A stretch of DNA of 64,000 bases, taken from the NCBI GenBank assembly GCA_001604065.1, contig LVAO01000006.1, positions 124,001 to 188,000 on the forward strand, in the 5' to 3' direction. Each line of letters begins with the position of its first letter. Position 1 is the stretch's first letter. The DNA comes from Clostridiales bacterium Firm_09. Lineage in GTDB: Bacteria; Bacillota; Clostridia; Christensenellales; DTU072. Made by a program: the position numbers and the translations under genes. The notes below the pieces were generated by a model that saw only the letters and a list, made by a program, of their open reading frames with translations, made no database searches and was not told the origin of the DNA. Below, piece by piece: positions 1 through 64,000 of the stretch.

Positions 1-127
1 CCACTTTGTATGGTGGCATGCCCTCATTCTGATAGCCATCAGCATTGTCCTGACGCTGTTCGCAGGCTTCATCCCCTCCCGCATGGCAGCAAAGAAAGAT
101 CCTGTAAAGGCTTTGCGGAGCGAATAA
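1..127 (+). CDS. ABC transporter permease, FtsX/MacB-like, C-terminal end (partial)
   Basis: Only the last 41 codons are present, in the frame starting at base 2 and ending with TAA at 125-127. They read as a hydrophobic membrane helix followed by the tail PSRMAAKKDPVKALRSE. That helix-then-'P..RAAK.DPV.ALR.E' ending is typical of the last transmembrane segment and cytoplasmic tail of FtsX-like permeases (MacB/LolC type), which work with an ABC ATPase in export or lipoprotein handling. The substrate cannot be told from this fragment. The rest of the gene lies outside the window. Confidence 0.8.
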   Translation, partial: HFVWWHALILIAISIVLTLFAGFIPSRMAAKKDPVKALRSE

Positions 128-141
128 ATTCCAGACAATAC

Positions 142-232
142 AAAAAGGCTGGCGCCTGTGTCCGATGGACTCCCATTCGGGAGCATGCGTCAAATAAAAA
201 CCAAGCCGATTACATAAGATGTTTCAGGCGCC
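142..232 (-). terminator. Branched inverted-repeat structure, possible terminator between convergent genes
   Basis: An 8-base perfect inverted repeat (GGCGCCTG at 151-158, CAGGCGCC at 225-232) encloses a smaller hairpin (CTCCC/GGGAG) and an ACAT/ATGT hairpin. Read on the minus strand, the distal arm is followed by AGCCTTTTTG, so it could end transcription of the minus-strand gene that stops at 271. The large branched shape is unusual for a simple terminator, and another structured RNA is possible. Confidence 0.35.
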
Positions 233-270
233 GCCACGCGCCCCTTTGTGGATGTTCTCTCAGACCTCAG

Positions 271-972
271 CTATTCCGACAGCCCTTTGATTGCATTGAC
301 GAACTGATGGCTCAGGCAGGAAGGCTCTGTCAGCACAATGCTCAAAGGCCGCTCCCGCACAATGGCAATGATGGCATCCTTATCAAAATCACCGGTGAGA
401 TTGGGTATGGGTACTTTGACATCGTCCGAAAATATTTCGTTCGTGTCGGCATTGTCCAGCCGAACCTTCGGCGAAAAATCACTGTCGACCGCAAGCAAAA
501 AGAAAACCAGCTCCAAAATATCCTCTTTGCTTTTGCATTGGGACAGAAGGCGGTTGGCAAGCACCGCCATAGCGCTCCAACCTTCCACAAGCTTGTCAAG
601 CGCAAAATTATACAATCCTTTTAATGATATATATCGGAGATTGTAGAGTTTTCGTTCTATTTTTTCTTTTTCTTCATCCAGATCAAAGCTTAACAGAGCG
701 CCAAAAAATGCAGAATATTCCAGACCCGGGTCTTCCGGCAGGGTAATCCCTGCATGCATGAATTTATATTTATAAAAAATGGTAATCACCGAGGACACGA
801 TATCCCGGATAACAGAGCGAAATCCCTTCATTTCCGAAGCAATATCCAACGTGATGAGATTTTTATGCTTGGTCTCCTCAATGGTACAGGTAGGATAATA
901 GCTCAGCCTTTTAAGAATATATTCCCTCTCTCCTTTCTCGTCCTTATCCAGGATCAGCCTGACGTTTACCAT
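271..972 (-). CDS. Hypothetical protein, possibly YtxC-like sporulation protein
   Basis: A 233-residue soluble protein with no signal peptide or clear membrane helix. The N-terminal ~50 residues look like a small alpha/beta unit. The rest is helical, with a basic/aromatic stretch LKGLYNFALDKLVEGW near the middle that resembles the '..F..FRL..Y' region of YtxC-type sporulation proteins. The length is slightly under that family. The nearby spoIVFB-like gene fits a spore-former but is not operonic with it. I recognise no catalytic motif. The assignment rests on a weak resemblance, and 'conserved hypothetical' is the safe label. Confidence 0.4.
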   Translation of the reverse strand: MVNVRLILDKDEKGEREYILKRLSYYPTCTIEETKHKNLITLDIASEMKGFRSVIRDIVSSVITIFYKYKFMHAGITLPEDPGLEYSAFFGALLSFDLDEEKEKIERKLYNLRYISLKGLYNFALDKLVEGWSAMAVLANRLLSQCKSKEDILELVFFLLAVDSDFSPKVRLDNADTNEIFSDDVKVPIPNLTGDFDKDAIIAIVRERPLSIVLTEPSCLSHQFVNAIKGLSE

Positions 973-1090
973 ATAGATAGTATATGAATCGACTTATAAA
1001 AAAAGTGATACCCTGTCCGGGCCGCCGAAAGGAACATCCTGTCGAAAAATTCCGGAAATGCGGCATTCCGCCATGCCGCATTCCGCAATC

Positions 1091-1121
1091 AAAAAAACGC
1101 TCTCGGAAGAGCGTTTTTTTT
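1091..1121 (-). terminator. Rho-independent terminator of the alpha-galactosidase gene
   Basis: The stem ACGCTCT/AGAGCGT has a 4-base loop, with an A-run on one side and a T-run on the other. It lies 20 bases past the alpha-galactosidase stop. The symmetrical A/T flanks would let it work in both directions. Confidence 0.85.
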
Positions 1122-1140
1122 GAAAAACAAGAAATTTTAT

Positions 1141-2808
1141 TTACTGAATATTTTCGTTCACATTGCTTACGCCGGTAGATATTTTTGCTCCCAGCTTCTT
1201 TTTGACGCCGTCCTCAAGATAAAAAATATTGACATCATCATCATCCTCATAATCCACGTTGATGATGATGGCTTTGGACTTCACAAAGAATTTCTTTATA
1301 AGAGCTGTCTCTTCTTCTCCATAATCGCCGGCGTTGTCCGATACAAACAATACAGAACCGAATAAATGATTGATTTTCGCAAGCAGCAGCTTTTGATCCT
1401 TTGTGAATTTCAGATTGTTTTCGCGAAGGAAGAAAACATCCGGATCGCTTGCAAACGCGCGTCTGTTGAGATGGCGTCTTTGAATCGCGTTATTGATGCT
1501 GTTTTGGGTGGAGGGTGTTTCACGGTTGATATGGAGCCTGAGATAGAACGGCGGCTTGTAAGAAAGTGCGGCATCGCAGCCGATTCTGCATGCGTCCACA
1601 TAGCCGAATGCCGGGCCAAGCGGCACACCGCAACCCAAAATGAGCTTTTCGCCCACGCATTCGCGAAGGAAAGCCATTGCCTCGCACATAATGGTGCCTC
1701 TGGTCTTGCCCTTTCTGGGGAGCATGCATTCGCTGTACAGGAAATCCAGCTTCACCATGTCGTAACCCCAATCATTCACCACAGTCTGGAGCACATTTTT
1801 GATGTAGGCTCTTGCCTGTGGATGATAGATATCCAATGTATATGCTCCGCCCCATGCCGCGCATCCTAAAACAGGTTTGCCGTTCGGCTTCCTGATCAGC
1901 CAGTCCGGATGCTCTGCGACAAGACGGGACTTCTTTGCGGCATTAAAAGGCGCCAGCCATATGCCCGCTTTATAACCTTTGGCATGTATTTTGTCGGCAA
2001 TAGGCTTCATTCCGTTGGGGAAATCCGGGTTGGGAAGCAGCCAATCCCCTACGGCAGGCTCGTATCCGTCATCAATCTGAAAAACGGTGACCGAATCTTT
2101 AACCTTGTCCAGCCCGTCCAGATCGCGCAAAATGATCGACTCGGTGATTTTGGTATAATAATTATACCAGGAGGTATAACCGGCAAGAAAATCCGTACGC
2201 GGTTTGGGCAGCTTCATGGCATTGAAATACGCGTCAAATACAGCGTCGTATCCGCCCTTGACTCTCAGCAGATTAAACAACTCGTAAGGCGCGTCGATTA
2301 TCAGACCCTCGACATCTTTTGCGACAGTAAAGGTATTTTTATTGAAATCCGCGGTAAAGATGGTATAACCCTGTTTCTCGCTCAAAGAACCCCAGAGCTC
2401 GATTTCGCCCTCTTTTCTAAAATAGGCATAGGTGTATCCGTGAAAAACATTGCTGCCGCCCGGATAGCGGTAAAACATATAATCGCCGGAGCTTTCTGCG
2501 GCGGCTTTTAACATCGGGAAGAGATTGACAAGCTTTGTCACGCCCAGGTACTTATCCCCTCTGCGATATTCTCTCGAAGTCGTCCAGGATTGATAGCCAT
2601 TGCAAAAGAAACGCTCTTCATTGGCATACTTGCGCTGATACCGCACCTCAAAAGCAATTAGTTCAAGCTTCTCTCTGGGAATGATGGTTATTTTGAGCTC
2701 GTTCTCACCGGTATTGTCTTCAATAAAATAATGCTGTGTCTGATAAAGGTCATCCTCATAGACTCTATTATTCAGTTTGTATTTGATATAGATCTTTTTA
2801 TCGTACAT
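1141..2808 (-). CDS. Alpha-galactosidase, glycoside hydrolase family 36
   Basis: Predicted to release terminal alpha-galactose from oligosaccharides such as melibiose, raffinose or galactomannan fragments. The protein has 555 residues: an N-terminal beta domain (about 1-200), then a TIM barrel carrying the clan-D motifs FQIDDGYEPAVGDW (about 243-256), KLDFLYSE with the likely nucleophile Asp355, and RIGCDAAL with the likely acid/base Asp412. There is no signal peptide, so it should act in the cytoplasm on imported oligomers. It is shorter than the ~700-residue GH36 enzymes, mainly in the N-terminal domain. The ATG at 2808 has a GGGAG ribosome site 7 bases upstream. It stands alone between a terminator and a divergent gene. 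Exact substrate unknown. Confidence 0.9.
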   Translation of the reverse strand: MYDKKIYIKYKLNNRVYEDDLYQTQHYFIEDNTGENELKITIIPREKLELIAFEVRYQRKYANEERFFCNGYQSWTTSREYRRGDKYLGVTKLVNLFPMLKAAAESSGDYMFYRYPGGSNVFHGYTYAYFRKEGEIELWGSLSEKQGYTIFTADFNKNTFTVAKDVEGLIIDAPYELFNLLRVKGGYDAVFDAYFNAMKLPKPRTDFLAGYTSWYNYYTKITESIILRDLDGLDKVKDSVTVFQIDDGYEPAVGDWLLPNPDFPNGMKPIADKIHAKGYKAGIWLAPFNAAKKSRLVAEHPDWLIRKPNGKPVLGCAAWGGAYTLDIYHPQARAYIKNVLQTVVNDWGYDMVKLDFLYSECMLPRKGKTRGTIMCEAMAFLRECVGEKLILGCGVPLGPAFGYVDACRIGCDAALSYKPPFYLRLHINRETPSTQNSINNAIQRRHLNRRAFASDPDVFFLRENNLKFTKDQKLLLAKINHLFGSVLFVSDNAGDYGEEETALIKKFFVKSKAIIINVDYEDDDDVNIFYLEDGVKKKLGAKISTGVSNVNENIQ

Positions 2809-2836
2809 GTTTTACTCCCTTCAGTTACCCGAGATT

Positions 2837-2859
2837 CTTGTTGCGTTGAAGACAACAAG
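2837..2859. promoter_or_regulatory. Inverted repeat in the alpha-galactosidase leader, candidate operator
   Basis: CTTGTTG at 2837-2843 and CAACAAG at 2853-2859 form a perfect 7-base inverted repeat with a 9-base centre. It lies 29 bases before the alpha-galactosidase ATG, just downstream of an AT-rich TATATT-type -10 region on the minus strand. The position suits a repressor operator or a 5' UTR hairpin. No regulator gene is adjacent. Confidence 0.4.
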
Positions 2860-2944
2860 ATATATGATAATATAGAATACAAAAAAATACAATACTTTTT
2901 CCTACATCTAGTTTTATTTCCAGAACGCATACATAAGATAAAAC

Positions 2945-3775
2945 ATGCTCAAGATCCGATTTCATACGACATTCTGGATTCTGGCAATCCTTCTGACCTT
3001 GCAAGGCAAGCTTGACACGCTGCTGTTTACGATATTCTCAGCGCTTGCCCACGAAGGCGGACATGCGGCAGCCGCCTACATAAAAGGCTACCAATTGACA
3101 GAAATCACGCTGATGCCTTATGGCGCGGTTCTTCATGGTGCGGATGCGATATCCAAAAAAGACGGCTTGTTCATCGCGCTTGGCGGACCTGCGGTCAATC
3201 TGTGCCTGATCATTCTTGTTCTGGCGCTGTGGTGGCTGTTCCCCGCGACCTACACCTTCACAGAACAATTCATGCATGTCAACCTCTCCATTCTCCTGTT
3301 CAACCTGCTTCCCGTTTACCCTCTTGACGGAGCCCGCGCACTCCTGTCCTTATCGAAAAAGCCCATGCGGACATTAAAGCGCCTGAAGCTTTCGGGCATC
3401 GTGCTATCCGTTATCCTGCTTGTTCTGTTCATCGTATCTGCGTTTTTCAAAATCAATTACACCATCGGCATTCTTGCGGTTATGGTATACATATCCGCCA
3501 CAATGGGTACCGATAAAGAAAATTATAAACATATTGCCTCCCTTGTTCCCGGACTCAAGAACTGGACGGCGCCTGTCGTTTCGGAAAAGATTCTTGTTTC
3601 GCCCAATCTGCGTCTGATGCAGCTTTTGCGTCAGATCAAACCCGACAAAATCCTGACATTCGAGGTACGGGACGAAAGCGGCAAGAGCATCACCGTTCTT
3701 TCAGAAAGCCGCCTTGCCGAGCTTTGCGCCAAACATAAGCTGAATTCGAAAATCAAGGATATCCTGCAACAGTAA
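2945..3775 (+). CDS. spoIVFB: SpoIVFB-like intramembrane site-2 zinc metalloprotease (M50B)
   Basis: Probable membrane protease that cuts pro-sigma-K in the mother cell during spore formation. The HExxH zinc site reads HEGGH at residues 36-40 in the first half. The third ligand region NLLPVYPLDG holds Asp128. About six hydrophobic helices fill residues 8-175, as in SpoIVFB. The C-terminal ~90 residues are soluble and look like a degraded CBS-type domain. The ATG at 2945 has no good Shine-Dalgarno site. CATACATA at 2928-2935 resembles a sigma-E -10 element, but I see no matching -35. No spoIVFA-like gene is adjacent. Other M50B proteases of unknown role cannot be excluded. Confidence 0.8.
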   Translation: MLKIRFHTTFWILAILLTLQGKLDTLLFTIFSALAHEGGHAAAAYIKGYQLTEITLMPYGAVLHGADAISKKDGLFIALGGPAVNLCLIILVLALWWLFPATYTFTEQFMHVNLSILLFNLLPVYPLDGARALLSLSKKPMRTLKRLKLSGIVLSVILLVLFIVSAFFKINYTIGILAVMVYISATMGTDKENYKHIASLVPGLKNWTAPVVSEKILVSPNLRLMQLLRQIKPDKILTFEVRDESGKSITVLSESRLAELCAKHKLNSKIKDILQQ

Positions 3776-3808
3776 ATCCCTGCAGAACGGCATAAAATCC
3801 GACAGGAC

Positions 3809-3841
3809 AAAAAAGCGCCCGAATCCTGGGCGCTCTTTTTT
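3809..3841. terminator. Bidirectional terminator between spoIVFB and the ABC exporter operon
   Basis: The stem AGCGCCC/GGGCGCT has a 7-base loop, six A on the left and six T on the right. It sits between two convergent genes and can serve both. Confidence 0.85.
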
Positions 3842-3864
3842 GTCAATAAAAAGGATGAGTCGAA

Positions 3865-5709
3865 CTATACTCCCGCAAATTGACTGTTGTACAGTTCATA
3901 ATAGAATCCGCCCTTAGCGATAAGCTCGCTATGGCTTCCTTGTTCAATGATCGTGCCGTTGTTCATGACAAGAATAAGGTCTGCGTTTTTGATGGTGGAC
4001 AACCGATGCGCGATGATAAAGCTGGTTTTGTCCTTCATCATGGCAGTCATTGCATTTTGGATATACGCCTCGGTGCGCGTATCCACGGAAGAAGTTGCTT
4101 CGTCAAGAATCAATATTTTGGGATCCGATAGGATTGCCCTGGCGATTGTCAAAAGCTGTTTTTGTCCCTGTGAGATATTGGTGACACCCTCGTTCAGCAT
4201 GGTATTCATTCCGTCAGGAAGCGTAGAGATAAAATGGTCGACGTGCGCGTCGCGTGCTGCCTGCCAGATTTCCTCATCCGTTGCGTCGGGTCTTCCGTAA
4301 GCGATATTCTCCCGTATGGTTCCCGAAAACAGCCAGGTATCCTGCAGAACCATACCGAACAGAGAGCGGAGATCTTCTCTTTTCATGTCTGCAATGTCCA
4401 AGCCGCCAACGGTGATGCGCCCTCCCTTCAGCTCATAAAACCGCATCAGAAGATTGACCATCGTCGTCTTGCCCGCGCCTGTGGGTCCCACGATGGCGAT
4501 TCTGTCTCCGGGTGCAACCTTGATATTCATGTTCTCTATCAGCTTCACATTGTCAAGATACGAGAAACAGACATTCTCAAAAGCTACAGAAGACGCTATT
4601 CCATCGATGCTTGCGGGATTCTTCACATCTTCAACCTGCTCTTCGGAGTCCAATACTTCAAACACCCTTTCCGCCGCCGCAATGGTAGACTGAATGGTGT
4701 TTGCGATGTTTGCGGTCTGCATAATAGGTTGCGAAAACTGGTTGCTGTATTGCAAAAACGCCTGGATATCGCCTATTCCGAGAGGTCTCGGCGCCCCTGC
4801 CAGAATGGAGCCGACCACGCATACGCCCACATAGCCCAAACTGTTGACAAACTGAAGGGCAGGCATTATGATGCCCGCAAGAAACTGCGCGCCGCGGCCC
4901 GCCTCATAAAGCTGTTCGTTAATCTTGTCAAAGCTTTTTTCACATTCCTGTTCCGTACCGTACAGCTTGACAATTTTTTGTCCGGCGAACACTTCTTCAA
5001 TATAACCGTTCAGTTCGCCCAGCTTCTTCTGCTGCGCCGCAAAGCGTTTCTGCGATTTTCTGGCGATGAACATCGTAATAACCATGAAGAGCGGCAGCGT
5101 GCCCAGTGTAATGAGCGTCATATATCCGCTGATGGTCAGCATCATGATGACAATACCGAGGATGGTTGTCACACTGGAAATGGACTGTGTCAGGCTCTGC
5201 TGGAGCGTATTATATATGGTGTCAACATCGTTTGTTATGCGCGACAGAAGATTGCCGATCGAGTTTTCGTCATAATATTTTACAGGCAGACGGGTCATTT
5301 TTTCCTTGATGTCCCTGCGCATGCGGTATACAACTTTCTGTGCAACGCTTGCGGACAAGAAGCTTGCTATCATGCTGAAGGCAGCGGATACAAAATACAG
5401 AGCGCCTACTTCGACAGCAGTTCTGATGATATAATTCATGTCCATGCTGCCGGAGCGGATGCCTCGCTGAAGCTCATTAGTAATGTTTCCCAACGTTTTT
5501 GGACCCAGGATATTGAAGGCGGACGAACATACTGCAAGTCCCAGCATTATCGCAATAATGGGTAGCTCCGGACGCAGATATTTCAGCAGTCTTCTGAAGC
5601 CGGACTTGAAGTCCTTTGCCTTTTCGCCGGGTCTTCCCAGTCCCATGGGGCCGCCGCCGCCCATCGGACCTTGCGGTTTTTTCTCAATTCTGTCTTTCCG
5701 ATCTTCCAT
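3865..5709 (-). CDS. ABC exporter half-transporter with canonical Walker B (permease-ATPase fusion)
   Basis: 614 residues: a Gly/Pro-rich cytoplasmic N-terminus, a six-helix type IV membrane domain (about 40-330) and an ATPase domain with Walker A GPTGAGKT, signature NISQGQKQ, Walker B ILILDEATSSVD and switch His in IIAHRLST. The catalytic Glu is intact but the signature is SQGQ instead of SGGQ. The upstream neighbour has the opposite defect, so the two should form an asymmetric heterodimeric exporter of the BmrCD/TM287-288 type, with one active and one degenerate ATP site. It lies 5 bases after that gene in the MarR-controlled operon. The likely role is drug, lipid or peptide export; the substrate is unknown. 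Confidence 0.9.
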   Translation of the reverse strand: MEDRKDRIEKKPQGPMGGGGPMGLGRPGEKAKDFKSGFRRLLKYLRPELPIIAIMLGLAVCSSAFNILGPKTLGNITNELQRGIRSGSMDMNYIIRTAVEVGALYFVSAAFSMIASFLSASVAQKVVYRMRRDIKEKMTRLPVKYYDENSIGNLLSRITNDVDTIYNTLQQSLTQSISSVTTILGIVIMMLTISGYMTLITLGTLPLFMVITMFIARKSQKRFAAQQKKLGELNGYIEEVFAGQKIVKLYGTEQECEKSFDKINEQLYEAGRGAQFLAGIIMPALQFVNSLGYVGVCVVGSILAGAPRPLGIGDIQAFLQYSNQFSQPIMQTANIANTIQSTIAAAERVFEVLDSEEQVEDVKNPASIDGIASSVAFENVCFSYLDNVKLIENMNIKVAPGDRIAIVGPTGAGKTTMVNLLMRFYELKGGRITVGGLDIADMKREDLRSLFGMVLQDTWLFSGTIRENIAYGRPDATDEEIWQAARDAHVDHFISTLPDGMNTMLNEGVTNISQGQKQLLTIARAILSDPKILILDEATSSVDTRTEAYIQNAMTAMMKDKTSFIIAHRLSTIKNADLILVMNNGTIIEQGSHSELIAKGGFYYELYNSQFAGV

Positions 5710-5714
5710 ATCAA

Positions 5715-7973
5715 TTATGCCTCCGTGGGAGAAAGACCCAGTTCTTCATGCGAGAGCTGCGACAAAGCAATCTCTTTGTAGACGGCGCAGTTCTTCAGAA
5801 GCTCCCTGTGCCGCCCGATGCCCGCGATTTTACCATCTGCAAGCACAATGATTCTGTCCGCGTCCATGACGGTCCCGATACGCTGCGCGACAATAAAAAT
5901 CGTGCTGTTGCATATCTCTTTTTTGAGCGCTCTGCGCAGCTGCGCGTCAGTCTTGAAATCAACAGCAGAAAAACTGTCGTCAAAGATATAGATTTCCGGC
6001 TTTCTCGCGATGGCGCGTGCGATCGATATCCGCTGTTTCTGCCCGCCGGAAAAGTTTGCGCCGCCATGTTCAACCACCGAGCCGTACTGCTTGTCCAACA
6101 CTTCGATAAAATCCTTTGCCTGCGCCACCTCCGCCGCATGCACAACATCCTCATGCGTCGCTCCGGGATTTCCGTAGGCAATATTCTCTTCTATCGTGCC
6201 TGAAAACAGTACCGCAGCCTGTGACACATAGCCGATTTTTGAGCGAAGCTCCTTAAGATTCATATCCCGCACATCGACACCGTCCACACTCACACTTCCG
6301 GAGGTAACGTCATAAAGCCTTGGAATCAGGCTGATCAATGTCGATTTGCCACTGCCGGTGCTGCCGATAATCGCGGTCACTTCACCGGGATATGCCTCAA
6401 AGGAGATGTCTTCCAGAACATTGTTCTCCGCATTGCTATAGGCAAAGGAGACATTCTTGAAAGAGACTCTGCCTCTTTCTGAAGTCAAGATTGTTTTTTC
6501 TTTATTCGTTATTGAGGGTTCGCTGGTCAGAATCTCATTGATTCTCCCACCGGACACGCTTGCCCGGGGCACAATAATAAAGATCATCGCGAGCATAATG
6601 ACACTCAACATGATTTGCATCACATATTGGATTACTGCCATCATATTGCCGAGGGTAGAAATCGTGTTCATATTGAGTGTAGCGGTCTGAAGCGCATTGT
6701 TGACAAAATTAGCGCCCACCATGACAATAGCAAGCGAAGTGCCGGTCATGACCAGCATCATAAAGGGAAACAATACGGACATATATCGCGCCGCCTTCAA
6801 ACCGGTCATCGAAAGGTCAAGGTTGGCGTCATTGAAGCGCGCGTTTTCCCGGTTGTCCCCGCCAAAAGCGCGTATCACGCGTACGCCGGTAATGCTTTCG
6901 CGGGCAATCAGCGTCAATTTATCGGTTTTTTTCTGCATGGATTTGAAGAGCGGCAGAATCTTTTTTCCCACGATAAAAATCATCCCCGCGACAATCGGAA
7001 TGATGGCGACAAGCACTAGAGTCATATCCGGGGACTTCCTGAGCGCCATAAACAAGCCTCCCGCAAACATCACCGGCACAGTCACAATCATACGCAGTGC
7101 CATTATGACAAGGTTTTGTATTTGCGTGACGTCGTTGGTGGCGCGCGTAATCAGGCTCGATGTGCCGAAGCTGTCTGTTTCTTTTGCAGAAAATCCGATT
7201 ACCTTGCTGAAAATGCTCTTCCTGAGGTCTCTGCCGAAGCTGTTGCCTATGCGGGAAGAAAAATATGCTGCCGACAGCGAACAAATGCTGGAGCCAAAGG
7301 TAATCGCCAGCATGATAAGACAGTTTTTCCAGATTTCGCTCATAACCGTGACGGTTTTTGTTGACACCTGAGCGAGACCGTTATCCTGCAGGACCAACGT
7401 GCCCTGCTGCTTTGTTCCCCCGGGCGTGCCGTCCGACGTCCGCCAGAATTTGGGAACGGGCATATCGATTAAGGTGCCATCGGCATTGACAGATTTCATA
7501 TAGACCGGATTGCCGTCAGCATCCGTTTCGGCAAGCCCAAGATTTGCAAGCACAGACATGTCCGCGCCGGAAAAATCAATGTTCCCCCCTATTACAGAAG
7601 AAAAATCCACTTCCGACAAATCAAATTGCGCATAATGTTTCCCTTCGGACTCATAAGTGACAATGTAGCCCGCATTGTTGTAATTGATTTTCGGCAGAGC
7701 AGTTTCCTGCCGGGGAATATTTTCCAGGACATCTCCCAAAAAGATCGGCTCGCCCGAAGGAAGCGTGCCTAAGGCAATTTTCGCTACGGCAAAATAAATG
7801 GGATCACCGGAAGAGGTTGTCTCGAAAACAATTTCTTCTTTAATGCCTTTGTTGATGATGTTGCTCATCCGGTCAGGCAAAAGCAGCGAAGCAACCGCAG
7901 CCACCGATACCAAAAGGACATTGATGATCATCAATAGCGTGTAAGGTTTGAGTCGTTTGAATAATTTAAGCAT
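5715..7973 (-). CDS. ABC exporter half-transporter with large extracellular insert and degenerate Walker B
   Basis: 752 residues, about 150 more than usual. Helix 1 (about 12-32) is followed by a hydrophilic segment (about 42-205) before helix 2, which topology places outside the cell. The ATPase domain has Walker A GSTGSGKS, signature NFSGGQKQR and Walker B IYIFDDSFSAVD, where Asp replaces the catalytic Glu, and the usual switch His is Gln (IVAQRIGT). This is the 'TM287-like' partner of a heterodimeric exporter. The ATG at 7973 lies inside the end of the MarR gene and has AAGGA 8 bases upstream, so translation is probably coupled. Confidence 0.9.
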   Translation of the reverse strand: MLKLFKRLKPYTLLMIINVLLVSVAAVASLLLPDRMSNIINKGIKEEIVFETTSSGDPIYFAVAKIALGTLPSGEPIFLGDVLENIPRQETALPKINYNNAGYIVTYESEGKHYAQFDLSEVDFSSVIGGNIDFSGADMSVLANLGLAETDADGNPVYMKSVNADGTLIDMPVPKFWRTSDGTPGGTKQQGTLVLQDNGLAQVSTKTVTVMSEIWKNCLIMLAITFGSSICSLSAAYFSSRIGNSFGRDLRKSIFSKVIGFSAKETDSFGTSSLITRATNDVTQIQNLVIMALRMIVTVPVMFAGGLFMALRKSPDMTLVLVAIIPIVAGMIFIVGKKILPLFKSMQKKTDKLTLIARESITGVRVIRAFGGDNRENARFNDANLDLSMTGLKAARYMSVLFPFMMLVMTGTSLAIVMVGANFVNNALQTATLNMNTISTLGNMMAVIQYVMQIMLSVIMLAMIFIIVPRASVSGGRINEILTSEPSITNKEKTILTSERGRVSFKNVSFAYSNAENNVLEDISFEAYPGEVTAIIGSTGSGKSTLISLIPRLYDVTSGSVSVDGVDVRDMNLKELRSKIGYVSQAAVLFSGTIEENIAYGNPGATHEDVVHAAEVAQAKDFIEVLDKQYGSVVEHGGANFSGGQKQRISIARAIARKPEIYIFDDSFSAVDFKTDAQLRRALKKEICNSTIFIVAQRIGTVMDADRIIVLADGKIAGIGRHRELLKNCAVYKEIALSQLSHEELGLSPTEA

Positions 7974-8404
7974 AGTCCGTCCTTTTTTTCTGTCTCCTTG
8001 ATAAGATTATGGTATATTTGTTTGAGTACTTTTCCGCAGACCTCCAGATCCTCTTTTGATACACCATTGAGAAGCATTTCATTCATATTGTCATGGATCT
8101 CTCTGATTACTTTTGCAACGCCGCGCCCTTTTGGGGTTACATACAGCCTTAAAATTCTCTTATCATTCGCATCTGGCTGCTTTTCTACCAGGCCTTCCTC
8201 CTCAAACATGGCGACTGTCCGGCTGATATGCGCCTTATCGAACATCAGCTCATTCCCGAGCTCCGAGAGCGTGACGCCTTCCTTTTCGGTCAGTCTCATC
8301 AGAAACATAGGAAACGGCACATTGATACCTTTTTCTTTCAGCTTCCTGTCCATGACTTCGCGGAACAGGTGCGGCAGTTTCGGCATAATTTTCTTGAAGT
8401 CCAT
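7931..8404 (-). CDS. MarR-family transcriptional regulator
   Basis: 157 residues with a winged helix-turn-helix: helices around GVTLSELGNELMFDKAHISR (about 55-75), then the wing DKRILRLYVTPKG (about 101-113), flanked by dimerisation helices, as in MarR/SlyA proteins. It is the first gene of the ABC exporter operon and its last 43 bases overlap the exporter start. A perfect palindrome overlaps the predicted transcription start, so it probably represses its own operon and is released by an exporter substrate. The ATG at 8404 has an AGGAGG-like site (AAAAGGAGG) 4-5 bases upstream. The ligand is unknown. Confidence 0.9.
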   Translation of the reverse strand: MDFKKIMPKLPHLFREVMDRKLKEKGINVPFPMFLMRLTEKEGVTLSELGNELMFDKAHISRTVAMFEEEGLVEKQPDANDKRILRLYVTPKGRGVAKVIREIHDNMNEMLLNGVSKEDLEVCGKVLKQIYHNLIKETEKKDGLCLNYSNDSNLTRY

Positions 8405-8446
8405 GTTACCTCCTTTTCAGAACCTGTATATCGTTGACCGGTCATC

Positions 8447-8460
8447 GTTGAGTACTCAAC
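8447..8460. promoter_or_regulatory. 14-bp perfect palindrome, probable MarR operator
   Basis: GTTGAGTACTCAAC is fully self-complementary. It starts 2 bases downstream of the -10 box on the minus strand, so it covers the likely start site. A bound regulator there would block transcription. Its place directly before the MarR gene supports autorepression. Confidence 0.7.
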
Positions 8461-8461
8461 T

Positions 8462-8490
8462 ATTATATTCGCCGGTTCTTGCAATGTCAA
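8462..8490 (-). promoter_or_regulatory. Consensus sigma-A promoter of the MarR-ABC operon
   Basis: On the minus strand, -35 TTGACA (8485-8490), a 17-base spacer and -10 TATAAT (8462-8467) match the consensus at all twelve positions. A start near 8455 gives a leader of about 50 bases. The rest of the 8405-8727 gap, from 8491 to 8683, holds nothing I can identify. Confidence 0.85.
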
Positions 8491-8683
8491 ATCATTTATC
8501 CTGTATTTTTCTCAAAAATTCAAAATATTGCAATTTGCCCAGGCAGGATATTCTCTTGTCTTCAAAAAGAGAAAAATAAATATTTTATGTGGAATAAATC
8601 AAAAAATGAAAGATTTCTGCGGTACCGGCAAAGGCCAAATCCTGTTGATAAAAGACAATAATACGTACAATTGATCTTCCATA

Positions 8684-8716
8684 AAAAAGCCATCGGGAGT
8701 CCCGATGGCTTCTTTT
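8684..8716 (-). terminator. Rho-independent terminator after the NYN gene
   Basis: The perfect stem AAGCCATCGGG/CCCGATGGCTT has a 3-base loop, an A-run on the left and T-rich sequence on the right. It lies 12 bases past the NYN stop and would end the transcript coming from the rplU side. Confidence 0.85.
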
Positions 8717-8727
8717 TGGTTTTTATA

Positions 8728-9303
8728 CTATCTTCTGTATTTTGCAAGAATTTCTGATCCCGAAAGCACCTTGCGGGCCTCTGCCACATAGGGATTCTCG
8801 GGTCTTTGCACCGGCGCCACGGGCTTGGGAGTCTTTTTGGCGACAGCCTTTGTGGCGGGAGCGGTATAGCCTTCGCGGAGTGCGGAGGTGGGCACTGCAA
8901 TAAAACCGGTGTAAGCGTAGTTGTATTTGCCGGTATCCACGTTAACGTCAAATACCTCTTTGCCTTTGCCTTTAAGGAGGTCAATCACGGGCAGGATGTC
9001 GCCTTCGCCTGTAATCATGGCAACGGCATCAATCTTATCATTGTATGCAATGTCGGCGGCATCGATTACCTGCTTGCTGTCCAGTTTGTTGCGGCGGCGG
9101 GACGCGCTGGGAAGAGATACGGCGTAGCCGTTCGCAGAGATATACTCATTGAAATCGCGGTTTCTTTTGGCGACGTAGCTGTAAAACTTGCAGGTAACTA
9201 TCTCATATTTCGCCTCGAGATTCTTAACAATCTGCTTGAACCCGACGCAGGTAACTCTCAAACTGGCAATGTCCGCAAGGATAATCATTTTAGGTTTGTT
9301 CAT
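8728..9303 (-). CDS. NYN domain (LabA/PIN-like) protein
   Basis: 191 residues. The first ~125 form a NYN/PIN-like nuclease fold: an acidic start ILADIASL (Asp11), the central KLDSKQVIDAADI with two acidic residues, and ITGEGDILPVIDLLKGKGKEV, which matches the family's 'SGDGDF.p.i....GK.V' signature with Thr for Ser. Such proteins are candidate metal-dependent RNases, but few are characterised. The C-terminal ~60 residues are low-complexity, rich in Ala, Pro and Lys, and end in a basic helix. It overlaps the glycosylase gene by 4 bases and ends the operon. Substrate unknown. Confidence 0.8.
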   Translation of the reverse strand: MNKPKMIILADIASLRVTCVGFKQIVKNLEAKYEIVTCKFYSYVAKRNRDFNEYISANGYAVSLPSASRRRNKLDSKQVIDAADIAYNDKIDAVAMITGEGDILPVIDLLKGKGKEVFDVNVDTGKYNYAYTGFIAVPTSALREGYTAPATKAVAKKTPKPVAPVQRPENPYVAEARKVLSGSEILAKYRR

Positions 9304-10163
9304 TTTGTTTCCTCCGTTATTGGATAATAATTGTTATCTTTGTTGCTTCTGGTATGATAGAAAAGGTATTGCTGTGCGTATCCGCTCAGGTTTCCGAAGA
9401 GACCGGCGAGCCGTCTTGCCATCTGCTCTCTGGAGCAGTCTCCGCAGGAGGCATAATACTTCTGATATACTCTCTCTATCCAGATATCCGTAGGAAATAC
9501 ATCCTCTCTGTGATATCCGAACAACAGAATGCAATCCGCTACCTTGCTGCCGACACCTTTAAGGGAAGAAAGATGCTTTCTTGCCGTCGGTGTGTCCATT
9601 CTGCTGATGTCAAGAGAAAATCCGTCCCGGATGTCTCTGGCCGTCTGCAGAATGTAATCTGCCCGATATCCTGCCCCACATGCTCTTAGTTCTTCTGCCT
9701 TTGCTTCTGCAAGCCGTTCTGCTGTAGGAAACGCCCGATAGCCGCCCATGTCCTCACCAAACCGTTCGCAAAGCCGTTCTATGATTCCACGGATGCGCGG
9801 AATATTGTTGTTTGCCGAGAGGATGAAGGAAAAAATCATTTCTTGCGGGTCCTGGTTGAGAATCCGTATGCCGCTCCCAAATGCCAGTGCCTCTTTGAGA
9901 TTGCCAAATTCGGAAAGCGCAGATTTAATTCCACCGTAATCGCGACCCAAATCGAAGTAATGAACGAAGTAGGCGGGCTGATTTGAACTAATTATAACAT
10001 GGTGGTTATCATAAATCAAGCTACAAAATAGATTTTTAGAAAAAATTTTGTAGCCTGATTCTGTCTTGTAATATCGGAATGTCTGGCCGCACCCCAGTAT
10101 GTGCTCGGGTACGAAGTCTGTCGTGTCTTCAATCAGTATTTGACCGTTTGAGATACTGTACAT
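9300..10163 (-). CDS. 8-oxoguanine DNA glycosylase, OGG1-type (HhH-GPD)
   Basis: Base-excision repair enzyme expected to remove 8-oxoguanine and nick the strand. The family's NQDPQEMIFSFILSANNNI segment is at about 103-121. The helix-hairpin-helix LKGVGSKVAD has catalytic Lys207, and FPTD carries Asp226. At 287 residues it has the short N-terminal domain seen in clostridial OGG proteins. The ATG at 10163 lacks a clear ribosome site, and a small hairpin (TTGCCC/GGGCAA, 10174-10188) sits just upstream. It follows rpmA by 42 bases and runs into the NYN gene with a 4-base overlap, so the three may share a transcript. Confidence 0.85.
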   Translation of the reverse strand: MYSISNGQILIEDTTDFVPEHILGCGQTFRYYKTESGYKIFSKNLFCSLIYDNHHVIISSNQPAYFVHYFDLGRDYGGIKSALSEFGNLKEALAFGSGIRILNQDPQEMIFSFILSANNNIPRIRGIIERLCERFGEDMGGYRAFPTAERLAEAKAEELRACGAGYRADYILQTARDIRDGFSLDISRMDTPTARKHLSSLKGVGSKVADCILLFGYHREDVFPTDIWIERVYQKYYASCGDCSREQMARRLAGLFGNLSGYAQQYLFYHTRSNKDNNYYPITEETK

Positions 10164-10205
10164 TCTGTTTTGGTTGCCCGAAGGGCAAGGATAGCAATAA
10201 CGGTG

Positions 10206-10490
10206 TCAATCAACGTTCTGCGCGTAGACACTGACCTGTTTGTCGCTTTTCCCGCGTCTTTCGAACTTGACAACACCGTCCACAAGGGCGAACAAAGTGT
10301 CGTCTTTGCCGATGCCGACATTTTTGCCGGGATGAATCTTCGTACCGCGCTGACGGACAAGGATATTTCCGGCAAGGGCGAATTGACCGTCGGACCTTTT
10401 TGCGCCGAGTCTTTTAGCGGCGCTGTCACGGCCGTTGCGCGAGCTGCCGACACCTTTTTTGTGCGCGAACAACTGAAGCTTAATAAACAT
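10206..10490 (-). CDS. rpmA: Ribosomal protein L27 with cleavable N-terminal leader
   Basis: Part of the large subunit near the peptidyl-transferase centre. The 94-residue sequence has the family core [19 protein letters not shown] and [15 protein letters not shown]. The N-terminus is [15 protein letters not shown], the Firmicute form in which a leader is removed by Prp after a Phe (here between Phe8 and Ala9), exposing the mature end. The protease gene overlaps it by 11 bases just upstream. No obg gene follows, unlike many Firmicutes. Confidence 0.97.
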
Positions 10491-10812
10491 TTTTGGTCTC
10501 CTCCAATTTTATGTAGGATGGATATCCGCTTGAGATATCCTGCAGACCGACCTTCATCGCTTTAAGGATGATATCGGATGTATCGAGGGTTTTACTGTCC
10601 GAAGAAGTGATCTTGCAACGCAAGTATCCCTCTCTTTCTGTCTTTTCTGTCGCTGCATGCGCCACCTTGTCCAAAGCAAGGAGCGCTGTCTGGACAATTG
10701 CCGAAACCGCTGCGCACACAATGTCTCTGCCGGATTGGTCAAAACCTGTATGCCCTTTGGCTTCTACGGCGATAATCCTTTCGCCGGCATAAAAAAGCCT
10801 GACTGTTGTCAT
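10480..10812 (-). CDS. prp: Ribosomal-processing cysteine protease Prp (YsxB)
   Basis: Cleaves the L27 leader before the protein enters the ribosome. The family motif [20 protein letters not shown] holds the catalytic pair His21 and Cys33. The length of 110 residues is normal. It lies between rplU and rpmA, the classic arrangement, 3 bases after rplU and overlapping rpmA by 11 bases, which suggests translational coupling of protease and substrate. Confidence 0.95.
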
Positions 10813-10815
10813 GAT

Positions 10816-11121
10816 TCAGCCAACGATTTCTTTGATTTTCAGCTTGGTGAATGCTTGTCTGTGACCTTGACGTCTGCGCACATTCTTTTTGGCTTTGTAT
10901 GTGAAGATATTGATCTTCTTGCCGCGGCCGCTGCAGATAACTTCTGCATTGACATAAGCGCCGTTTAATGCAGGGCCTGCGACAATGCCGTCTTCTTTGA
11001 CAATTGCTACGGCTGGGAGCTTCACAACGGATGCGTCTTCTGCACCGAGCAATTCTACTTTGAGAATATCCCCGGGTGAGACTTTGTACTGTTTACTGCC
11101 TGTTTCGATGATAGCGTACAT
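10816..11121 (-). CDS. rplU: Ribosomal protein L21
   Basis: 101 residues beginning MYAIIETGSKQYKVSPGD, the L21 hallmark, with the conserved YKAKKNVRRRQGHRQ near the end. It binds 23S rRNA. The ATG at 11121 is chosen over an upstream in-frame start because AGGAGG lies 9 bases before it and the family begins there. First gene of rplU-prp-rpmA. Confidence 0.97.
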   Translation of the reverse strand: MYAIIETGSKQYKVSPGDILKVELLGAEDASVVKLPAVAIVKEDGIVAGPALNGAYVNAEVICSGRGKKINIFTYKAKKNVRRRQGHRQAFTKLKIKEIVG

Positions 11122-11232
11122 TATCTTAACCTCCTCTAGGACTCGCCGGCAAGGTGATATCCGTAAAATGGACATACTTCTACCTGTTTCGTGCGGCTTA
11201 TTAAGATTACCATATTCTTACCAACTATGCAA
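11122..11232 (-). promoter_or_regulatory. rplU 5' leader with imperfect hairpin; candidate L21-type leader
   Basis: A TTGCAT box (11227-11232) lies 17 bases before TAATCT (11204-11209), which carries an upstream TGG as in extended -10 promoters. The match is only moderate. The leader contains a long imperfect hairpin: ggtgatatcc at 11153-11162 pairs in part with ggacatacttctacc at 11170-11184. Firmicute rplU genes often carry an autoregulatory L21 leader; whether this matches that family needs a covariance search. Confidence 0.35.
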
Positions 11233-11266
11233 GGGTTTTTAATGTGTTTTCAGGTTATTTTCTTTA

Positions 11267-11938
11267 TTATATGGCAGTTTTTGCAAATTTTTTAAGATAT
11301 TCATCGGCATTGACCAGTTCTCCTTCCGCCATCACATACTGCGCGGTACGCAATACAGAAGAAACAGGAATATCGACACCCAGCAATCTGCCCGCAGCCT
11401 CCGCAAAACGGTCGGGTCGCAGCGTGGTATTGCCGGATGCAAGCCGGACAAGCAATCCGGCGGGATGCGGCAAAACAGAATAGATGAGATCCCTGACCTC
11501 TTTTTCTGTGACACCATCCTTGGTTTTATGTTTGACAATGAAGCCGTTTTGTATAAGCTGTCTGAGCTCTTGCGCCCGCATGTCAAGACCTTTTACGCCA
11601 ATCAGATAATCCGAGGCAACGGCATTGCCCGCAAGATTGGGGTTTCTTTCGCTTTCAAATACCGATATCACCTTCAGGCCGCCGGGCGAGTTATCGTTAA
11701 AGCGTGCGGCAAACACCTCCGGCGCGACTCCGTCAAGATAAAGTGTAAAATATTCTGCTTCGCTCGCCACACCCAACGGAAGCGGCGAAGACAGCTTGAG
11801 CATCGTATGCGGATTGAATCCGCCCGAAAGCCTGGGTTCATATCCCGCCCGGCGTATGCTGCGGTTGATTGCATTCTGAACATCGATATGTGAAATAAAT
11901 ACGGCTTCATCCGTTTTTCTGAACTTCGCATTGAGCAT
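11267..11938 (-). CDS. TIGR03936-type radical-SAM-associated protein (DUF2344)
   Basis: 223 residues starting MLNAKFRKTDEAVFISHIDV. This family sits beside the TIGR03960 radical SAM enzyme in many Clostridia and is sometimes fused to it. The motif RLSGGFNPHTMLKLSSPLPLG (about 42-62) is its best-known stretch. The ATG at 11938 is 32 bases inside the end of the upstream radical SAM gene and has GGAG 9 bases before it; a longer in-frame start would overlap further and has no site. Biochemical role unproven; proposed to act with its partner in tRNA or rRNA modification. Confidence 0.85.
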   Translation of the reverse strand: MLNAKFRKTDEAVFISHIDVQNAINRSIRRAGYEPRLSGGFNPHTMLKLSSPLPLGVASEAEYFTLYLDGVAPEVFAARFNDNSPGGLKVISVFESERNPNLAGNAVASDYLIGVKGLDMRAQELRQLIQNGFIVKHKTKDGVTEKEVRDLIYSVLPHPAGLLVRLASGNTTLRPDRFAEAAGRLLGVDIPVSSVLRTAQYVMAEGELVNADEYLKKFAKTAI

Positions 11939-13676
11939 AATTCGCCGCTCCGCACCCCCTGCAATGATATTTGCAAGAGGGACTGGTCCTTCCCTCCAGC
12001 GCAAGTTTGTATTCGTTCGCAAGATACTCTTTGGTTACCCCAAAATCGATAAAATCCCAAGGAAGCAGCTCCATGACCTTTTTGCTTCCCGTAAATTTTT
12101 CTGTATCAATCTGCAACCGGTCAATGCATTCCTGCCAGATATCTTTTTTGAAGTTCTCGGTCCAACCGTCAAAATACGCGCCATGACGGTATGCCTCTTC
12201 GATAAGTGCCGCAAGGCTCCGATCCCCTCTTGCAAAAATCCCTTCCAGCCAGGAGGCAAAGGGATCGTGCCAATGGAAGTTGACCCCGCGCATCTTGCGA
12301 AATTCAAAACGCAGAAATTGTTGTCTTCTGTCCGTTTCCTCACGTGACATCTGCGCTGCCCATTGGAAGGGCGTCACAGGCTTCGGAACAAAGATCGATG
12401 AAGATACACTGATGTTCAAAAAATGATTATGGCTGATTTCATAATAGATATCCTTGATTTTTCTTACCAGCGCGACGATTCCCGACAAATCATCGTCTGT
12501 CTCGGTCGGCAAGCCCACCATAAAATAGAGTTTTACAGAGCGGTAGCCTTGTTCAAACGCCTGCCGCATGGTGCGGTCGATGTCCTCTTCGGTGATATTC
12601 TTGTTGATGACATCCCGGAGTCTCTGCGTGCCCGCCTCGGGCGCAAATGTCAGACTGCTTTTTCTCGCCGTCTCGGCAAGTTCGGGTGTATAACTGTCCA
12701 ATCTGAGACTGGGAAGCTGGATTTTGACATTTTTCCTTTTGCACAAATCATAGACACTGCCCAGTACGGAGCAGATATCGGGATAATCGCCGCTTGAAAG
12801 GCTGCTGAATCCTATTTCTTCAGAGCCCGTCGCGTCGATGAGCGTTGAGGTAAGCCGTTCCACCGTATCTTTCTTGCGGATGCGAATGGGACGATAAAAA
12901 AAGCATGCCTGGCAGAACCGGCAACCGGCATAGCAGCCCCGATACAGTTCGACGACAGGACGGTCATGGACTATTTCCAGATTCGGAACAAGAGGTCTTT
13001 CGGGATACTGTGCCTTGTCCAGGTCTTTTACACACGCTTTTTTGATTTTTGTTATGCAATAGCCATCTTTCCGCTCGCTCAGAGAGGGAACGTAGCATCC
13101 GTCCAGTTTGGAAATTTCTTTAAGCGCCGCTGTGCGGTCGCCCTTGTGCTCCATGACGATGCGCGCAAGCGCGAGACTCACTTCCTCGCCGTCTCCGATG
13201 ATAATCACATCAAAAAACGGCGCGAATGGCTCAGGATTCGCGACACAGGGACCGCCGGCAATCACCAACGGGTAATTTTCGCCGCGGTCTTCGGAATAAA
13301 ATGGTATGCCCGCAAGGTCAAGGAGATACAGGATATTGGTATACGCCAATTCATACTGGATACTGATGCCCAGGATATCAAAATTCCGCAAGGGCTTCTT
13401 TGTCTCGATAGAGCAAAGCGGGATATTTTTTTCTTTAAGAAGATTTCCCATATCCGTCCAGGGTGCGAAGCAGCGCTCACAGACAATATCCTTATCCTTA
13501 TTCAGGATATCATAGAGGATCTGTATGCCAAGATTGCTCATGCCCACCTCATAAATATCGGGGAAGGCGATGCAGAAATCAATCCTGTGTGGTTTTTTCA
13601 TATCAGGCAGATTGAATTCCCCGCCGGCATAGCGCGCGGGTTTTTCAACTTCTGAAAATAAATCGGTATATTTCAT
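11907..13676 (-). CDS. B12-binding-domain radical SAM protein, TIGR03960 type
   Basis: 589 residues. An N-terminal cobalamin-binding-like Rossmann domain (about 30-190) precedes a radical SAM core with the cluster motif CYAGCRFC (CX3CX2C, about residue 250). The C-terminus ends in a Cys-rich tail around YHCRGCGAANYAQC. This is the typical build of the uncharacterised TIGR03960 family. It is translationally overlapped by its usual DUF2344 partner, and the pair lies directly upstream of rplU, a context also seen in other Firmicutes, which hints at a ribosome- or tRNA-linked role. GGAGAGG precedes the ATG at 13676. Confidence 0.88.
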   Translation of the reverse strand: MKYTDLFSEVEKPARYAGGEFNLPDMKKPHRIDFCIAFPDIYEVGMSNLGIQILYDILNKDKDIVCERCFAPWTDMGNLLKEKNIPLCSIETKKPLRNFDILGISIQYELAYTNILYLLDLAGIPFYSEDRGENYPLVIAGGPCVANPEPFAPFFDVIIIGDGEEVSLALARIVMEHKGDRTAALKEISKLDGCYVPSLSERKDGYCITKIKKACVKDLDKAQYPERPLVPNLEIVHDRPVVELYRGCYAGCRFCQACFFYRPIRIRKKDTVERLTSTLIDATGSEEIGFSSLSSGDYPDICSVLGSVYDLCKRKNVKIQLPSLRLDSYTPELAETARKSSLTFAPEAGTQRLRDVINKNITEEDIDRTMRQAFEQGYRSVKLYFMVGLPTETDDDLSGIVALVRKIKDIYYEISHNHFLNISVSSSIFVPKPVTPFQWAAQMSREETDRRQQFLRFEFRKMRGVNFHWHDPFASWLEGIFARGDRSLAALIEEAYRHGAYFDGWTENFKKDIWQECIDRLQIDTEKFTGSKKVMELLPWDFIDFGVTKEYLANEYKLALEGRTSPSCKYHCRGCGAANYAQCEVQKNG

Positions 13677-13697
13677 TTATCCTCTCCGGGTCAGTTG

Positions 13698-13731
13698 AAA
13701 ACCGGCGATTTTTCATTTGCGCCGGTTTTGA
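13698..13731 (-). terminator. Strong hairpin terminator after glucokinase
   Basis: AAAACCGGCG (13698-13707) and CGCCGGTTTT (13720-13729) form a perfect 10-bp stem with a 12-base loop. It ends the lipoprotein-manA-glcK unit. It lies only 21 bases before the radical SAM ATG, so that gene either reads through it or has a promoter inside the short gap. Confidence 0.8.
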
Positions 13732-13776
13732 TGATTTGATTTGAATTAAGAAATAAAGCTTTTGGCGAACCGGCGA

Positions 13777-14721
13777 CTATAAACACAACGCCACCGCGCC
13801 CAGAATGCCTGCGTCATTGAGCAAGGATGCCTTCAGAACCTTGACATACGGGTTGCGTTTGCCGCCGTAACTGTAACGTGTCACCTGCGCCTGCAGTTTT
13901 TTGATAAAATAATCCCCCTCATTGGATACACCTCCGCCAATCAGAAGGATTTCCGGACGGAAGAGGTTGACCAGACTCAACAGCCCTTCGGAAACATATT
14001 TCACATAGCGATTGACCACGTACAGACCCGCTTTATCGCCTGCGCGGGCCGCCTTAAAAGCCGTTCTCCCGCTTATCTTGCCGTCCTCCTCCGCGATTTT
14101 GTGCATCAGGCTTTCGGGATGGCGATCCATTGCTTTTTTTGTTTGCTTCACCAAAGCCGAAGCCGAGGCATAGGACTCCCAGCAGCCTTTTTTGCCGCAT
14201 GTGCAGCGAATACCGCCTATGCGGATACCGATATGTCCGGCTTCGGCACCCGCGCCGTCCTTGCCCTCAAAAATCTTGCCGTCCAGAATGATGCCGCTTC
14301 CCACCCCGGTTCCCAGCGTGATGAAGATTGCGTCCTTGTATCCCTTGCCCATGCCGAATACGACCTCGCCCAATGCGGCGCAATTGGCGTCATTGCCGAT
14401 AAAAGTCGGAACGTCCAAGTATTTCTGAAACTCTTTGACAATCGGCACATTTTCAAATCGGATATTGTTCGAATATGTGATAATGCCTTTTTTGCTGTTG
14501 ATGGTGCCTGGGATACCCATGCCCACGGCTTTTAACTGCGACTTATCGATGCCAGCGGATGCAAGTAGTTTTTCGCAAAGCGCCGCAATATCTTTTACCG
14601 TTTCCGCATAGGGATTATCGGGCTTGGTGACGATGCTTTCTTTTGCCAGAATGTTGCCCTTTTCGTCGGTCAAGCCGGCTTTAATGGACATGCCGCCGAT
14701 GTCGATTCCGATGTAATACAT
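13777..14721 (-). CDS. glcK: ROK-family glucokinase
   Basis: Phosphorylates glucose (or a related hexose) with ATP. The 314 residues show the phosphate-binding start GIDIGGMSIKAG, a second ATP loop ITLGTGVGSGIIL, and the ROK zinc site CTCGKKGCWESYA. There is no DNA-binding domain, so it is a kinase and not a ROK repressor. It lies 22 bases after manA with GAGGT before the ATG. With ManA it feeds imported hexoses into glycolysis. Specificity for glucose over fructose or mannose is inferred from family only. Confidence 0.88.
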   Translation of the reverse strand: MYYIGIDIGGMSIKAGLTDEKGNILAKESIVTKPDNPYAETVKDIAALCEKLLASAGIDKSQLKAVGMGIPGTINSKKGIITYSNNIRFENVPIVKEFQKYLDVPTFIGNDANCAALGEVVFGMGKGYKDAIFITLGTGVGSGIILDGKIFEGKDGAGAEAGHIGIRIGGIRCTCGKKGCWESYASASALVKQTKKAMDRHPESLMHKIAEEDGKISGRTAFKAARAGDKAGLYVVNRYVKYVSEGLLSLVNLFRPEILLIGGGVSNEGDYFIKKLQAQVTRYSYGGKRNPYVKVLKASLLNDAGILGAVALCL

Positions 14722-14743
14722 AGTGTGACCTCTTCTCTTGAAT

Positions 14744-15688
14744 TTATAATGACGTTTCTATGATGCTTATTTTGCCGTTTATGGAGGTATCGCAGCCCGC
14801 GGGAACAAATACCGTATCGCCTTTTATAATTCCGGTTCCGTCAAACAGTGTGCCCTGCCCCTCAATCACGGTAAAGGTAACAAAACTGGAGGCATGATAA
14901 ATAGGATAAATGCCGTCAATATTGATTTCCCGGGCAACAAAATACGGGCATTCCGCAAGCTTCCTTATTTTATAATCCTTATAATTATCGGCGCCGCAGG
15001 ACTGCAAAGGAAGCTCCTTTTTGCTTCTGTCCAGGACGGCAAGAGCCTTTTCGATGTGAAGCTCGCGCGGTTTGCCGTCCGCGCCTTTTCTTCCGTAGTC
15101 ATAAAGACGATACGTTATTCCGCTGTTCTGCTGAATTTCAATCACCGTAATGCCCGCAAGCAGCGCATGGACAGTGCCCGCTTCCACAAAATAGGTGTCT
15201 CCGGCTTTGACCGGGATTTTGTTGAGAAGGCTGCACAGGGTATTTTCGTTTATCGCCCGCCGCAATTCTTCTTCTGTCACATCGCGATTGAAACCGTAAT
15301 AGATGCAAGCTCCCGGCTCTGCATCCGCGATATACCACATCTCGGTTTTGCCGGGCTGATTCTCATGTTCCATTGCATAGCCGTCGCCGGGATGCACTTG
15401 TATGGAGAGATCTCCCGTTGCGTCAATCAATTTGACAAGGATCGGAAAGCCTCTCCTCCCTTCCGCTTTCTGGCCCAAAGCTTCGGGATGCGCAGCAAGA
15501 TAAGCCGAAAAATTTTGAGAAGCATGGATACCGGTCGCAATGATGCTCTCCTTGCCCGGATACGCAGAAAGCTCCCAGCTTTCTGCAACCTTCGCGGGTC
15601 CGCCTGTTTTGTTCCAATACTTTTTTAGTTTTTCACCGCCCCAGATATAATCCAGAAGGACAGGAGAAAGTTTGAATGGTTCTGTCAT
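14744..15688 (-). CDS. manA: Mannose-6-phosphate isomerase, class I
   Basis: Interconverts mannose-6-P and fructose-6-P. The zinc-site motifs are present: QVHPGDGYA with a His, GKTEMWY with a Glu, and VEAGTVHAL with a His. LDYIWGGEKL near the start is typical of short bacterial (Firmicute) type I enzymes of about 315 residues. Two ATGs lie close together; 15688 is preferred because AAGGA lies 8 bases before it, while the one at 15697 has no spacing. The ribosome site overlaps the stop region of the giant lipoprotein gene, so the two are co-transcribed. Confidence 0.92.
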   Translation of the reverse strand: MTEPFKLSPVLLDYIWGGEKLKKYWNKTGGPAKVAESWELSAYPGKESIIATGIHASQNFSAYLAAHPEALGQKAEGRRGFPILVKLIDATGDLSIQVHPGDGYAMEHENQPGKTEMWYIADAEPGACIYYGFNRDVTEEELRRAINENTLCSLLNKIPVKAGDTYFVEAGTVHALLAGITVIEIQQNSGITYRLYDYGRKGADGKPRELHIEKALAVLDRSKKELPLQSCGADNYKDYKIRKLAECPYFVAREINIDGIYPIYHASSFVTFTVIEGQGTLFDGTGIIKGDTVFVPAGCDTSINGKISIIETSL

Positions 15689-15700
15689 TGTTGTCATCCT

Positions 15701-18700
15701 TTATACGCGCAGCCAATAGAAATTATAATAGACCTTGATGCCGTTATCATAACCTTTCAATCTCCAATCCACATTCCAACTGTTGGGAACGGCGGGTACG
15801 GTTTCCTGATTATATTCGCAGAGAATCTGAAGCGATGCGCCACAGTCCTTGAAGATATGTCCGCCCATTGAAGTAACCGTATATGGTATTCTTATCTGCT
15901 CCAGACCGGTGCATCCAGTAAACGCGTTCCAGCCGACGGAAGTCAGCATGCCATCTTCTGCAGAGATATCCGCATAAGTCAATGCGGTACAATAGGCAAA
16001 GGCAAAATTTCCTATTGTTCTTACCTTGGAGGGAAGCTCCACAGTCTGAAGAGCGCTGCAATAGGCAAAGGCATAGGTGTCGATGACGGCAAGGTTTTCC
16101 GGCAGCGCAATACCTGTGATATCGCTGTCGGAAAAGGCATAGCTGCCGATTTTGGTAACATAAATACCCTCAATCATCGTGGGGATGACGGGTGCCGGTT
16201 CGCTTCCGGTGTAGCGTGTCACGGTGACGTTCCCGCTATTTACAACCACATATTCGAAGTTGCCCAGATATTTTATGGATTGCACCGACCAATAAACGGG
16301 TCTGCCATCCGGATTCCAGCTTGCATTCCAGCCGGAAGGCGCCGATGCGGCCTGACAATATATTGTCAGTCGCGGATTGTTTGCAAACGCACGGGCGGCA
16401 ATCGAAGTAATATTGGCAGGTATCAGCACAGAATAGACAAAATCGATACCCAGCATGGCACCCGCGCCGATACCGACCACCGGAATGGGCTGGTCCGAGT
16501 CAATCGTTTCGACTGTTTCGGGAAATGAAAACGATTCGGACACACCGAGATAGCGGGTGATGATCGCATTTCCTTGCGCGTTGACGATAAACTGATAATC
16601 GTTGCCGTAATAATTGACGGATGAAGCCCAGTTCACCGGACACGCGGTATTCCATTCATTATCCCAGCCGGAGGGCTTGGACTCAGATTGACAATACAGA
16701 ACCAACGAGGCTGCTCCGTAAAATGCTCTGTAGCCGATAAATGTGATTCTGGAAGGAATCGAAAGCGACTTCAGTTTTTTTGCAGAGAGAAACGCATACG
16801 CACGGATTCTTGTTGTGCGTGAATTTATCATGATGGTCGCATCGGGTTTTCCTGCCGGATAAACAAGCAACTCAGAATAATTTTTGGTATACAGCACACC
16901 ATCGGCGGAAACAAATACACTGTTGTTTTCGGATACCTCAAACCGTGTCAGGGACTGGCAGCCGGCAAACGCGGCTTCTCCCAAGGTGCCGACAGACGGT
17001 CCCAGTGTCACGCTGGTCAGCGAATAACAGTTATAGAACGCATAGTCTTGTATGGTCTGCAGCGTAGCGGGCAGAATTATCAGCGCAAGAGAGGTGCAAC
17101 CATAAAAGGCGCTCTTGCCGATAGACGTCACGGGTCCGATTCCCGCAGCGAACAAAGAAGTACAGCCGTAGAACAGGCTGTCGGGAATTTCTGTGACCGT
17201 TTGGGGCAATACGATTTCTAGCAACCGGGTGCAATAGGCAAAGGCATATGTGCCAAGCGATGCCAGCTCGCTGTTGCCCTCAAAAACAACCGTTCTCAGA
17301 CCGTATGCCTTATAAAATGCATAGGTGCCGATAGAAGAAACGGTTTCCGGAATGACGATTGAAGTGATTCCGACCGCCGAAGAAAACGCGAATTCTTCTA
17401 TGACCGTCAAAGAATCGGGCAAATTGAGGGTCGTCAGATTGGCGGCGTCGGCAAAGGCATATGCCTTGATTCTCGTTACCGTTGCGGGTATCGTATAGCT
17501 TGAAGCCGCTGAACCCGAAGCATACTTGATCAGCTCCTGACCGTTTTTGGTCAGCAGATTGCCGTTGTCGGACATAAAGACGGCGTTCTCTTCGCTCACA
17601 TTGATCTGACTGAAATTGGTATTGCGGAAGGCGCCGTTTCCGATAAAGGTCAGATTGGCGGGGATATAAATTTCTGTCAGAGAGATGCAACCGGATACCG
17701 CATATTCTCCGATGGATTGCAGATTGCTGTTTTGTGAAATGTGCAGAACGGCGAGCTTCGAGCAGTTATAAAAGACCTTTTCGCCCAATGTCTGCAAGGA
17801 ATCGGGAATTTCTACTTCTGTCAGGTTGTAACAAAGATTGAAAGCGTAGGATTGTATCTCTGTCAGAACGCTGCCCGGAGCAAACGAAACCGTAAGGAGC
17901 CCCATCGCTTTACCGTCTTTGCCCGCAAACGCATAGCTGCCGATAGAAACGACCGTCGCGGGAATCATGATATGCTTCAAGGCCCTTGCGCCGTAGAACT
18001 GATACCGGCCTATTGATGCAAGGTTTTGCGGGAGAATGATTTCTTCCATCGCCGGGCAGTTATAGAAAGAATAATCCCCGAGATCGGCGAGCGCCCCGCC
18101 CGGCGCAAACGTGACCCTTGTCAGTCCGGTACAGTTGTAAAACACCCTGTTGCCCATTCCGTTTGACAAGAGAGTGCCGGGAATCCAAATTTCTTCCAGC
18201 CGCACGCAGCCGGCAAAGGCGCGATCCCCGATTGTTTCAAGACGGTAAACACCCGGGAGAATGCTGAATTCGGCAATCTGAGAATTTTCAAATGCAGAAG
18301 CCCCGATTCTGCTCAAGCCCGCGGGAATAGCGAGCGAAGCAATTCCGCTGTTATAAAAGGCATAATCGCCTATGCTCATCAGCATCGAACCTGCGTCGAT
18401 CGTCAAAGAAGTCAATGAGGGAGTGTTATAGAACAGATATTCATTGATTACCCGGACTTTGGATGGCAGATATACGTCATTGAGCGAAGCACAATTGTAG
18501 AAGGCTCCTGCGCCGATCGTTTCTAGGGAGGAAGTATCGCGGATAATGACCGTTTCGAGCGACATCGGCCGGTAGCTTGTTCCCGCAAAGGCATAGGCGC
18601 CGATGGTCGCCACATTATCGGGTATCGTCAGCGAGCGCAGCATTGAACAGGAATAGAACGCGTAGCTTTCTATCGACGCTATGCTGGCATTCAGCGTCAG

Positions 18701-21700
18701 CTGTTCTATGGCGCTGCATCCGTAGAATGCGCCGTAAGGCAGTCTTGTTGCGGCCGTCAGGGTAACGTTCTTTAATGTGCTCGGGATATAGTAATATCCG
18801 AAGCCTTCATCGGAATAATATTGGAGAGTTGTACCGTCCGCTATGCCCTGCGCCATGCCGAATATCGCGCCGAATACGGCATCCGCTCCGGAAGATATCC
18901 TGGATAGTCCGACATAGGGCAAGGTGAGCGACTCCAGCGAAGACCATCCGCGCAAAGCACCTGCGCCGATTGCGCCGATTCCTGTCGGTATGACAAGGGA
19001 AGCCACCTTGTTGCAATAGGCAAATGCGCCTTCCCCGATTTGGGATATCACAGAATTTTCTGCAAACGAAACCGAAACAAGATTCATCGGAACAGCTTCG
19101 CTTCCCGAAAACGCGCCCTCACCGATTTCGTTCACATATCTTGGAACAGAAATGGCCGAAAGCGCCGTACAATAAGCAAACGCATAACTCATGATTTTTT
19201 GTAGCGCGCTGCCGGACGCAAAGACAACCGTGTTCAGGCTCATCGGATGCGCGGCGGTGCCCGCAAAGGCATACTGATCAATCTTTGTCACCGTCGCGGG
19301 CACGGTTACCGACTCCAGCGACGTATTGCCTGCAAAGGCATACGGCCCTATCGTTATGACGCCGCTTGGGATGGACACATCGGTCAGTACGGCGGCTGCG
19401 GGATATTGGATGAGCGTCTCGCCGTTTTTGGTATACAGTCCGCCGCCGATGCTTTTGTAAAGCGCGTTTGCGGCGGCAACGTCAATTTGGGTCAGCAGCG
19501 GACACATGCCGAAGGCGGAGTCGCCGATCGAAGTGACGGATGCCGGCACATAAACAGAACGGATGCCCGAATGATAATAGGCATATGCACCGATGGACAA
19601 GACCGATGCCGGCAGGCTGATCGAACCGACTCTCATATTGCCGCAATCGGCAAACGCATACTGACCTATCTTTTCCAGCCCGCTCTGTGCGCTGATAATG
19701 ACCTGTTCAAATTCCGCCTCATAAAATGCGTACGATTCGATTTCTAAAATCGAATCCGGCAATACAAAGTCATCTCCCGCATACGCATAATTTCTGAAGG
19801 AATTGCTATTAATGACGCTGATGGAGGCGCCCGGAGCAAATCGGACAAGCGCGGTGCAGCCGGAGAAAGCATATGCGGCAATCCCTGCGGCATTGTTCAG
19901 CACAATTGTCTGGGCAGGAATATTCATAAACGCGCCGTAGGGCACAAACACGGAGTCCGTCAGTATCAGCGTCTCAAGCACGGGTATCTTCGCATACACC
20001 GCAGACCCGTTCTTCTTGATTTGTGACACCGCTCCCTGGAAGTTGGCGGTATAAGCGCCAAAGAAATATGCAAGCGTATTGGTATCATCGCCAGGCGTTG
20101 CGCCAATGAAGGGAATCTCCAGGTTGCGGAGGGTATCGATCCCCTCTGCGATGGATTTGCCGATGACTGTAACCGAAGAAGGAATTCTAAGCGATGCCAG
20201 AGAAGTATCCGCAAAGGCATATTGTCCAATCGACTCTAAGACGGCAGAGCTCAGGTCGACAGAGGTCAGCGCCGAGCCGAAAAATGCGTATTCTGCTATG
20301 GAAACCACGCTTTGCGGCAAAACAAAGCTCGTACCCAGATAGCCTGCAAAAGCATAATCTCCTATGGACAAAAGAGAGTCAAACACAACATCCGCGGCGC
20401 AGCCGGAAAACGCGTACATCCCGATATCCGAAATCCGGGAAGCAAACGTCACCGACAGAAGCCCTGTATTCTGGAAGGCGTAATTGGCTATGATATCCGT
20501 GTCAGTCACCGTCAGGGCAATCAATCCTGCGGGTATCTGATAATAAGCGGTCCCTTGACAGACGGCGCCGGGGTTTCCCTCTTCCGAAGTTTCAAACATT
20601 GCGCCAAGCGATGTGGCATTCGCAGAAGACACGCCCACAAAGGGTACCGTAAGTTCCGTAAGCGCATTCATCCCGGCAAACGCGCCCGGGGCAATTGAAG
20701 TTACGCCGGAGGGAACCGTCAGCGAGGTCAACGCGCATCCGTAAAAAGCATATGCGTTGATGGCGACCACGTTTTCGTTCACGGTATATTCTGTCCCTGG
20801 TTTGGCCGCAGGATACTGCAGCAGCTTGCGCGAAGCGCCCTGCCTTTCATATAAGATGCCGTCGTCGGAAACAAAAATGCCGTTGCCCGAAGAAACGTCT
20901 ATCGCTTCCAGGGTCGGACATCCCGCAAACGCGGCATCCGCAATCTGAGTGACATATTCCGAGAGCGCGATGGACTGTACAGGCGTTCCGGCAACAACAT
21001 ATGCACCTATCCGTGTGACCGTCTGAGGAATGTCGATTTGGGTAAAGCCGGCGCCGGCAAGCGCATAATCATGCAATCTTGTCAGCGTATCGGGCAATTC
21101 GACCGACGTCCGCTGGTAGCCTTTGAATGCATACGGATTTATTTCACTGATTGTGGGATTGTCAAACAGTATTTCGGCAGAAATACCGTAGAAAGCGCCC
21201 TCATTGATCTTTTTCACAGAGCTGTTGAGTGTGATTGTATGCAATCTGGACGCACCTTCAAATGCAAACGGGCCTATTTCTCTTGTGCCGGTCGGGACTC
21301 TGTACGACGTACCCGTTCTTCCCGAGGCATAGCGCACAAGCACCGCATTCGACGTTCCTTCCAAGGTAAAGAGAGAAAACCCGACCGAAACATAGCTGGT
21401 ATTGGCAATATCGACACGGATTTCCTGCAGAGATGCGGTACCTGTCAACGCGCCGCTGCCGATGGAAGATACCGTTTTAGAGAAGAAAATCGTGCTCAAT
21501 GCGGCGCAGTAGGCAAAGGCGCCTTCCCCAAGCGTCCGGAGCAGGGAGTCCTGCGTGAACGATATCGCATTGACGAGATTGGGTGTCTCCGCGGTTCCGG
21601 CAAAGGCGTACGCGCCGATTGAAGTCACAGAGTTGGGTATGGAAAGGGTAAAAGAGATGTCGGATTCGTTGCTGCGGTTTCTTCCGAATACGGCGGTCCC

Positions 21701-24700
21701 GGCAAAAGCATAATCCCCTATGGTTGTCAGCTTGTTGCCGGAAAGGCTGAGCTGTCGGAGGTTTTTTGCGTTTTCGAAAGCATGTGCGCCGATCGTCACC
21801 ACGGAAGCGGGAATGGTCAATACGTCAAAGAACGATTCGCCTTCCAGATTTCTGCCCAGCGTTTCCCAATTTGCAAAAGCATACCGGCCGATGGTCGTAA
21901 GCACCGCGGTCGCAGGCGTCAGGCTCAGGCGCGCCACATTTCTGCAGTTGTAAAATGCATAGTCCCCTATCGTTGTCACCTTATTGGGAATATTGATGGT
22001 TGTCTTCACGAGCCCGTTATCCGAAGTGCCGATGCCCGTGCATTCGGCAAACGCATAATCCCCGATGCTTGTCAGATTGCCGCCTGTGGTGAATGTCAGC
22101 AGGCGGATTGATGAACAACGGTAAAATGCGTACTCTCCGATCGAAGTGATCGAAGCGCCGATGATGATCGCCGCGCTGCCATCCGCCCTGCCGGAATACA
22201 GCCTGGTGCAGTCCGCAAAAGCATATGCACCGATCGAAGTGGCATAAGTAGAAATATTGACACGGGCAAGAGAAGAACAGCCCTGAAAAGCGTATGCGCC
22301 GAATGTTCTCACAACGTCATGCAGAACGAGGGAATCCAGTTTGTCATCGCCCTGGAAGCAATACTGAGGTAGTGCAGACACCTGGCTGTTGACGGGAAAA
22401 CTGACCGTTCTCAATGCCGTGCAATTGCGGAAGGCTCCCGTTCCCAGTGTTGTCACGCCCGCAGGTATCGTGACGGAAAGCAATCTGGAATTATTGGCAT
22501 AAGCATATGCACCGATGGAAGTCAGCGTCGCTGGGAGCAAAGCGCCGGAAATGCCCGTGTTGTATAAAGCGTAATCGCTTATCTGCGAAAGGGGCGCAGA
22601 CAAGGTCACATTTGTGATATGGACACAGTTGCTGAACGCGCCGTACATCAGCCTGGAAGCATTGGTGACGGTGACGGAAGCAAGGCTTGCAGGAATCGAA
22701 TAGGTCGCCGATACGGAAGCGGAAAGACGCTGCTCGGTACCGGTGGAAGCGCTTGAGAAGAAATATCCCAGCACGCCCTCCTCATCCGATGTATAAAATC
22801 TGTTTTTGCCGACAAACGGCACCGACAACGCCGTTATATTGGTTTTATCCAGGACTCCCGCACCGATTTCTGTTACAGAAACGGGTATGGTCAGCGTAAG
22901 AAGTCCGCTCTCCGCAAAACAATTTTGGCCTATCGTTGTCAATCCGGAAGGAAGCGTGATGCCGGTCAAGGATGTTGTTTTATAAAATGCCCCGTTGCCG
23001 AGCGATGCGACAAGGGATTGCTCGCCGAATTGAACGGAAACAAGATTTCTGCAGGAGGCAAACGCCTGCGCGCCGACCGAAACGACGTTTTTGTTGAGCG
23101 TGACCCGTTCCAGAGAAGCGATGTTCTGGAAGGCAGCCCGGGGTACGGAGACGGCGGCGGTCAATGTCACACTTTTCAGACTGCCGGGAATCGCAAACCC
23201 GACTGTGGGATTATCCACAAAGTTCTGGATCACCGCGCCCGGCTGCCCCGCGGCAACCGCACCGAACAGATATCCGAGAACAGAATTTTGTCCGACCGCA
23301 TCCGCGGAAGCCCCGACGAAGGGGATGGTCAGTGTGGTCAGATTATAACAGCCGTTCACGATGCCCGCGCCGATTTTGGTAACAGAATCCGGTATGACAA
23401 GATTCGTCAGCATCGTATTGTTGCGGAATGCGCCCGCATCAATTTCTACGACGTCGATGTTGTCGATTTTTTGCGGCACGATGATTTCGCTGGAATTGCT
23501 TGTGTATCCCGTGATCGCATATTTTCCGGCAGAAGTGAGACGCTTGGTAAGTTCTATTTTTGTCCATTTTGCATAAAACACTCTTGCGCCCGTGCTGCCG
23601 GTAGCGATGGTGGTGTTTGCCGGAACGGTGAATCCGGCATCCAGATACCAGCCTTCAAACGAATAGCCGGATTTTGCCGGTTCGATAAGAGTAAACGTAG
23701 GTGTGGTAATGGTATAGGTCAGCGGATTGGCAGAGGGATTGACCGCGTCGCCCATATTGTTGTATGTGATGGTGTAATTGATGATATTCCATTTTGCCAC
23801 AAGCGTCACATTCTGATTGCGGGTATTATATAAACTGCCGGGCTGGCCGACAATCTGACCTATTGAAGCGTCATACCAGCCGCCGAAAGAATAACCGCTG
23901 CGCGAAAATGGGTTCTGCGGGAGGACAATCGTTTCATTGACTTCATAGTTGGCGGAAGCCGGTGCCGTACCGGAGATTCCCGTTCCTTCGCCCGGTCCAA
24001 AAGAAAGCACGTATGTGACAGGCGGGATATCGAGCATCCATACCGCGGTAAACGTGACCTCCGCCGTCACAGTATAATGATAGCCGGGCGCAAAGGTCGC
24101 CGTACCATCGCTCCATCCGGTAAAGATATACCCTTCTCTTGTAAAAGGATTGGCAGGCAGGGTAATCTCATTGTTTTTTTTGATATTCTGTGCAGGAGGA
24201 ATCTCTCCTTCTACGAGATGCGCAATCAGCGGATCCCCTTTCGCAAAAGAAACAGTATATTCCGTTTCGTTATACTCAACCGTCTTCTTTTTCCATTTTG
24301 CATATAATGTGACGTCGCTATCGGGTATATAGGGGAAGCGGACTAAAAATGATAAAGTCTGGTAAAGATACCAACCTTCAAAATCATATCCTTCTCTGGT
24401 GGTGACGGGAGCGGTCTTGATGCGGTTGGTGTCCATTTCGGCAACGGGCGTACCGCCATTGGTTTCAAAACGGACATGATAGGTAAGGTCCGCCGCGCTC
24501 TCGTCCTCTTTTTCTATCCATCTGGCATATACTGTTCTGTCGTGGAAAATGGGCGATTCCAACAATGTGTCTTCTGTAAAAGGTTTGTTCCAGACATTCT
24601 CGTCAAAATACCAGCCGTCAAAGGTATACCCGTTTCTTACAGGGGCATCGGGAAGAAGGATGGACTCGTTGCCTGTGGTAGTAATCGTGAATGCCTCTTC

Positions 24701-24826
24701 GCCGTTATTCGGCTGAAAGGTAATCACATATGATTTTTGCACCGTTTCTGAATCAAACAGCCCCTCGCAGGCAGCCAATCCGAATACGCACATAAATGCG
24801 AGAATCATTAGCAGGACCTTTTTCAT
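15701..24826 (-). CDS. Giant BspA-like leucine-rich-repeat surface lipoprotein with InlB-type repeats
   Basis: 3041 residues in one unbroken frame. Residues 1-20 are a lipoprotein signal with lipobox LAAC (Cys20). Five Listeria-Bacteroides (Flg_new/InlB B) repeats follow (about 30-420), each with a '..GY.F.GWY.......YA.W' pattern. The rest is mostly LRR_5 (BspA/TpLRR) repeats of about 23 residues such as 'IG.YAFA.C..L..V.IP..V..'. Two other modules are interspersed, each about five times: 'LT.PFVG...LG..FG...Y.IP..L..VT.T' and 'DG.LYTKN...L..YPA'. The C-terminal part has three 'GWN..WN' segments; the protein ends there with no sortase motif or membrane anchor. Probable role: adhesion or ligand binding at the cell surface, from family knowledge only. 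GGGAGGG precedes the ATG. Confidence 0.92.
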   Translation of the reverse strand: MKKVLLMILAFMCVFGLAACEGLFDSETVQKSYVITFQPNNGEEAFTITTTGNESILLPDAPVRNGYTFDGWYFDENVWNKPFTEDTLLESPIFHDRTVYARWIEKEDESAADLTYHVRFETNGGTPVAEMDTNRIKTAPVTTREGYDFEGWYLYQTLSFLVRFPYIPDSDVTLYAKWKKKTVEYNETEYTVSFAKGDPLIAHLVEGEIPPAQNIKKNNEITLPANPFTREGYIFTGWSDGTATFAPGYHYTVTAEVTFTAVWMLDIPPVTYVLSFGPGEGTGISGTAPASANYEVNETIVLPQNPFSRSGYSFGGWYDASIGQIVGQPGSLYNTRNQNVTLVAKWNIINYTITYNNMGDAVNPSANPLTYTITTPTFTLIEPAKSGYSFEGWYLDAGFTVPANTTIATGSTGARVFYAKWTKIELTKRLTSAGKYAITGYTSNSSEIIVPQKIDNIDVVEIDAGAFRNNTMLTNLVIPDSVTKIGAGIVNGCYNLTTLTIPFVGASADAVGQNSVLGYLFGAVAAGQPGAVIQNFVDNPTVGFAIPGSLKSVTLTAAVSVPRAAFQNIASLERVTLNKNVVSVGAQAFASCRNLVSVQFGEQSLVASLGNGAFYKTTSLTGITLPSGLTTIGQNCFAESGLLTLTIPVSVTEIGAGVLDKTNITALSVPFVGKNRFYTSDEEGVLGYFFSSASTGTEQRLSASVSATYSIPASLASVTVTNASRLMYGAFSNCVHITNVTLSAPLSQISDYALYNTGISGALLPATLTSIGAYAYANNSRLLSVTIPAGVTTLGTGAFRNCTALRTVSFPVNSQVSALPQYCFQGDDKLDSLVLHDVVRTFGAYAFQGCSSLARVNISTYATSIGAYAFADCTRLYSGRADGSAAIIIGASITSIGEYAFYRCSSIRLLTFTTGGNLTSIGDYAFAECTGIGTSDNGLVKTTINIPNKVTTIGDYAFYNCRNVARLSLTPATAVLTTIGRYAFANWETLGRNLEGESFFDVLTIPASVVTIGAHAFENAKNLRQLSLSGNKLTTIGDYAFAGTAVFGRNRSNESDISFTLSIPNSVTSIGAYAFAGTAETPNLVNAISFTQDSLLRTLGEGAFAYCAALSTIFFSKTVSSIGSGALTGTASLQEIRVDIANTSYVSVGFSLFTLEGTSNAVLVRYASGRTGTSYRVPTGTREIGPFAFEGASRLHTITLNSSVKKINEGAFYGISAEILFDNPTISEINPYAFKGYQRTSVELPDTLTRLHDYALAGAGFTQIDIPQTVTRIGAYVVAGTPVQSIALSEYVTQIADAAFAGCPTLEAIDVSSGNGIFVSDDGILYERQGASRKLLQYPAAKPGTEYTVNENVVAINAYAFYGCALTSLTVPSGVTSIAPGAFAGMNALTELTVPFVGVSSANATSLGAMFETSEEGNPGAVCQGTAYYQIPAGLIALTVTDTDIIANYAFQNTGLLSVTFASRISDIGMYAFSGCAADVVFDSLLSIGDYAFAGYLGTSFVLPQSVVSIAEYAFFGSALTSVDLSSAVLESIGQYAFADTSLASLRIPSSVTVIGKSIAEGIDTLRNLEIPFIGATPGDDTNTLAYFFGAYTANFQGAVSQIKKNGSAVYAKIPVLETLILTDSVFVPYGAFMNIPAQTIVLNNAAGIAAYAFSGCTALVRFAPGASISVINSNSFRNYAYAGDDFVLPDSILEIESYAFYEAEFEQVIISAQSGLEKIGQYAFADCGNMRVGSISLPASVLSIGAYAYYHSGIRSVYVPASVTSIGDSAFGMCPLLTQIDVAAANALYKSIGGGLYTKNGETLIQYPAAAVLTDVSIPSGVITIGPYAFAGNTSLESVTVPATVTKIDQYAFAGTAAHPMSLNTVVFASGSALQKIMSYAFAYCTALSAISVPRYVNEIGEGAFSGSEAVPMNLVSVSFAENSVISQIGEGAFAYCNKVASLVIPTGIGAIGAGALRGWSSLESLTLPYVGLSRISSGADAVFGAIFGMAQGIADGTTLQYYSDEGFGYYYIPSTLKNVTLTAATRLPYGAFYGCSAIEQLTLNASIASIESYAFYSCSMLRSLTIPDNVATIGAYAFAGTSYRPMSLETVIIRDTSSLETIGAGAFYNCASLNDVYLPSKVRVINEYLFYNTPSLTSLTIDAGSMLMSIGDYAFYNSGIASLAIPAGLSRIGASAFENSQIAEFSILPGVYRLETIGDRAFAGCVRLEEIWIPGTLLSNGMGNRVFYNCTGLTRVTFAPGGALADLGDYSFYNCPAMEEIILPQNLASIGRYQFYGARALKHIMIPATVVSIGSYAFAGKDGKAMGLLTVSFAPGSVLTEIQSYAFNLCYNLTEVEIPDSLQTLGEKVFYNCSKLAVLHISQNSNLQSIGEYAVSGCISLTEIYIPANLTFIGNGAFRNTNFSQINVSEENAVFMSDNGNLLTKNGQELIKYASGSAASSYTIPATVTRIKAYAFADAANLTTLNLPDSLTVIEEFAFSSAVGITSIVIPETVSSIGTYAFYKAYGLRTVVFEGNSELASLGTYAFAYCTRLLEIVLPQTVTEIPDSLFYGCTSLFAAGIGPVTSIGKSAFYGCTSLALIILPATLQTIQDYAFYNCYSLTSVTLGPSVGTLGEAAFAGCQSLTRFEVSENNSVFVSADGVLYTKNYSELLVYPAGKPDATIMINSRTTRIRAYAFLSAKKLKSLSIPSRITFIGYRAFYGAASLVLYCQSESKPSGWDNEWNTACPVNWASSVNYYGNDYQFIVNAQGNAIITRYLGVSESFSFPETVETIDSDQPIPVVGIGAGAMLGIDFVYSVLIPANITSIAARAFANNPRLTIYCQAASAPSGWNASWNPDGRPVYWSVQSIKYLGNFEYVVVNSGNVTVTRYTGSEPAPVIPTMIEGIYVTKIGSYAFSDSDITGIALPENLAVIDTYAFAYCSALQTVELPSKVRTIGNFAFAYCTALTYADISAEDGMLTSVGWNAFTGCTGLEQIRIPYTVTSMGGHIFKDCGASLQILCEYNQETVPAVPNSWNVDWRLKGYDNGIKVYYNFYWLRV

Positions 24827-24944
24827 ATACCCTCCCGAGAACGCTTGTTGCCCGATATGCCGCGCTCTTAGAAATACAGAATAACAGACGTATGGCCTGT
24901 CAGAATGCTAATAACAGACTTATAGTCTACTGTACTATTATATA

Positions 24945-24973
24945 ATAATATAGAGGAAACGGCCTTTTGTCAA
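24945..24973 (-). promoter_or_regulatory. Sigma-A promoter of the giant lipoprotein-manA-glcK unit
   Basis: On the minus strand, TTGACA (24968-24973), 17 bases, then TATTAT (24945-24950) match the consensus at 11 of 12 positions. The start would be near 24938, giving a leader of about 110 bases that holds the direct repeat AATAACAGAC and a short inverted repeat (AGACT/AGTCT, 24916-24928). Confidence 0.7.
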
Positions 24974-25045
24974 TAGGCGCAGCAAAAACGCAGGGAACAA
25001 ATTTCTTATGGCCCGACATCTTAGGAAAGGGCATGCAAACCAAAG

Positions 25046-25074
25046 AAAAAAGCCCCCTTCGGGAAAGCTTTTTT
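25046..25074 (-). terminator. Terminator of the V-ATPase operon
   Basis: AAAAAAGC and GCTTTTTT flank an inner CCC/GGG stem. On the minus strand the hairpin ends in a T-run. It begins 6 bases past the last V-ATPase gene. Confidence 0.8.
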
Positions 25075-25079
25075 GCTTT

Positions 25080-25706
25080 TTATTTCTTTAATATGTCCTT
25101 GATTTTCATAAGCCGTATCGTATTGCCCCGTTCATTTTCGTCCAGCTTCATCTTGATATACTTGATGGTTTCTTCAAGCTCCGGGATCATCACATATTCC
25201 AGCGCATTGACGCGGCGGCGATTCTTTTCTATTTCGTCGGCAAGCATATTGCAGGTCTTTTCAATTTCGGCAAGCCGGACCAGCTTGACAAGAAGCTCCG
25301 AAAGGTGTTTGAGCGATTCGTCCAGCTCCCCGCTGACCGTCGCAAAAGAATAGGGATACAGATCGGTCTGTTCCCCCTCTTCTATTTCGATGGAAGGCGC
25401 ACAGACGGACATGATATTCTTTGTCCCGCATTTCAGTCGGACAGAACGCGATGGTATGGCGACCGCCTCCTCAATCACTTCGGGACTGTTGACGGCGGAA
25501 GCCAGCAGAAAACTGCGCAGCGAAAGTGTGACTTCATTTTCGAGTTCTTCGCGCAGCCGCTTGTTCTCGCGGATGTAACTCATAAACTGCCGGATGGTTT
25601 CGTCCGACTTGTCTTTTAGAAGCTTATGCCCTCTGACCGCCGTTGCCAGACGGTTCTTGAGGCCTCTCAGCTCCATTCTTGTCGGGTTGACGTTAAGAAT
25701 CGCCAT
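25080..25706 (-). CDS. ntpD: V-type ATPase subunit D (central stalk)
   Basis: The 208-residue rotor-shaft subunit that turns inside the A3B3 head. It begins with the family signature NVNPTRMELRGLKNRL and has long N- and C-terminal helices for the antiparallel coiled coil, the latter ending in RRRVNALEYVMIPELEETI. Last gene of the operon, 14 bases after ntpB. Confidence 0.95.
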   Translation of the reverse strand: MAILNVNPTRMELRGLKNRLATAVRGHKLLKDKSDETIRQFMSYIRENKRLREELENEVTLSLRSFLLASAVNSPEVIEEAVAIPSRSVRLKCGTKNIMSVCAPSIEIEEGEQTDLYPYSFATVSGELDESLKHLSELLVKLVRLAEIEKTCNMLADEIEKNRRRVNALEYVMIPELEETIKYIKMKLDENERGNTIRLMKIKDILKK

Positions 25707-25720
25707 AATGAATCCCTATT

Positions 25721-27094
25721 TTATATTTTATCAAAATACTCCGCAAGAAACGCTTCTTTGATACGCTTCAGTTCGCTTCTCGGCAGCAGCTTCAAAAGCT
25801 GCCATCCCAGATTGAGCGTGTCTTCTATCGTGCGGTTGGTGGTATAGCCCTGGTTGACATACTGTTTTTCGAACTGCTCCGCAAAGGCAGCAAATTTTCT
25901 GTCCGTTTCAGAAAGCGCAGCTTCGCCAAGGATGGCCGACAGCTCTTTGGCTTCCTTGCCGCGGGCGTATGCGGCAAACAGCTGATTCATTGTATCGGCA
26001 TGATCCTTGCGGGTCTTGCCTTCGCCGATGCCCTTGTCCTTCAGACGTGAAAGCGAGGGAAGCACGTCGATGGGAGGATTCAGTCCTTTTTTATAAAGCT
26101 GACGCGAAAGGATAATCTGACCTTCCGTGATATAACCCGTAAGATCGGGAATGGGGTGGGTTTTGTCGTCCTCGGGCATGGTCAGAATGGGAATCTGCGT
26201 AATGCTTCCTTTTTTTCCCTTGATGCGTCCGGCTCTCTCGTAAATGGTCGCCAGGTCGGTATACAGATACCCGGGATAGCCTCTTCTGCCGGGCACTTCT
26301 TTTCTTGCGGCAGAGACCTCCCGCAGCGCCTCGGCATAATTGGTGATATCCGTCATGATGACAAGAACGTGCATATCTTTTTCGAAGGCAAGATATTCCG
26401 CCGCCGTCAGCGCCATACGGGGGGTCGCAATACGCTCGATAGCGGGGTCATTGGCAAGATTCATGAACAATACGGCTCTGTCAATGGCGCCCGTCTTGCG
26501 GAAGTCGGAAATAAAGAAATCGGCTTCTTCGAATGTGATGCCGATTGCCGCAAACACAACGGCAAATTTCCTGTCGCTCTTTAAGACCTTTGATTGCCTC
26601 GCAATCTGCGCCGCAAGCTGAGCATGAGGAAGACCCGATGCGGAGAATACGGGAAGCTTCTGTCCCCGCACCAGCGTATTGAGGCCGTCGATGGCGGAAA
26701 TGCCCGTCTGAATGAACTCATTCGGATAGTCGCGGGCGACCGGGTTGATGGGTTGGCCGTTGATGTTGTATTTTTTCTCCGGTATGACAGGCGAACCGCC
26801 GTCAACCGGACGTCCCATACCGTTGAAAACGCGGCCGAGCATATCCTCCGAACATCCCAGTTCGATACCCCTGCCGAGAAATCTTGCTTTCGCCGTACTC
26901 ATTTTGAGGCCGGCCGAACCCTCAAACAACTGGACTAAGGCGTTATCGCCATTGACCTCAAGAACTTTGCCGTGACGCACCTCGCCGTTGTCCTGATGGA
27001 TTTCGACCAGTTCGTCATATTTCACGCCGCTGACACCATTGACCAGCATCAGCGGGCCGACGATTTCTTTAATGGATCTATATTCTTTCAGCAT
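25721..27094 (-). CDS. ntpB: V-type ATPase subunit B (regulatory head subunit)
   Basis: 457 residues from [15 protein letters not shown]. It has the RecA-like fold of the catalytic subunit but no Walker A: the equivalent stretch reads [17 protein letters not shown], as in all B subunits. [22 protein letters not shown] and [19 protein letters not shown] are family hallmarks. The ATG at 27094 is chosen because AAGAGGT lies 6 bases upstream and homologues start there; an in-frame TTG six codons earlier overlaps ntpA. Confidence 0.97.
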
Positions 27095-27108
27095 CCGTCT
27101 ACCTCTTT

Positions 27109-28857
27109 TCAACCTATAAGCGCGGCGACTTCTTTTTTCAACTCGCTTTCGATATCGTCAAACTCTTTGATTCCGCTTTCCGGAATATACTTGCTTCTGC
27201 CGATGCGCTCTTTGACTTTCAGTCCGATGATGTCTTCCACATCAACGTTTTTCTCCAGAGCGGCGCTGCCCAGATCATGGCAATCCAGAATCAGCTTGAG
27301 CATCCTGTACTGCTTTGTCACGGAAGCATACGTATCTATGTCGTGGAAGGCATTCTGGTGCAGGTAATCCTCGCGGATTGCCTTGGCGGTGTCCATTATC
27401 AGCTTATCACGGGGGGACAGTGCGTCCATGCCGACCAGCCTTACAATTTCGTCCAGTGTCGCTTCCTCCTGAAGGATCCGCATCGCTCTTACCTGCAGAG
27501 CATGCCATTCCGGGCTGACATGCTCGTCAAACCAGTCGCTCAAGCGGTCGATATAAAGACTGTAACTTGACAACCAGTCTATCGCGGGGAAATGTCTTTT
27601 GTATGCAAGCTTTGCGGAGAGTCCCCAATAAACCTTGATAATGCGCAACGTCGCCTGGCTGACCGGCTCCGAAATATCGCCTCCGGGAGGGCTTACCGCG
27701 CCTATTGCGGTAACCGACCCCGTCAGACCTTTGCTGCCCAAAACCTTCACCATGCCCGCGCGTTCGTAAAACTCTGCCAGACGCGACGACAGGTAAGCGG
27801 GATATCCCTCTTCGCCGGGCATCTCTTCCAGACGTCCGCTCATCTCGCGCAGCGCCTCCGCCCAGCGGCTGGTGCTGTCGGCCATGATAGCGACATTGTA
27901 GCCCATATCGCGGAAGTATTCCGCAATCGTGATGCCCGTATAAATGCTTGCCTCGCGCGCCGCAACCGGCATATCCGAGGTATTGGCAATCAGAACCGTT
28001 CTCTTCATCAGCGGTTCGCCGGATTTGGGATCCTTCAATTCCGGAAACTCGTTCAGAACGTCCGTCATCTCGTTGCCGCGTTCGCCGCAACCCACATACA
28101 CAATGATATCGGCGTCCGCCCATTTGGCCAGCTGATGCTGCACAACCGTTTTGCCGCTTCCGAAGGGTCCCGGAACCGCCGCCACACCGCCTCTTGCGAT
28201 AGGAAAGAAGGTGTCTATCACGCGCTGTCCGGTAATCATGGGAACAACGGGCGGCAGCTTTTCTCTGTACGGTCTGCCGCGTCTGACAGACCATTTCTGG
28301 AGCATTCTGACGGGCACATTGTCCCCTTCCGGCGTGCGGATTTGGGCAATCGTGTCGTCCACCGTGAATTGTCCCGCCAAAATATCTTTGACTGTCCCGC
28401 GAAGCCCGATGGGAACCATGATTTTATGTCGGATGAGCACGTTTTCCTGCACATATCCCAGCTCGTCGCCTGCCTGGACTTCATCTCCGGCTTTTGCGGT
28501 GGGAACAAAATTCCACAGTCTGACGTGATCCAGCGGAGAAACAGAAACGCCCCTCGCGATACGGTTGCCGGAGGCCTTGAGAAGGCTTTCCAGCGGACGC
28601 TGAATGCCGTCAAATATCCCTTCTATAAGACCCGGCGCAAGCTCCACCGACAGAGGCTCACCGGTAGAAAATACCTCGTCCCCCGGACCGATGCCCGCGG
28701 TTTCTTCATAGACTTGTATTGATGCGAATTCGCCTCTCAACTCAATGATTTCACCAATCAGCTTTTGCGCGCCGACCTTGACGACATCATACATTTTGCT
28801 GTCGCCCATACCGCCGGCGACAATCAGAGGTCCTGATACCTTGATAATCTTTCCCAT
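27109..28857 (-). CDS. ntpA: V-type ATPase catalytic subunit A
   Basis: 582 residues, the ATP-hydrolysing head subunit. Walker [10 protein letters not shown] lies at about 229-237, with [16 protein letters not shown] and [23 protein letters not shown] further on. The bulge domain (about 110-190) that separates A from B subunits is present. The ATG at 28857 is preferred (GGGAG 5 bases upstream); an in-frame ATG six codons earlier has no site. Confidence 0.97.
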
Positions 28858-28890
28858 TGCATCTCCCTTGGGCATTGCCCGGAAAGTAAA

Positions 28891-29214
28891 TTATTTATTA
28901 TTGAAAAGAATGTCCGCTCCCAACGCTTTTTCGACGTCTTTGGAGATTCCCTTCATGCCCAAGCCCGTCGTACCCTTCGCCGAAGGGATAGGGATGACCG
29001 CGGGATAGGCACGCGTCTTATAGCGGGCGACGATGTCGGCAATCATCTCCACGATATCCTCCGTAATGAAGATGACCGCGTATTCTCTTGCCAGTTTTTT
29101 GAGCGTCTCCTGCGCCTCAAAGGTGTTCCGGGCATCAAAGACGTCCACTCCCAGTGCTTTGAATGCAAGCACGCTGTCCTTGTCGCCGATGACCGCCACT
29201 TTGTTGTTAAGCAT
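28891..29214 (-). CDS. ntpG: V-type ATPase subunit F (NtpG)
   Basis: 107 residues with the CheY-like fold of the rotor subunit that caps the D shaft: VAVIGDKDSVLAFKALGVDV at the start, IFITEDIVEMI in the middle and PSAKGTTGLGMKGIS late. Named NtpG in Enterococcus hirae and AtpF elsewhere. Its start overlaps the ntpC end by 8 bases. Confidence 0.93.
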   Translation of the reverse strand: MLNNKVAVIGDKDSVLAFKALGVDVFDARNTFEAQETLKKLAREYAVIFITEDIVEMIADIVARYKTRAYPAVIPIPSAKGTTGLGMKGISKDVEKALGADILFNNK

Positions 29215-30187
29215 ACATCGTCCTCATCCTTTTTCTGATCTCTGCGCGGCTGACGCCGTTTTTGATGCAAACCAGCGCGATGCGCAGCATTTTGATTTCG
29301 TTCTTCTTCGCAAAATAATAGCCCGCGACAGGCGCGGCGGTAAACATATCTCCTTTCTCTTTTTTGAAGATTTCAAGAAGCGTGTTATCCTTCGCCGCAT
29401 CCAGACCCGCAAGACCCGCATCCTGATACCTTGCGGCAAAGGAAGCATAGTCCGTTCCCTTCAGGAACTCCGTCAGCTTATCCTCCGCATCGGGATATGC
29501 TTTTTCGAAGGCGGAAAGGGGAATCTTTCCTCCTGCTGCAAAGCTCGCCTCGAAAAAAGCGAAATTTGCGCCGATTGCATACGAGCGGAGCATGGCGTTG
29601 ACATTGGTCAGGTCGGCAAGGCAGACAAAGAATTTTCTTATGCCCGCATCCGTACCCTTCTTTGACAGCCTCTCCGCGATATCAGCGAACATCGCCTTAT
29701 CAATGAGTGTGTCAATCAGCCGGGGACTTCTTCTGACCTCAAATGCCTTGCGGATTTCTTTGACCGCGGCATCGATATATGGATTGATATCCGGCGAATC
29801 CGCCGTCAGCCGCTCTTTGAGCCATTGCGCATCCATTCGTCCGCCGCCCTCCAGCATCAGCGAAAGTTCGCCGCCGCCATAAAGGTTTTTTAGGATCGCT
29901 TTTACATTATGATAATCCGACGTCAGCGCAAAACATTCTATGCCGGTGCCCTCCAGCCGCAAACCTGCCAGAAAATCGTCAAGCAATCTTTGTTCGGCTT
30001 TAAGTACTGTCTCGAAATCCAGCGGGTCATCGGTTACCGTGCCGCCTCCGTAATTGGCTTCGGCGAGCACCTTGACCGCATCGGCAAGCGTCGCCGCTTC
30101 GATAAGACGCATAAGCCTTTCTTCGCTGAAGAGCGTATTCTCTTTGGATTTCGCAACCGCGTTGGCAAACAGCAGACCGTCCGTCAT
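29207..30187 (-). CDS. ntpC: V-type ATPase subunit C (d-like, rotor-membrane connector)
   Basis: 326 residues, mostly helical, in the three-lobed fold that seats the central stalk on the membrane ring. Recognisable parts are the early FANAVAKSKENTLFSEERLMRL and the late GYYFAKKNEIKMLRI with a near-terminal MRTMYA. Position between ntpE and ntpG is standard. Confidence 0.93.
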   Translation of the reverse strand: MTDGLLFANAVAKSKENTLFSEERLMRLIEAATLADAVKVLAEANYGGGTVTDDPLDFETVLKAEQRLLDDFLAGLRLEGTGIECFALTSDYHNVKAILKNLYGGGELSLMLEGGGRMDAQWLKERLTADSPDINPYIDAAVKEIRKAFEVRRSPRLIDTLIDKAMFADIAERLSKKGTDAGIRKFFVCLADLTNVNAMLRSYAIGANFAFFEASFAAGGKIPLSAFEKAYPDAEDKLTEFLKGTDYASFAARYQDAGLAGLDAAKDNTLLEIFKKEKGDMFTAAPVAGYYFAKKNEIKMLRIALVCIKNGVSRAEIRKRMRTMYA

Positions 30188-30198
30188 GGTTCCTCCGT

Positions 30199-30771
30199 TT
30201 ATCCGAACAATCTGGCAGCCACTTCGGGCTCCAGACGCTCGCGCAATTCCGCCATCTCGACTTCAAGCGACAGATTCTTTTCCATGCCGCCCGCGCTCAG
30301 TAGGATGCCTCCGCGGATATCGGCATAAGACGATGACAGCGTCAGACGGATGCCCCTCGCTTTCGCGCAGCCGTCAATAAATTCTTTGGTAATTAAGCCT
30401 GCGTCGCGTTCGCAGATTCTGACCTCGTCGCCGTCCTCCGCTTGGTTCAGCATGCCTCGGATAAGGGCAAGGTAGCGGTCTTTCGGGAGCGATGCAATCT
30501 TTTCTGCGGCTTCGGCAAAGATCCGGTCAAGCACTCTTTTTTTTGCGGCAAGCATCAATTTGCGCACCTCGAGGTTCGCGACGCTGATCCGCCTTCTGAT
30601 AATTTCTTCCCTGAGCGCCGCGGTATCCTCCATGCTCTTCTGAAGCAGGATGGACGCTTCGTTTTGGGCATCAGCAATGGTTTTCGCCGCGGCTTTGCCG
30701 CCCTCGCTCAGCGCGGTATTGACAGACGCGCGAGCGTCCTCCAGAATTTTTGCGACAATCGCTTCTGACAT
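30199..30771 (-). CDS. ntpE: V-type ATPase subunit E (peripheral stalk)
   Basis: 190 residues: an N-terminal Ala/Glu-rich long helix (about 1-100) that pairs with the small NtpF subunit, and a C-terminal globular part with the family-like DIRGGILLSAGGMEKNLSLE. Together with NtpF it forms the stator that holds the head still. Confidence 0.9.
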   Translation of the reverse strand: MSEAIVAKILEDARASVNTALSEGGKAAAKTIADAQNEASILLQKSMEDTAALREEIIRRRISVANLEVRKLMLAAKKRVLDRIFAEAAEKIASLPKDRYLALIRGMLNQAEDGDEVRICERDAGLITKEFIDGCAKARGIRLTLSSSYADIRGGILLSAGGMEKNLSLEVEMAELRERLEPEVAARLFG

Positions 30772-30783
30772 TGCGCCCTCCGG

Positions 30784-33319
<2,536 letters not shown>

Positions 33320-33321
33320 TG

Positions 33322-33639
33322 TTATTTCCTGTATTGTTCGCAATAAAAATCCGCAATCGCTTCGGCCTCTGCTGCGATATCGACACTGCGCATAAGCTTT
33401 TCTGCTTCGCGTTCTCCGATTGAAAGGATATCATCAAACCGGATCTGCGCTTCCATTTCTGCGTTTTCTGTTACTTTTTTCTTTTCGGTTTTGATTTTTG
33501 CCTTGGCATCTGCAAGAATCCGGGCTGCTTCGGCATCGGCATCAAAATTCATTGCCTTTGCTTCTTCCAGAGCGCGGGCAACCATTGCCTCAGCTTCTTC
33601 CTCCGCTTGATGAATCCGGTTGACCAACTCTTGTATCAT
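33322..33639 (-). CDS. ntpF: V-type ATPase small coiled-coil subunit (NtpF; G/H-type)
   Basis: 105 residues, almost wholly charged helix rich in Ala, Glu and Lys, which would form the peripheral stalk with NtpE. No other domain. The order ntpF-I-K-E-C-G-A-B-D is exactly that of the E. hirae Na+-ATPase operon, which supports the call for an otherwise low-complexity protein. It overlaps the rpiB end by 4 bases. Confidence 0.8.
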   Translation of the reverse strand: MIQELVNRIHQAEEEAEAMVARALEEAKAMNFDADAEAARILADAKAKIKTEKKKVTENAEMEAQIRFDDILSIGEREAEKLMRSVDIAAEAEAIADFYCEQYRK

Positions 33640-34085
33640 AGCGCCTCTCCGTTTTCGATGCGTGCAATTTTGTCCACTCTTGCCTGATGCCTGCCGCCTG
33701 CAAACGTACTGGCGAGATAGGTCTTCACGATTTCGTATGCTGTAGCAGAGTCGGTGATGCGTCCGCCCAGAGCGATTGCATTGGCATTATTATGCTCTGC
33801 GGCCATCTGCGCGCAATACAAATCCGTCACATGCGCGCAACGGATGCCTTTTATCTTATTGGCGGCAATCGAAATGCCGATGCCCGTTCCGCAAAGAAGG
33901 ATGCCCTTGTCCGCCTCTCCGGAAACAATGGCCTTCCCGACCTTGTAAGCAAAATCCGGATAATCGCAGGACGCATCCGAAAACGTGCCGAAATCCAGAA
34001 TTTCGCATTTTGAATCGGCAATTGCCTGCTTCACAGAATTTTTCAATACGATTCCTCCGTGATCGCAACCTATGGCAATCTTCAT
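33636..34085 (-). CDS. rpiB: Ribose-5-phosphate isomerase B
   Basis: Interconverts ribose-5-P and ribulose-5-P in the pentose phosphate pathway. The 149 residues carry the family start IAIGCDHGGIVLKN, the active-site loop ILLCGTGIGISIAANK with the catalytic Cys, and HNNANAIALGGR. It is the first gene of the V-ATPase transcript, with GGAGGTG before the ATG. The pairing with an ATPase operon is unusual and may simply be shared transcription. Confidence 0.93.
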   Translation of the reverse strand: MKIAIGCDHGGIVLKNSVKQAIADSKCEILDFGTFSDASCDYPDFAYKVGKAIVSGEADKGILLCGTGIGISIAANKIKGIRCAHVTDLYCAQMAAEHNNANAIALGGRITDSATAYEIVKTYLASTFAGGRHQARVDKIARIENGEAL

Positions 34086-34111
34086 GACGCACCTCCAGAA
34101 CTTATATCGCT

Positions 34112-34140
34112 ATTATAAAATATCAACACAAGTTTTGCAA
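34112..34140 (-). promoter_or_regulatory. Sigma-A promoter of rpiB-V-ATPase operon
   Basis: TTGCAA (34135-34140), a 17-base spacer and TATAAT (34112-34117) on the minus strand. A start near 34105 leaves a short leader before rpiB. Confidence 0.7.
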
Positions 34141-34249
34141 GAAATTGTCGGTTCTGGTATGTAAAAATTTAAGGATAAATATAATGTAAAAAAAATATTG
34201 ATTTCAAAATACCGCTTGGTTTAGGATATAAAAATAGCCCTTTTCTATG

Positions 34250-35233
34250 CTAAAAACAATTTCCGCCGCACGCCTTTTCAATCCTGTTCTGCAGAGATGC
34301 ATACTCCTCCGCGTCAAACCATTGCAGAAGAATAAAATCATAGACCTTTTCGGCTTTCCGCAGCGACGAAAACAGGCTTCCCATGGCGCTTTCCGGAGAA
34401 CTGCCTAATGAAAGGACGGCATATTGCCCGGGTACATCGCGCAGCAGTTCTTCCCCCGCGATGATAACGGGATGTCTGCCAGCCGAAAGCTGTCTGTTGT
34501 AAATTTCCTTCGCCGTTCTGGCATCCTTCACACCGGAAGCAGGACAGACCGGTGCATAATGTCTGTATTTCATGCCGGGAGCTTCCGCCACAAGAACTTC
34601 TCCGCCTTTGGTTTTCACTTTCCCCAAAAACGGAGCGAGCATCTCTGCCGTCACAGCGCCCGGACGCAGAATGATCGGTGTCTCTTTTGTCAGATCCAGA
34701 ACCGTGCTTTCTATCCCTACACGAGTTTTCCCTCCGTCCAGAATCATGGGGATTCTGCCGCGCATATCTTCATAAACATGTTCGGCTTCCGTAGGGCTGA
34801 TTCTGCCGCTGCGGTTGGCGGAGGGCGCCGCGACCGGCACGCCCGCACTGCGGATAAGCTTAAGGGCAAGCGGATGGTCCGGTATACGTATTCCCACTGT
34901 ATCGAGACCCCCGGTCGTTATTTTCGGGATCCCGTTCTGCTTTTTCAATACAATGGTAAGCGGACCTGGAGAAAAAATGCTCATCAGTTCGTAGGCGCTC
35001 TCCGGCACCTCCCGGGCGACATTCTTCAATTCATCTGCGCTTGCGATATGGACAATCAGCGGGTTGTCCTGCGGCCTGCCTTTGGCTTCGAAAATTGAAG
35101 CAACCGCTTTCTCGTTGGTCGCGTCCGCGCCCAATCCATAAACCGTTTCTGTCGGGAAGGCGACAAGCTGCCCCGCGCGAATCAGACTTCCCGCCTCTTC
35201 CAACAACTCCTCTTTGCCGATTATCGTATCCAT
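34250..35233 (-). CDS. ywlC: L-threonylcarbamoyladenylate synthase, Sua5 type
   Basis: Makes the threonylcarbamoyl-AMP used for the t6A37 modification of ANN-decoding tRNAs. The YrdC domain (about 1-205) has FPTETVYGLGADATN, KGRPQDNPLIVHIA and SANRSGRISPTEAEHV. The C-terminal Sua5 domain follows (about 215-327), beginning near PGMKYRHYAPVCP. The full length of 327 residues fits Sua5/YwlC instead of the short TsaC. It is 7 bases after the lipoprotein gene. In other Firmicutes ywlC is also found near rpiB. Confidence 0.93.
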   Translation of the reverse strand: MDTIIGKEELLEEAGSLIRAGQLVAFPTETVYGLGADATNEKAVASIFEAKGRPQDNPLIVHIASADELKNVAREVPESAYELMSIFSPGPLTIVLKKQNGIPKITTGGLDTVGIRIPDHPLALKLIRSAGVPVAAPSANRSGRISPTEAEHVYEDMRGRIPMILDGGKTRVGIESTVLDLTKETPIILRPGAVTAEMLAPFLGKVKTKGGEVLVAEAPGMKYRHYAPVCPASGVKDARTAKEIYNRQLSAGRHPVIIAGEELLRDVPGQYAVLSLGSSPESAMGSLFSSLRKAEKVYDFILLQWFDAEEYASLQNRIEKACGGNCF

Positions 35234-35240
35234 ATGGTAT

Positions 35241-37067
35241 TTATGTCCTTGGTGTCACATTGAAAATGATGCCATAACCGTCCCTGACACCAACGACACG
35301 ATTGACAAAGTACACACCGTCCGTCAAGAAGTTGTCAATGACAGAAATGCTGTCATATTCCGGGTTCAGAAGCACCGTGCCGTCGTTTGCCACAAGTCCG
35401 TATTTTTCGTTTTCTTTGGTAATATAGACGCCGTTCCGCAGGGAATAGACATTCTGGAGTTCTGTCAGTACGCCGGATTTGCTGATGCGGTAGAACAATC
35501 GCTTATCAAAGCTTCCGTCGCTCTTGAGCTGTATTTTTGAGCCTGTCGCATATCCGTTCACGAAAGGCGTCATTTCTACGAATTCAAAAGGTATGATTGA
35601 GCTGCCATCCACGCTCGCCGCCCCCATCATATTGGAATACTTGGAAACCGTTTCCAGATTGACGCGGTAGCCCACCAGCATTCCGTCGTTCAGGATGACC
35701 GGGTCATAAAGTTTTGTTTGCTCCAGAGGAAGCAGCAGCACTTCTGTGCCATCTGTTTTGTTGTATCCGAAATCTCTGATGCTGATATAAAAGACGGGAT
35801 CGCTGTTCTGCAATCCGATGCCATCCACCATCAGAAGCGGCATGACCAGATCTTCGGGATTGATAATCTCTGCATTCTGGTCATAAATCGCAAAGGTCTG
35901 CCCCCATTGCGCGTTGTTGTCATCGTCATAATAGTAGAAATCGTAATAGACCAGAGAATATCCTTCTTTGACCAGCGCGCTTACGGGCATGACCGGTTGG
36001 CAATACAAGGGCATTTTATCCGAAGAAAAGATTTCGATGTCGTAGTTGATTGTATTTGCCAAAGACTCCGTATACTCTGCGGAATACTTGTTTGCAACCA
36101 GCTTCACCCTGTCCGTAGCAAATCTCTTGCCGGAACGGATATTGAAACGTGTCGATTTATTGACCAGATAATAGGTCAAACCGTCGCTGTCCTTTTCTGT
36201 TTGCTCGTATCCCGTGAATTCCTTGGTACTGCGGTAAATCCCCGTTTCGATAAACCAACCGTTCGCAATATAAAAAACGCTCGTCGTCATCAAAGAAGTA
36301 TCTGTAAATCCCTCTTCCGCTTTGAATGGTGTGTATTTCCCGTTTAAGGACATTTCAAAATATCCGTTTGCATCAATTTTATCAAACAGATAATATCTGA
36401 CAATCGTGGTGCCGACTGCCGCTATATAGTTATCATACATGGAAAAGACGGTGGCCGAGGTTGTGTTGCCGATTCTGCCTACTTCCAGAAGACCGTTTGC
36501 GGTAGTATAATCGTAGACGGTCGCAAATTCGGCGGTGGTAGAAGTGTAGGTTTTATCCCCGAACATCACCATATATTTATCGTTCAAAAAAGAATATTGC
36601 GTTGTAATGCCTGTATACTCATAAGAAAATCCATATTCCCTGCCGACATGATCGCCTCTCAGCTTTACCATGCCGATTGTCGTACGCGTTGTCGCGCCCG
36701 AAGCGACCCTTTTTGCCACAATCGCAAAATTGTAGCGAACGTCAATTACATTGGCATATTTGGGTTCAAGGATAATTTCTTGTGCGGTGGCAAATCCGTA
36801 CAGATTATATACGGTATCGTCCTCTCCGGAGCTGCCTTCTATAACAATCTTTTTTTGTGTGATATACAAATCGGCGTTCTTATCATAAGAGCTGACAAAA
36901 ACATCCTTGCCAAGATTCAGACTTTCCGTCACCTCCGCGATTCCGGGTGCGCTGCCGAAATTGTTGAAATATTTGCCATAGTCAATGATTTCCTCCTCCT
37001 TGCTGCAGCCGGAGAGCAGACAGCAGAACATCATCAACGTGCATAAAATCACCAGGGCTTTTTTCAT
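35241..37067 (-). CDS. Putative lipoprotein with WG-like repeat at the C-terminus
   Basis: 608 residues. The signal has a KK start, a hydrophobic core and lipobox LSGC (Cys21), so it should be anchored on the outer face of the membrane. The rest is beta-rich with many 'Y..Y' strands, and the end has EKYGLVANDGTVLLNPEYDS, close to the WG beta-propeller repeat ('YGLID.DG....P.YD'). Weaker, similar spacings earlier suggest a degraded propeller. Function unknown. The ATG at 37067 has no Shine-Dalgarno site and coincides with the predicted transcription start. Co-transcribed with sua5. Confidence 0.7.
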   Translation of the reverse strand: MKKALVILCTLMMFCCLLSGCSKEEEIIDYGKYFNNFGSAPGIAEVTESLNLGKDVFVSSYDKNADLYITQKKIVIEGSSGEDDTVYNLYGFATAQEIILEPKYANVIDVRYNFAIVAKRVASGATTRTTIGMVKLRGDHVGREYGFSYEYTGITTQYSFLNDKYMVMFGDKTYTSTTAEFATVYDYTTANGLLEVGRIGNTTSATVFSMYDNYIAAVGTTIVRYYLFDKIDANGYFEMSLNGKYTPFKAEEGFTDTSLMTTSVFYIANGWFIETGIYRSTKEFTGYEQTEKDSDGLTYYLVNKSTRFNIRSGKRFATDRVKLVANKYSAEYTESLANTINYDIEIFSSDKMPLYCQPVMPVSALVKEGYSLVYYDFYYYDDDNNAQWGQTFAIYDQNAEIINPEDLVMPLLMVDGIGLQNSDPVFYISIRDFGYNKTDGTEVLLLPLEQTKLYDPVILNDGMLVGYRVNLETVSKYSNMMGAASVDGSSIIPFEFVEMTPFVNGYATGSKIQLKSDGSFDKRLFYRISKSGVLTELQNVYSLRNGVYITKENEKYGLVANDGTVLLNPEYDSISVIDNFLTDGVYFVNRVVGVRDGYGIIFNVTPRT

Positions 37068-37073
37068 ACCCGA

Positions 37074-37103
37074 ATTATAGCATACGGCGAACGTCTTCGT
37101 CAA
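37074..37103 (-). promoter_or_regulatory. Promoter of the lipoprotein gene, possibly giving a leaderless mRNA
   Basis: TTGACG (37098-37103), an 18-base spacer and TATAAT (37074-37079) on the minus strand. The end of the -10 box is 6 bases before the A of the ATG at 37067, which is where transcription would begin. Confidence 0.6.
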
Positions 37104-37277
37104 TCCGCTATGCTATCGCATATGGCAAAAGATGGCTGACGCTACTGCCCGCACCTGCCAGAAAAACTTTGTTTTTTGGTTCAGAAACATCATTTCCTCC
37201 TACACATATTTTCCGAAAACAAAATCCTGGCTTTTATTTCTGTACTACCGAGCCTTCATCGCCAATATACTTTCAAT

Positions 37278-37742
37278 ATGAAATATTTCAAATATACGGC
37301 GGCATTCGCAATGGCGCTCGGCGTGATGTTTTTGACCAATTACTTCATCAGCCGCTTCTCGGATTACGGCGCAACCTGGTATGCTTTGCTTGTCAAACCC
37401 TCTTTTTCACCCGCCCAGATTGTGTACGATATCGGCTTCCTCGTCTCGTCCGGTTTTGCGGTGATCTGCTGCACCTTATCGACAGTGAAGAAAGAGCTTC
37501 GCAAAACATTGGTTCTTTGGGGCACGTTTTGTATTTTTTCTGCGCTTTGGGCTCTCTCTTTGTTTGTTTGGGAATCCCTTTATATTTCCCTCGGCATCAT
37601 CTTCTCGATTATCGTCATTCTCATCGCGCTCTTCGCTTTCTATCAGAAGCATACGCAAGAATTGTGGCTTGCGATGCTGCCGCCGTTTGCATGGAACATC
37701 TATCTGTTTGCCTTCAATTACAGCTTGTGCATGCTGAATTGA
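37278..37742 (+). CDS. TspO/MBR-family membrane protein
   Basis: 154 residues with five hydrophobic helices. WYALLVKPSFSPAQIVYDIGF matches the TspO loop 'WY..L.KP...PP...F', and the last helix LPPFAWNIYLFAFNYSL matches its 'P...W..LN' region, though some usual Trp residues are changed. Bacterial TspO proteins bind or degrade tetrapyrroles and respond to stress; the role here is unknown. The ATG at 37278 is chosen from the family start; no clear ribosome site is seen, and a TTG 34 codons earlier is in frame. Divergent from the lipoprotein gene. Confidence 0.7.
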   Translation: MKYFKYTAAFAMALGVMFLTNYFISRFSDYGATWYALLVKPSFSPAQIVYDIGFLVSSGFAVICCTLSTVKKELRKTLVLWGTFCIFSALWALSLFVWESLYISLGIIFSIIVILIALFAFYQKHTQELWLAMLPPFAWNIYLFAFNYSLCMLN

Positions 37743-37838
37743 CGTCCGATCTATTTCAGACTCTTTGCTTCTCGGGAGAAAGCCTGCCGCGACAAGTTTC
37801 AATGAAGCTTTCCCAAAGGGCTGAAAAACGATGCCTCC

Positions 37839-38603
37839 TTATTTCGCCGTTTGTTTTCGGACTCTGTTCTTCACCGATCCGACATTTTCGATCACAATTT
37901 CCACTTCGTCGCCGTCCCTCATCGGCCCGACGCCTTCCGGTGTGCCGGTCATGATGATATCACCTTTCTTCAAGGTCATGATATGGGAAACAAATTCCAC
38001 CGTTTTTGCAATACCGTGAATCATATCCGCAGTATTGCCATGCTGAACGGTAACGCCATTCAAAACTGTTTTCAGATCCAGTGCCTCGGGATTGATTCCC
38101 GTAGCGATGTATTTGCCGAGAGGGCAAAAAGTGTCAAAGCCCTTTGCACGCGCCCATTGCCCATCCAGCTTTTGATACACCCTTTCCGACACATCGTTCG
38201 CGCAGGTATACCCCAGGATGACGCTGTATGCATCCTCTTTTTTTACCTTTTTGCAATCCTTGCCGATGACAATGGCAAGCTCCGCCTCATAGTCAATCGT
38301 GGTCGAGCCTTCGGGAATGATGATATCCTCACCGTCTGCGATGACGGCCGTAGGAGGCTTCAAGAAGATGGTGGGATCCGCATTGACGGTGAGTTTTAAT
38401 TCCTGCGCATGTTTTCTATAATTCGCGCCAAGGGCAATAATCTTTGACGGCTCCACCGGTGCAAGAATCTTCACCTCACCGTGATAAGGCTTCTCCGACA
38501 CCCATTTTATGTTGAAGCAGTCGCCGTCGATAAGAAAGAACCGGCCATCCTTCGCCTGCGCATAACAAATGCCTTTCTCTGTAAGAATCCGTGCAATATA
38601 CAT
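37839..38603 (-). CDS. Fumarylacetoacetate hydrolase (FAH)-family enzyme
   Basis: 254 residues with a short N-terminal domain and the FAH core. IIALGANYRKHAQEL, the metal site IDYEAELAIVIG (two Glu) and the later Asp in CANDVSERVYQ are seen, then MTGTPEGVGPMRDGDEV. Members hydrolyse or decarboxylate diketo acids with Mg2+. It is the last gene of the KduI/KduD cluster, though a 147-base gap with hairpins separates it from kduD. It might act on a 2,4-diketo acid formed from a deoxy-sugar acid, as LRA6 does in rhamnose breakdown, but the substrate is not shown by the sequence. GAGGT precedes the ATG. Confidence 0.85.
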   Translation of the reverse strand: MYIARILTEKGICYAQAKDGRFFLIDGDCFNIKWVSEKPYHGEVKILAPVEPSKIIALGANYRKHAQELKLTVNADPTIFLKPPTAVIADGEDIIIPEGSTTIDYEAELAIVIGKDCKKVKKEDAYSVILGYTCANDVSERVYQKLDGQWARAKGFDTFCPLGKYIATGINPEALDLKTVLNGVTVQHGNTADMIHGIAKTVEFVSHIMTLKKGDIIMTGTPEGVGPMRDGDEVEIVIENVGSVKNRVRKQTAK

Positions 38604-38702
38604 AGTGACCTCTCTTTATTGCAGACAATATCTGATGCCGCCTCCGCGGCGGTTAGAACAGGATGCACGCGGATAACGGATCCATGAAATCCGGCAAACA
38701 AA

Positions 38703-38719
38703 ATTGCATCAAATGCAAT
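38703..38719. repeat. Perfect inverted repeat between kduD and the FAH gene
   Basis: ATTGCAT-CAA-ATGCAAT is a 7-bp perfect inverted repeat followed, on the minus strand, by TTTGTTT. The same gap also holds a GC-rich inverted repeat near 38640-38653. The first could be a weak terminator or a protein site that lowers expression of the last gene. Confidence 0.4.
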
Positions 38720-38750
38720 CGGGCAGGTTCGCTAGCGCGGTCGTTTGGAA

Positions 38751-39506
38751 TTACCTTCCCAACCAACCGCCATCCACCGCTATCGTAAACCCTGTCACAT
38801 AATCGCTTGCCGCAGAGGCAAGAAAGACGCCCGCTCCCATAATGTCCTCCGGCGTTCCCCATCTTCCGGCAGGGATGCGCTCCAGGATTGCTTTTGAGCG
38901 GTCGGGGTCGTTTCGAAGCGCTTCTGTATTATTGGTAACCATATAGCCCGGCGCGATTGCATTGACCTGAATATTGTATTTTGCCCATTCGTTGGCAAGT
39001 GTCATGGTCAGACCCTTGACCGCGCTTTTACTGGAGGTATAGCTCGGCACACGGATACCGCCCTGAAAGGACAGCAGGCTTGCGACATTGATGATTTTGC
39101 CTCCTCTCCCTTGTGCAACCATTGCATTGGCGGCAGCCTGAGAAAGAAAGAAAAGCGACTTCAGATTGACATTCATCACTTCATCCCAATCTTTTTCGGA
39201 AAAAACCAGACTGTCGTTTCTTTTGATGATACCGGCATTGTTGACAAGAATGTCAACCGAACCGTATCTTTCGAGGGCGGCCCCGATGATATCCTTCGCG
39301 CAATGGGGATCGGACAAATCTGCAATCATGTAATCAAATTTCTCCTTCCCGATCTTTGCAAGGGTATCCTCGCTGTCTCTTCGCCCGACACCCAGCACCT
39401 TTGCCCCTGCCTCTGCAAGCGCCACGCAGAAACCCTGTCCGAGACCGGTATTGCTGCCGGTCACAATCGCCACTTTGCCGTCCAGACGGAACTTATCCAA
39501 AATCAT
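38751..39506 (-). CDS. kduD: 2-dehydro-3-deoxy-D-gluconate 5-dehydrogenase (KduD), SDR family
   Basis: Reduces 2,5-diketo-3-deoxygluconate to 2-keto-3-deoxygluconate with NAD(P)H in pectin breakdown. The 251 residues show the SDR cofactor loop TGSNTGLGQGF, NNAG at about 90, the catalytic Tyr/Lys in YTSSKSAVKG, and the start FRLDGKVAIVTG typical of KduD. 15 bases after kduI with a GGAGGAG site. The related L-KDR 4-dehydrogenase is a less likely alternative. Confidence 0.9.
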   Translation of the reverse strand: MILDKFRLDGKVAIVTGSNTGLGQGFCVALAEAGAKVLGVGRRDSEDTLAKIGKEKFDYMIADLSDPHCAKDIIGAALERYGSVDILVNNAGIIKRNDSLVFSEKDWDEVMNVNLKSLFFLSQAAANAMVAQGRGGKIINVASLLSFQGGIRVPSYTSSKSAVKGLTMTLANEWAKYNIQVNAIAPGYMVTNNTEALRNDPDRSKAILERIPAGRWGTPEDIMGAGVFLASAASDYVTGFTIAVDGGWLGR

Positions 39507-39521
39507 TTTATACTCCTCCGA

Positions 39522-40352
39522 TTATCTCAAATCCTGTGTCGCTACGCCCTGCATATCGTCAAAATCCTGATTTTCGCCGCACATGCTCCAAATAAAAGTA
39601 TAATCGCGCGTCCCGACGCCGCTGTGAATGGACCAGCTTGGCGAAATAACTGCCTGTCTGTTCTGGACGACGATATGTCTTGTTTCGGCAGGGCTTCCCA
39701 TCATATGAAAAACAACGTTTTTCTCCGGGATATCAAAATACAGATATACCTCCATGCGCCTTTCATGCGTATGGACAGGCATGGTATTCCAGTTGCTCCC
39801 TTCGTTCAAAACGGTCAGTCCCATTGTGAGCTGGCAGGTAGGCACCTTGGATGGTATGATATACTTATTGATGGTCCGCCTGTTGCACTCCTTCTGGGAA
39901 CCCAACTCCAGATGCACCGCATCTTCAAGCGGAATGAATTTTGCCGGATATTCTTTGTGCGCCGGCGTGGAACAGAAATAGAAATATGCCGGGCACTCCG
40001 GATTGTCCGATGAAAACACAATATCCTTTATGCCTCTGCCGAGGTAAAGGCAGTCATATTTCTTCATTCTGTAATCGATACCGTCGGCAGCGACGACTCC
40101 TTCTCCGCCGATATTGATGACGCCCATTTCACGGCGCTCCAGAAAATATTCCGCAGCAAGCTCTTCGCCTGCTTTCAGCCTTAATTTTTGTATCACAGGC
40201 AACGCACCGCCGACAATAATTCTATCAATATGAGAATATGTACAGCTGACGGTATCGGTAATGAACAAACTTTCTATCAAAAAATTTGCACGCATTTCTT
40301 CGGTATTCATGCGCATAAATTCCTTTTTCGATACTGCGTAACGAATATCCAT
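39522..40352 (-). CDS. kduI: 5-dehydro-4-deoxy-D-glucuronate isomerase (KduI)
   Basis: Isomerises the open-chain product of unsaturated galacturonate to the KduD substrate. A cupin-fold enzyme of 276 residues; the zinc site is in MPVHTHERRMEVYLYF (His, His, Glu) and SIHSGVGTRDYTFIW (His). The start MDIRYAVSKKEFMRMNTE is typical. AAGGAG lies before the ATG, and a small hairpin (GTAGC/GCTAC, 40367-40380) sits in the 33-base gap after the regulator. Confidence 0.95.
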   Translation of the reverse strand: MDIRYAVSKKEFMRMNTEEMRANFLIESLFITDTVSCTYSHIDRIIVGGALPVIQKLRLKAGEELAAEYFLERREMGVINIGGEGVVAADGIDYRMKKYDCLYLGRGIKDIVFSSDNPECPAYFYFCSTPAHKEYPAKFIPLEDAVHLELGSQKECNRRTINKYIIPSKVPTCQLTMGLTVLNEGSNWNTMPVHTHERRMEVYLYFDIPEKNVVFHMMGSPAETRHIVVQNRQAVISPSWSIHSGVGTRDYTFIWSMCGENQDFDDMQGVATQDLR

Positions 40353-40385
40353 TTTGTTCTCCTTTTTTGTAGCTAAAGCTACTTT

Positions 40386-41141
40386 TTATAGTTTTCCATA
40401 TTGTCTGCTGATCATCTTGGCACTTTCCAGAATCATCGCTCGGGCGTTTTCGTCCGTCAGCAAAGAAATTTCGTGTGATGAGATGCTGATCGCGCCCAGG
40501 ACCTTGCCGTAACTGTCAAAAATCGGGGTTGCGATGCAATATACCCCTTCTTCATGTTCGGCATTATCGCGCGTGATCAGTGTTTTTCTCGCTTCCGTAA
40601 GTTCTCTCTGGAGTCCCATGATATCCAACGTGTTGGGCGTAAATTTGCGCGGCAGCAGCCTTCTGTAATATTCAATCAGTTCTTTCTCCTGCAGCCCGAG
40701 CAGCAGACTCTTGCCCAAGGCGCTGCAATAAAGTTCTATCGTCTTGCCTATCTGCGAATAGGTGCAGGCATAGGTATGCGGCAGAATTTTTTCTATATAT
40801 ACTGCATAATCGCCCTGCTTCACTGCGATATGTCCGGTTACGTTAAGCTTTACGACCATATCTCTGAGGTAAGGTCCTGCGACTTCGCGCAGATCCAGTT
40901 TTGCCGCATAGCTTCCGGCGATTGCAATAAAGCGGTAGCCAAGCTTATATTTGTCTGTTGCCTCATCTTTGGACAGATAATTGTTTGCGACAAGTGCGGT
41001 TACCGTACGGTGAACGGTGCTTTTGGGCAGCCCCACTTCGCGGGCCAGCTCCGATATTCCCACGCCCTGACGGTATCCGGCAATTTTTTCTATAATATTG
41101 AAGATTCTGTCAACCGATTGTACACTGCTTTCTTTTGTCAT
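40386..41141 (-). CDS. IclR-family regulator (KdgR-like) of the pectin cluster
   Basis: 251 residues: an N-terminal winged helix (GISELAREVGLPKSTVHRTV at about 28-47) and a C-terminal IclR effector domain with YSQIGKTIELYCSALGKSLL and the late EEGVYCIATPIFDSYG. KdgR, the pectin-pathway repressor, belongs to this family and binds a deoxyketogluconate. The gene lies between the GH105 hydrolase and kduI on one transcript, so it most likely controls this cluster. AGGAAG precedes the ATG, 3 bases after the GH105 stop. Confidence 0.9.
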   Translation of the reverse strand: MTKESSVQSVDRIFNIIEKIAGYRQGVGISELAREVGLPKSTVHRTVTALVANNYLSKDEATDKYKLGYRFIAIAGSYAAKLDLREVAGPYLRDMVVKLNVTGHIAVKQGDYAVYIEKILPHTYACTYSQIGKTIELYCSALGKSLLLGLQEKELIEYYRRLLPRKFTPNTLDIMGLQRELTEARKTLITRDNAEHEEGVYCIATPIFDSYGKVLGAISISSHEISLLTDENARAMILESAKMISRQYGKL

Positions 41142-41144
41142 ATT

Positions 41145-42197
41145 TTACTTCCTGTTGAGATATTTCTGTTTATTGATGGCTGCAAGCACCAGTGCCGCGA
41201 CGCCGTAATTCCAGTTTCTGCCGCGAGGCATTCGTTTGTACCACGTATAAGGGATAATTTTCATCGGTACGGTCGGGCGTGAAATCTCGGGGAAAAATAC
41301 TCCTCCGTCCTCATAAATTATGCTGCCTTCGCATGCCTCGTATGCCTTCATGGCGGGGGCAAGAAATACGCTTTCGTCCAGTATGCCCTGTGCGATGCCA
41401 TCCAGCCAACCGCCCGCAATAAGCGCAGTCGCAGAGAGTTCACGATATGTTTTGCCTACTTTATTGAAGACGGTTTCAAACGCGCCGTCTGCACGCTGAT
41501 ATCTGAGAAGAGCGGCAGAGGTCTGTTGAAAAATCTTTATAATTTCGGCAGATTTCGGATGTTCTTTCCCCAGTATTTCTGCAATCATCGGCAGCGCGGC
41601 GATGACCCAGCCGTTTCCCCTGCCCCAAAATATCTTGCGGCGCGGATAATGCGTATGCTGTTTTACGCGATAGGAGTGATACCAAAGATGTTCATCTTTA
41701 TCCATAAGATATTTTGCAAACTGTCCGGGCAGGCGTGCGCCGTATTCCAGAAGCTCCCTGTCGCCTTCTTCTTTGCCGTACAATACGGTAAATACTCCGA
41801 ACATCATCAGGCTGTCCACCCATACAGAAAAGGGATAATCCTTTGCATCCTTGCTTGTCCCGAAATGATTCGGAAGGTCTTCGATGATTTTGTCCGTATT
41901 CTTGATGTAGTTGATAACCTTATCTGTCAGAGCCTTATAACGTACATCGCCTGTTTTTCTTTGGAGGAAGTAAGAGGCGAGACCGGGTGCGGCAGTGTCC
42001 GAACTGTTGATTTCTGGCGTATGCGCCACATGCCGGTCAATGTACCGTTTGACAAAAGGATAATATCTGTCTTCGCCAAGATAAGAGTCCAGTCTGGTCA
42101 ATGCATAGGCAAAAAGCCCCTCACCCCAGCCCCATCGCTTTTCTTCTGGTATCCATACCTTGACAAGATAATCGCACAAATCCAATATTTTCTTCAT
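41145..42197 (-). CDS. Unsaturated rhamnogalacturonyl hydrolase, glycoside hydrolase family 105
   Basis: Removes the 4,5-unsaturated galacturonate left by pectate or rhamnogalacturonan lyases. The 350 residues form an alpha/alpha barrel with WVDSLMMFGVF carrying the likely catalytic Asp, HYPRRKIFWGRGNGWVIAAL, and ATALIAGGWLDGI late, as in YteR/YesR. There is no signal peptide, so oligomers must be imported, but no transporter is in the window. First gene of the cluster, with a strong promoter. The ATG at 42197 directly follows an in-frame GTG; either may be used. Confidence 0.92.
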   Translation of the reverse strand: MKKILDLCDYLVKVWIPEEKRWGWGEGLFAYALTRLDSYLGEDRYYPFVKRYIDRHVAHTPEINSSDTAAPGLASYFLQRKTGDVRYKALTDKVINYIKNTDKIIEDLPNHFGTSKDAKDYPFSVWVDSLMMFGVFTVLYGKEEGDRELLEYGARLPGQFAKYLMDKDEHLWYHSYRVKQHTHYPRRKIFWGRGNGWVIAALPMIAEILGKEHPKSAEIIKIFQQTSAALLRYQRADGAFETVFNKVGKTYRELSATALIAGGWLDGIAQGILDESVFLAPAMKAYEACEGSIIYEDGGVFFPEISRPTVPMKIIPYTWYKRMPRGRNWNYGVAALVLAAINKQKYLNRK

Positions 42198-42217
42198 CAC
42201 GTACCGCCTGTCGGAAC

Positions 42218-42227
42218 ATTGTTTCTA
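42218..42227 (-). promoter_or_regulatory. TAGAAACAAT start-site motif, copy 1 (candidate IclR operator)
   Basis: TAGAAACAAT on the minus strand overlaps the start site of the GH105 promoter. It is part of the near-palindrome GAAACAATGTTCC. GAAAC...GTTTC halves are known in KdgR operators, so the IclR regulator of this operon is the natural candidate. Confidence 0.5.
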
Positions 42228-42231
42228 TATT

Positions 42232-42260
42232 ATTATATCATCAATTTTGCAGCCGGTCAA
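42232..42260 (-). promoter_or_regulatory. Promoter of the GH105-iclR-kduI-kduD operon
   Basis: TTGACC (42255-42260), 17 bases, TATAAT (42232-42237) on the minus strand, with a TGA just before the -10 box that makes it an extended -10. The likely start near 42225 falls inside the TAGAAACAAT motif. Confidence 0.8.
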
Positions 42261-42280
42261 CCACGGATATACAATTTTAC

Positions 42281-42310
42281 TTGTTTCATCTGTTTTCGGT
42301 ATGGTATACT
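42281..42310 (+). promoter_or_regulatory. Promoter of the acyl-CoA synthetase gene
   Basis: TTGTTT (42281-42286), an 18-base spacer and TATACT (42305-42310), with TGG before the -10 box as an extended -10 element. Confidence 0.65.
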
Positions 42311-42319
42311 AGAAACAAT
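42310..42319 (+). promoter_or_regulatory. TAGAAACAAT start-site motif, copy 2
   Basis: The same ten bases as at 42218-42227, in the opposite orientation, directly after the -10 box of the divergent promoter. Each copy sits at the transcription start of its own promoter. Confidence 0.5.
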
Positions 42320-42340
42320 CATTTTACGTAGGAAAACCGT

Positions 42341-43990
42341 ATGAATTTATTATCCAGATATATTGAGCGCGTCGATTTTGAAGATTATCAGGATTTTATA
42401 AAACATTTCCGGTACAAGACAATCACCGATTTCAATTTTGGCTACGATGTCGTAGACGAATATGCGCGCATCTCCCCTGACAAACGTGCAATCGTATGGT
42501 GCAACAGTGCGGGAGAAGAACGCATCATCACCTTCGGCGAACTCAAAAAGCTTTCGGACCGGGCGGCAAATATGTTTTTGGCGATGGGCATCGGTAAAGG
42601 CGATTTTGTAATGACCATGCTCAACCGTCGTTACGAATATTATATCATCAATATCGCGCTCTGCAAAATCGGCGCTGTTCTGGTGCCCGCGACCTATCTG
42701 CTTACAGTAAAAGATATAGAATACCGCTGCAACAGCGCCGGAATAAAAATGCTTATATGCATCAACGAAAAGGATGTGACCGATTACATCAACGAAGCCG
42801 CTCCCGCTTGTCCCTCTCTGCGCTATAAAATGACAATCGGGGATTGTGAAGGATACCTTGATTTCCATAAAGAACTTGACAAATATTCCGATGTTCTTCC
42901 GGCTCTTCCTCGTCCTGCGATTACCGATACCATGATCGTATATTTTACCTCCGGAACAACAGGCTATCCCAAAATGGTCATGCACAATTTCTTGTATCCT
43001 CTGGGCCATGTGATGACCGCCTATTACTGGCAATCCGTTGTGGACGATGGTCTTCATTTTACCATGGCAGAAAGCGGTTGGGCAAAATTCAGCTGGGGCA
43101 AACTCTATGGACAATGGCTTGCAGGTTCGGCAGTATTCAACTATGATTATTACGGAAGGTTCACACCGACAGACGTGCTTCCTCTCCTGTCGAAATATAA
43201 AATCACGACTTTCTGCGCGCCGCCCACAATCTATCGTTTTTTTATCCGTGAAGATCTTTCGCATGTTGATTTTTCATCTCTGGTCCGAATGACAACAGCG
43301 GGCGAACCCTTGAATCCGGAAGTCTTCCGTCAGATCTATGAACTGACAGGATTGCAGATTCACGAAGGCTTCGGCCAGACCGAAAGTGCGGTAATTCTTT
43401 GTGCGTCACGCTACTGCAAAGCCGTTCCGGGCAGTCTTGGATTGCCTACGGCAATCTATGATGTTGTTCTGCTGGATGACAATGATGATGTCATCACGGA
43501 AGCGGACGTGGAGGGCGAAATCTGCATCAGGCTCAAAGACAATCAATTCGGGCTTCTTTGCGGCTATTATAAAGACCCCGAACGCACAAAAGATGCACTC
43601 GAAACCGGCTATTATCATACCGGAGATCTTGCCCGCCGCGATGAGAACGGTTATTATTGGTTTGTCGGAAGAAAGGATGATATCATTAAATCCAGCGGCT
43701 ATCGTATCGGGCCTTTTGAAGTCGAAAGTGCGCTCATGGAACATCCCGCGGTATTGGAATGTGCGATTACCGGTGTTCCCCATCCCGAGCGCGGACAGAT
43801 TGTCAAAGCAACCATAATATTAAACAAGGGTTACGAGCCTTCCGATGCATTGACCAAAGAATTGCAGGAACACGTCAAGCATGCGACTGCGCCCTACAAA
43901 TATCCCCGCGTCATAGAATACGTCAAAGAGCTTCCGAAGACCATCAGCGGGAAGATCAAACGCAAGGACATCCGAAAATCGGATAAATAG
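42341..43990 (+). CDS. AMP-forming acyl-CoA synthetase (ACSM/acetyl-CoA synthetase-like)
   Basis: Activates a carboxylic acid to its CoA thioester through an acyl-AMP. The 549 residues show the phosphate loop YFTSGTTGYPKMVMH (about 205-219), GFGQTESAV, YHTGDLARRDENGYYWFVGR, and the C-terminal KTISGKIKRKD with the catalytic Lys. The layout resembles medium-chain or acetate-like ligases. The substrate cannot be told. TAGGA lies 8 bases before the ATG. It is divergent from the pectin operon and shares a start-site motif with it. A strong terminator follows. Confidence 0.88.
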   Translation: MNLLSRYIERVDFEDYQDFIKHFRYKTITDFNFGYDVVDEYARISPDKRAIVWCNSAGEERIITFGELKKLSDRAANMFLAMGIGKGDFVMTMLNRRYEYYIINIALCKIGAVLVPATYLLTVKDIEYRCNSAGIKMLICINEKDVTDYINEAAPACPSLRYKMTIGDCEGYLDFHKELDKYSDVLPALPRPAITDTMIVYFTSGTTGYPKMVMHNFLYPLGHVMTAYYWQSVVDDGLHFTMAESGWAKFSWGKLYGQWLAGSAVFNYDYYGRFTPTDVLPLLSKYKITTFCAPPTIYRFFIREDLSHVDFSSLVRMTTAGEPLNPEVFRQIYELTGLQIHEGFGQTESAVILCASRYCKAVPGSLGLPTAIYDVVLLDDNDDVITEADVEGEICIRLKDNQFGLLCGYYKDPERTKDALETGYYHTGDLARRDENGYYWFVGRKDDIIKSSGYRIGPFEVESALMEHPAVLECAITGVPHPERGQIVKATIILNKGYEPSDALTKELQEHVKHATAPYKYPRVIEYVKELPKTISGKIKRKDIRKSDK

Positions 43991-44014
43991 CATCCCGATC
44001 AAAACAGAACAATC

Positions 44015-44064
44015 AAAAAGCGTTACGCCTTGTCATGAATTCTTCATACTGCGTAACGCTTTTT
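44015..44064. terminator. Bidirectional terminator between acyl-CoA synthetase and hom
   Basis: AAAAAGCGTTACGC (44015-44028) and GCGTAACGCTTTTT (44051-44064) form a perfect 14-bp stem with a 22-base loop between convergent genes. The loop is longer than usual. Confidence 0.8.
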
Positions 44065-44114
44065 ATAATAATAAGGATTCCGACCCGTCAATCGGGTCGC
44101 CTTATGCGGGTTTC

Positions 44115-45380
44115 TCAATCGACCAATCGGATCACCGCATCTATATTTTTGACTTCATTCAATGATTTGATTTCGCTGACGGCGCGCATGAAATTCTTTT
44201 CGCTGTTCTTGTGGCTCAGGAAGATGACCGAAGCGGAGTCTCCGCCCTGTTTCTGCTGCATCGCATCAATGCTCACTTCGTATTTTGCAAATACTCCGGT
44301 TATTTTTGCCAGTACGCCGCTCCTGTCTTCAACGGTCATGCGGATATAATATTTGCATTCAAAATCGTCCGTAAAATCCGCATCCTTGCAGTTTTCGAAC
44401 ACCGTCAGGGTATGTTCGACCTGCTTTGAGCAATATACAATATCGGATACAATTGCGGAGCCCGTGGGCAGATCGCCTGCGCCTCTTCCGTACAGCATGA
44501 TATCCCCGACATTGTCTCCCACAATCATGACCGCATTGAAGCTGCCTTTTACAGAAGCCAACGGATGGTTGTTCGGGAGAAACGCCGGATGCACGCGCAC
44601 CTCCACCTTGCCATTAATCAGTTTGCCGATAGCGAGAAGCTTAAGAGTAAAACCAAACTCCTTGCCGATTTCCATATCGACTTTGCTGACCTTGCTGATG
44701 CCTTCGCGATATATTTTTTCAAGCGGAATCTTTTTGTGAAACGCGAGTGTCGAGAGAATGGAAAGCTTGTACATGCTGTCGAAGCCGTCAACGTCTGCCG
44801 AAGGATTGGCTTCCGCATATCCAAGCTTCTGGGCTTCCTTCAGCACGTCGGCATATTCCATTCCCTTGTCTGCCATATTGGTGAGGATATAGTTGGTAGT
44901 TCCGTTGACAATTCCCATGATGGACAGGATATTGTTGCCCTGCATGCTTTCCTGCAGCGTGCGGATAATGGGCACGCCGCCGACGCAGGATGCTTCAAAA
45001 TACAATCCGGCATTCCCTTCTTTTGCTGCCGCTTCCAGTTCATACCAGCTTTTGGCAAACATTTCTTTATTGGATGTGACAACACTCTTCCCCGCCTTCA
45101 GAGAAGCGATCAAAAACGAGCGGGCAGGTTCGATACCTCCAAAAAACTCTGCAACAATACTGATATCAGGATTTCTGACAATATTGTTGATGTCCGTGGA
45201 TACTTTGCTTTTATCAATTCCCAGAGCCTCGGCCTTAGCTATATCCTTTTCGAGAACATGCAGCACTTCAATATCCACACCATAATAATTTTTGATATAT
45301 TCATGGTTTTTTTGTAATATTTTATAGGTTCCCGAGCCGACAACGCCCAACCCGAGAAGCGCGATTCCGACTTTTTTCAT
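44115..45380 (-). CDS. hom: Homoserine dehydrogenase with C-terminal ACT domain
   Basis: Reduces aspartate semialdehyde to homoserine for threonine and methionine synthesis. The 421 residues have the NAD(P) loop ALLGLGVVGSGTY at the start, GYAEANPSADVDGFDS with catalytic acidic residues (about 190-205), and an ACT domain from about 345 (YIRMTVEDRSGVLAKITGVF) for feedback control, probably by threonine. The ATG at 45380 is used; AGGAGG lies about 11 bases upstream. It follows coaX in the same direction. Confidence 0.95.
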   Translation of the reverse strand: MKKVGIALLGLGVVGSGTYKILQKNHEYIKNYYGVDIEVLHVLEKDIAKAEALGIDKSKVSTDINNIVRNPDISIVAEFFGGIEPARSFLIASLKAGKSVVTSNKEMFAKSWYELEAAAKEGNAGLYFEASCVGGVPIIRTLQESMQGNNILSIMGIVNGTTNYILTNMADKGMEYADVLKEAQKLGYAEANPSADVDGFDSMYKLSILSTLAFHKKIPLEKIYREGISKVSKVDMEIGKEFGFTLKLLAIGKLINGKVEVRVHPAFLPNNHPLASVKGSFNAVMIVGDNVGDIMLYGRGAGDLPTGSAIVSDIVYCSKQVEHTLTVFENCKDADFTDDFECKYYIRMTVEDRSGVLAKITGVFAKYEVSIDAMQQKQGGDSASVIFLSHKNSEKNFMRAVSEIKSLNEVKNIDAVIRLVD

Positions 45381-45420
45381 CAAAAATAAAACCTCCTAAC
45401 TATGACTTGCTATGCAAACA

Positions 45421-45447
45421 AAAAAATGCTTATCCGCTAATGCGGCG
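45421..45447 (-). terminator. Weak terminator-like hairpin between coaX and hom
   Basis: CCGC-ATTA-GCGG directly after the coaX stop is followed, 7 bases on, by a run of T on the minus strand. It is a short stem and may only pause or partly end transcription, which would let hom be set apart from coaX. Confidence 0.3.
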
Positions 45448-46227
45448 TCAAGTTCGTTCATGATTCAGATCGTAAAGAATTTTCAGACCTTTCAAAGAGA
45501 GAGATCTGTCTATCACATTAAAATATTTGGTACCGCCGTCCGTCAGAAGCTGACTCATACCTCCGGTCGCGATGACCTTGACATCCTGTATACCGCATTC
45601 GGCAATCATTTCACGGATCACGCCTTCCACCAGACCAGAAAAGCCATAAATAACACCCGCCTGCATATTTTCTACCGTTGTCCTGCCGATAATCGAACGG
45701 GGACGCGCCAGCTCGATGCGCGGAAGCTTTGCCGCGGTATTCGTCAGGGACTCTGCGCTGGACTTGATGCCCGGGGCTATTGCGCCGCCCAAAAACCTGC
45801 CGTCTGCGCTGATGACTCCAAAGGTTGTCGCGCTTCCGAAGTCCACCGTGATGCATGGCCCGCCGTAGATGGAATACGCCGCGACCGCATTGACAATTCT
45901 GTCCGCGCCAAGCTCTTCCGGCACAAGATATTCTATTTTTACAGGAGATTTGAGGGATGAGGTCACCATAATCGGCTTCTGCCGCGTATAATACGTACAC
46001 ATATGCTCGATGGTGTAATTCAGTGAAGGAGCGACAGAACTGATGATAATCCCTTCCACTTGTTCAAAGGTATAGCCGGCAGAACTCAACAGATCCAAAA
46101 ATACCATGCCGTATTCGTCGGCAGTCTTGTTATGGTCTGTCGCGATGCGCCAGGTCCGAACAATCTTGTCGTCTTTGACCACGCCTATTTTAATATTGGT
46201 ATTGCCTACGTCAAGCAGAAGTACCAT
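45448..46227 (-). CDS. coaX: Type III pantothenate kinase
   Basis: First step of CoA synthesis from pantothenate. The 259 residues carry LLLDVGNTNIKIG at the start, VPEELGADRIVNAVAAY and ITVDFGSATTFGVISADG, and the second ATP-site region GFSGLVEGVI, all family motifs of the ASKHA kinase fold. This type needs a monovalent cation and is not feedback-inhibited by CoA. Neighbours give no pathway context. Confidence 0.95.
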   Translation of the reverse strand: MVLLLDVGNTNIKIGVVKDDKIVRTWRIATDHNKTADEYGMVFLDLLSSAGYTFEQVEGIIISSVAPSLNYTIEHMCTYYTRQKPIMVTSSLKSPVKIEYLVPEELGADRIVNAVAAYSIYGGPCITVDFGSATTFGVISADGRFLGGAIAPGIKSSAESLTNTAAKLPRIELARPRSIIGRTTVENMQAGVIYGFSGLVEGVIREMIAECGIQDVKVIATGGMSQLLTDGGTKYFNVIDRSLSLKGLKILYDLNHERT

Positions 46228-46388
46228 TGAACACCGGATCCAAGTAAAATTTTGTTATGAATAATATTAACATAATCAATAGGATTAGTCAATCAAACTT
46301 AGAAAGGGGAAAATAATCCCTGCAACAAACCCTGTCAAAAAAGTTGCTTTCTTTTGTGCAGAATGCTACACTGATGCAGGTACAATAT

Positions 46389-47519
46389 ATGTCTTCCTTT
46401 GCAAGGATTATCAAAAAAAACATCGTGGCCGTAATTGCTCTTCTGCTTGCGGCTTTCTCTATGCTCTTTGTCCCGCCGGATAAAGAGTATTTGCATTATT
46501 TTGACTGGAAAACATTGGTTTTTTTGTTCTCCACCATGCTGATTATCGCGGCATTCAAAAATATCCGAACGTTTACAATTATGGCAAAAAGCCTCATCCG
46601 TCGGCTTTCCAACACGCGGGGATTGGTCGCCTCTTTGGTGTTCATCACCGGCATCGGTTCCATATTTATTGCCAATGATATGGCGCTTCTTACCTTCCTG
46701 CCGCTGACACTGATTGTTTTCAAAACATGCGGGAAAGAAAAATATACCGGCCTGACCATCGCGCTTCAGACAGTCGCAGCAAATCTTGGCGGGATGATTA
46801 TGCCCTTCGGCAATCCTCAGAGCCTGTATCTTTACAGCTATTTTGATATACCCGTCGCAAAATTTCTTATTACCATGGCGCCGGCATTTATCTTGTCCAT
46901 GATTTCTCTTGCGGCGATAAGCCTGTTTATCAAAAAGGAACATGCCGAGATTATCATTGACGAACCCGTCAGGCTTGACAAAAAACGCGTCCTCATCTAT
47001 TCTCTTTTTGCCCTTATCGCATTGCTGGCGATATTCAAAGTCATCCATTATCTTATTGCCGGAGCAATTGTTGCCGGCGGCTTTCTTGTTGTTGACCGCA
47101 AGGCTTATGCCAAAGTTGATTACGGTCTGATGCTGACGTTTTCTGCATTCTTTGTGTTCTCCAACAATATGGCGCGTATCGAAACGGTCAGAACAGCAGT
47201 CACAGCCCTTACCCAAAAAAATGTTTTATTAACAGGCGTCCTCTCCTGCCAACTGATTTCCAATGTGCCTACCGCCATCTTCTTATCCAATTTCACAAAC
47301 GACTGGGATGCTCTGCTGCTTGCGGTCAATATCGGGGGTGTGGGTACCCTTGTTGCCTCTCTTGCGAGCCTGATTTCACTGAGAGAATATATTCAGGAGT
47401 ATCCCGGCAAAGCCAGAAAATATATTCTGGTCTATTCGGTTTTCAATTTTGCTTTTCTTATTCTGCTGACCGGATTAGCATATCTTCAGCTGTATTTCCT
47501 GCCTAAAGTGTTATTTTAA
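46389..47519 (+). CDS. SLC13/ArsB-like ion transporter superfamily permease
   Basis: 376 residues with about 11 hydrophobic helices in two repeated halves. FIANDMALLTFLPLTLIVF and NLGGMIMPFGNPQSLYLYSYF in the first half and SNVPTAIFLSNFTNDWDALL in the second resemble the two hairpin loops of SLC13/CitM and ArsB/NhaD carriers, where 'N.P/S' motifs bind Na+ and anion. A dicarboxylate, sulfate or arsenite substrate is possible; none is shown. The ATG at 46389 has a weak GCAGG site; in-frame starts at 46374 (ATG) and 46344 (TTG) are alternatives. Its 3' end overlaps the convergent small gene by 17 bases. Confidence 0.8.
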   Translation: MSSFARIIKKNIVAVIALLLAAFSMLFVPPDKEYLHYFDWKTLVFLFSTMLIIAAFKNIRTFTIMAKSLIRRLSNTRGLVASLVFITGIGSIFIANDMALLTFLPLTLIVFKTCGKEKYTGLTIALQTVAANLGGMIMPFGNPQSLYLYSYFDIPVAKFLITMAPAFILSMISLAAISLFIKKEHAEIIIDEPVRLDKKRVLIYSLFALIALLAIFKVIHYLIAGAIVAGGFLVVDRKAYAKVDYGLMLTFSAFFVFSNNMARIETVRTAVTALTQKNVLLTGVLSCQLISNVPTAIFLSNFTNDWDALLLAVNIGGVGTLVASLASLISLREYIQEYPGKARKYILVYSVFNFAFLILLTGLAYLQLYFLPKVLF

Positions 47520-47760
47520 CAATATCGCCGTCGGCGCTTTTTATATCAACCAAAACAAATTCTCCGATGCTTTTCTTTTTCCATTCTTTCAGCACACGAT
47601 ACAGCTCATCCGATACCTTCTGGACAGCACAAAAAGCATCCTTTGTCGCGGGGTCTCTGGATTTTGCCCCCGCACGGTAAACGACCTTCCATCGGATTAT
47701 CGAAAGTGGCGCCGGCACCCAAAGCCTGAACCCGTCCTTTTTGATTATTTTTATCTTCAT
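47503..47760 (-). CDS. Small protein resembling the C-terminal domain of the upstream XRE regulator
   Basis: 85 residues, mostly basic. The end EFVLVDIKSADGDIVKITL closely parallels the end of the preceding regulator (NLVEVTTAEGDVVHIVVE), and the start IKIIKKDGFRLWVPAPLS parallels its VRVNVPLALV. So it looks like a stand-alone copy of that SHOCT-like/YvlB-N domain. It begins 1 base after the regulator stop, and its stop lies inside the end of the convergent permease gene. Function unknown; it may modulate the regulator. Confidence 0.6.
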   Translation of the reverse strand: MKIKIIKKDGFRLWVPAPLSIIRWKVVYRAGAKSRDPATKDAFCAVQKVSDELYRVLKEWKKKSIGEFVLVDIKSADGDIVKITL

Positions 47761-47761
47761 A

Positions 47762-48250
47762 TCATTCTACCACGATATGGACGACATCGCCTTCGGCCGT
47801 TGTCACTTCGACAAGATTGCCGATTACGCCGTTTGAAACAAGCTCAAGAATCTGTTTGAAGTCGATATTTTTCAAAAAATCATTCCCATTGATTTCCGGC
47901 ATCTTCGCGCCGCTATCCATCAGGATCTTGACCAGCGCCAACGGCACGTTGACGCGCACCTTGTCACCCTTGACGGTATCCACGACAATGCGCAGCAGCA
48001 TCTGATTGATATCTTTTTTTTCTCCCAGTATGATTCTGGGGGCATCGTGTTCCACACCGTAAACGTCGTTCAGTGTGACGTTGTAGAGGTCTGCCAGTTT
48101 CTTCAAAGTGATGGGATCGGGAAGCGTCGTATCGTTTTCCCATTTGCTGACGGCCTGCGCGCTGACGCCCAACTTGTCGCCGACGTCCTCCTGTGTCATA
48201 TTGCACTTTTTTCGGAAGCCTGCGAGTCTTTCGCCAAAGGTCATGCTCAT
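47762..48250 (-). CDS. XRE-family regulator with C-terminal SHOCT-like domain
   Basis: 162 residues. The N-terminal helix-turn-helix (about 4-60) includes NMTQEDVGDKLGVSAQAVSK and WENDTTLPDPITLKKLADLY. The C-terminal ~75 residues, from about 85 with KVRVNVPLALVKILMDSG to a final EGDVVHIVVE, resemble the small N-terminal domain of YvlB/DUF4097 proteins. The ATG at 48250 has AAGGAGA 10 bases upstream; an upstream in-frame start has no site. A 12-bp palindrome over the likely -10 region suggests autoregulation. Target genes unknown. Confidence 0.8.
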   Translation of the reverse strand: MSMTFGERLAGFRKKCNMTQEDVGDKLGVSAQAVSKWENDTTLPDPITLKKLADLYNVTLNDVYGVEHDAPRIILGEKKDINQMLLRIVVDTVKGDKVRVNVPLALVKILMDSGAKMPEINGNDFLKNIDFKQILELVSNGVIGNLVEVTTAEGDVVHIVVE

Positions 48251-48306
48251 AGTGTTAGAATCTCCTTTTTTTATGAGGCGCATCGCTGCGTTCTCTTTCT
48301 GCTTCT

Positions 48307-48318
48307 ATTGTATACAAT
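48307..48318. promoter_or_regulatory. 12-bp palindrome overlapping the XRE gene promoter
   Basis: ATTGTATACAAT is perfectly self-complementary. Its minus-strand TACAAT (48307-48312) can act as -10, with ATGGCA (48331-48336) at 18 bases as a moderate -35. XRE regulators commonly bind such short palindromes at their own promoter. Confidence 0.5.
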
Positions 48319-48344
48319 TTATCCGCCAGATGCCATACCCAAAA

Positions 48345-48476
48345 GGTTGAGTTGCGAACGTATCAAGCGGAATTCGCTCAACCGGCAAGCGGACATCCTG
48401 ATTTTTGTTTGTGTTATACGATGCAAAAGCCTGCAAAACAAAAATGCGCTTCCTGTATACGGAAACGCAAATTTTG
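48345..48476. other. Gene-free stretch with two hairpins upstream of the XRE gene
   Basis: Between the ribosomal terminator and the XRE promoter I find no gene. Two inverted repeats stand out: GGTTGAG-tt-GCGAA (48345-48358) with TTCGCTCAACC (48373-48383), and GCGCTTCC/GGAAACGC near 48446-48467 flanked by A-rich and T-rich bases like a weak terminator. A small RNA is possible but unsupported. Confidence 0.3.
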
Positions 48477-48555
48477 CTTTTGTTCTATCAGATACCGGTC
48501 TTGCTCGGATTGCATCACACAAAACCAAACAAGATTTGAGCCGTTTGAGTCCGAC

Positions 48556-48589
48556 AAAAAGGCGCCCCGGAAACCGAGACGCCGTTTTT
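48556..48589 (-). terminator. Terminator of the ribosomal superoperon
   Basis: On the minus strand GGCGTCTCGG and CCGGGGCGCC form a 10-bp stem with two G-U pairs and a TTT loop, then TTTTT. It lies 14 bases after rplQ. Confidence 0.88.
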
Positions 48590-48603
48590 CGTTGGCCGGA
48601 TAA

Positions 48604-49116
48604 TTACAGCAGCATCAATATTGCTTTGCTCGCGTCATCACCGCGGCGTGCTCCGGTGCGGAGGATACGAGTATAACCGCCGCGTTGTCCCAGTTCTTCT
48701 GCGCGTTTGTCGTATTTGGGCGCATATTCGCGGAAAATCTTCTCAATAAGAGGATGCGCGATATCCTTTGTGCGCTCCGCATAAGCGGCTTTTTTCTCTT
48801 TCTCGCCCTGGACTTCCTGAAGATCGGGCAGAAGCGCCATCATATGTCTGCGCGCAGCCAGCTTCTTGGGACCGTCGTTAACGAATTCGACGTTGATTTT
48901 CTCATCCTTCATATTGATCTTCTCTTTGGTTACCGTAACGGTATCCTTATACGTTCTCATTGCAAGGGTGATGATTTTCTCAACAACTCTGCGAACCTCT
49001 TTGGCACGCTCCACGGTTGTTTCGATTCTGCCGTTCCATAGCAATTGGGCGGCTTGACTGTATACAAGCTGAACTCTTTGGTCCGTTCTTTTACCTAATT
49101 TTCTTACGCTTGCCAT
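48604..49116 (-). CDS. rplQ: Ribosomal protein L17
   Basis: 170 residues; the N-terminal core RKLGKRTDQRVQLVYSQAAQ and the middle RVVEKIITLAMR are typical. Longer than the ~120-residue standard: an internal segment (about 60-140) expands the protein, mostly charged residues. GAG-rich ends and YTRILRTGARRGDDASKAILML close it normally. It is the last gene of the superoperon. Confidence 0.95.
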   Translation of the reverse strand: MASVRKLGKRTDQRVQLVYSQAAQLLWNGRIETTVERAKEVRRVVEKIITLAMRTYKDTVTVTKEKINMKDEKINVEFVNDGPKKLAARRHMMALLPDLQEVQGEKEKKAAYAERTKDIAHPLIEKIFREYAPKYDKRAEELGQRGGYTRILRTGARRGDDASKAILMLL

Positions 49117-49129
49117 TGTACTTTACTCC

Positions 49130-50080
49130 TTACTCGTCCTTATTGTTTAAGCTCAGACCGATGGCTTCCAGCTTCTTGATCACCTCATCCAGAGATTTTC
49201 TGCCGAGGTTTCTCACCTTGAGCATATCCTCTTCGGACCTCTTGACAAGGTCTTCTACGGTAAAGATGCTGGCTCTCTTAAGACAATTGAGAGGTCTTAC
49301 AGAAAGTTCAAGCTCTTCGATGCTCATGGACATCGCTTTGGTCTGTTTGTCGTCATCGCGGCTGACAAGGGTCTCAACGTTCTCCATATTCTCCACAAGG
49401 TTGATAAACAGTTTAAGGTGATCCTGCATGACCTTGGCGGCCAGCGCGATAACCTCTCTTGGAGAGGAGGCGGCATTGGTGCGCACATAAATGCGCAGTT
49501 TGTCGTAGTCAATAGACTGCTCGACGCGGGTGCTTTCTACGTTGTAGCTGACAAAGAGAACCGGTGAAAACAAAGAGTCAATCGGAATGTATCCGATAGG
49601 CGCTTTGGGATTCTTGTTGTCTTTGGCGCTGACATAGCCGCGGCCGACGCCGATGGTCAATTCCATATTGAGGCTGGCATCCTTATCCATTGTGCAAATC
49701 GTCACACCGGGATTGGTGATTTCGATATTGGAAGGGGTATTGATGTCGCCCGCCGAAACGACGCCCTCGCCGGATTTTACAAGGTTAACGGTAGCCGTTT
49801 CGAATTTCTCCGGATTGTGCACCCTGATAGCGACCTCTTTAAGGTTGAGAATAATGTCCGCCACGTCTTCACGGATGCCGGGAATGGTTGAAAACTCGTG
49901 GCTGACACCTTCAATCTTGACACCGATGATGGCAGCGCCGGGAAGAGCCGTGCAAAGGATGCGGCGAAGACAATTACCGATTGTAATGCCGTAACCTCTT
50001 TCCAAAGGCTCAACAATAAAGGTAGCCTCGGATTTGCTGGATTCTTCCACAGTGATTTTCGGTTTGTCGATACCCATCAT
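49130..50080 (-). CDS. rpoA: RNA polymerase alpha subunit
   Basis: 316 residues: N-terminal assembly domain (LERGYGITIGNCLRRILCTA at about 28-47) and a C-terminal domain with NCLKRASIFTVEDLVKRSEED and RNLGRKSLDEVIKKLEAIGL that contacts upstream DNA and activators. GGAGG lies 10 bases before the first of two ATGs at 50080. Confidence 0.98.
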   Translation of the reverse strand: MMGIDKPKITVEESSKSEATFIVEPLERGYGITIGNCLRRILCTALPGAAIIGVKIEGVSHEFSTIPGIREDVADIILNLKEVAIRVHNPEKFETATVNLVKSGEGVVSAGDINTPSNIEITNPGVTICTMDKDASLNMELTIGVGRGYVSAKDNKNPKAPIGYIPIDSLFSPVLFVSYNVESTRVEQSIDYDKLRIYVRTNAASSPREVIALAAKVMQDHLKLFINLVENMENVETLVSRDDDKQTKAMSMSIEELELSVRPLNCLKRASIFTVEDLVKRSEEDMLKVRNLGRKSLDEVIKKLEAIGLSLNNKDE

Positions 50081-50104
50081 ATTTGAAATCCTCCTTAAGA
50101 TCTG

Positions 50105-50728
50105 TTATTTGGAGTACAACTCAACAATCATGTGGTCTGCTATGGAGAGATCCACATCCGCGCGGGTCGGTAAAGATACAACCTGGCCGCTGAGGGTAAC
50201 GGGATCAAAGGTCAGCCATTTAGGAAGATTGGAAATCTTGGAATTTTTGAGTTCGACAAAGAAAGCTTTCTCTTTCTTGGAATCTTTGACTGCAACCACA
50301 TCTCCTGCCTTCAAAAGGTAAGAGGGTATATTGATAGTCTTGCCGTTTACCGTGATATGGCTATGGTTGACAAGCTGTCTTGCCTGCGCTCTGGATGTAC
50401 CGATACCCATACGGAACACGATATTGTCCAGTCTGCGTTCAATCAGCATCATCATGTTTTCACCCGTAGCGCCGCGCAGCTTCTCTGCCATCTGATAGTA
50501 ATGGTGGAATTGCTTTTCAACAAGTCCGTAAGCTCTCTTGGCTTTTTGCTTCTCACGGAGCTGTATGCTGTACGGAGAGGCTTTCTTGCGTCCTGCTCCG
50601 TGCTGTCCGGGGGGTGTGGGGCGCTTCTCCAAAGCGCAATTTTTAGAAAAGCATCTGTCTCCCTTAAGAAATAATTTTGTTCCTTCGCGTCTGCAAAGCT
50701 TGCAAACGGGTCCTGTATATCTTGCCAT
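50105..50728 (-). CDS. rpsD: Ribosomal protein S4, zinc-binding form
   Basis: 207 residues. Cys9, Cys12, Cys26 and Cys31 keep the zinc-knuckle (C+ form). The S4 RNA-binding domain reads RRLDNIVFRMGIGTSRAQAR onward. A primary 16S rRNA binder. Here rpsD lies inside the alpha operon, as in E. coli, where S4 represses translation through the leader before rpsM; a structured leader is present at that spot in this genome. Confidence 0.98.
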   Translation of the reverse strand: MARYTGPVCKLCRREGTKLFLKGDRCFSKNCALEKRPTPPGQHGAGRKKASPYSIQLREKQKAKRAYGLVEKQFHHYYQMAEKLRGATGENMMMLIERRLDNIVFRMGIGTSRAQARQLVNHSHITVNGKTINIPSYLLKAGDVVAVKDSKKEKAFFVELKNSKISNLPKWLTFDPVTLSGQVVSLPTRADVDLSIADHMIVELYSK

Positions 50729-50746
50729 TCTTGTTTTCCTCCTGAA

Positions 50747-51151
50747 TTACAGCCTTCTGCGCTTGGGCGGGCGGCAACCGTTATGAGGGATCGGAGATAC
50801 ATCCTGTATCTTGGTGACCTCAAAATCAACTACCTGCAAAGCCCGTATCGCGGACTCTCTGCCTTGGCCGGGTCCTTTGACATATACCTCTACCCTGCGC
50901 AAACCCATATCCTTTGCGGATTTTGCAGCGTCTTCGGCGACCATCTGTGCGGCATAAGGAGTTGCCTTGCGGCTGCCCTTAAGACCAATCTTTCCGGAGG
51001 ACGACCAGCTCAGAACATTGCCCTGCATATCGGTGAATGTAACAATGGTATTATTGAAAGAAGCATGAATATGCACCTGTCCTTTCTCGACATGTTTGAT
51101 ATCCTTTCTTCTCTTGATTGCTGTTTTTTTGATAGGTGCTGCTGCTGCCAT
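50747..51151 (-). CDS. rpsK: Ribosomal protein S11
   Basis: 134 residues with [20 protein letters not shown] and the conserved end [16 protein letters not shown] short Ala/Lys-rich N-terminus ([15 protein letters not shown]) replaces the usual start. Small-subunit platform protein. Confidence 0.98.
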
Positions 51152-51165
51152 ATTCGTCTACCTCC

Positions 51166-51543
51166 TTATTTCTCGGCTTTCTTGACGCGACCGACAGTAC
51201 GCTTGGGACCCTTGCGGGTACGTGCGTTCTGTTTGGTATTTTGTCCGCGAACCGGGAGGCCTTTACGGTGTCTGACGCCGCGGTAGCAACCGATTTCCAT
51301 AAGACGTTTGATATTGAGCATTACATCTCTCTTCAGATCCCCTTCTACACGAAGATGATTTTCGATGTAATCACGGATACTGACTATCTGCTCTTCTGTC
51401 AGATCCTTCACACGGGTATCGGGGTCTATCCCACAAGACGCAAGAATCTTGTTTGATGTTGCTCTGCCGATACCGTATATGTAGGTGAGCCCGATTTCTA
51501 CTCTTTTTTCACGGGGTAAATCCACACCAGATATACGAGCCAT
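51166..51543 (-). CDS. rpsM: Ribosomal protein S13
   Basis: 125 residues beginning [20 protein letters not shown] and ending in the basic tail [13 protein letters not shown]. Small-subunit head protein that touches the P-site tRNA. GGAGG precedes the ATG at 51543. It has its own promoter and a folded leader, unlike its neighbours. Confidence 0.98.
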
Positions 51544-51586
51544 TTAATAACCTCCAATAGATTTATGAATAAAGTGTATATATCCT

Positions 51587-51633
51587 TTCTCCAAGTGAAC
51601 CGCAGTGGAGCTTGGTTCAGCCGCGCTGGAGAA
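51587..51633 (-). promoter_or_regulatory. Structured 5' leader before rpsM, candidate ribosomal-protein autoregulation site
   Basis: A nested hairpin: TTCTCCA/TGGAGAA (51587-51593 with 51627-51633) outside and TGAACC/GGTTCA (51596-51601 with 51614-51619) inside, with a 12-base apical loop. It lies between the internal promoter and the rpsM ribosome site. In E. coli the equivalent place holds the S4-binding alpha leader. Whether S4 binds here is inference. Confidence 0.5.
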
Positions 51634-51652
51634 TTTTTGCCTGAACTGTGTA

Positions 51653-51682
51653 ATTATATCACAGATTGTCTTTCTCATGCAA
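51653..51682 (-). promoter_or_regulatory. Internal promoter for rpsM-rpsK-rpsD-rpoA-rplQ
   Basis: TGATATAAT is a full extended -10 element (TATAAT at 51653-51658). TTGCAT (51677-51682) lies 18 bases upstream as a weak -35. A start near 51646 gives a leader of about 100 bases that contains the folded element. Confidence 0.6.
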
Positions 51683-51710
51683 ACAAAATACATCGTTTGC
51701 AAAGAAAGAC
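51668..51710 (-). repeat. Long imperfect inverted repeat between rpmJ and the internal promoter
   Basis: GTCTTTC (51668-51674) and TGCAAAC (51678-51684) pair with GTTTGCA (51695-51701) and GAAAGAC (51704-51710), giving a 14-bp stem with a small internal loop. It lacks a T-run, so it may be a 3'-end stabiliser or processing site for the upstream transcript. Confidence 0.5.
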
Positions 51711-51726
51711 AGGTATAAATGGCGGA

Positions 51727-51843
51727 TTAGCCCTGAGTCTGCTTATGGCTGGGGTTCTTTGCGCAGATTACCATTACCTTGCCGTGTCTTTTGATGATTT
51801 TACATTTGTCGCACATGGGCTTCACCGACGGTCTGACTTTCAT
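51727..51843 (-). CDS. rpmJ: Ribosomal protein L36
   Basis: 38 residues, [20 protein letters not shown] at the start and ending [10 protein letters not shown]. Cys11, Cys14, Cys27 and His33 form the zinc ribbon of the C+ type. It starts at 51843 with an AGGAGG-like site and lies between infA and rpsM, its standard place. A 183-base gap follows before rpsM. Confidence 0.97.
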
Positions 51844-51855
51844 TGTTCTATCCTC

Positions 51856-52077
51856 CTAGTTTTTGTTGCGGTATATAATTCTGCCTTTGTTGAGATCATA
51901 GGGGCTGATTGCAACCTTTACACTGTCGCCTTCACATACCTTGACATAATGCATACGCATTTTGCCAGCCAGGTAGGCAAGGATTTCGTGACCATTCGTC
52001 AGCTTCACCCGGAACGTTGTACCGGGAAGCACCTCGGTTACGGTACCTTCAACCTCAATAATATCGTCTTTCGACAT
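51856..52077 (-). CDS. infA: Translation initiation factor IF-1
   Basis: 73-residue OB-fold: [19 protein letters not shown], then [18 protein letters not shown] and a final [10 protein letters not shown]. Blocks the A site during initiation. Standard place between the KOW gene and rpmJ. Confidence 0.97.
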
Positions 52078-52112
52078 AAATACAATTACCTCTCCAGATT
52101 TATTTGTCTTGC

Positions 52113-52379
52113 TTAAGCGTTGAAGCTGCGAAGCGCGCTTCTTATCTCAGCATCAAAGATTTTTGTTCCTTCCGCAAGCTTCTGTGCAATCTTGGGCAAC
52201 GAATCGCCTTCTGTTTTCACATGCTTGATCTGCTTGAGTTTGGGCTTGTCGATGCGGCGCAATTCTCCGTCTGCAATTCTGATATACTTGTCATTGACAA
52301 TCTCGACAACAACAAAGAACCTGCCCTTGTCGCGCCCTGCCACCGAATATACAATTGTTCCTAATTCTATCGACTGCAT
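52113..52379 (-). CDS. KOW-domain RNA-binding protein (L14e-like)
   Basis: 88 residues. The N-terminal ~35 form a KOW/SH3-like barrel ([20 protein letters not shown], then [13 protein letters not shown]). A basic linker follows. This small protein is found between map and infA in many Clostridia; its role is unproven but probably ribosome-linked. The ATG at 52379 lies 2 bases after the map stop and has no clear ribosome site, so it probably depends on translation of map. Confidence 0.85.
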
Positions 52380-52381
52380 AA

Positions 52382-53125
52382 TTACAATGTCAGAATTTCG
52401 ACGCCGTCCTCTTTTATGACGACAGTATTTTCGTAATGCGCCGACGGACTCCCGTCCTGCGTTACGACGGTCCAACCGTCTTCCAGCTGTCTGACGTGCC
52501 TGCTGCCCATATTTATCATAGGCTCGATGGCGATAGTCATATTGCGGGCAAGACGTATGCCCCTGCCTTCCACTCCGTAATTGGGTACGCTCGGATCTTC
52601 GTGCATGGATGTGCCGATGCCATGTCCGACAAGCTCCCTGACGACAGAAAACCCGTTTTTTTCTACAAAGCTCTGTATGGCATGCCCCAGGTCGCCCAAA
52701 CGCACACCCTCTTTGAGAATGGATATCCCGGCAAAAAAAGCTTCTTTGCAGACATCCATCAAACGTTTTTTCTCCGGATCGATTTTTCCGATTGCAAAGG
52801 TTCTTGCTGCATCGCTGTGGAATCCGTTGTACATTGCTCCTGCATCAATTTTAAGAAGCATGCCTTCTTCCAGCACACGATGTCCGGGGATACCATGGAC
52901 AATTTCTGAGTCGATCGATGTGCAAAGCGTCCCAGGAAATCCACCGTATCCGAGAAACGAAGGACTTGCATTGCATTTCTTGATATAGTCATAGGCGATT
53001 GCGTCCAACCTGCGGGTTGTTATTCCCGGTTTGGCGTTTTCTCCTACAAGCTCAAGCACATCGCGCACTATCGCCCCCGCCCGGCGCATCTGGCCGAGTT
53101 CCGTTTCGCTCTTAATTGATATCAT
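52382..53125 (-). CDS. map: Methionine aminopeptidase, type I
   Basis: 247 residues. Removes the first Met from new proteins. The two-metal site is carried by IDAGAMYNGFHSDAARTF (two Asp), GHGIGTSMHEDPSVPNYG (His) and the late Glu residues in IAIEPMI and VVTQDGSPSAHYENTV. The start overlaps the adk end by 14 bases; AAGGA precedes it. Confidence 0.96.
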   Translation of the reverse strand: MISIKSETELGQMRRAGAIVRDVLELVGENAKPGITTRRLDAIAYDYIKKCNASPSFLGYGGFPGTLCTSIDSEIVHGIPGHRVLEEGMLLKIDAGAMYNGFHSDAARTFAIGKIDPEKKRLMDVCKEAFFAGISILKEGVRLGDLGHAIQSFVEKNGFSVVRELVGHGIGTSMHEDPSVPNYGVEGRGIRLARNMTIAIEPMINMGSRHVRQLEDGWTVVTQDGSPSAHYENTVVIKEDGVEILTL

Positions 53126-53735
53126 CCAGTATCCTTTTTACATCTTCAAACACATCTGAAATCGATCTGTCTCCATTGAGGGTGACCAGAATGCCTTTCC
53201 CTTCGTAGAAGTCAATAATGGGTCCGATGGTTTTCGCATAGACATCCAGACGGTTTTTAATGGTTTCGGGTTTGTCATCGTCACGGATATACAGTTTTCC
53301 GCCGCATTTTTCGCAGGTATCCTTATCGTAAGTCGAGGTATGGTAGCAGGCGCCGCAGGCGCAGCTTCTTCTTCCCGCCAGCCTCTTCATGACGATTTCG
53401 GGAGTCGACTGTATATTCAATACAACATCGATGTTCGCCAGCTTATCCAGCGCCTCCGCCTGCGCAAGCGTGCGGGGAAACCCGTCCAGCATGAATCCCT
53501 TTTGGCAATCCGGCTCTTTGAGTCTGGATTCCACAATCCTGACAACAACATCGTCCGGCACCAGCTGTCCTTTATCCATGAAGGATTTTGCATACAGACC
53601 GATTTCGGTGCCTTGGGCAATATTGCTGCGGAAGGCATCCCCTGTCGAGATATGCTTGATGCCATACCTCTCCGTTATTTTATTGGCTTGTGAGCCTTTG
53701 CCCGCGCCCGGCGCGCCGAGTAATATGATATTCAT
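53112..53735 (-). CDS. adk: Adenylate kinase with zinc-binding LID
   Basis: 207 residues with P-loop GAPGAGKGSQA, the AMP site around DGFPRTLAQAEAL, and a LID holding Cys residues in SCACGACYHTS and CEKCGGKLY, the zinc type found in Gram-positives. Its ATG shares a base with the secY stop (TAATG). Confidence 0.97.
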   Translation of the reverse strand: MNIILLGAPGAGKGSQANKITERYGIKHISTGDAFRSNIAQGTEIGLYAKSFMDKGQLVPDDVVVRIVESRLKEPDCQKGFMLDGFPRTLAQAEALDKLANIDVVLNIQSTPEIVMKRLAGRRSCACGACYHTSTYDKDTCEKCGGKLYIRDDDKPETIKNRLDVYAKTIGPIIDFYEGKGILVTLNGDRSISDVFEDVKRILDDIN

Positions 53736-55063
53736 TATTTCAAGAATCCTTTATTGTTCTTGACAAGAAGCTGAGATTCGAGCTGCTTCTGGAATTCCAA
53801 TGCCACGGATACGACAATCAGCAGTCCGGTCGCAGAAAACGCGGTATTGAAGCCGAGTGTCGCAAAACCCTTTACCTGCTGCAAAACAAGTGTCGGCACC
53901 AATGCAATGAATCCGAGGAAGAGTGCTCCGAACAGTGTCAGCCTGTTGTTGATGCGACGCAGATGGTCGCTTGTGGATCTGCCGGGTCGGATGCCCGGGA
54001 TGAATCCACCGTTCTGCTGAAGCATGCGCGCGACATCATCGGGATTAAATTGAATCTGTGAATAGAAGTACGAAAAGAAGATAATCAGTATAAACATGAA
54101 TACCGAGTACAGGTTTCCGTTGGTGCCAAACCATTCTGTCCAAAACAATCCGAATTTTGAATCCGCCGCTCCGACAAACTGTATAATCATCTGCGGGAAC
54201 ATAATCAACGAACTCGCAAAGATGATGGGCATGACGCCGCTTGCGTTGACTTTTATCGGTATGTGCGTGCTTTGTCCGCCGTACATTTTGTTGCCCTTGA
54301 TTTGCTTGGCATACTGTACGGTAATCTTGCGGTCTGCCATATCAAAGAAGATGATAACAGCAAACAGCAATACCACAAGCAACAGAAATGCAGCAAGATA
54401 CCAGATTCCGGTATAATCCGGGGTTGTGGCAGTCACCTGAGCCGGAATCGTCACAAAAGCCGCTCTTGTGATGCTGCTGCCCAGCGTCGAAAGAATACCC
54501 ACAAAGATAATCAGCGAGGTGCCATTGCCGATGCCGTACTCGGTGATACGCTCTCCCAGCCACATGACCAGAGAAGAACCGCCGGTAAGAATCAATATGA
54601 TGAAAATCATTGTAAACACTTCACTGACATCGCTGTCCCCGAAAATCGGAACGATATAGGTCTTCCAGGCAAAGACAATACCGATGGCCTGAATGATAGC
54701 GAGAAGCACTGCAACGTATCTTGTATACTGCGTAATTTTCTTTCTGCCCTCTTCGCCCTCTTTGTTCAGCTTTTCGAGCTTGGGGATAATCAGAGTCAGA
54801 AGCTGCATGATGATGAATGAGTTGATGAACGGAACTATACCCAACGCAAACAAAGTACCGTTTTGGAAAGCGTTACCGGTAATGGTAGAGAGCATCTGCA
54901 AAAAGTCGTTGTTTGCAACAGTCGTCTTCACCATTGTCTCTACATCCAGACCGGGAATCGGCACAAAGCACCCTATCCTGTAGATCAGGATAAGGAGCAA
55001 AGTGAACAGTATTTTCTTCCTTATATCGGGAGATTGAAAAGCATTTTTGATAGTTTGTAACAT
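53735..55063 (-). CDS. secY: Protein translocase subunit SecY
   Basis: 442 residues with ten membrane helices, the central pore of the Sec channel. YRIGCFVPIPGLD near the start, GGQSTHIPIKVNASGVMPIIFASS and the late NGGFIPGIRPGRST are family marks. Starts at 55063 with a one-base TGATG overlap with the rplO stop. All exported lipoproteins in this window should pass through it. Confidence 0.97.
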   Translation of the reverse strand: MLQTIKNAFQSPDIRKKILFTLLLILIYRIGCFVPIPGLDVETMVKTTVANNDFLQMLSTITGNAFQNGTLFALGIVPFINSFIIMQLLTLIIPKLEKLNKEGEEGRKKITQYTRYVAVLLAIIQAIGIVFAWKTYIVPIFGDSDVSEVFTMIFIILILTGGSSLVMWLGERITEYGIGNGTSLIIFVGILSTLGSSITRAAFVTIPAQVTATTPDYTGIWYLAAFLLLVVLLFAVIIFFDMADRKITVQYAKQIKGNKMYGGQSTHIPIKVNASGVMPIIFASSLIMFPQMIIQFVGAADSKFGLFWTEWFGTNGNLYSVFMFILIIFFSYFYSQIQFNPDDVARMLQQNGGFIPGIRPGRSTSDHLRRINNRLTLFGALFLGFIALVPTLVLQQVKGFATLGFNTAFSATGLLIVVSVALEFQKQLESQLLVKNNKGFLK

Positions 55064-55506
55064 CAAATTACCTCAACTTTGCCGCCTGCTTTCTCGATTT
55101 TTTCGACAGCCGACTTGGAGAATTTATTTGCCTTTACGGTAATGCTCTTGGTCAGTTCGCCGTCGCCGAGAATTTTGACGCCATTGGAGCCGAGACCGGT
55201 TACATAACCATTTTCAGAGAGAAAATCGGGAGTGATCACCGCGCCGCTGTCAAATATATCCAGCGCGCCCACATTGATGACGGTATAATCCTTTTTGAAC
55301 GGGCTTTTGAAGCCTCTCTTGGGTATTCTGCGGGTAATAGGCATCTGACCGCCTTCAAATCCGGGGCGGACGCCTCCGCCACTACGGGCTGTCTGACCCT
55401 TGCCGCCTCTGCCGCTTTGTTTGCCGAGTCCGGAGCCCAGACCTCTGCCCACTCTTCTGGGTTTGGTCACGGCACCTTCGGCGGGAGCTAATGTATGCAG
55501 TTTCAT
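55063..55506 (-). CDS. rplO: Ribosomal protein L15
   Basis: 147 residues: [20 protein letters not shown], then the Gly-rich [19 protein letters not shown] and [23 protein letters not shown] lies before the ATG at 55506. Large-subunit protein. Confidence 0.97.
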
Positions 55507-55517
55507 GTGATTACCTC

Positions 55518-55700
55518 CTAGTCCGCAATCTGTTCTACTTTGACGAGATGGGAGACCTTGTTGATCATTCCCTTTATCTCTTTGCAATCCTCTTTGACGA
55601 CAGATGTTCCGGTTTTGCCCAGACCCAGCGCCACAAGATTGGCTTGTTGGTTTGCGATGCGGTGGTTGGGGCTTTTGATCAGCGTAATCTTTAATTTCAT
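55518..55700 (-). CDS. rpmD: Ribosomal protein L30
   Basis: 60 residues: [20 protein letters not shown], then [10 protein letters not shown] and [13 protein letters not shown], the bacterial L30 pattern. Confidence 0.96.
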
Positions 55701-55710
55701 AACGCCCTCC

Positions 55711-56229
55711 TCAGCCCTGAATTTCTTCTACGGTTTTGCCGCGCATGGCTGCAACCTGTTCGGCGGTGCGCAGGCTCTTGAGACCGGCAATCGTCGCTTT
55801 GACGCAGTTGATCGGGTTGGTCGTACCAATTGCCTTGGTACGGATATCCGGTATGCCGCTCACTTCAAGCACAGAACGGACGGCGCCTCCAGCAATGACA
55901 CCGGTACCGGGAAGACCCGGAAGCATGATGACTTTGCCTCTGCCGAAAAGACCGACTGTCGCATGAGGGATTGTATTGCCCTTGATTGCAACGGTGAACA
56001 TCGCTTTTGTTGCGGCTTTTGTAGCCTTATCGATTGCCTCCGGAACTTCGGCAGCCTTGCCCATGCCGGCCCCTAACTTTCCCTTGCCGTCGCCGACGAC
56101 GACCAGCGCAGAAAATCTCATGTTGCGGCCGCCCTTAACGGTTTTGGCTACGCGGTTGACGGAAACGGTCTTTTTGATCAGATCGTCCTTGGGTTCTCTG
56201 GAAAATTTTTCTCTCTCATTCCTTGCCAT
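55711..56229 (-). CDS. rpsE: Ribosomal protein S5
   Basis: 172 residues. Double-stranded-RNA-type N-terminal domain with [20 protein letters not shown] and [20 protein letters not shown], then [20 protein letters not shown]. Small-subunit protein important for decoding accuracy. Confidence 0.97.
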
Positions 56230-56239
56230 TTTTCATCTC

Positions 56240-56608
56240 CTAAAACTCGAGTCCCGCTTTGCGTGCGCCGTCCGCGACAGCCTTTACGCGGCCGGTATAA
56301 AGGTATCCGCCGCGGTCAAACACGACGTTCTTGATTCCTTTGGCGAGAGCCTTCTCTGCAATCGCGGCGCCGACAATTTCGGCGGCCTCAGATTTGGTCT
56401 TGCCGGCGACCTTCGCCGCAATCTCTTTTTCTACGGTGCTGGCAGCGACCAGTGTGTGGCCCGCTGCATCGTCGATAATCTGTGCATAAATGTGCGAAAG
56501 CGATCTGTAAACATTCAGACGGGGCACTTCGGGAGTACCGGAAATCTTGTTTCTTAAACGCTCATGTCTCTTGCTTCTGACGGCATTTTTGTTGATTTTC
56601 GTAATCAT
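56240..56608 (-). CDS. rplR: Ribosomal protein L18
   Basis: 122 residues: [20 protein letters not shown] and [20 protein letters not shown], ending [20 protein letters not shown]. Binds 5S rRNA with L5. Confidence 0.97.
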
Positions 56609-56624
56609 ATATCAGATGCCTCCT

Positions 56625-57173
56625 TTATTTGCCCTTACCGGCGGCTTTGCCTTCCTTGCGGAGTATGGTCTCATCCTTATAACGGATGCCATATCCGTGG
56701 TAGGGTTCGGGCTTGCGTACTGCCTTAAACGCTGCGGCAAACTGCCCGACGGCCTCTTTATCAATGCCGCTGACATTGACTTCATTGGGGTTGACAACGG
56801 TCAGCTTGATGCCTTTGGGGGGAACAAGATCGACGGTGTGGCTGTATCCGACGGACAGGACAACTTTTTCGCCCTGCGGAACTGCCTTGAAACCGACACC
56901 GTTGATCAAAAGCGTTTTGCTATAACCTTTCTCCACGCCGACGATCATATTGTGGAACAAAGCGCGATAAAGCCCATGCGCCGCCTTTGTTTCCTTCAGA
57001 TCTCCGACACGGGTGACATGCAGCACGCCTTTTTCAACTTTGGCTGAGATATTGCTGTTTTGAATTTCTTTGCTGAGTGTTCCAAGGGGCCCTTTGACGG
57101 TGACGACATTCTCTTTGACATCGACGGTAACACCCTTTGGAATAACGATGGGAGTTCTTCCTATACGTGACAT
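56625..57173 (-). CDS. rplF: Ribosomal protein L6
   Basis: 182 residues from MSRIGRTPIVIPKGVTVD, with the late KPEPYHGYGIRYKDETILRK. A few Gly/Lys residues (KAAGKGK) form the tail. The ATG at 57173 has AGGAGG upstream and replaces a longer in-frame start. Confidence 0.97.
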   Translation of the reverse strand: MSRIGRTPIVIPKGVTVDVKENVVTVKGPLGTLSKEIQNSNISAKVEKGVLHVTRVGDLKETKAAHGLYRALFHNMIVGVEKGYSKTLLINGVGFKAVPQGEKVVLSVGYSHTVDLVPPKGIKLTVVNPNEVNVSGIDKEAVGQFAAAFKAVRKPEPYHGYGIRYKDETILRKEGKAAGKGK

Positions 57174-57183
57174 GGCTTGCCTC

Positions 57184-57585
57184 CTACCATACAAACGCGA
57201 GAACTTCGCCGCCCGCGCCGATGCTTCTGGCTTTTTTATCCGTCATCACGCCTTTGGAGGTCGAAATGACGGCGATGCCCAGTCCATCCAAAACCTTGGG
57301 CAGCGCATCGCTCTTGGCATACACGCGCAGTCCGGGTTTGGAAATTCTCTTGATACCTCTGATCGCCTTCTCTTTGTTCACATACTTGAGCTCGATATGG
57401 ATGGTATCCTGCACTTTATTCTCGTTCTTGACGACCGTAGCAGATTTGATGTAGCCTTCCTGCACCAGAATTTCGGCAATTGCGATTTTAATCTTGGAAG
57501 CAGGAACGTCCACCGCATCAAGTCTGGCGGTCAGTCCGTTGCGTATACGGGTCAACATGTCCGCAATGGGATCTGTAACTGTCAT
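57184..57585 (-). CDS. rpsH: Ribosomal protein S8
   Basis: 133 residues from [20 protein letters not shown] to [28 protein letters not shown] near the end is the conserved rRNA-binding part. AAGGAGGT precedes the ATG at 57585. Confidence 0.97.
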
Positions 57586-57596
57586 ATGGTACCTCC

Positions 57597-57782
57597 TTAC
57601 CAGCTGGCTTTGCGTAAACCGGGGATTTCGCCCTTGTACGCAAGATTTCTGAAGCAGATTCTGCAGATGCCGTATTTGCGAAGTACGGCGTGCGGTCTGC
57701 CGCAAATGGAGCAACGGGTATATTCTCTCGTGGAGAATTTCTGCTTTCTTTGCTGTTTATTGATTAAAGCTTTCTTGGCCAT
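57597..57782 (-). CDS. rpsN: Ribosomal protein S14, zinc (type Z)
   Basis: 61 residues with Cys24, Cys27, Cys40 and Cys43 as zinc ligands, and [17 protein letters not shown] at the end. The short zinc form is typical of Firmicutes. Confidence 0.97.
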
Positions 57783-57792
57783 TGTCTACCTC

Positions 57793-58491
57793 CTACTTTG
57801 CGGCAAAGGGCATGCCAAACAGCTTGAGCAGCTCTCTGGCTTCCTCGTCGGTTTTGGCCGTTGTGACAAAACAAATATCAAAACCTCTGACCTTTTCTAC
57901 CTGATCATAAGAAATCTCCGGGAAGATCAGTTGTTCTTTGATGCCGAGGGCATAATTGCCTCTGCCATCAAACGATTTGGCAGAGATGCCTCTGAAGTCG
58001 CGGACGCGGGGAAGCGCGATTGAGATGAGCTTATCAAAAAAGCTCCACATCCTCTCTTCTCTGAGGGTAACCATCGCGCCGATTTCCTGCTTGGCTCTTA
58101 CTTTGAAGTTTGCCACAGACTTCCTTGCGCGTGTGACCATTGCCTTCTGTCCGGCAATCATTTCTAGTTCCTGTACAGCAAGCTGCAGGCTTTTGGGATT
58201 GTCCTTCACATCGCCAAGGCGCATGTTGAGAACAATTTTCTCAAGTTTGGGAACCTGCATGATTGTTTTATAATTGAATGTCTTGATGAGCGCAGGGACA
58301 ATTTCTTCTTTATAACGTATTTTCATCCTGCTGGGCTCTTTGACAGCTTCCACCTTCTGCGGGGCGACGTCTTTTATTGCTGTTTTGGCATCCTTGGAGG
58401 CATCCGCCTTGGAGGGTGCGGGTTTTGCCGCCTTGGGTTGCTTGGCGGCTTCGGTCATCTGGACGACCGCTTCTTCTTTACTTTTCGCCAT
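57793..58491 (-). CDS. rplE: Ribosomal protein L5 with long N-terminal extension
   Basis: 232 residues against ~180 usually. The normal L5 begins at about residue 56 ([20 protein letters not shown]) and runs to GMPFAAK with the 5S-binding [20 protein letters not shown]. The 55 extra N-terminal residues are Ala, Lys and Pro-rich with no fold. The start at 58491 has a clear AAGGAGA site 8 bases upstream, while Met56 has only AGCAGG abutting it, so the extension is probably translated. Confidence 0.93.
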
Positions 58492-58502
58492 ATGTCGTCT
58501 CC

Positions 58503-58931
58503 TTATTCTTCCTTGGCTTTCTCTCTCTTACGGACCGCAGCTTTCGCTTTACCCTCGGCAGTCTCGGCTTTGGCCTTGGAAGCCTTGCGTGTAGACGCAG
58601 ATTTGGTAACAAGTACAGCGCCGCACTCTTTGCAAACACGCACATTGCTGTCGCCTTCCTTGCGGTGTCCGACTCTTGTGGGCTTATTGCAGGTGCTGCA
58701 GATGGGCATGAGATTGCTGATGTCAATCGTGCCGGGCTGGTCAATAAGACCGCCTTTATCCGAAGCCTTGCGCGCCTTGACAGCTTTGCGGATATCGGTA
58801 TGCAGATCCTTGCCTTCAATCAGCGCTCTGTGGCTGTCTTTATCCACACCGGCGACACGAGCGGTCTTGCCCTTGTCCTGTCCGGAGATAATCATTACAT
58901 AATCGTCTTTTTTGATGCTCAGTTTTGACAT
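58503..58931 (-). CDS. rplX: Ribosomal protein L24 with C-terminal extension
   Basis: 142 residues against ~105. The KOW part ([20 protein letters not shown]) and the zinc ribbon Cys78/Cys81/Cys100/Cys103 are normal. From about 111 to 142 the protein is a charged Ala/Lys/Glu tail with no family counterpart. The next gene, rplE, has a similar low-complexity start, 11 bases downstream. Confidence 0.95.
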
Positions 58932-58940
58932 ATTGACCTC

Positions 58941-59309
58941 CTACAGAACCTCGGGAGCGAGCGAGATGATCTTCATATAATCCTTATCTCTCAGTTCTCT
59001 CGCGATGGGTCCGAAGATGCGCGAACCCCTGGGTTGTTTCTGATTGTCAATGATGACGGCTGCATTATCGTCAAAACGGATGTGTGTGCCATCCCTGCGG
59101 ATGATACCCTGATGGGTGCGCACAATAACAGCTTTGACAACATCGCCTTTTTTGACGACGCCGCCCGGGGTTGCGGTCTTGACAGAGGCCACGATAACAT
59201 CGCCAATCTGTCCAGCTCTGACAAAGGAACCGCCAAGCACTCTGATGCACATAATCTCTTTCGCGCCGGTGTTGTCGGCCACTTTAAGTCTTGTTTGAGG
59301 TTGTATCAT
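58941..59309 (-). CDS. rplN: Ribosomal protein L14
   Basis: 122 residues, [20 protein letters not shown] at the start, then [20 protein letters not shown] and a late [20 protein letters not shown]. Normal in length and motifs. Confidence 0.98.
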
Positions 59310-59320
59310 ATTATTGCCTC

Positions 59321-59575
59321 CTACTTAGCCTTCTCGAGAATATTGACCAGGCGCCAATACTTATCTTTGGAAATATGTCTGGTTTCCATAATCTCGACTT
59401 TGTCGCCAATGCCGCACTCGTTATTCTCGTCATGCACTTTGAATTTTGCCGTGCTCTTGATAAATTTCTTATAAAGAGGATGCTTCTTCTTCTCTTCAAT
59501 GGCGACGACAGCGGTTTTCTGCATTTTGTTGCTGACAACAATGCCGACTCTAGTTTTTCTCAGATTTCTGTCCAC
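59321..59575 (-). CDS. rpsQ: Ribosomal protein S17 (GTG start)
   Basis: 84 residues beginning (V/M)[17 protein letters not shown], with [13 protein letters not shown] at the end. The start is GTG at 59575, chosen because AGGAGG lies 8 bases before it and S17 proteins begin there; a longer frame upstream is not supported. Confidence 0.95.
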
Positions 59576-59586
59576 TTTGCGTCCTC

Positions 59587-59793
59587 CTATTTTGCTTTCT
59601 TTGCCGCTAAGGCTCTCTGATTCTGGACGGTCATCGCTCTTGCGATGTCCTTCTTGCACTGCGCGATCACCATCGGATTGCTCAATTGGTTGGTTGCGTG
59701 CTTGAATCTCAGGTTGAACAGATTCGACTTGAGTTCGGCTATCTTGTTGCTGAGTTCCTTATCGTTCATTTCGAAAAATTCTTTGGCTTTCAT
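59587..59793 (-). CDS. rpmC: Ribosomal protein L29
   Basis: 68 residues, [20 protein letters not shown], then [20 protein letters not shown], the usual two-helix protein near the exit tunnel. Its ATG shares one base with the rplP stop (TAATG). Confidence 0.97.
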
Positions 59794-60254
59794 TAGCGCT
59801 CACCACCTTCCACAGGATTCTCGGCGACGGGGGCCGCGGCCGCAACGGATTCCTTCTTGATAAACTTGCATTTGATGGGAAGTTTTGTGGAAGCAAGTCT
59901 CAAAGCTTCCCTTGCCTGATCTTCAGGAATCCCAGCCATCTCAAACAGAACTCTGTCCGGTTTGACAACGGCTACCCAATATTCGACGTTGCCCTTTCCG
60001 CTGCCCATGCGGGTTTCTGCGGGTTTCTGTGTAATCGGCTTATGAGGAAAGATATCAATCCAGACCTGACCGCCTCTTTTGATGTACCTGGTCATCGCTA
60101 CGCGGGCGGCTTCGATCTGACGGCTTTTTATCCAACCGGGCTCGGTAGCGACCAACGCGAATTCTCCGTAGGCGATCACATTGCCGCGAGTCGCGCGTCC
60201 GGTCATTCTGCCGCGCTGCTGCTTTCTTCTTTTGACTCTTTTAGGCATTAACAT
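59793..60254 (-). CDS. rplP: Ribosomal protein L16 with short C-terminal tail
   Basis: 153 residues. The core runs from [20 protein letters not shown] to [11 protein letters not shown], with [20 protein letters not shown]. About 18 residues beyond, [17 protein letters not shown], are not part of the usual fold. The first of two ATGs (60254) is favoured by AGGAGG at 9 bases. Confidence 0.95.
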
Positions 60255-60990
60255 TAGTCGTTACCTCCTTTGCCTTAAATACCTCACCCTTATAAATCCA
60301 CACCTTGACGCCAATGGTGCCGTATGTGGTATGGGCAATCGCATAGCCGTAATCGATATCGGCGCGGAGGGTTTGCAGAGGAATTGAACCCTCATGATAG
60401 CTCTCGCTTCTGGCGATTTCGGCGCCATCCAGACGTCCGCTTACCATGGTCTTGATTCCCTTTGCGCCCGCACGCATCGTGCGGCCCATGGCAAACTTCA
60501 TTGCCCTGCGGAAGGGTGTTCTCTTCTCAAGCGAAGCGGCGATGCTCTCAGACACCAGCTGGGCTTCGAGGTCAACGTTCTTCACTTCGTGAATGTTGAC
60601 ATTAAATGATTTGCCTGCTCCGACAATCTTGGCAATCTCCTTATTGATCACTTCGATGCCTCTCTTTTTGCCTTCATCGGTTGAGGCAGGCACAGTCGCC
60701 TGGGTGGCTTCTGTTTTGGGTTCGTCGGCCTTGCCCTTGACAGCTTTGTTCAGCTTGCCGATGGCGACACCGGGACGCCCGCAATAAACATCAATCTTTA
60801 TGGTGTCGGCGGCGCGGTCAATGGTTATTTTTGAGATCGCGGCGTCATAATAATTGGTCTTGATATAAGTACGTATCTTGTGGTCTTCAAGAATGTATTT
60901 TCCGAAGTCCTTCTTGTTAGCGTACCACTTGGTATTCCATGCATCAATGATGCCGACTCTCAAACCATGGGGATTAACTTTCTGACCCAT
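60241..60990 (-). CDS. rpsC: Ribosomal protein S3 with an insertion in the KH domain
   Basis: 249 residues. It begins [20 protein letters not shown]; the C-terminal [20 protein letters not shown] and [20 protein letters not shown] are normal. In the KH domain, where other S3 proteins have IGKKG, this one reads IGK (77-79), then about 30 Lys/Glu/Thr/Pro-rich residues (80-109), then [13 protein letters not shown]. The GXXG loop is therefore split. The frame is intact and the flanks are conserved. Confidence 0.95.
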
Positions 60991-61002
60991 ATTTCTCTCC
61001 TC

Positions 61003-61389
61003 CTATTTCGCGCTGTCGAGAATGACGGTGATGTGGCTGGTTCTCTTAAGAATCCTGACGCCTCTGCCCTTTGCGCGTGGCATCATTCTCTTGAGGGTGG
61101 CACCCTGATCCGCGAAGCACTCTTTGATAATCAGCTCATCCTTGTTCATGCCAAGGTTGTTCTCGGCATTGGCCGCGGCAGAATTGACTGCCTTAAGGAC
61201 GGGCAGCGAGGAGGACTTGTTGAGGATTTTGAGCATGGCAACCGCTTCGTTGTAGCTTTTGCCGCGGATGACATCCAATACCGCTCTGACCTTATAAGGA
61301 GATATCCTTATATTCTTGGCAACGCAGCGCGGGCGCTTTTCACTGTTCTCCGCTCTTAATTTCGCTTTTTCTTTTATTCTTGTAGCCAT
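61003..61389 (-). CDS. rplV: Ribosomal protein L22
   Basis: 128 residues: NIRISPYKVRAVLDVIRGKS, the extended loop around MMPRAKGRGVRILKRTSHIT. About 15 basic residues precede the usual start. Confidence 0.97.
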   Translation of the reverse strand: MATRIKEKAKLRAENSEKRPRCVAKNIRISPYKVRAVLDVIRGKSYNEAVAMLKILNKSSSLPVLKAVNSAAANAENNLGMNKDELIIKECFADQGATLKRMMPRAKGRGVRILKRTSHITVILDSAK

Positions 61390-61401
61390 CGTCTGTCTCC
61401 T

Positions 61402-61689
61402 TTATTTCTTGGGCGCGGGAGCGGTGCTTTTTGCGCCGGAATGTCCCCGGAAAGTTCTTGTCGGCGCAAATTCGCCAAGCTTCAGACCAACCATATCCTC
61501 TGTAATATAAACGGGAATATGCTTTCTGCCGTCATGCACCGCAATTGTATGACCAACGAATTCCGGAAAGATTGTGGAGGCTCTCGACCAGGTTTTGATC
61601 GGCTTCTTTTCACCGGCCTTGGTCATTGCGACAACTTTTTTCATCAGGCTTTCCGCAACAAACGGGCCTTTTTTAACTGATCTGCTCAT
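61402..61689 (-). CDS. rpsS: Ribosomal protein S19
   Basis: 95 residues: [19 protein letters not shown], then [20 protein letters not shown] and [18 protein letters not shown] short Ala/Pro/Lys end is added. Confidence 0.98.
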
Positions 61690-61699
61690 CTGTATCCTC

Positions 61700-62527
61700 C
61701 TAGTTGATGCGTTTAATGATGAACTTGTCGGTTATATTCTTCTTCTTGCGTGTCTTATAACCGAGAGCCGGCATACCCCAAGGTGTTTCGGGTCCGGGTC
61801 TGCCGATGGGGCACTTGCCTTCACCACCGCCATGCGGGTGGTCACAGGGGTTCATGACCGAGCCGCGTACAGTAGGTCTGACGCCCATATGGCGCTTGCG
61901 TCCGGCCTTGCCGATGCTGACGTTCTCGTGTTCGAGATTGCCCACCTGACCGATTGTCGCTCTGCAGTTCAACGAAACATATCTCATTTCACCGGAGGGC
62001 ATGCGGAGCGTTGCCATGCCGTTCTCCTTTGCCATCAATTGTGCAAAGGCTCCGGCTGTACGGGCAATCTGTCCGCCTTTTTTGGGTTGAAGCTCGATGT
62101 TGTGTATCGTGGTGCCTACGGGGATATCAGAAAGCGCCAATGCATTGCCCGCTTTGATATCTGCGCCGGTTCCGCTGATGAGGGTGTCGCCGACAGAGAG
62201 ACCTACGGGCGCAAGGATATAAGACTTGGCGCCGTCTGCATAATGAAGAAGAGCAATGTTCGCACTGCGGTTGGGATCGTATTGAATTGAAGCGACTTTG
62301 GCGGGAATGCCATCTTTGCAGCGCTTGAAATCAATCATTCTGTACTTTGTTCTGTTGCCTCCGCCGATGTGCCTGACAGTAATGCGTCCGGTCGCATTGC
62401 GGCCGCCGGTCTTATTCTTGCTGACCAAAAAGCTTTTCTCGGGCGTTGCCGAAGTAATCTCAGCATAGTCTGAGACGCTCATATTGCGGCGGGCCGGAGA
62501 GGTCGGTTTATATCTGATAACAGCCAT
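61700..62527 (-). CDS. rplB: Ribosomal protein L2
   Basis: 275 residues: [20 protein letters not shown] at the start and the conserved [19 protein letters not shown] with the peptidyl-transferase-centre His. [16 protein letters not shown] closes it. Confidence 0.98.
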
Positions 62528-62544
62528 TGATGGTATCCTCCTGC

Positions 62545-62838
62545 TTACGATAGGCTCTCGAAGAACTCAATTGCCTTGCTGTCTTTTGTAAGAGTCACAT
62601 AGGCTTTCTTCACATCGGGTCTTCTGCCTTCTGTCTTGCCCATTCTTTTGATCTTGCCCTGCACGCGGACGGTATTGACCTTGTCAACCTTGACGCCGAA
62701 GATGGATTCTATGGCCATCTTGATCTGAGGTTTTGTCGCTGTCTTCTGGACATTGAACACATACCGCTTGTTGGGAATGCCGTCGTAGCTCTTTTCGCTG
62801 AGTACGGGCTTGATGATAATATCATAAAAGTTATTCAT
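62545..62838 (-). CDS. rplW: Ribosomal protein L23
   Basis: 97 residues from [20 protein letters not shown]. Located at the tunnel exit. Of two nearby ATGs, 62838 has the better spacing to GGAGG (9 bases). It overlaps the rplD end by 8 bases. Confidence 0.96.
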
Positions 62839-63457
62839 TTGCATATACCTCCGCGATCGCCTGAGCGGCCTCTTTGGTGACAATGCACTTATCTGCTCTC
62901 ACAACATCATAGACATTGGCGAGTGCGGCATCGGCCGTGACGAGTTTTTCTATATTGCGTCCGGCTCTGACGATGTCGGGCTGATATCCGGCGAGCAGGA
63001 GCAGAGCGGTTTTTGTGGCGCCAAGGTTCTCAAGAATCTCTGCGACGTACCTGGTCTTGGGTGCCTCAATCTCAAACTTATCCACAACAATGATCCCGCC
63101 GTCACGGAGCTTCTGGCTCAGCGCACTTCTCATCGCTGCATCCTTCATCTTCTTATTGATTTTCTTGCGGAAATCGCGGGGCTTGGGAGCAAACACCACG
63201 CCGCCTTTTGTCCATTGGGGCGCACGGATACTGCCTTGACGGGCTCTGCCGGTACCCTTTTGTCTCCAGGGCTTGATGCCGCCGCCGCGCACTTCCGTAC
63301 GGGTCAGCGCGGATTTGGTTCCTTGTCTTTTGTTTGCAAGCTGAGCAACCACAACCTGATGAATGAGGGGCTCGTTGTATTCGACTCCGAATACAGATTC
63401 GGGAAGCTCCATCACTCCGACTTCTTTTGCTTTCGTATCGTATACCTTAATTTCCAT
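62831..63457 (-). CDS. rplD: Ribosomal protein L4
   Basis: 208 residues from MEIKVYDTKAKEVG, with RGGGIKPWRQKGTGRARQGS and APQWTKGGVVFAPKPRDF forming the tunnel loop. An in-frame GTG at 63472 is a possible alternative start; AAGGAG sits between them in either case. Confidence 0.96.
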   Translation of the reverse strand: MEIKVYDTKAKEVGVMELPESVFGVEYNEPLIHQVVVAQLANKRQGTKSALTRTEVRGGGIKPWRQKGTGRARQGSIRAPQWTKGGVVFAPKPRDFRKKINKKMKDAAMRSALSQKLRDGGIIVVDKFEIEAPKTRYVAEILENLGATKTALLLLAGYQPDIVRAGRNIEKLVTADAALANVYDVVRADKCIVTKEAAQAIAEVYANE

Positions 63458-63475
63458 AATCTCTATCGACACTCC

Positions 63476-64000
63476 TTACTTTTTGCCGGCTTTACCGGGG
63501 TTCGTGGCTTTAACCGGGGCGGCCACGGGAGCTCTGAACCATTTGGAGCCCTTATAATTCTTGATCGTCTTGGAGATCACCAGCAAGCTGTTGCGGGGAC
63601 CGGGAACGCCCCCGGATATCAACAGGAGATTGCGGGCGGCATCGACTCTGACAACCTCAAGATTCTGGATGGTGACGCGCTCAAAGCCATAGCGTCCGGG
63701 CATGACCTTGTTTTTGAAGACATGCGCAGGATCTGTGTTGGCGCTCATGGAACCGACAACTCTGTGGCAGCCCGAACCGTGAGCTTTGGGTCCGATATGG
63801 GTGTTCCATCTTTGAACGGTTCCGGTAAAACCGCGGCCTCTGGTGGTGCCCACGACATCCACATGATCGCCCTTCTCAAACACATCACACTTGATATCCT
63901 GGCCGACCTGATACTTTGAGCAATCCTTCAAGCGCAGTTCCTTCTGATATTTTTTGGGAGAAACGCCGGCCTGCTTGTATTGTCCGAGCTCCGCCTTGTT
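63476..64000 (-). CDS. rplC: Ribosomal protein L3 (N-terminus outside window)
   Basis: 174 residues are visible, starting in frame at base 64000 with KAELGQYKQAGVSPKKYQK, then GTTRGRGFTGTVQRWNTHIG and GSMSANTDPAHVFKNKVMPG. The first ~40-60 residues are cut off. After the usual end there is an Ala/Pro/Lys tail (APVAAPVKATNPGKAGKK). Confidence 0.97.
   Translation of the reverse strand, partial: NKAELGQYKQAGVSPKKYQKELRLKDCSKYQVGQDIKCDVFEKGDHVDVVGTTRGRGFTGTVQRWNTHIGPKAHGSGCHRVVGSMSANTDPAHVFKNKVMPGRYGFERVTIQNLEVVRVDAARNLLLISGGVPGPRNSLLVISKTIKNYKGSKWFRAPVAAPVKATNPGKAGKK

Follow-up and report, generated by a model that had tools for sequence, protein, structure and literature searches.

A predicted giant BspA-type lipoprotein with two recurring modules, probably enlarged LRR_5 units, in a Clostridiales genome

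The window (the whole stretch of DNA analysed, 64,000 nucleotides) encodes a 3041-residue protein that we read, with a probability of roughly two in three, as a BspA-type lipoprotein forming a predicted surface rod with enlarged units of two kinds, modules A and B, and most likely acting in adhesion or surface binding. Pfam finds five Flg_new and 24 LRR_5 stretches in the protein, the LRR_5 family (PF13306) scoring 1247.9 bits against a cut-off of 27.7, and a position-specific repeat parse gives 74 LRR_5 anchors spaced mostly 22-25 residues apart. This confirms the five InlB-type and many LRR_5 repeats described in an earlier, sequence-only reading of the same DNA, and the giant protein comprises at least 74 LRR_5 units. 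Ten gaps between anchors, of 58-117 residues, coincide with the ten sites of modules A and B (Table 1). Four further gaps are long (49-112 residues): those of 50 and 49 residues each hold, by eye, one additional LRR unit skipped by the parse, and the remaining two, of 112 and 84 residues and close to the C-terminus, contain a further recurring element that the earlier reading had not picked out, C....P.GW...WN, whose cysteine falls at 2712 and 2824. A diverged third copy of this element is seen by eye at ~3003, and each of the first two is followed, again by eye, by a restart resembling the beginning of the solenoid near residue 425. The element resembles a C-cap, because in relatives it either closes the protein (L033, L034) or has a comparable restart behind it (L038).

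Table 1. Features of the giant gene and its surroundings, in positions of the window; residues are those of the giant protein.
Feature	Position	Strand	Remark
Giant open reading frame, predicted BspA-type LRR_5 lipoprotein	15701..24826	-	3041 aa from ATG
Putative signal peptide with lipobox LAAC, residues 1-20	24767..24826	-	by eye
Five Flg_new / List_Bact_rpt (InlB B-type) repeats, ~residues 35-425	23552..24724	-	outer limits by eye
Main LRR_5 solenoid, ~residues 426-2703	16718..23551	-	limits by eye
Module A copy 1, residues 493-566	23129..23350	-	profile
Module A copy 2, residues 661-731	22634..22846	-	profile
Module A copy 3, residues 1386-1451	20474..20671	-	profile
Module A copy 4, residues 1563-1633	19928..20140	-	profile
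Module A copy 5, residues 1961-2034	18725..18946	-	profile; confident model
Module B copy 1, residues 1133-1189	21260..21430	-	degenerate
Module B copy 2, residues 1306-1361	20744..20911	-	confident model
Module B copy 3, residues 1778-1831	19334..19495	-	
Module B copy 4, residues 2405-2458	17453..17614	-	
Module B copy 5, residues 2626-2679	16790..16951	-	
C-terminal part, residues 2704-3041: three C-cap-like elements	15704..16717	-	third diverged, by eye
Sigma-70-like promoter TTGACA-17-TATTAT	24945..24973	-	11/12 match
Intrinsic-terminator-like hairpin, upstream of giant gene	25046..25074	-	
Presumed phosphomannose-isomerase-like gene	14744..15697	-	starts 4 nt past giant gene's stop

Both modules were located five times, near the residues at which they had first been noticed. 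Module A has the signature PFVG...LGY.FG...Q...IP and covers ~66-74 residues including the following strand, close to the ~65 residues originally given for it; module B has the signature DG.LYTKN..L..YPA, and the 25 residues originally given for it are the hairpin core of a unit of ~54-57. Start-to-start spacing is irregular (168, 725, 177 and 398 residues for A; 173, 472, 627 and 221 for B), and the first copy of B is 26% identical to the reference copy. Chance is excluded as the source of the recurrence of A, as a profile of four copies scores the fifth, held-out copy at 39.8-71.5 bits, far above both the shuffled controls (at most 7.5 bits, 200 shuffles per held-out copy) and the remaining LRR region (at most 1.7). 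Homology between A and B was considered and rejected on a profile comparison probability of 4%, the two being treated as unrelated; MAFFT kept placing A rows on B in joint alignments, and such alignments were excluded.

Structure prediction indicates that neither module is a domain apart: A and B are each an LRR_5 unit into which extra strands have been inserted. An AF2 model of residues 1895-2110, which contain copy A5, was built on an alignment of eight sequences (all five copies of the window plus three taken from two viral contigs) and reaches a mean pLDDT of 93.4 and a pTM of 0.90. In this model LRR strands 1966-1969 and 2020-2023 flank an insert composed of a PYVG loop, short helices at 1980-1983 and 1985-1989, and strands 2000-2003 (TLQY) and 2009-2012 (FGYY), the second helix (FGAIF) apparently replacing the usual IG..AF turn. 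In a model of residues 1278-1530 copy B2 has block pLDDT values of 92-98; its strands, 1308-1311, 1318-1321, 1324-1329, 1332-1337 and 1346-1348, make up an LRR strand followed by a small beta-meander. Copy A3 lies in the same model, the alignment of which held no other A rows, and falls below pLDDT 50 at model positions 122-132 and 135-151. AlphaFold models, to which the sequence-only reading had looked for a decision, are thus confident for A5 and B2 and not for the A3 insert, so the predicted fold of module A rests on one copy.

The models bear directly on the proposal that the modules act as rigid turns or joints, bending or resetting a very long solenoid. Foldseek places the A5 model closest to 4h09 (E 4.1e-6, TM-score 0.55 by query length), and VIA aligns it with 4fs7 over 171 of 216 residues (Z 15.1, rmsd 3.5) and with 4h09 over 170 (Z 14.6, rmsd 3.3), the next match being an insect Toll LRR (Z 13.2). 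This alignment with plain LRR solenoids spans the first to the last residue, and the 45 unaligned residues, which the output does not identify individually, come to about the length of the insert; going by their titles, all 50 VIA matches listed for each model are LRR proteins, which excludes nothing. Fixed, irregular sites retained in orthologues would suit joints, for which long LRR rods might have a need, but with LRR strands running on at both sides in both models, the A model matching plain solenoids end to end and module B sitting inside PDB chains of just 379-445 residues, we regard turns as quite unlikely, a slight bend at a module being conceivable.

Module B is already known as a BspA-type variant and occurs in crystal structures 4h09, 4gt6 and 4cp6. 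Its profile matches these chains at E 1.2e-15, 4.1e-11 (over positions 12-54 of 54) and 4.2e-12, respectively, with a weak, partial match to 4fs7, and the same three, the chains matched below E 1e-10, are the top three PDB chains for the B2 model in VIA (Z 17.7, 16.5 and 14.2; next 11.7). For module A we used a narrow profile of the five window copies and a broad one of 34 rows, all from the host's family. When searched against solved structures, the broad profile retrieves a single hit, at chance level (E 0.92), and copy A3 together with its flank is matched weakly (E 0.024-0.44) and for the most part in its plain LRR portion, so that comparison with solved BspA-type proteins recovers B and leaves the A profile without a match. 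That the modules might prove to be ordinary LRR_5 variants, the outcome named as fatal to the original idea, is therefore the case for B and half the case for A, which is by its model an enlarged LRR_5 unit yet is not recognised on its own by the Pfam LRR_5 model (0/34 isolated copies at E<=1, against 5/5 plain 74-aa stretches at E<=4.4e-10). This recognition test does not single out A, since none of the five isolated copies of B is matched either. No family of Pfam, NCBIfam or PHROG matches more than one of the 34 module A copies (best E 0.019), and by title and opening of abstract no paper dealing with such modules was found. Absence from family databases is weak evidence of novelty, as isolated B copies are equally unmatched in Pfam (just two chance-level matches), and by these searches module A seems uncatalogued. 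The original observation is accordingly correct and the turn idea disfavoured, with B already known and A new within a known kind.

The range of module A was followed from family to phylum. At E 1e-3 the narrow profile matches 29 of 40 genomes of the host's family, the host's own included, and at E 1e-6 it matches the host's genome alone among the 398 of a phylum sample. This sample, evenly drawn, consists of the host's genome, 14 of the same class and others from the rest of the phylum, with no other genome of the host order among the rows listed. At E 1e-4 the broad profile finds A in 102 of 297 genomes of the order (42 of 125 genera), 85 of the 102 belonging to other families; its matches within the host's family are partly by construction, as all 34 rows come from there. 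In the phylum sample at that same limit it matches 0/397 other genomes and module B is found in 19/397, so the absence of A there does not reflect a general lack of such proteins. Among 20 named genomes searched three carry A (G721, G723 and G733, the last a goat colon MAG with a shorter form of the module), and none of 21 named LRR loci does at E<=0.01. A tree built on a single gene, with 17 rows (18 marker matches less the partial G697; G723, having no marker match, stands outside it), groups G721 with genomes of the host order (99/98), and G733 with G719 (100/100) and, at lower support, with G181, which belongs to a different order (88/84). The placement of G733 is tentative, since the tree does not recover the host order as one group, its member G439 lying across the root (88/84); the order of G181, as sampled, holds one weak partial match to A in 196 genomes. 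Strict confinement to one order was rejected on this weak evidence, the grouping of G733 outside it, and the range of module A is probably not strictly one order.

Large A-bearing proteins recur in the host genome and its order. A paralogue in the host's own genome (L021, G000:C2) has 3778 codons, a lipobox, five GYxFxGW (Flg_new-type) motifs and 14 copies of A by the narrow profile, the broad profile raising this to 17 matches, some of them partial; its counterpart in the same genus has 17 A matches at corresponding places. Another LRR_5 open frame of the host genome (L022, G000:C15; 4552 codons) shows no A or B module by motif or profile in the 4078 codons examined. In many genomes of the order A-bearing LRR_5 proteins are very long, with open frames of 2000-4700 codons and one of 12660. 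This largest frame (L119/L120, G619:C11, from ~101572 to the contig end) runs off its contig. Its first 6000 codons contain 20 A matches and its second half YDG domains, Pfam having covered ~9850 codons. The parts of these very long proteins are poorly catalogued, and module A offers a concrete family for annotation and a small target for structural work.

Two IMG/VR contigs (L107, 2221-4167, and L108, 1402-4452) also encode LRR_5 proteins, with two copies and one copy of A, respectively, and by eye without a lipobox. One of these viral proteins has as its neighbour a collagen-like protein that matches tail proteins (phrog_819, E 2.9e-24). Its counterpart on the second contig begins with a virion-type N-terminus (phrog_2729, E 5.3e-7) and adjoins an integrase. 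The two loci were recovered with a relative's module copy. A scan of viral contigs with the window's own A+B stretch gave no match, and a further scan returned the same two contigs and one more, whose LRR locus (L112) has no A match. LRR proteins also occur in 34 phage records.

Orthologues in two genomes of the same genus are 54% identical to the giant protein over 3061 and 2847 aligned columns, the one in G015 ending at a contig end. Module A lies at 505, 674, 1399, 1580 and 1975 in one and at 497, 669, 1394, 1575 and 1970 in the other, and module B at 1144, 1317, 1791, 2426 and 2646, and at 1138, 1312, 1787, 2413 and 2635, so that the number and place of the five A and five B modules are unchanged in both; short partial matches of the B profile to plain LRR units (5 in the window protein, 6 and 3 in the orthologues) were not counted. 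Conservation in this comparison is 0.555 for A, 0.536 for B, 0.539 for plain LRR units, 0.559 for Flg_new and 0.567 for the C-terminal part, with one orthologue usable past residue 2800. No extra conservation of the modules over the LRR background is seen between these orthologues, and the modules, conserved like their background, give no sign of a special binding site.

Two other readings turn on these figures. The modules may be neutral LRR_5 length variants, spread by repeat recombination and having no function of their own, as the equal identity of modules and LRR units between orthologues and the differing numbers of A and B among paralogues would allow; but number and place are fixed between orthologues that differ at ~46% of residues, and most copies of A and B retain their signature residues, so that neutrality is possible but doubtful. 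The hairpins might instead be ligand-binding sites, module A providing a specific recognition common to bacterial surface and phage tail-type proteins. The 14 to 17 recurrences of A in the sibling protein, and its presence in LRR proteins of two viral contigs beside a tail-fibre-like neighbour or behind a virion-type N-terminus, would fit such sites, but the conserved residues are only scaffold-like (P, G, F, Q, IP) and the module is no better conserved than background, and we consider this reading, too, possible but doubtful. A bolder proposal, that A is an uncatalogued portable hairpin LRR unit, mainly of one order, arrayed in giant surface proteins and acquired by the phages that infect these bacteria, within their tail recognition proteins, appears to us unlikely; if true, phage and host surface would share one recognition surface, and the occurrence of A in phage tail-type proteins makes such sharing testable.

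Sequence evidence supports an N-terminal lipid anchor for the giant protein. Lipoboxes follow the pattern [LVI][ASTVI][GAS]C, and residues 17-20, at the end of the signal ...FGLAAC (sequence MKKVLLMILAFMCVFGLAAC), conform to this lipoprotein pattern when read by eye; the two orthologues have LAAC or LTAC, and the paralogue has LAAC. The host genome encodes signal peptidase II (LspA; PF01252, 115.9 bits against a cut-off of 25). It yields no match to sortase (PF04203), which is weak evidence given that the genome is just 79% complete, and by eye the protein has no LPXTG-like C-terminus, ending ...NFYWLRV. The lipid anchor in place of a sortase motif claimed by the sequence-only reading is thus upheld. 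A sortase-anchored or internalin-like protein, which the InlB-type repeats might call to mind, is scarcely tenable against the lipobox, the lack of an LPXTG-like end and the absence of a sortase match in the genome.

For the BspA-type lipoprotein rod that we favour, assembly can be envisaged from these parts. Processing by signal peptidase II and attachment of lipid to the lipobox cysteine would tether the N-terminus to the membrane, the five InlB-type repeats would form a stalk, and the rod of at least 74 LRR_5 units would project outward with its C-terminus farthest from the cell, an orientation suggested by the N-terminal lipid anchor and the lack of a C-terminal sorting signal. An LRR unit rises by roughly 0.5 nm, and 74 units would span some 35-40 nm, stalk excluded. 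Each module would retain its LRR strand, add strands and then pass to the next unit, module A contributing a short helix and a two-stranded hairpin and module B a small beta-meander, and neither would terminate or clearly bend the solenoid. The hairpins probably protrude from the rod, and the inserts may offer additional faces at fixed places along it; we infer both the adhesin role and a use of the hairpins in binding.

The giant gene is preceded by a sigma-70-like promoter and a terminator-like hairpin (Table 1); searches for such promoters on both strands found 2 sites against 1.1 expected in shuffles, and for terminator-like hairpins 3 against 0.4. Upstream of the hairpin lie what we take, from their sequences, to be V-type-ATPase-like genes. 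The closeness of the presumed phosphomannose-isomerase-like gene to the stop of the giant gene suggests one transcript, which possibly includes further sugar-metabolism-like genes. Its downstream neighbours are presumably a ROK-type kinase and a radical-SAM-like gene, and the order isomerase-like, ROK-type kinase, radical-SAM-like after the giant gene is also found in G014. Sugar-metabolism-like neighbours could hint at carbohydrate uptake instead of adhesion.

Among known systems, Listeria InlB B-repeats (Flg_new, PF09479) have five counterparts here, placed between the anchor and the LRR region, whereas in internalins the LRR precedes the B-repeats; the LRR type and the anchor of Listeria internalins also differ from those of the giant protein. 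The LRR_5 stretches match the HupY/LrrG adhesin model (NF047961) at 387 bits, against a cut-off of 1250, and the gliding protein Gli349 model (NF045861) scores 132.4 against 1750; the protein is a member of neither family. Repeat family and fold are shared with the BspA-type LRR_5 proteins of known structure (PF13306; 4h09, 4gt6, 4fs7, 4cp6, which is PcpA, and 6mlx, which is TpLRR), the solved chains being at most 445 residues long against 3041 here, and none of them matched by the module A profile. By description, Tannerella BspA, Treponema LrrA and the BspA-like proteins of Trichomonas are surface LRR proteins of the TpLRR/BspA kind (PMC2843621). In the passages of that source dealing with BspA and LrrA both are cell-surface proteins that promote adhesion to epithelial cells, and BspA binds fibronectin and fibrinogen (PMC2843621); it is on account of these activities that an adhesin role is our best guess for the giant protein.
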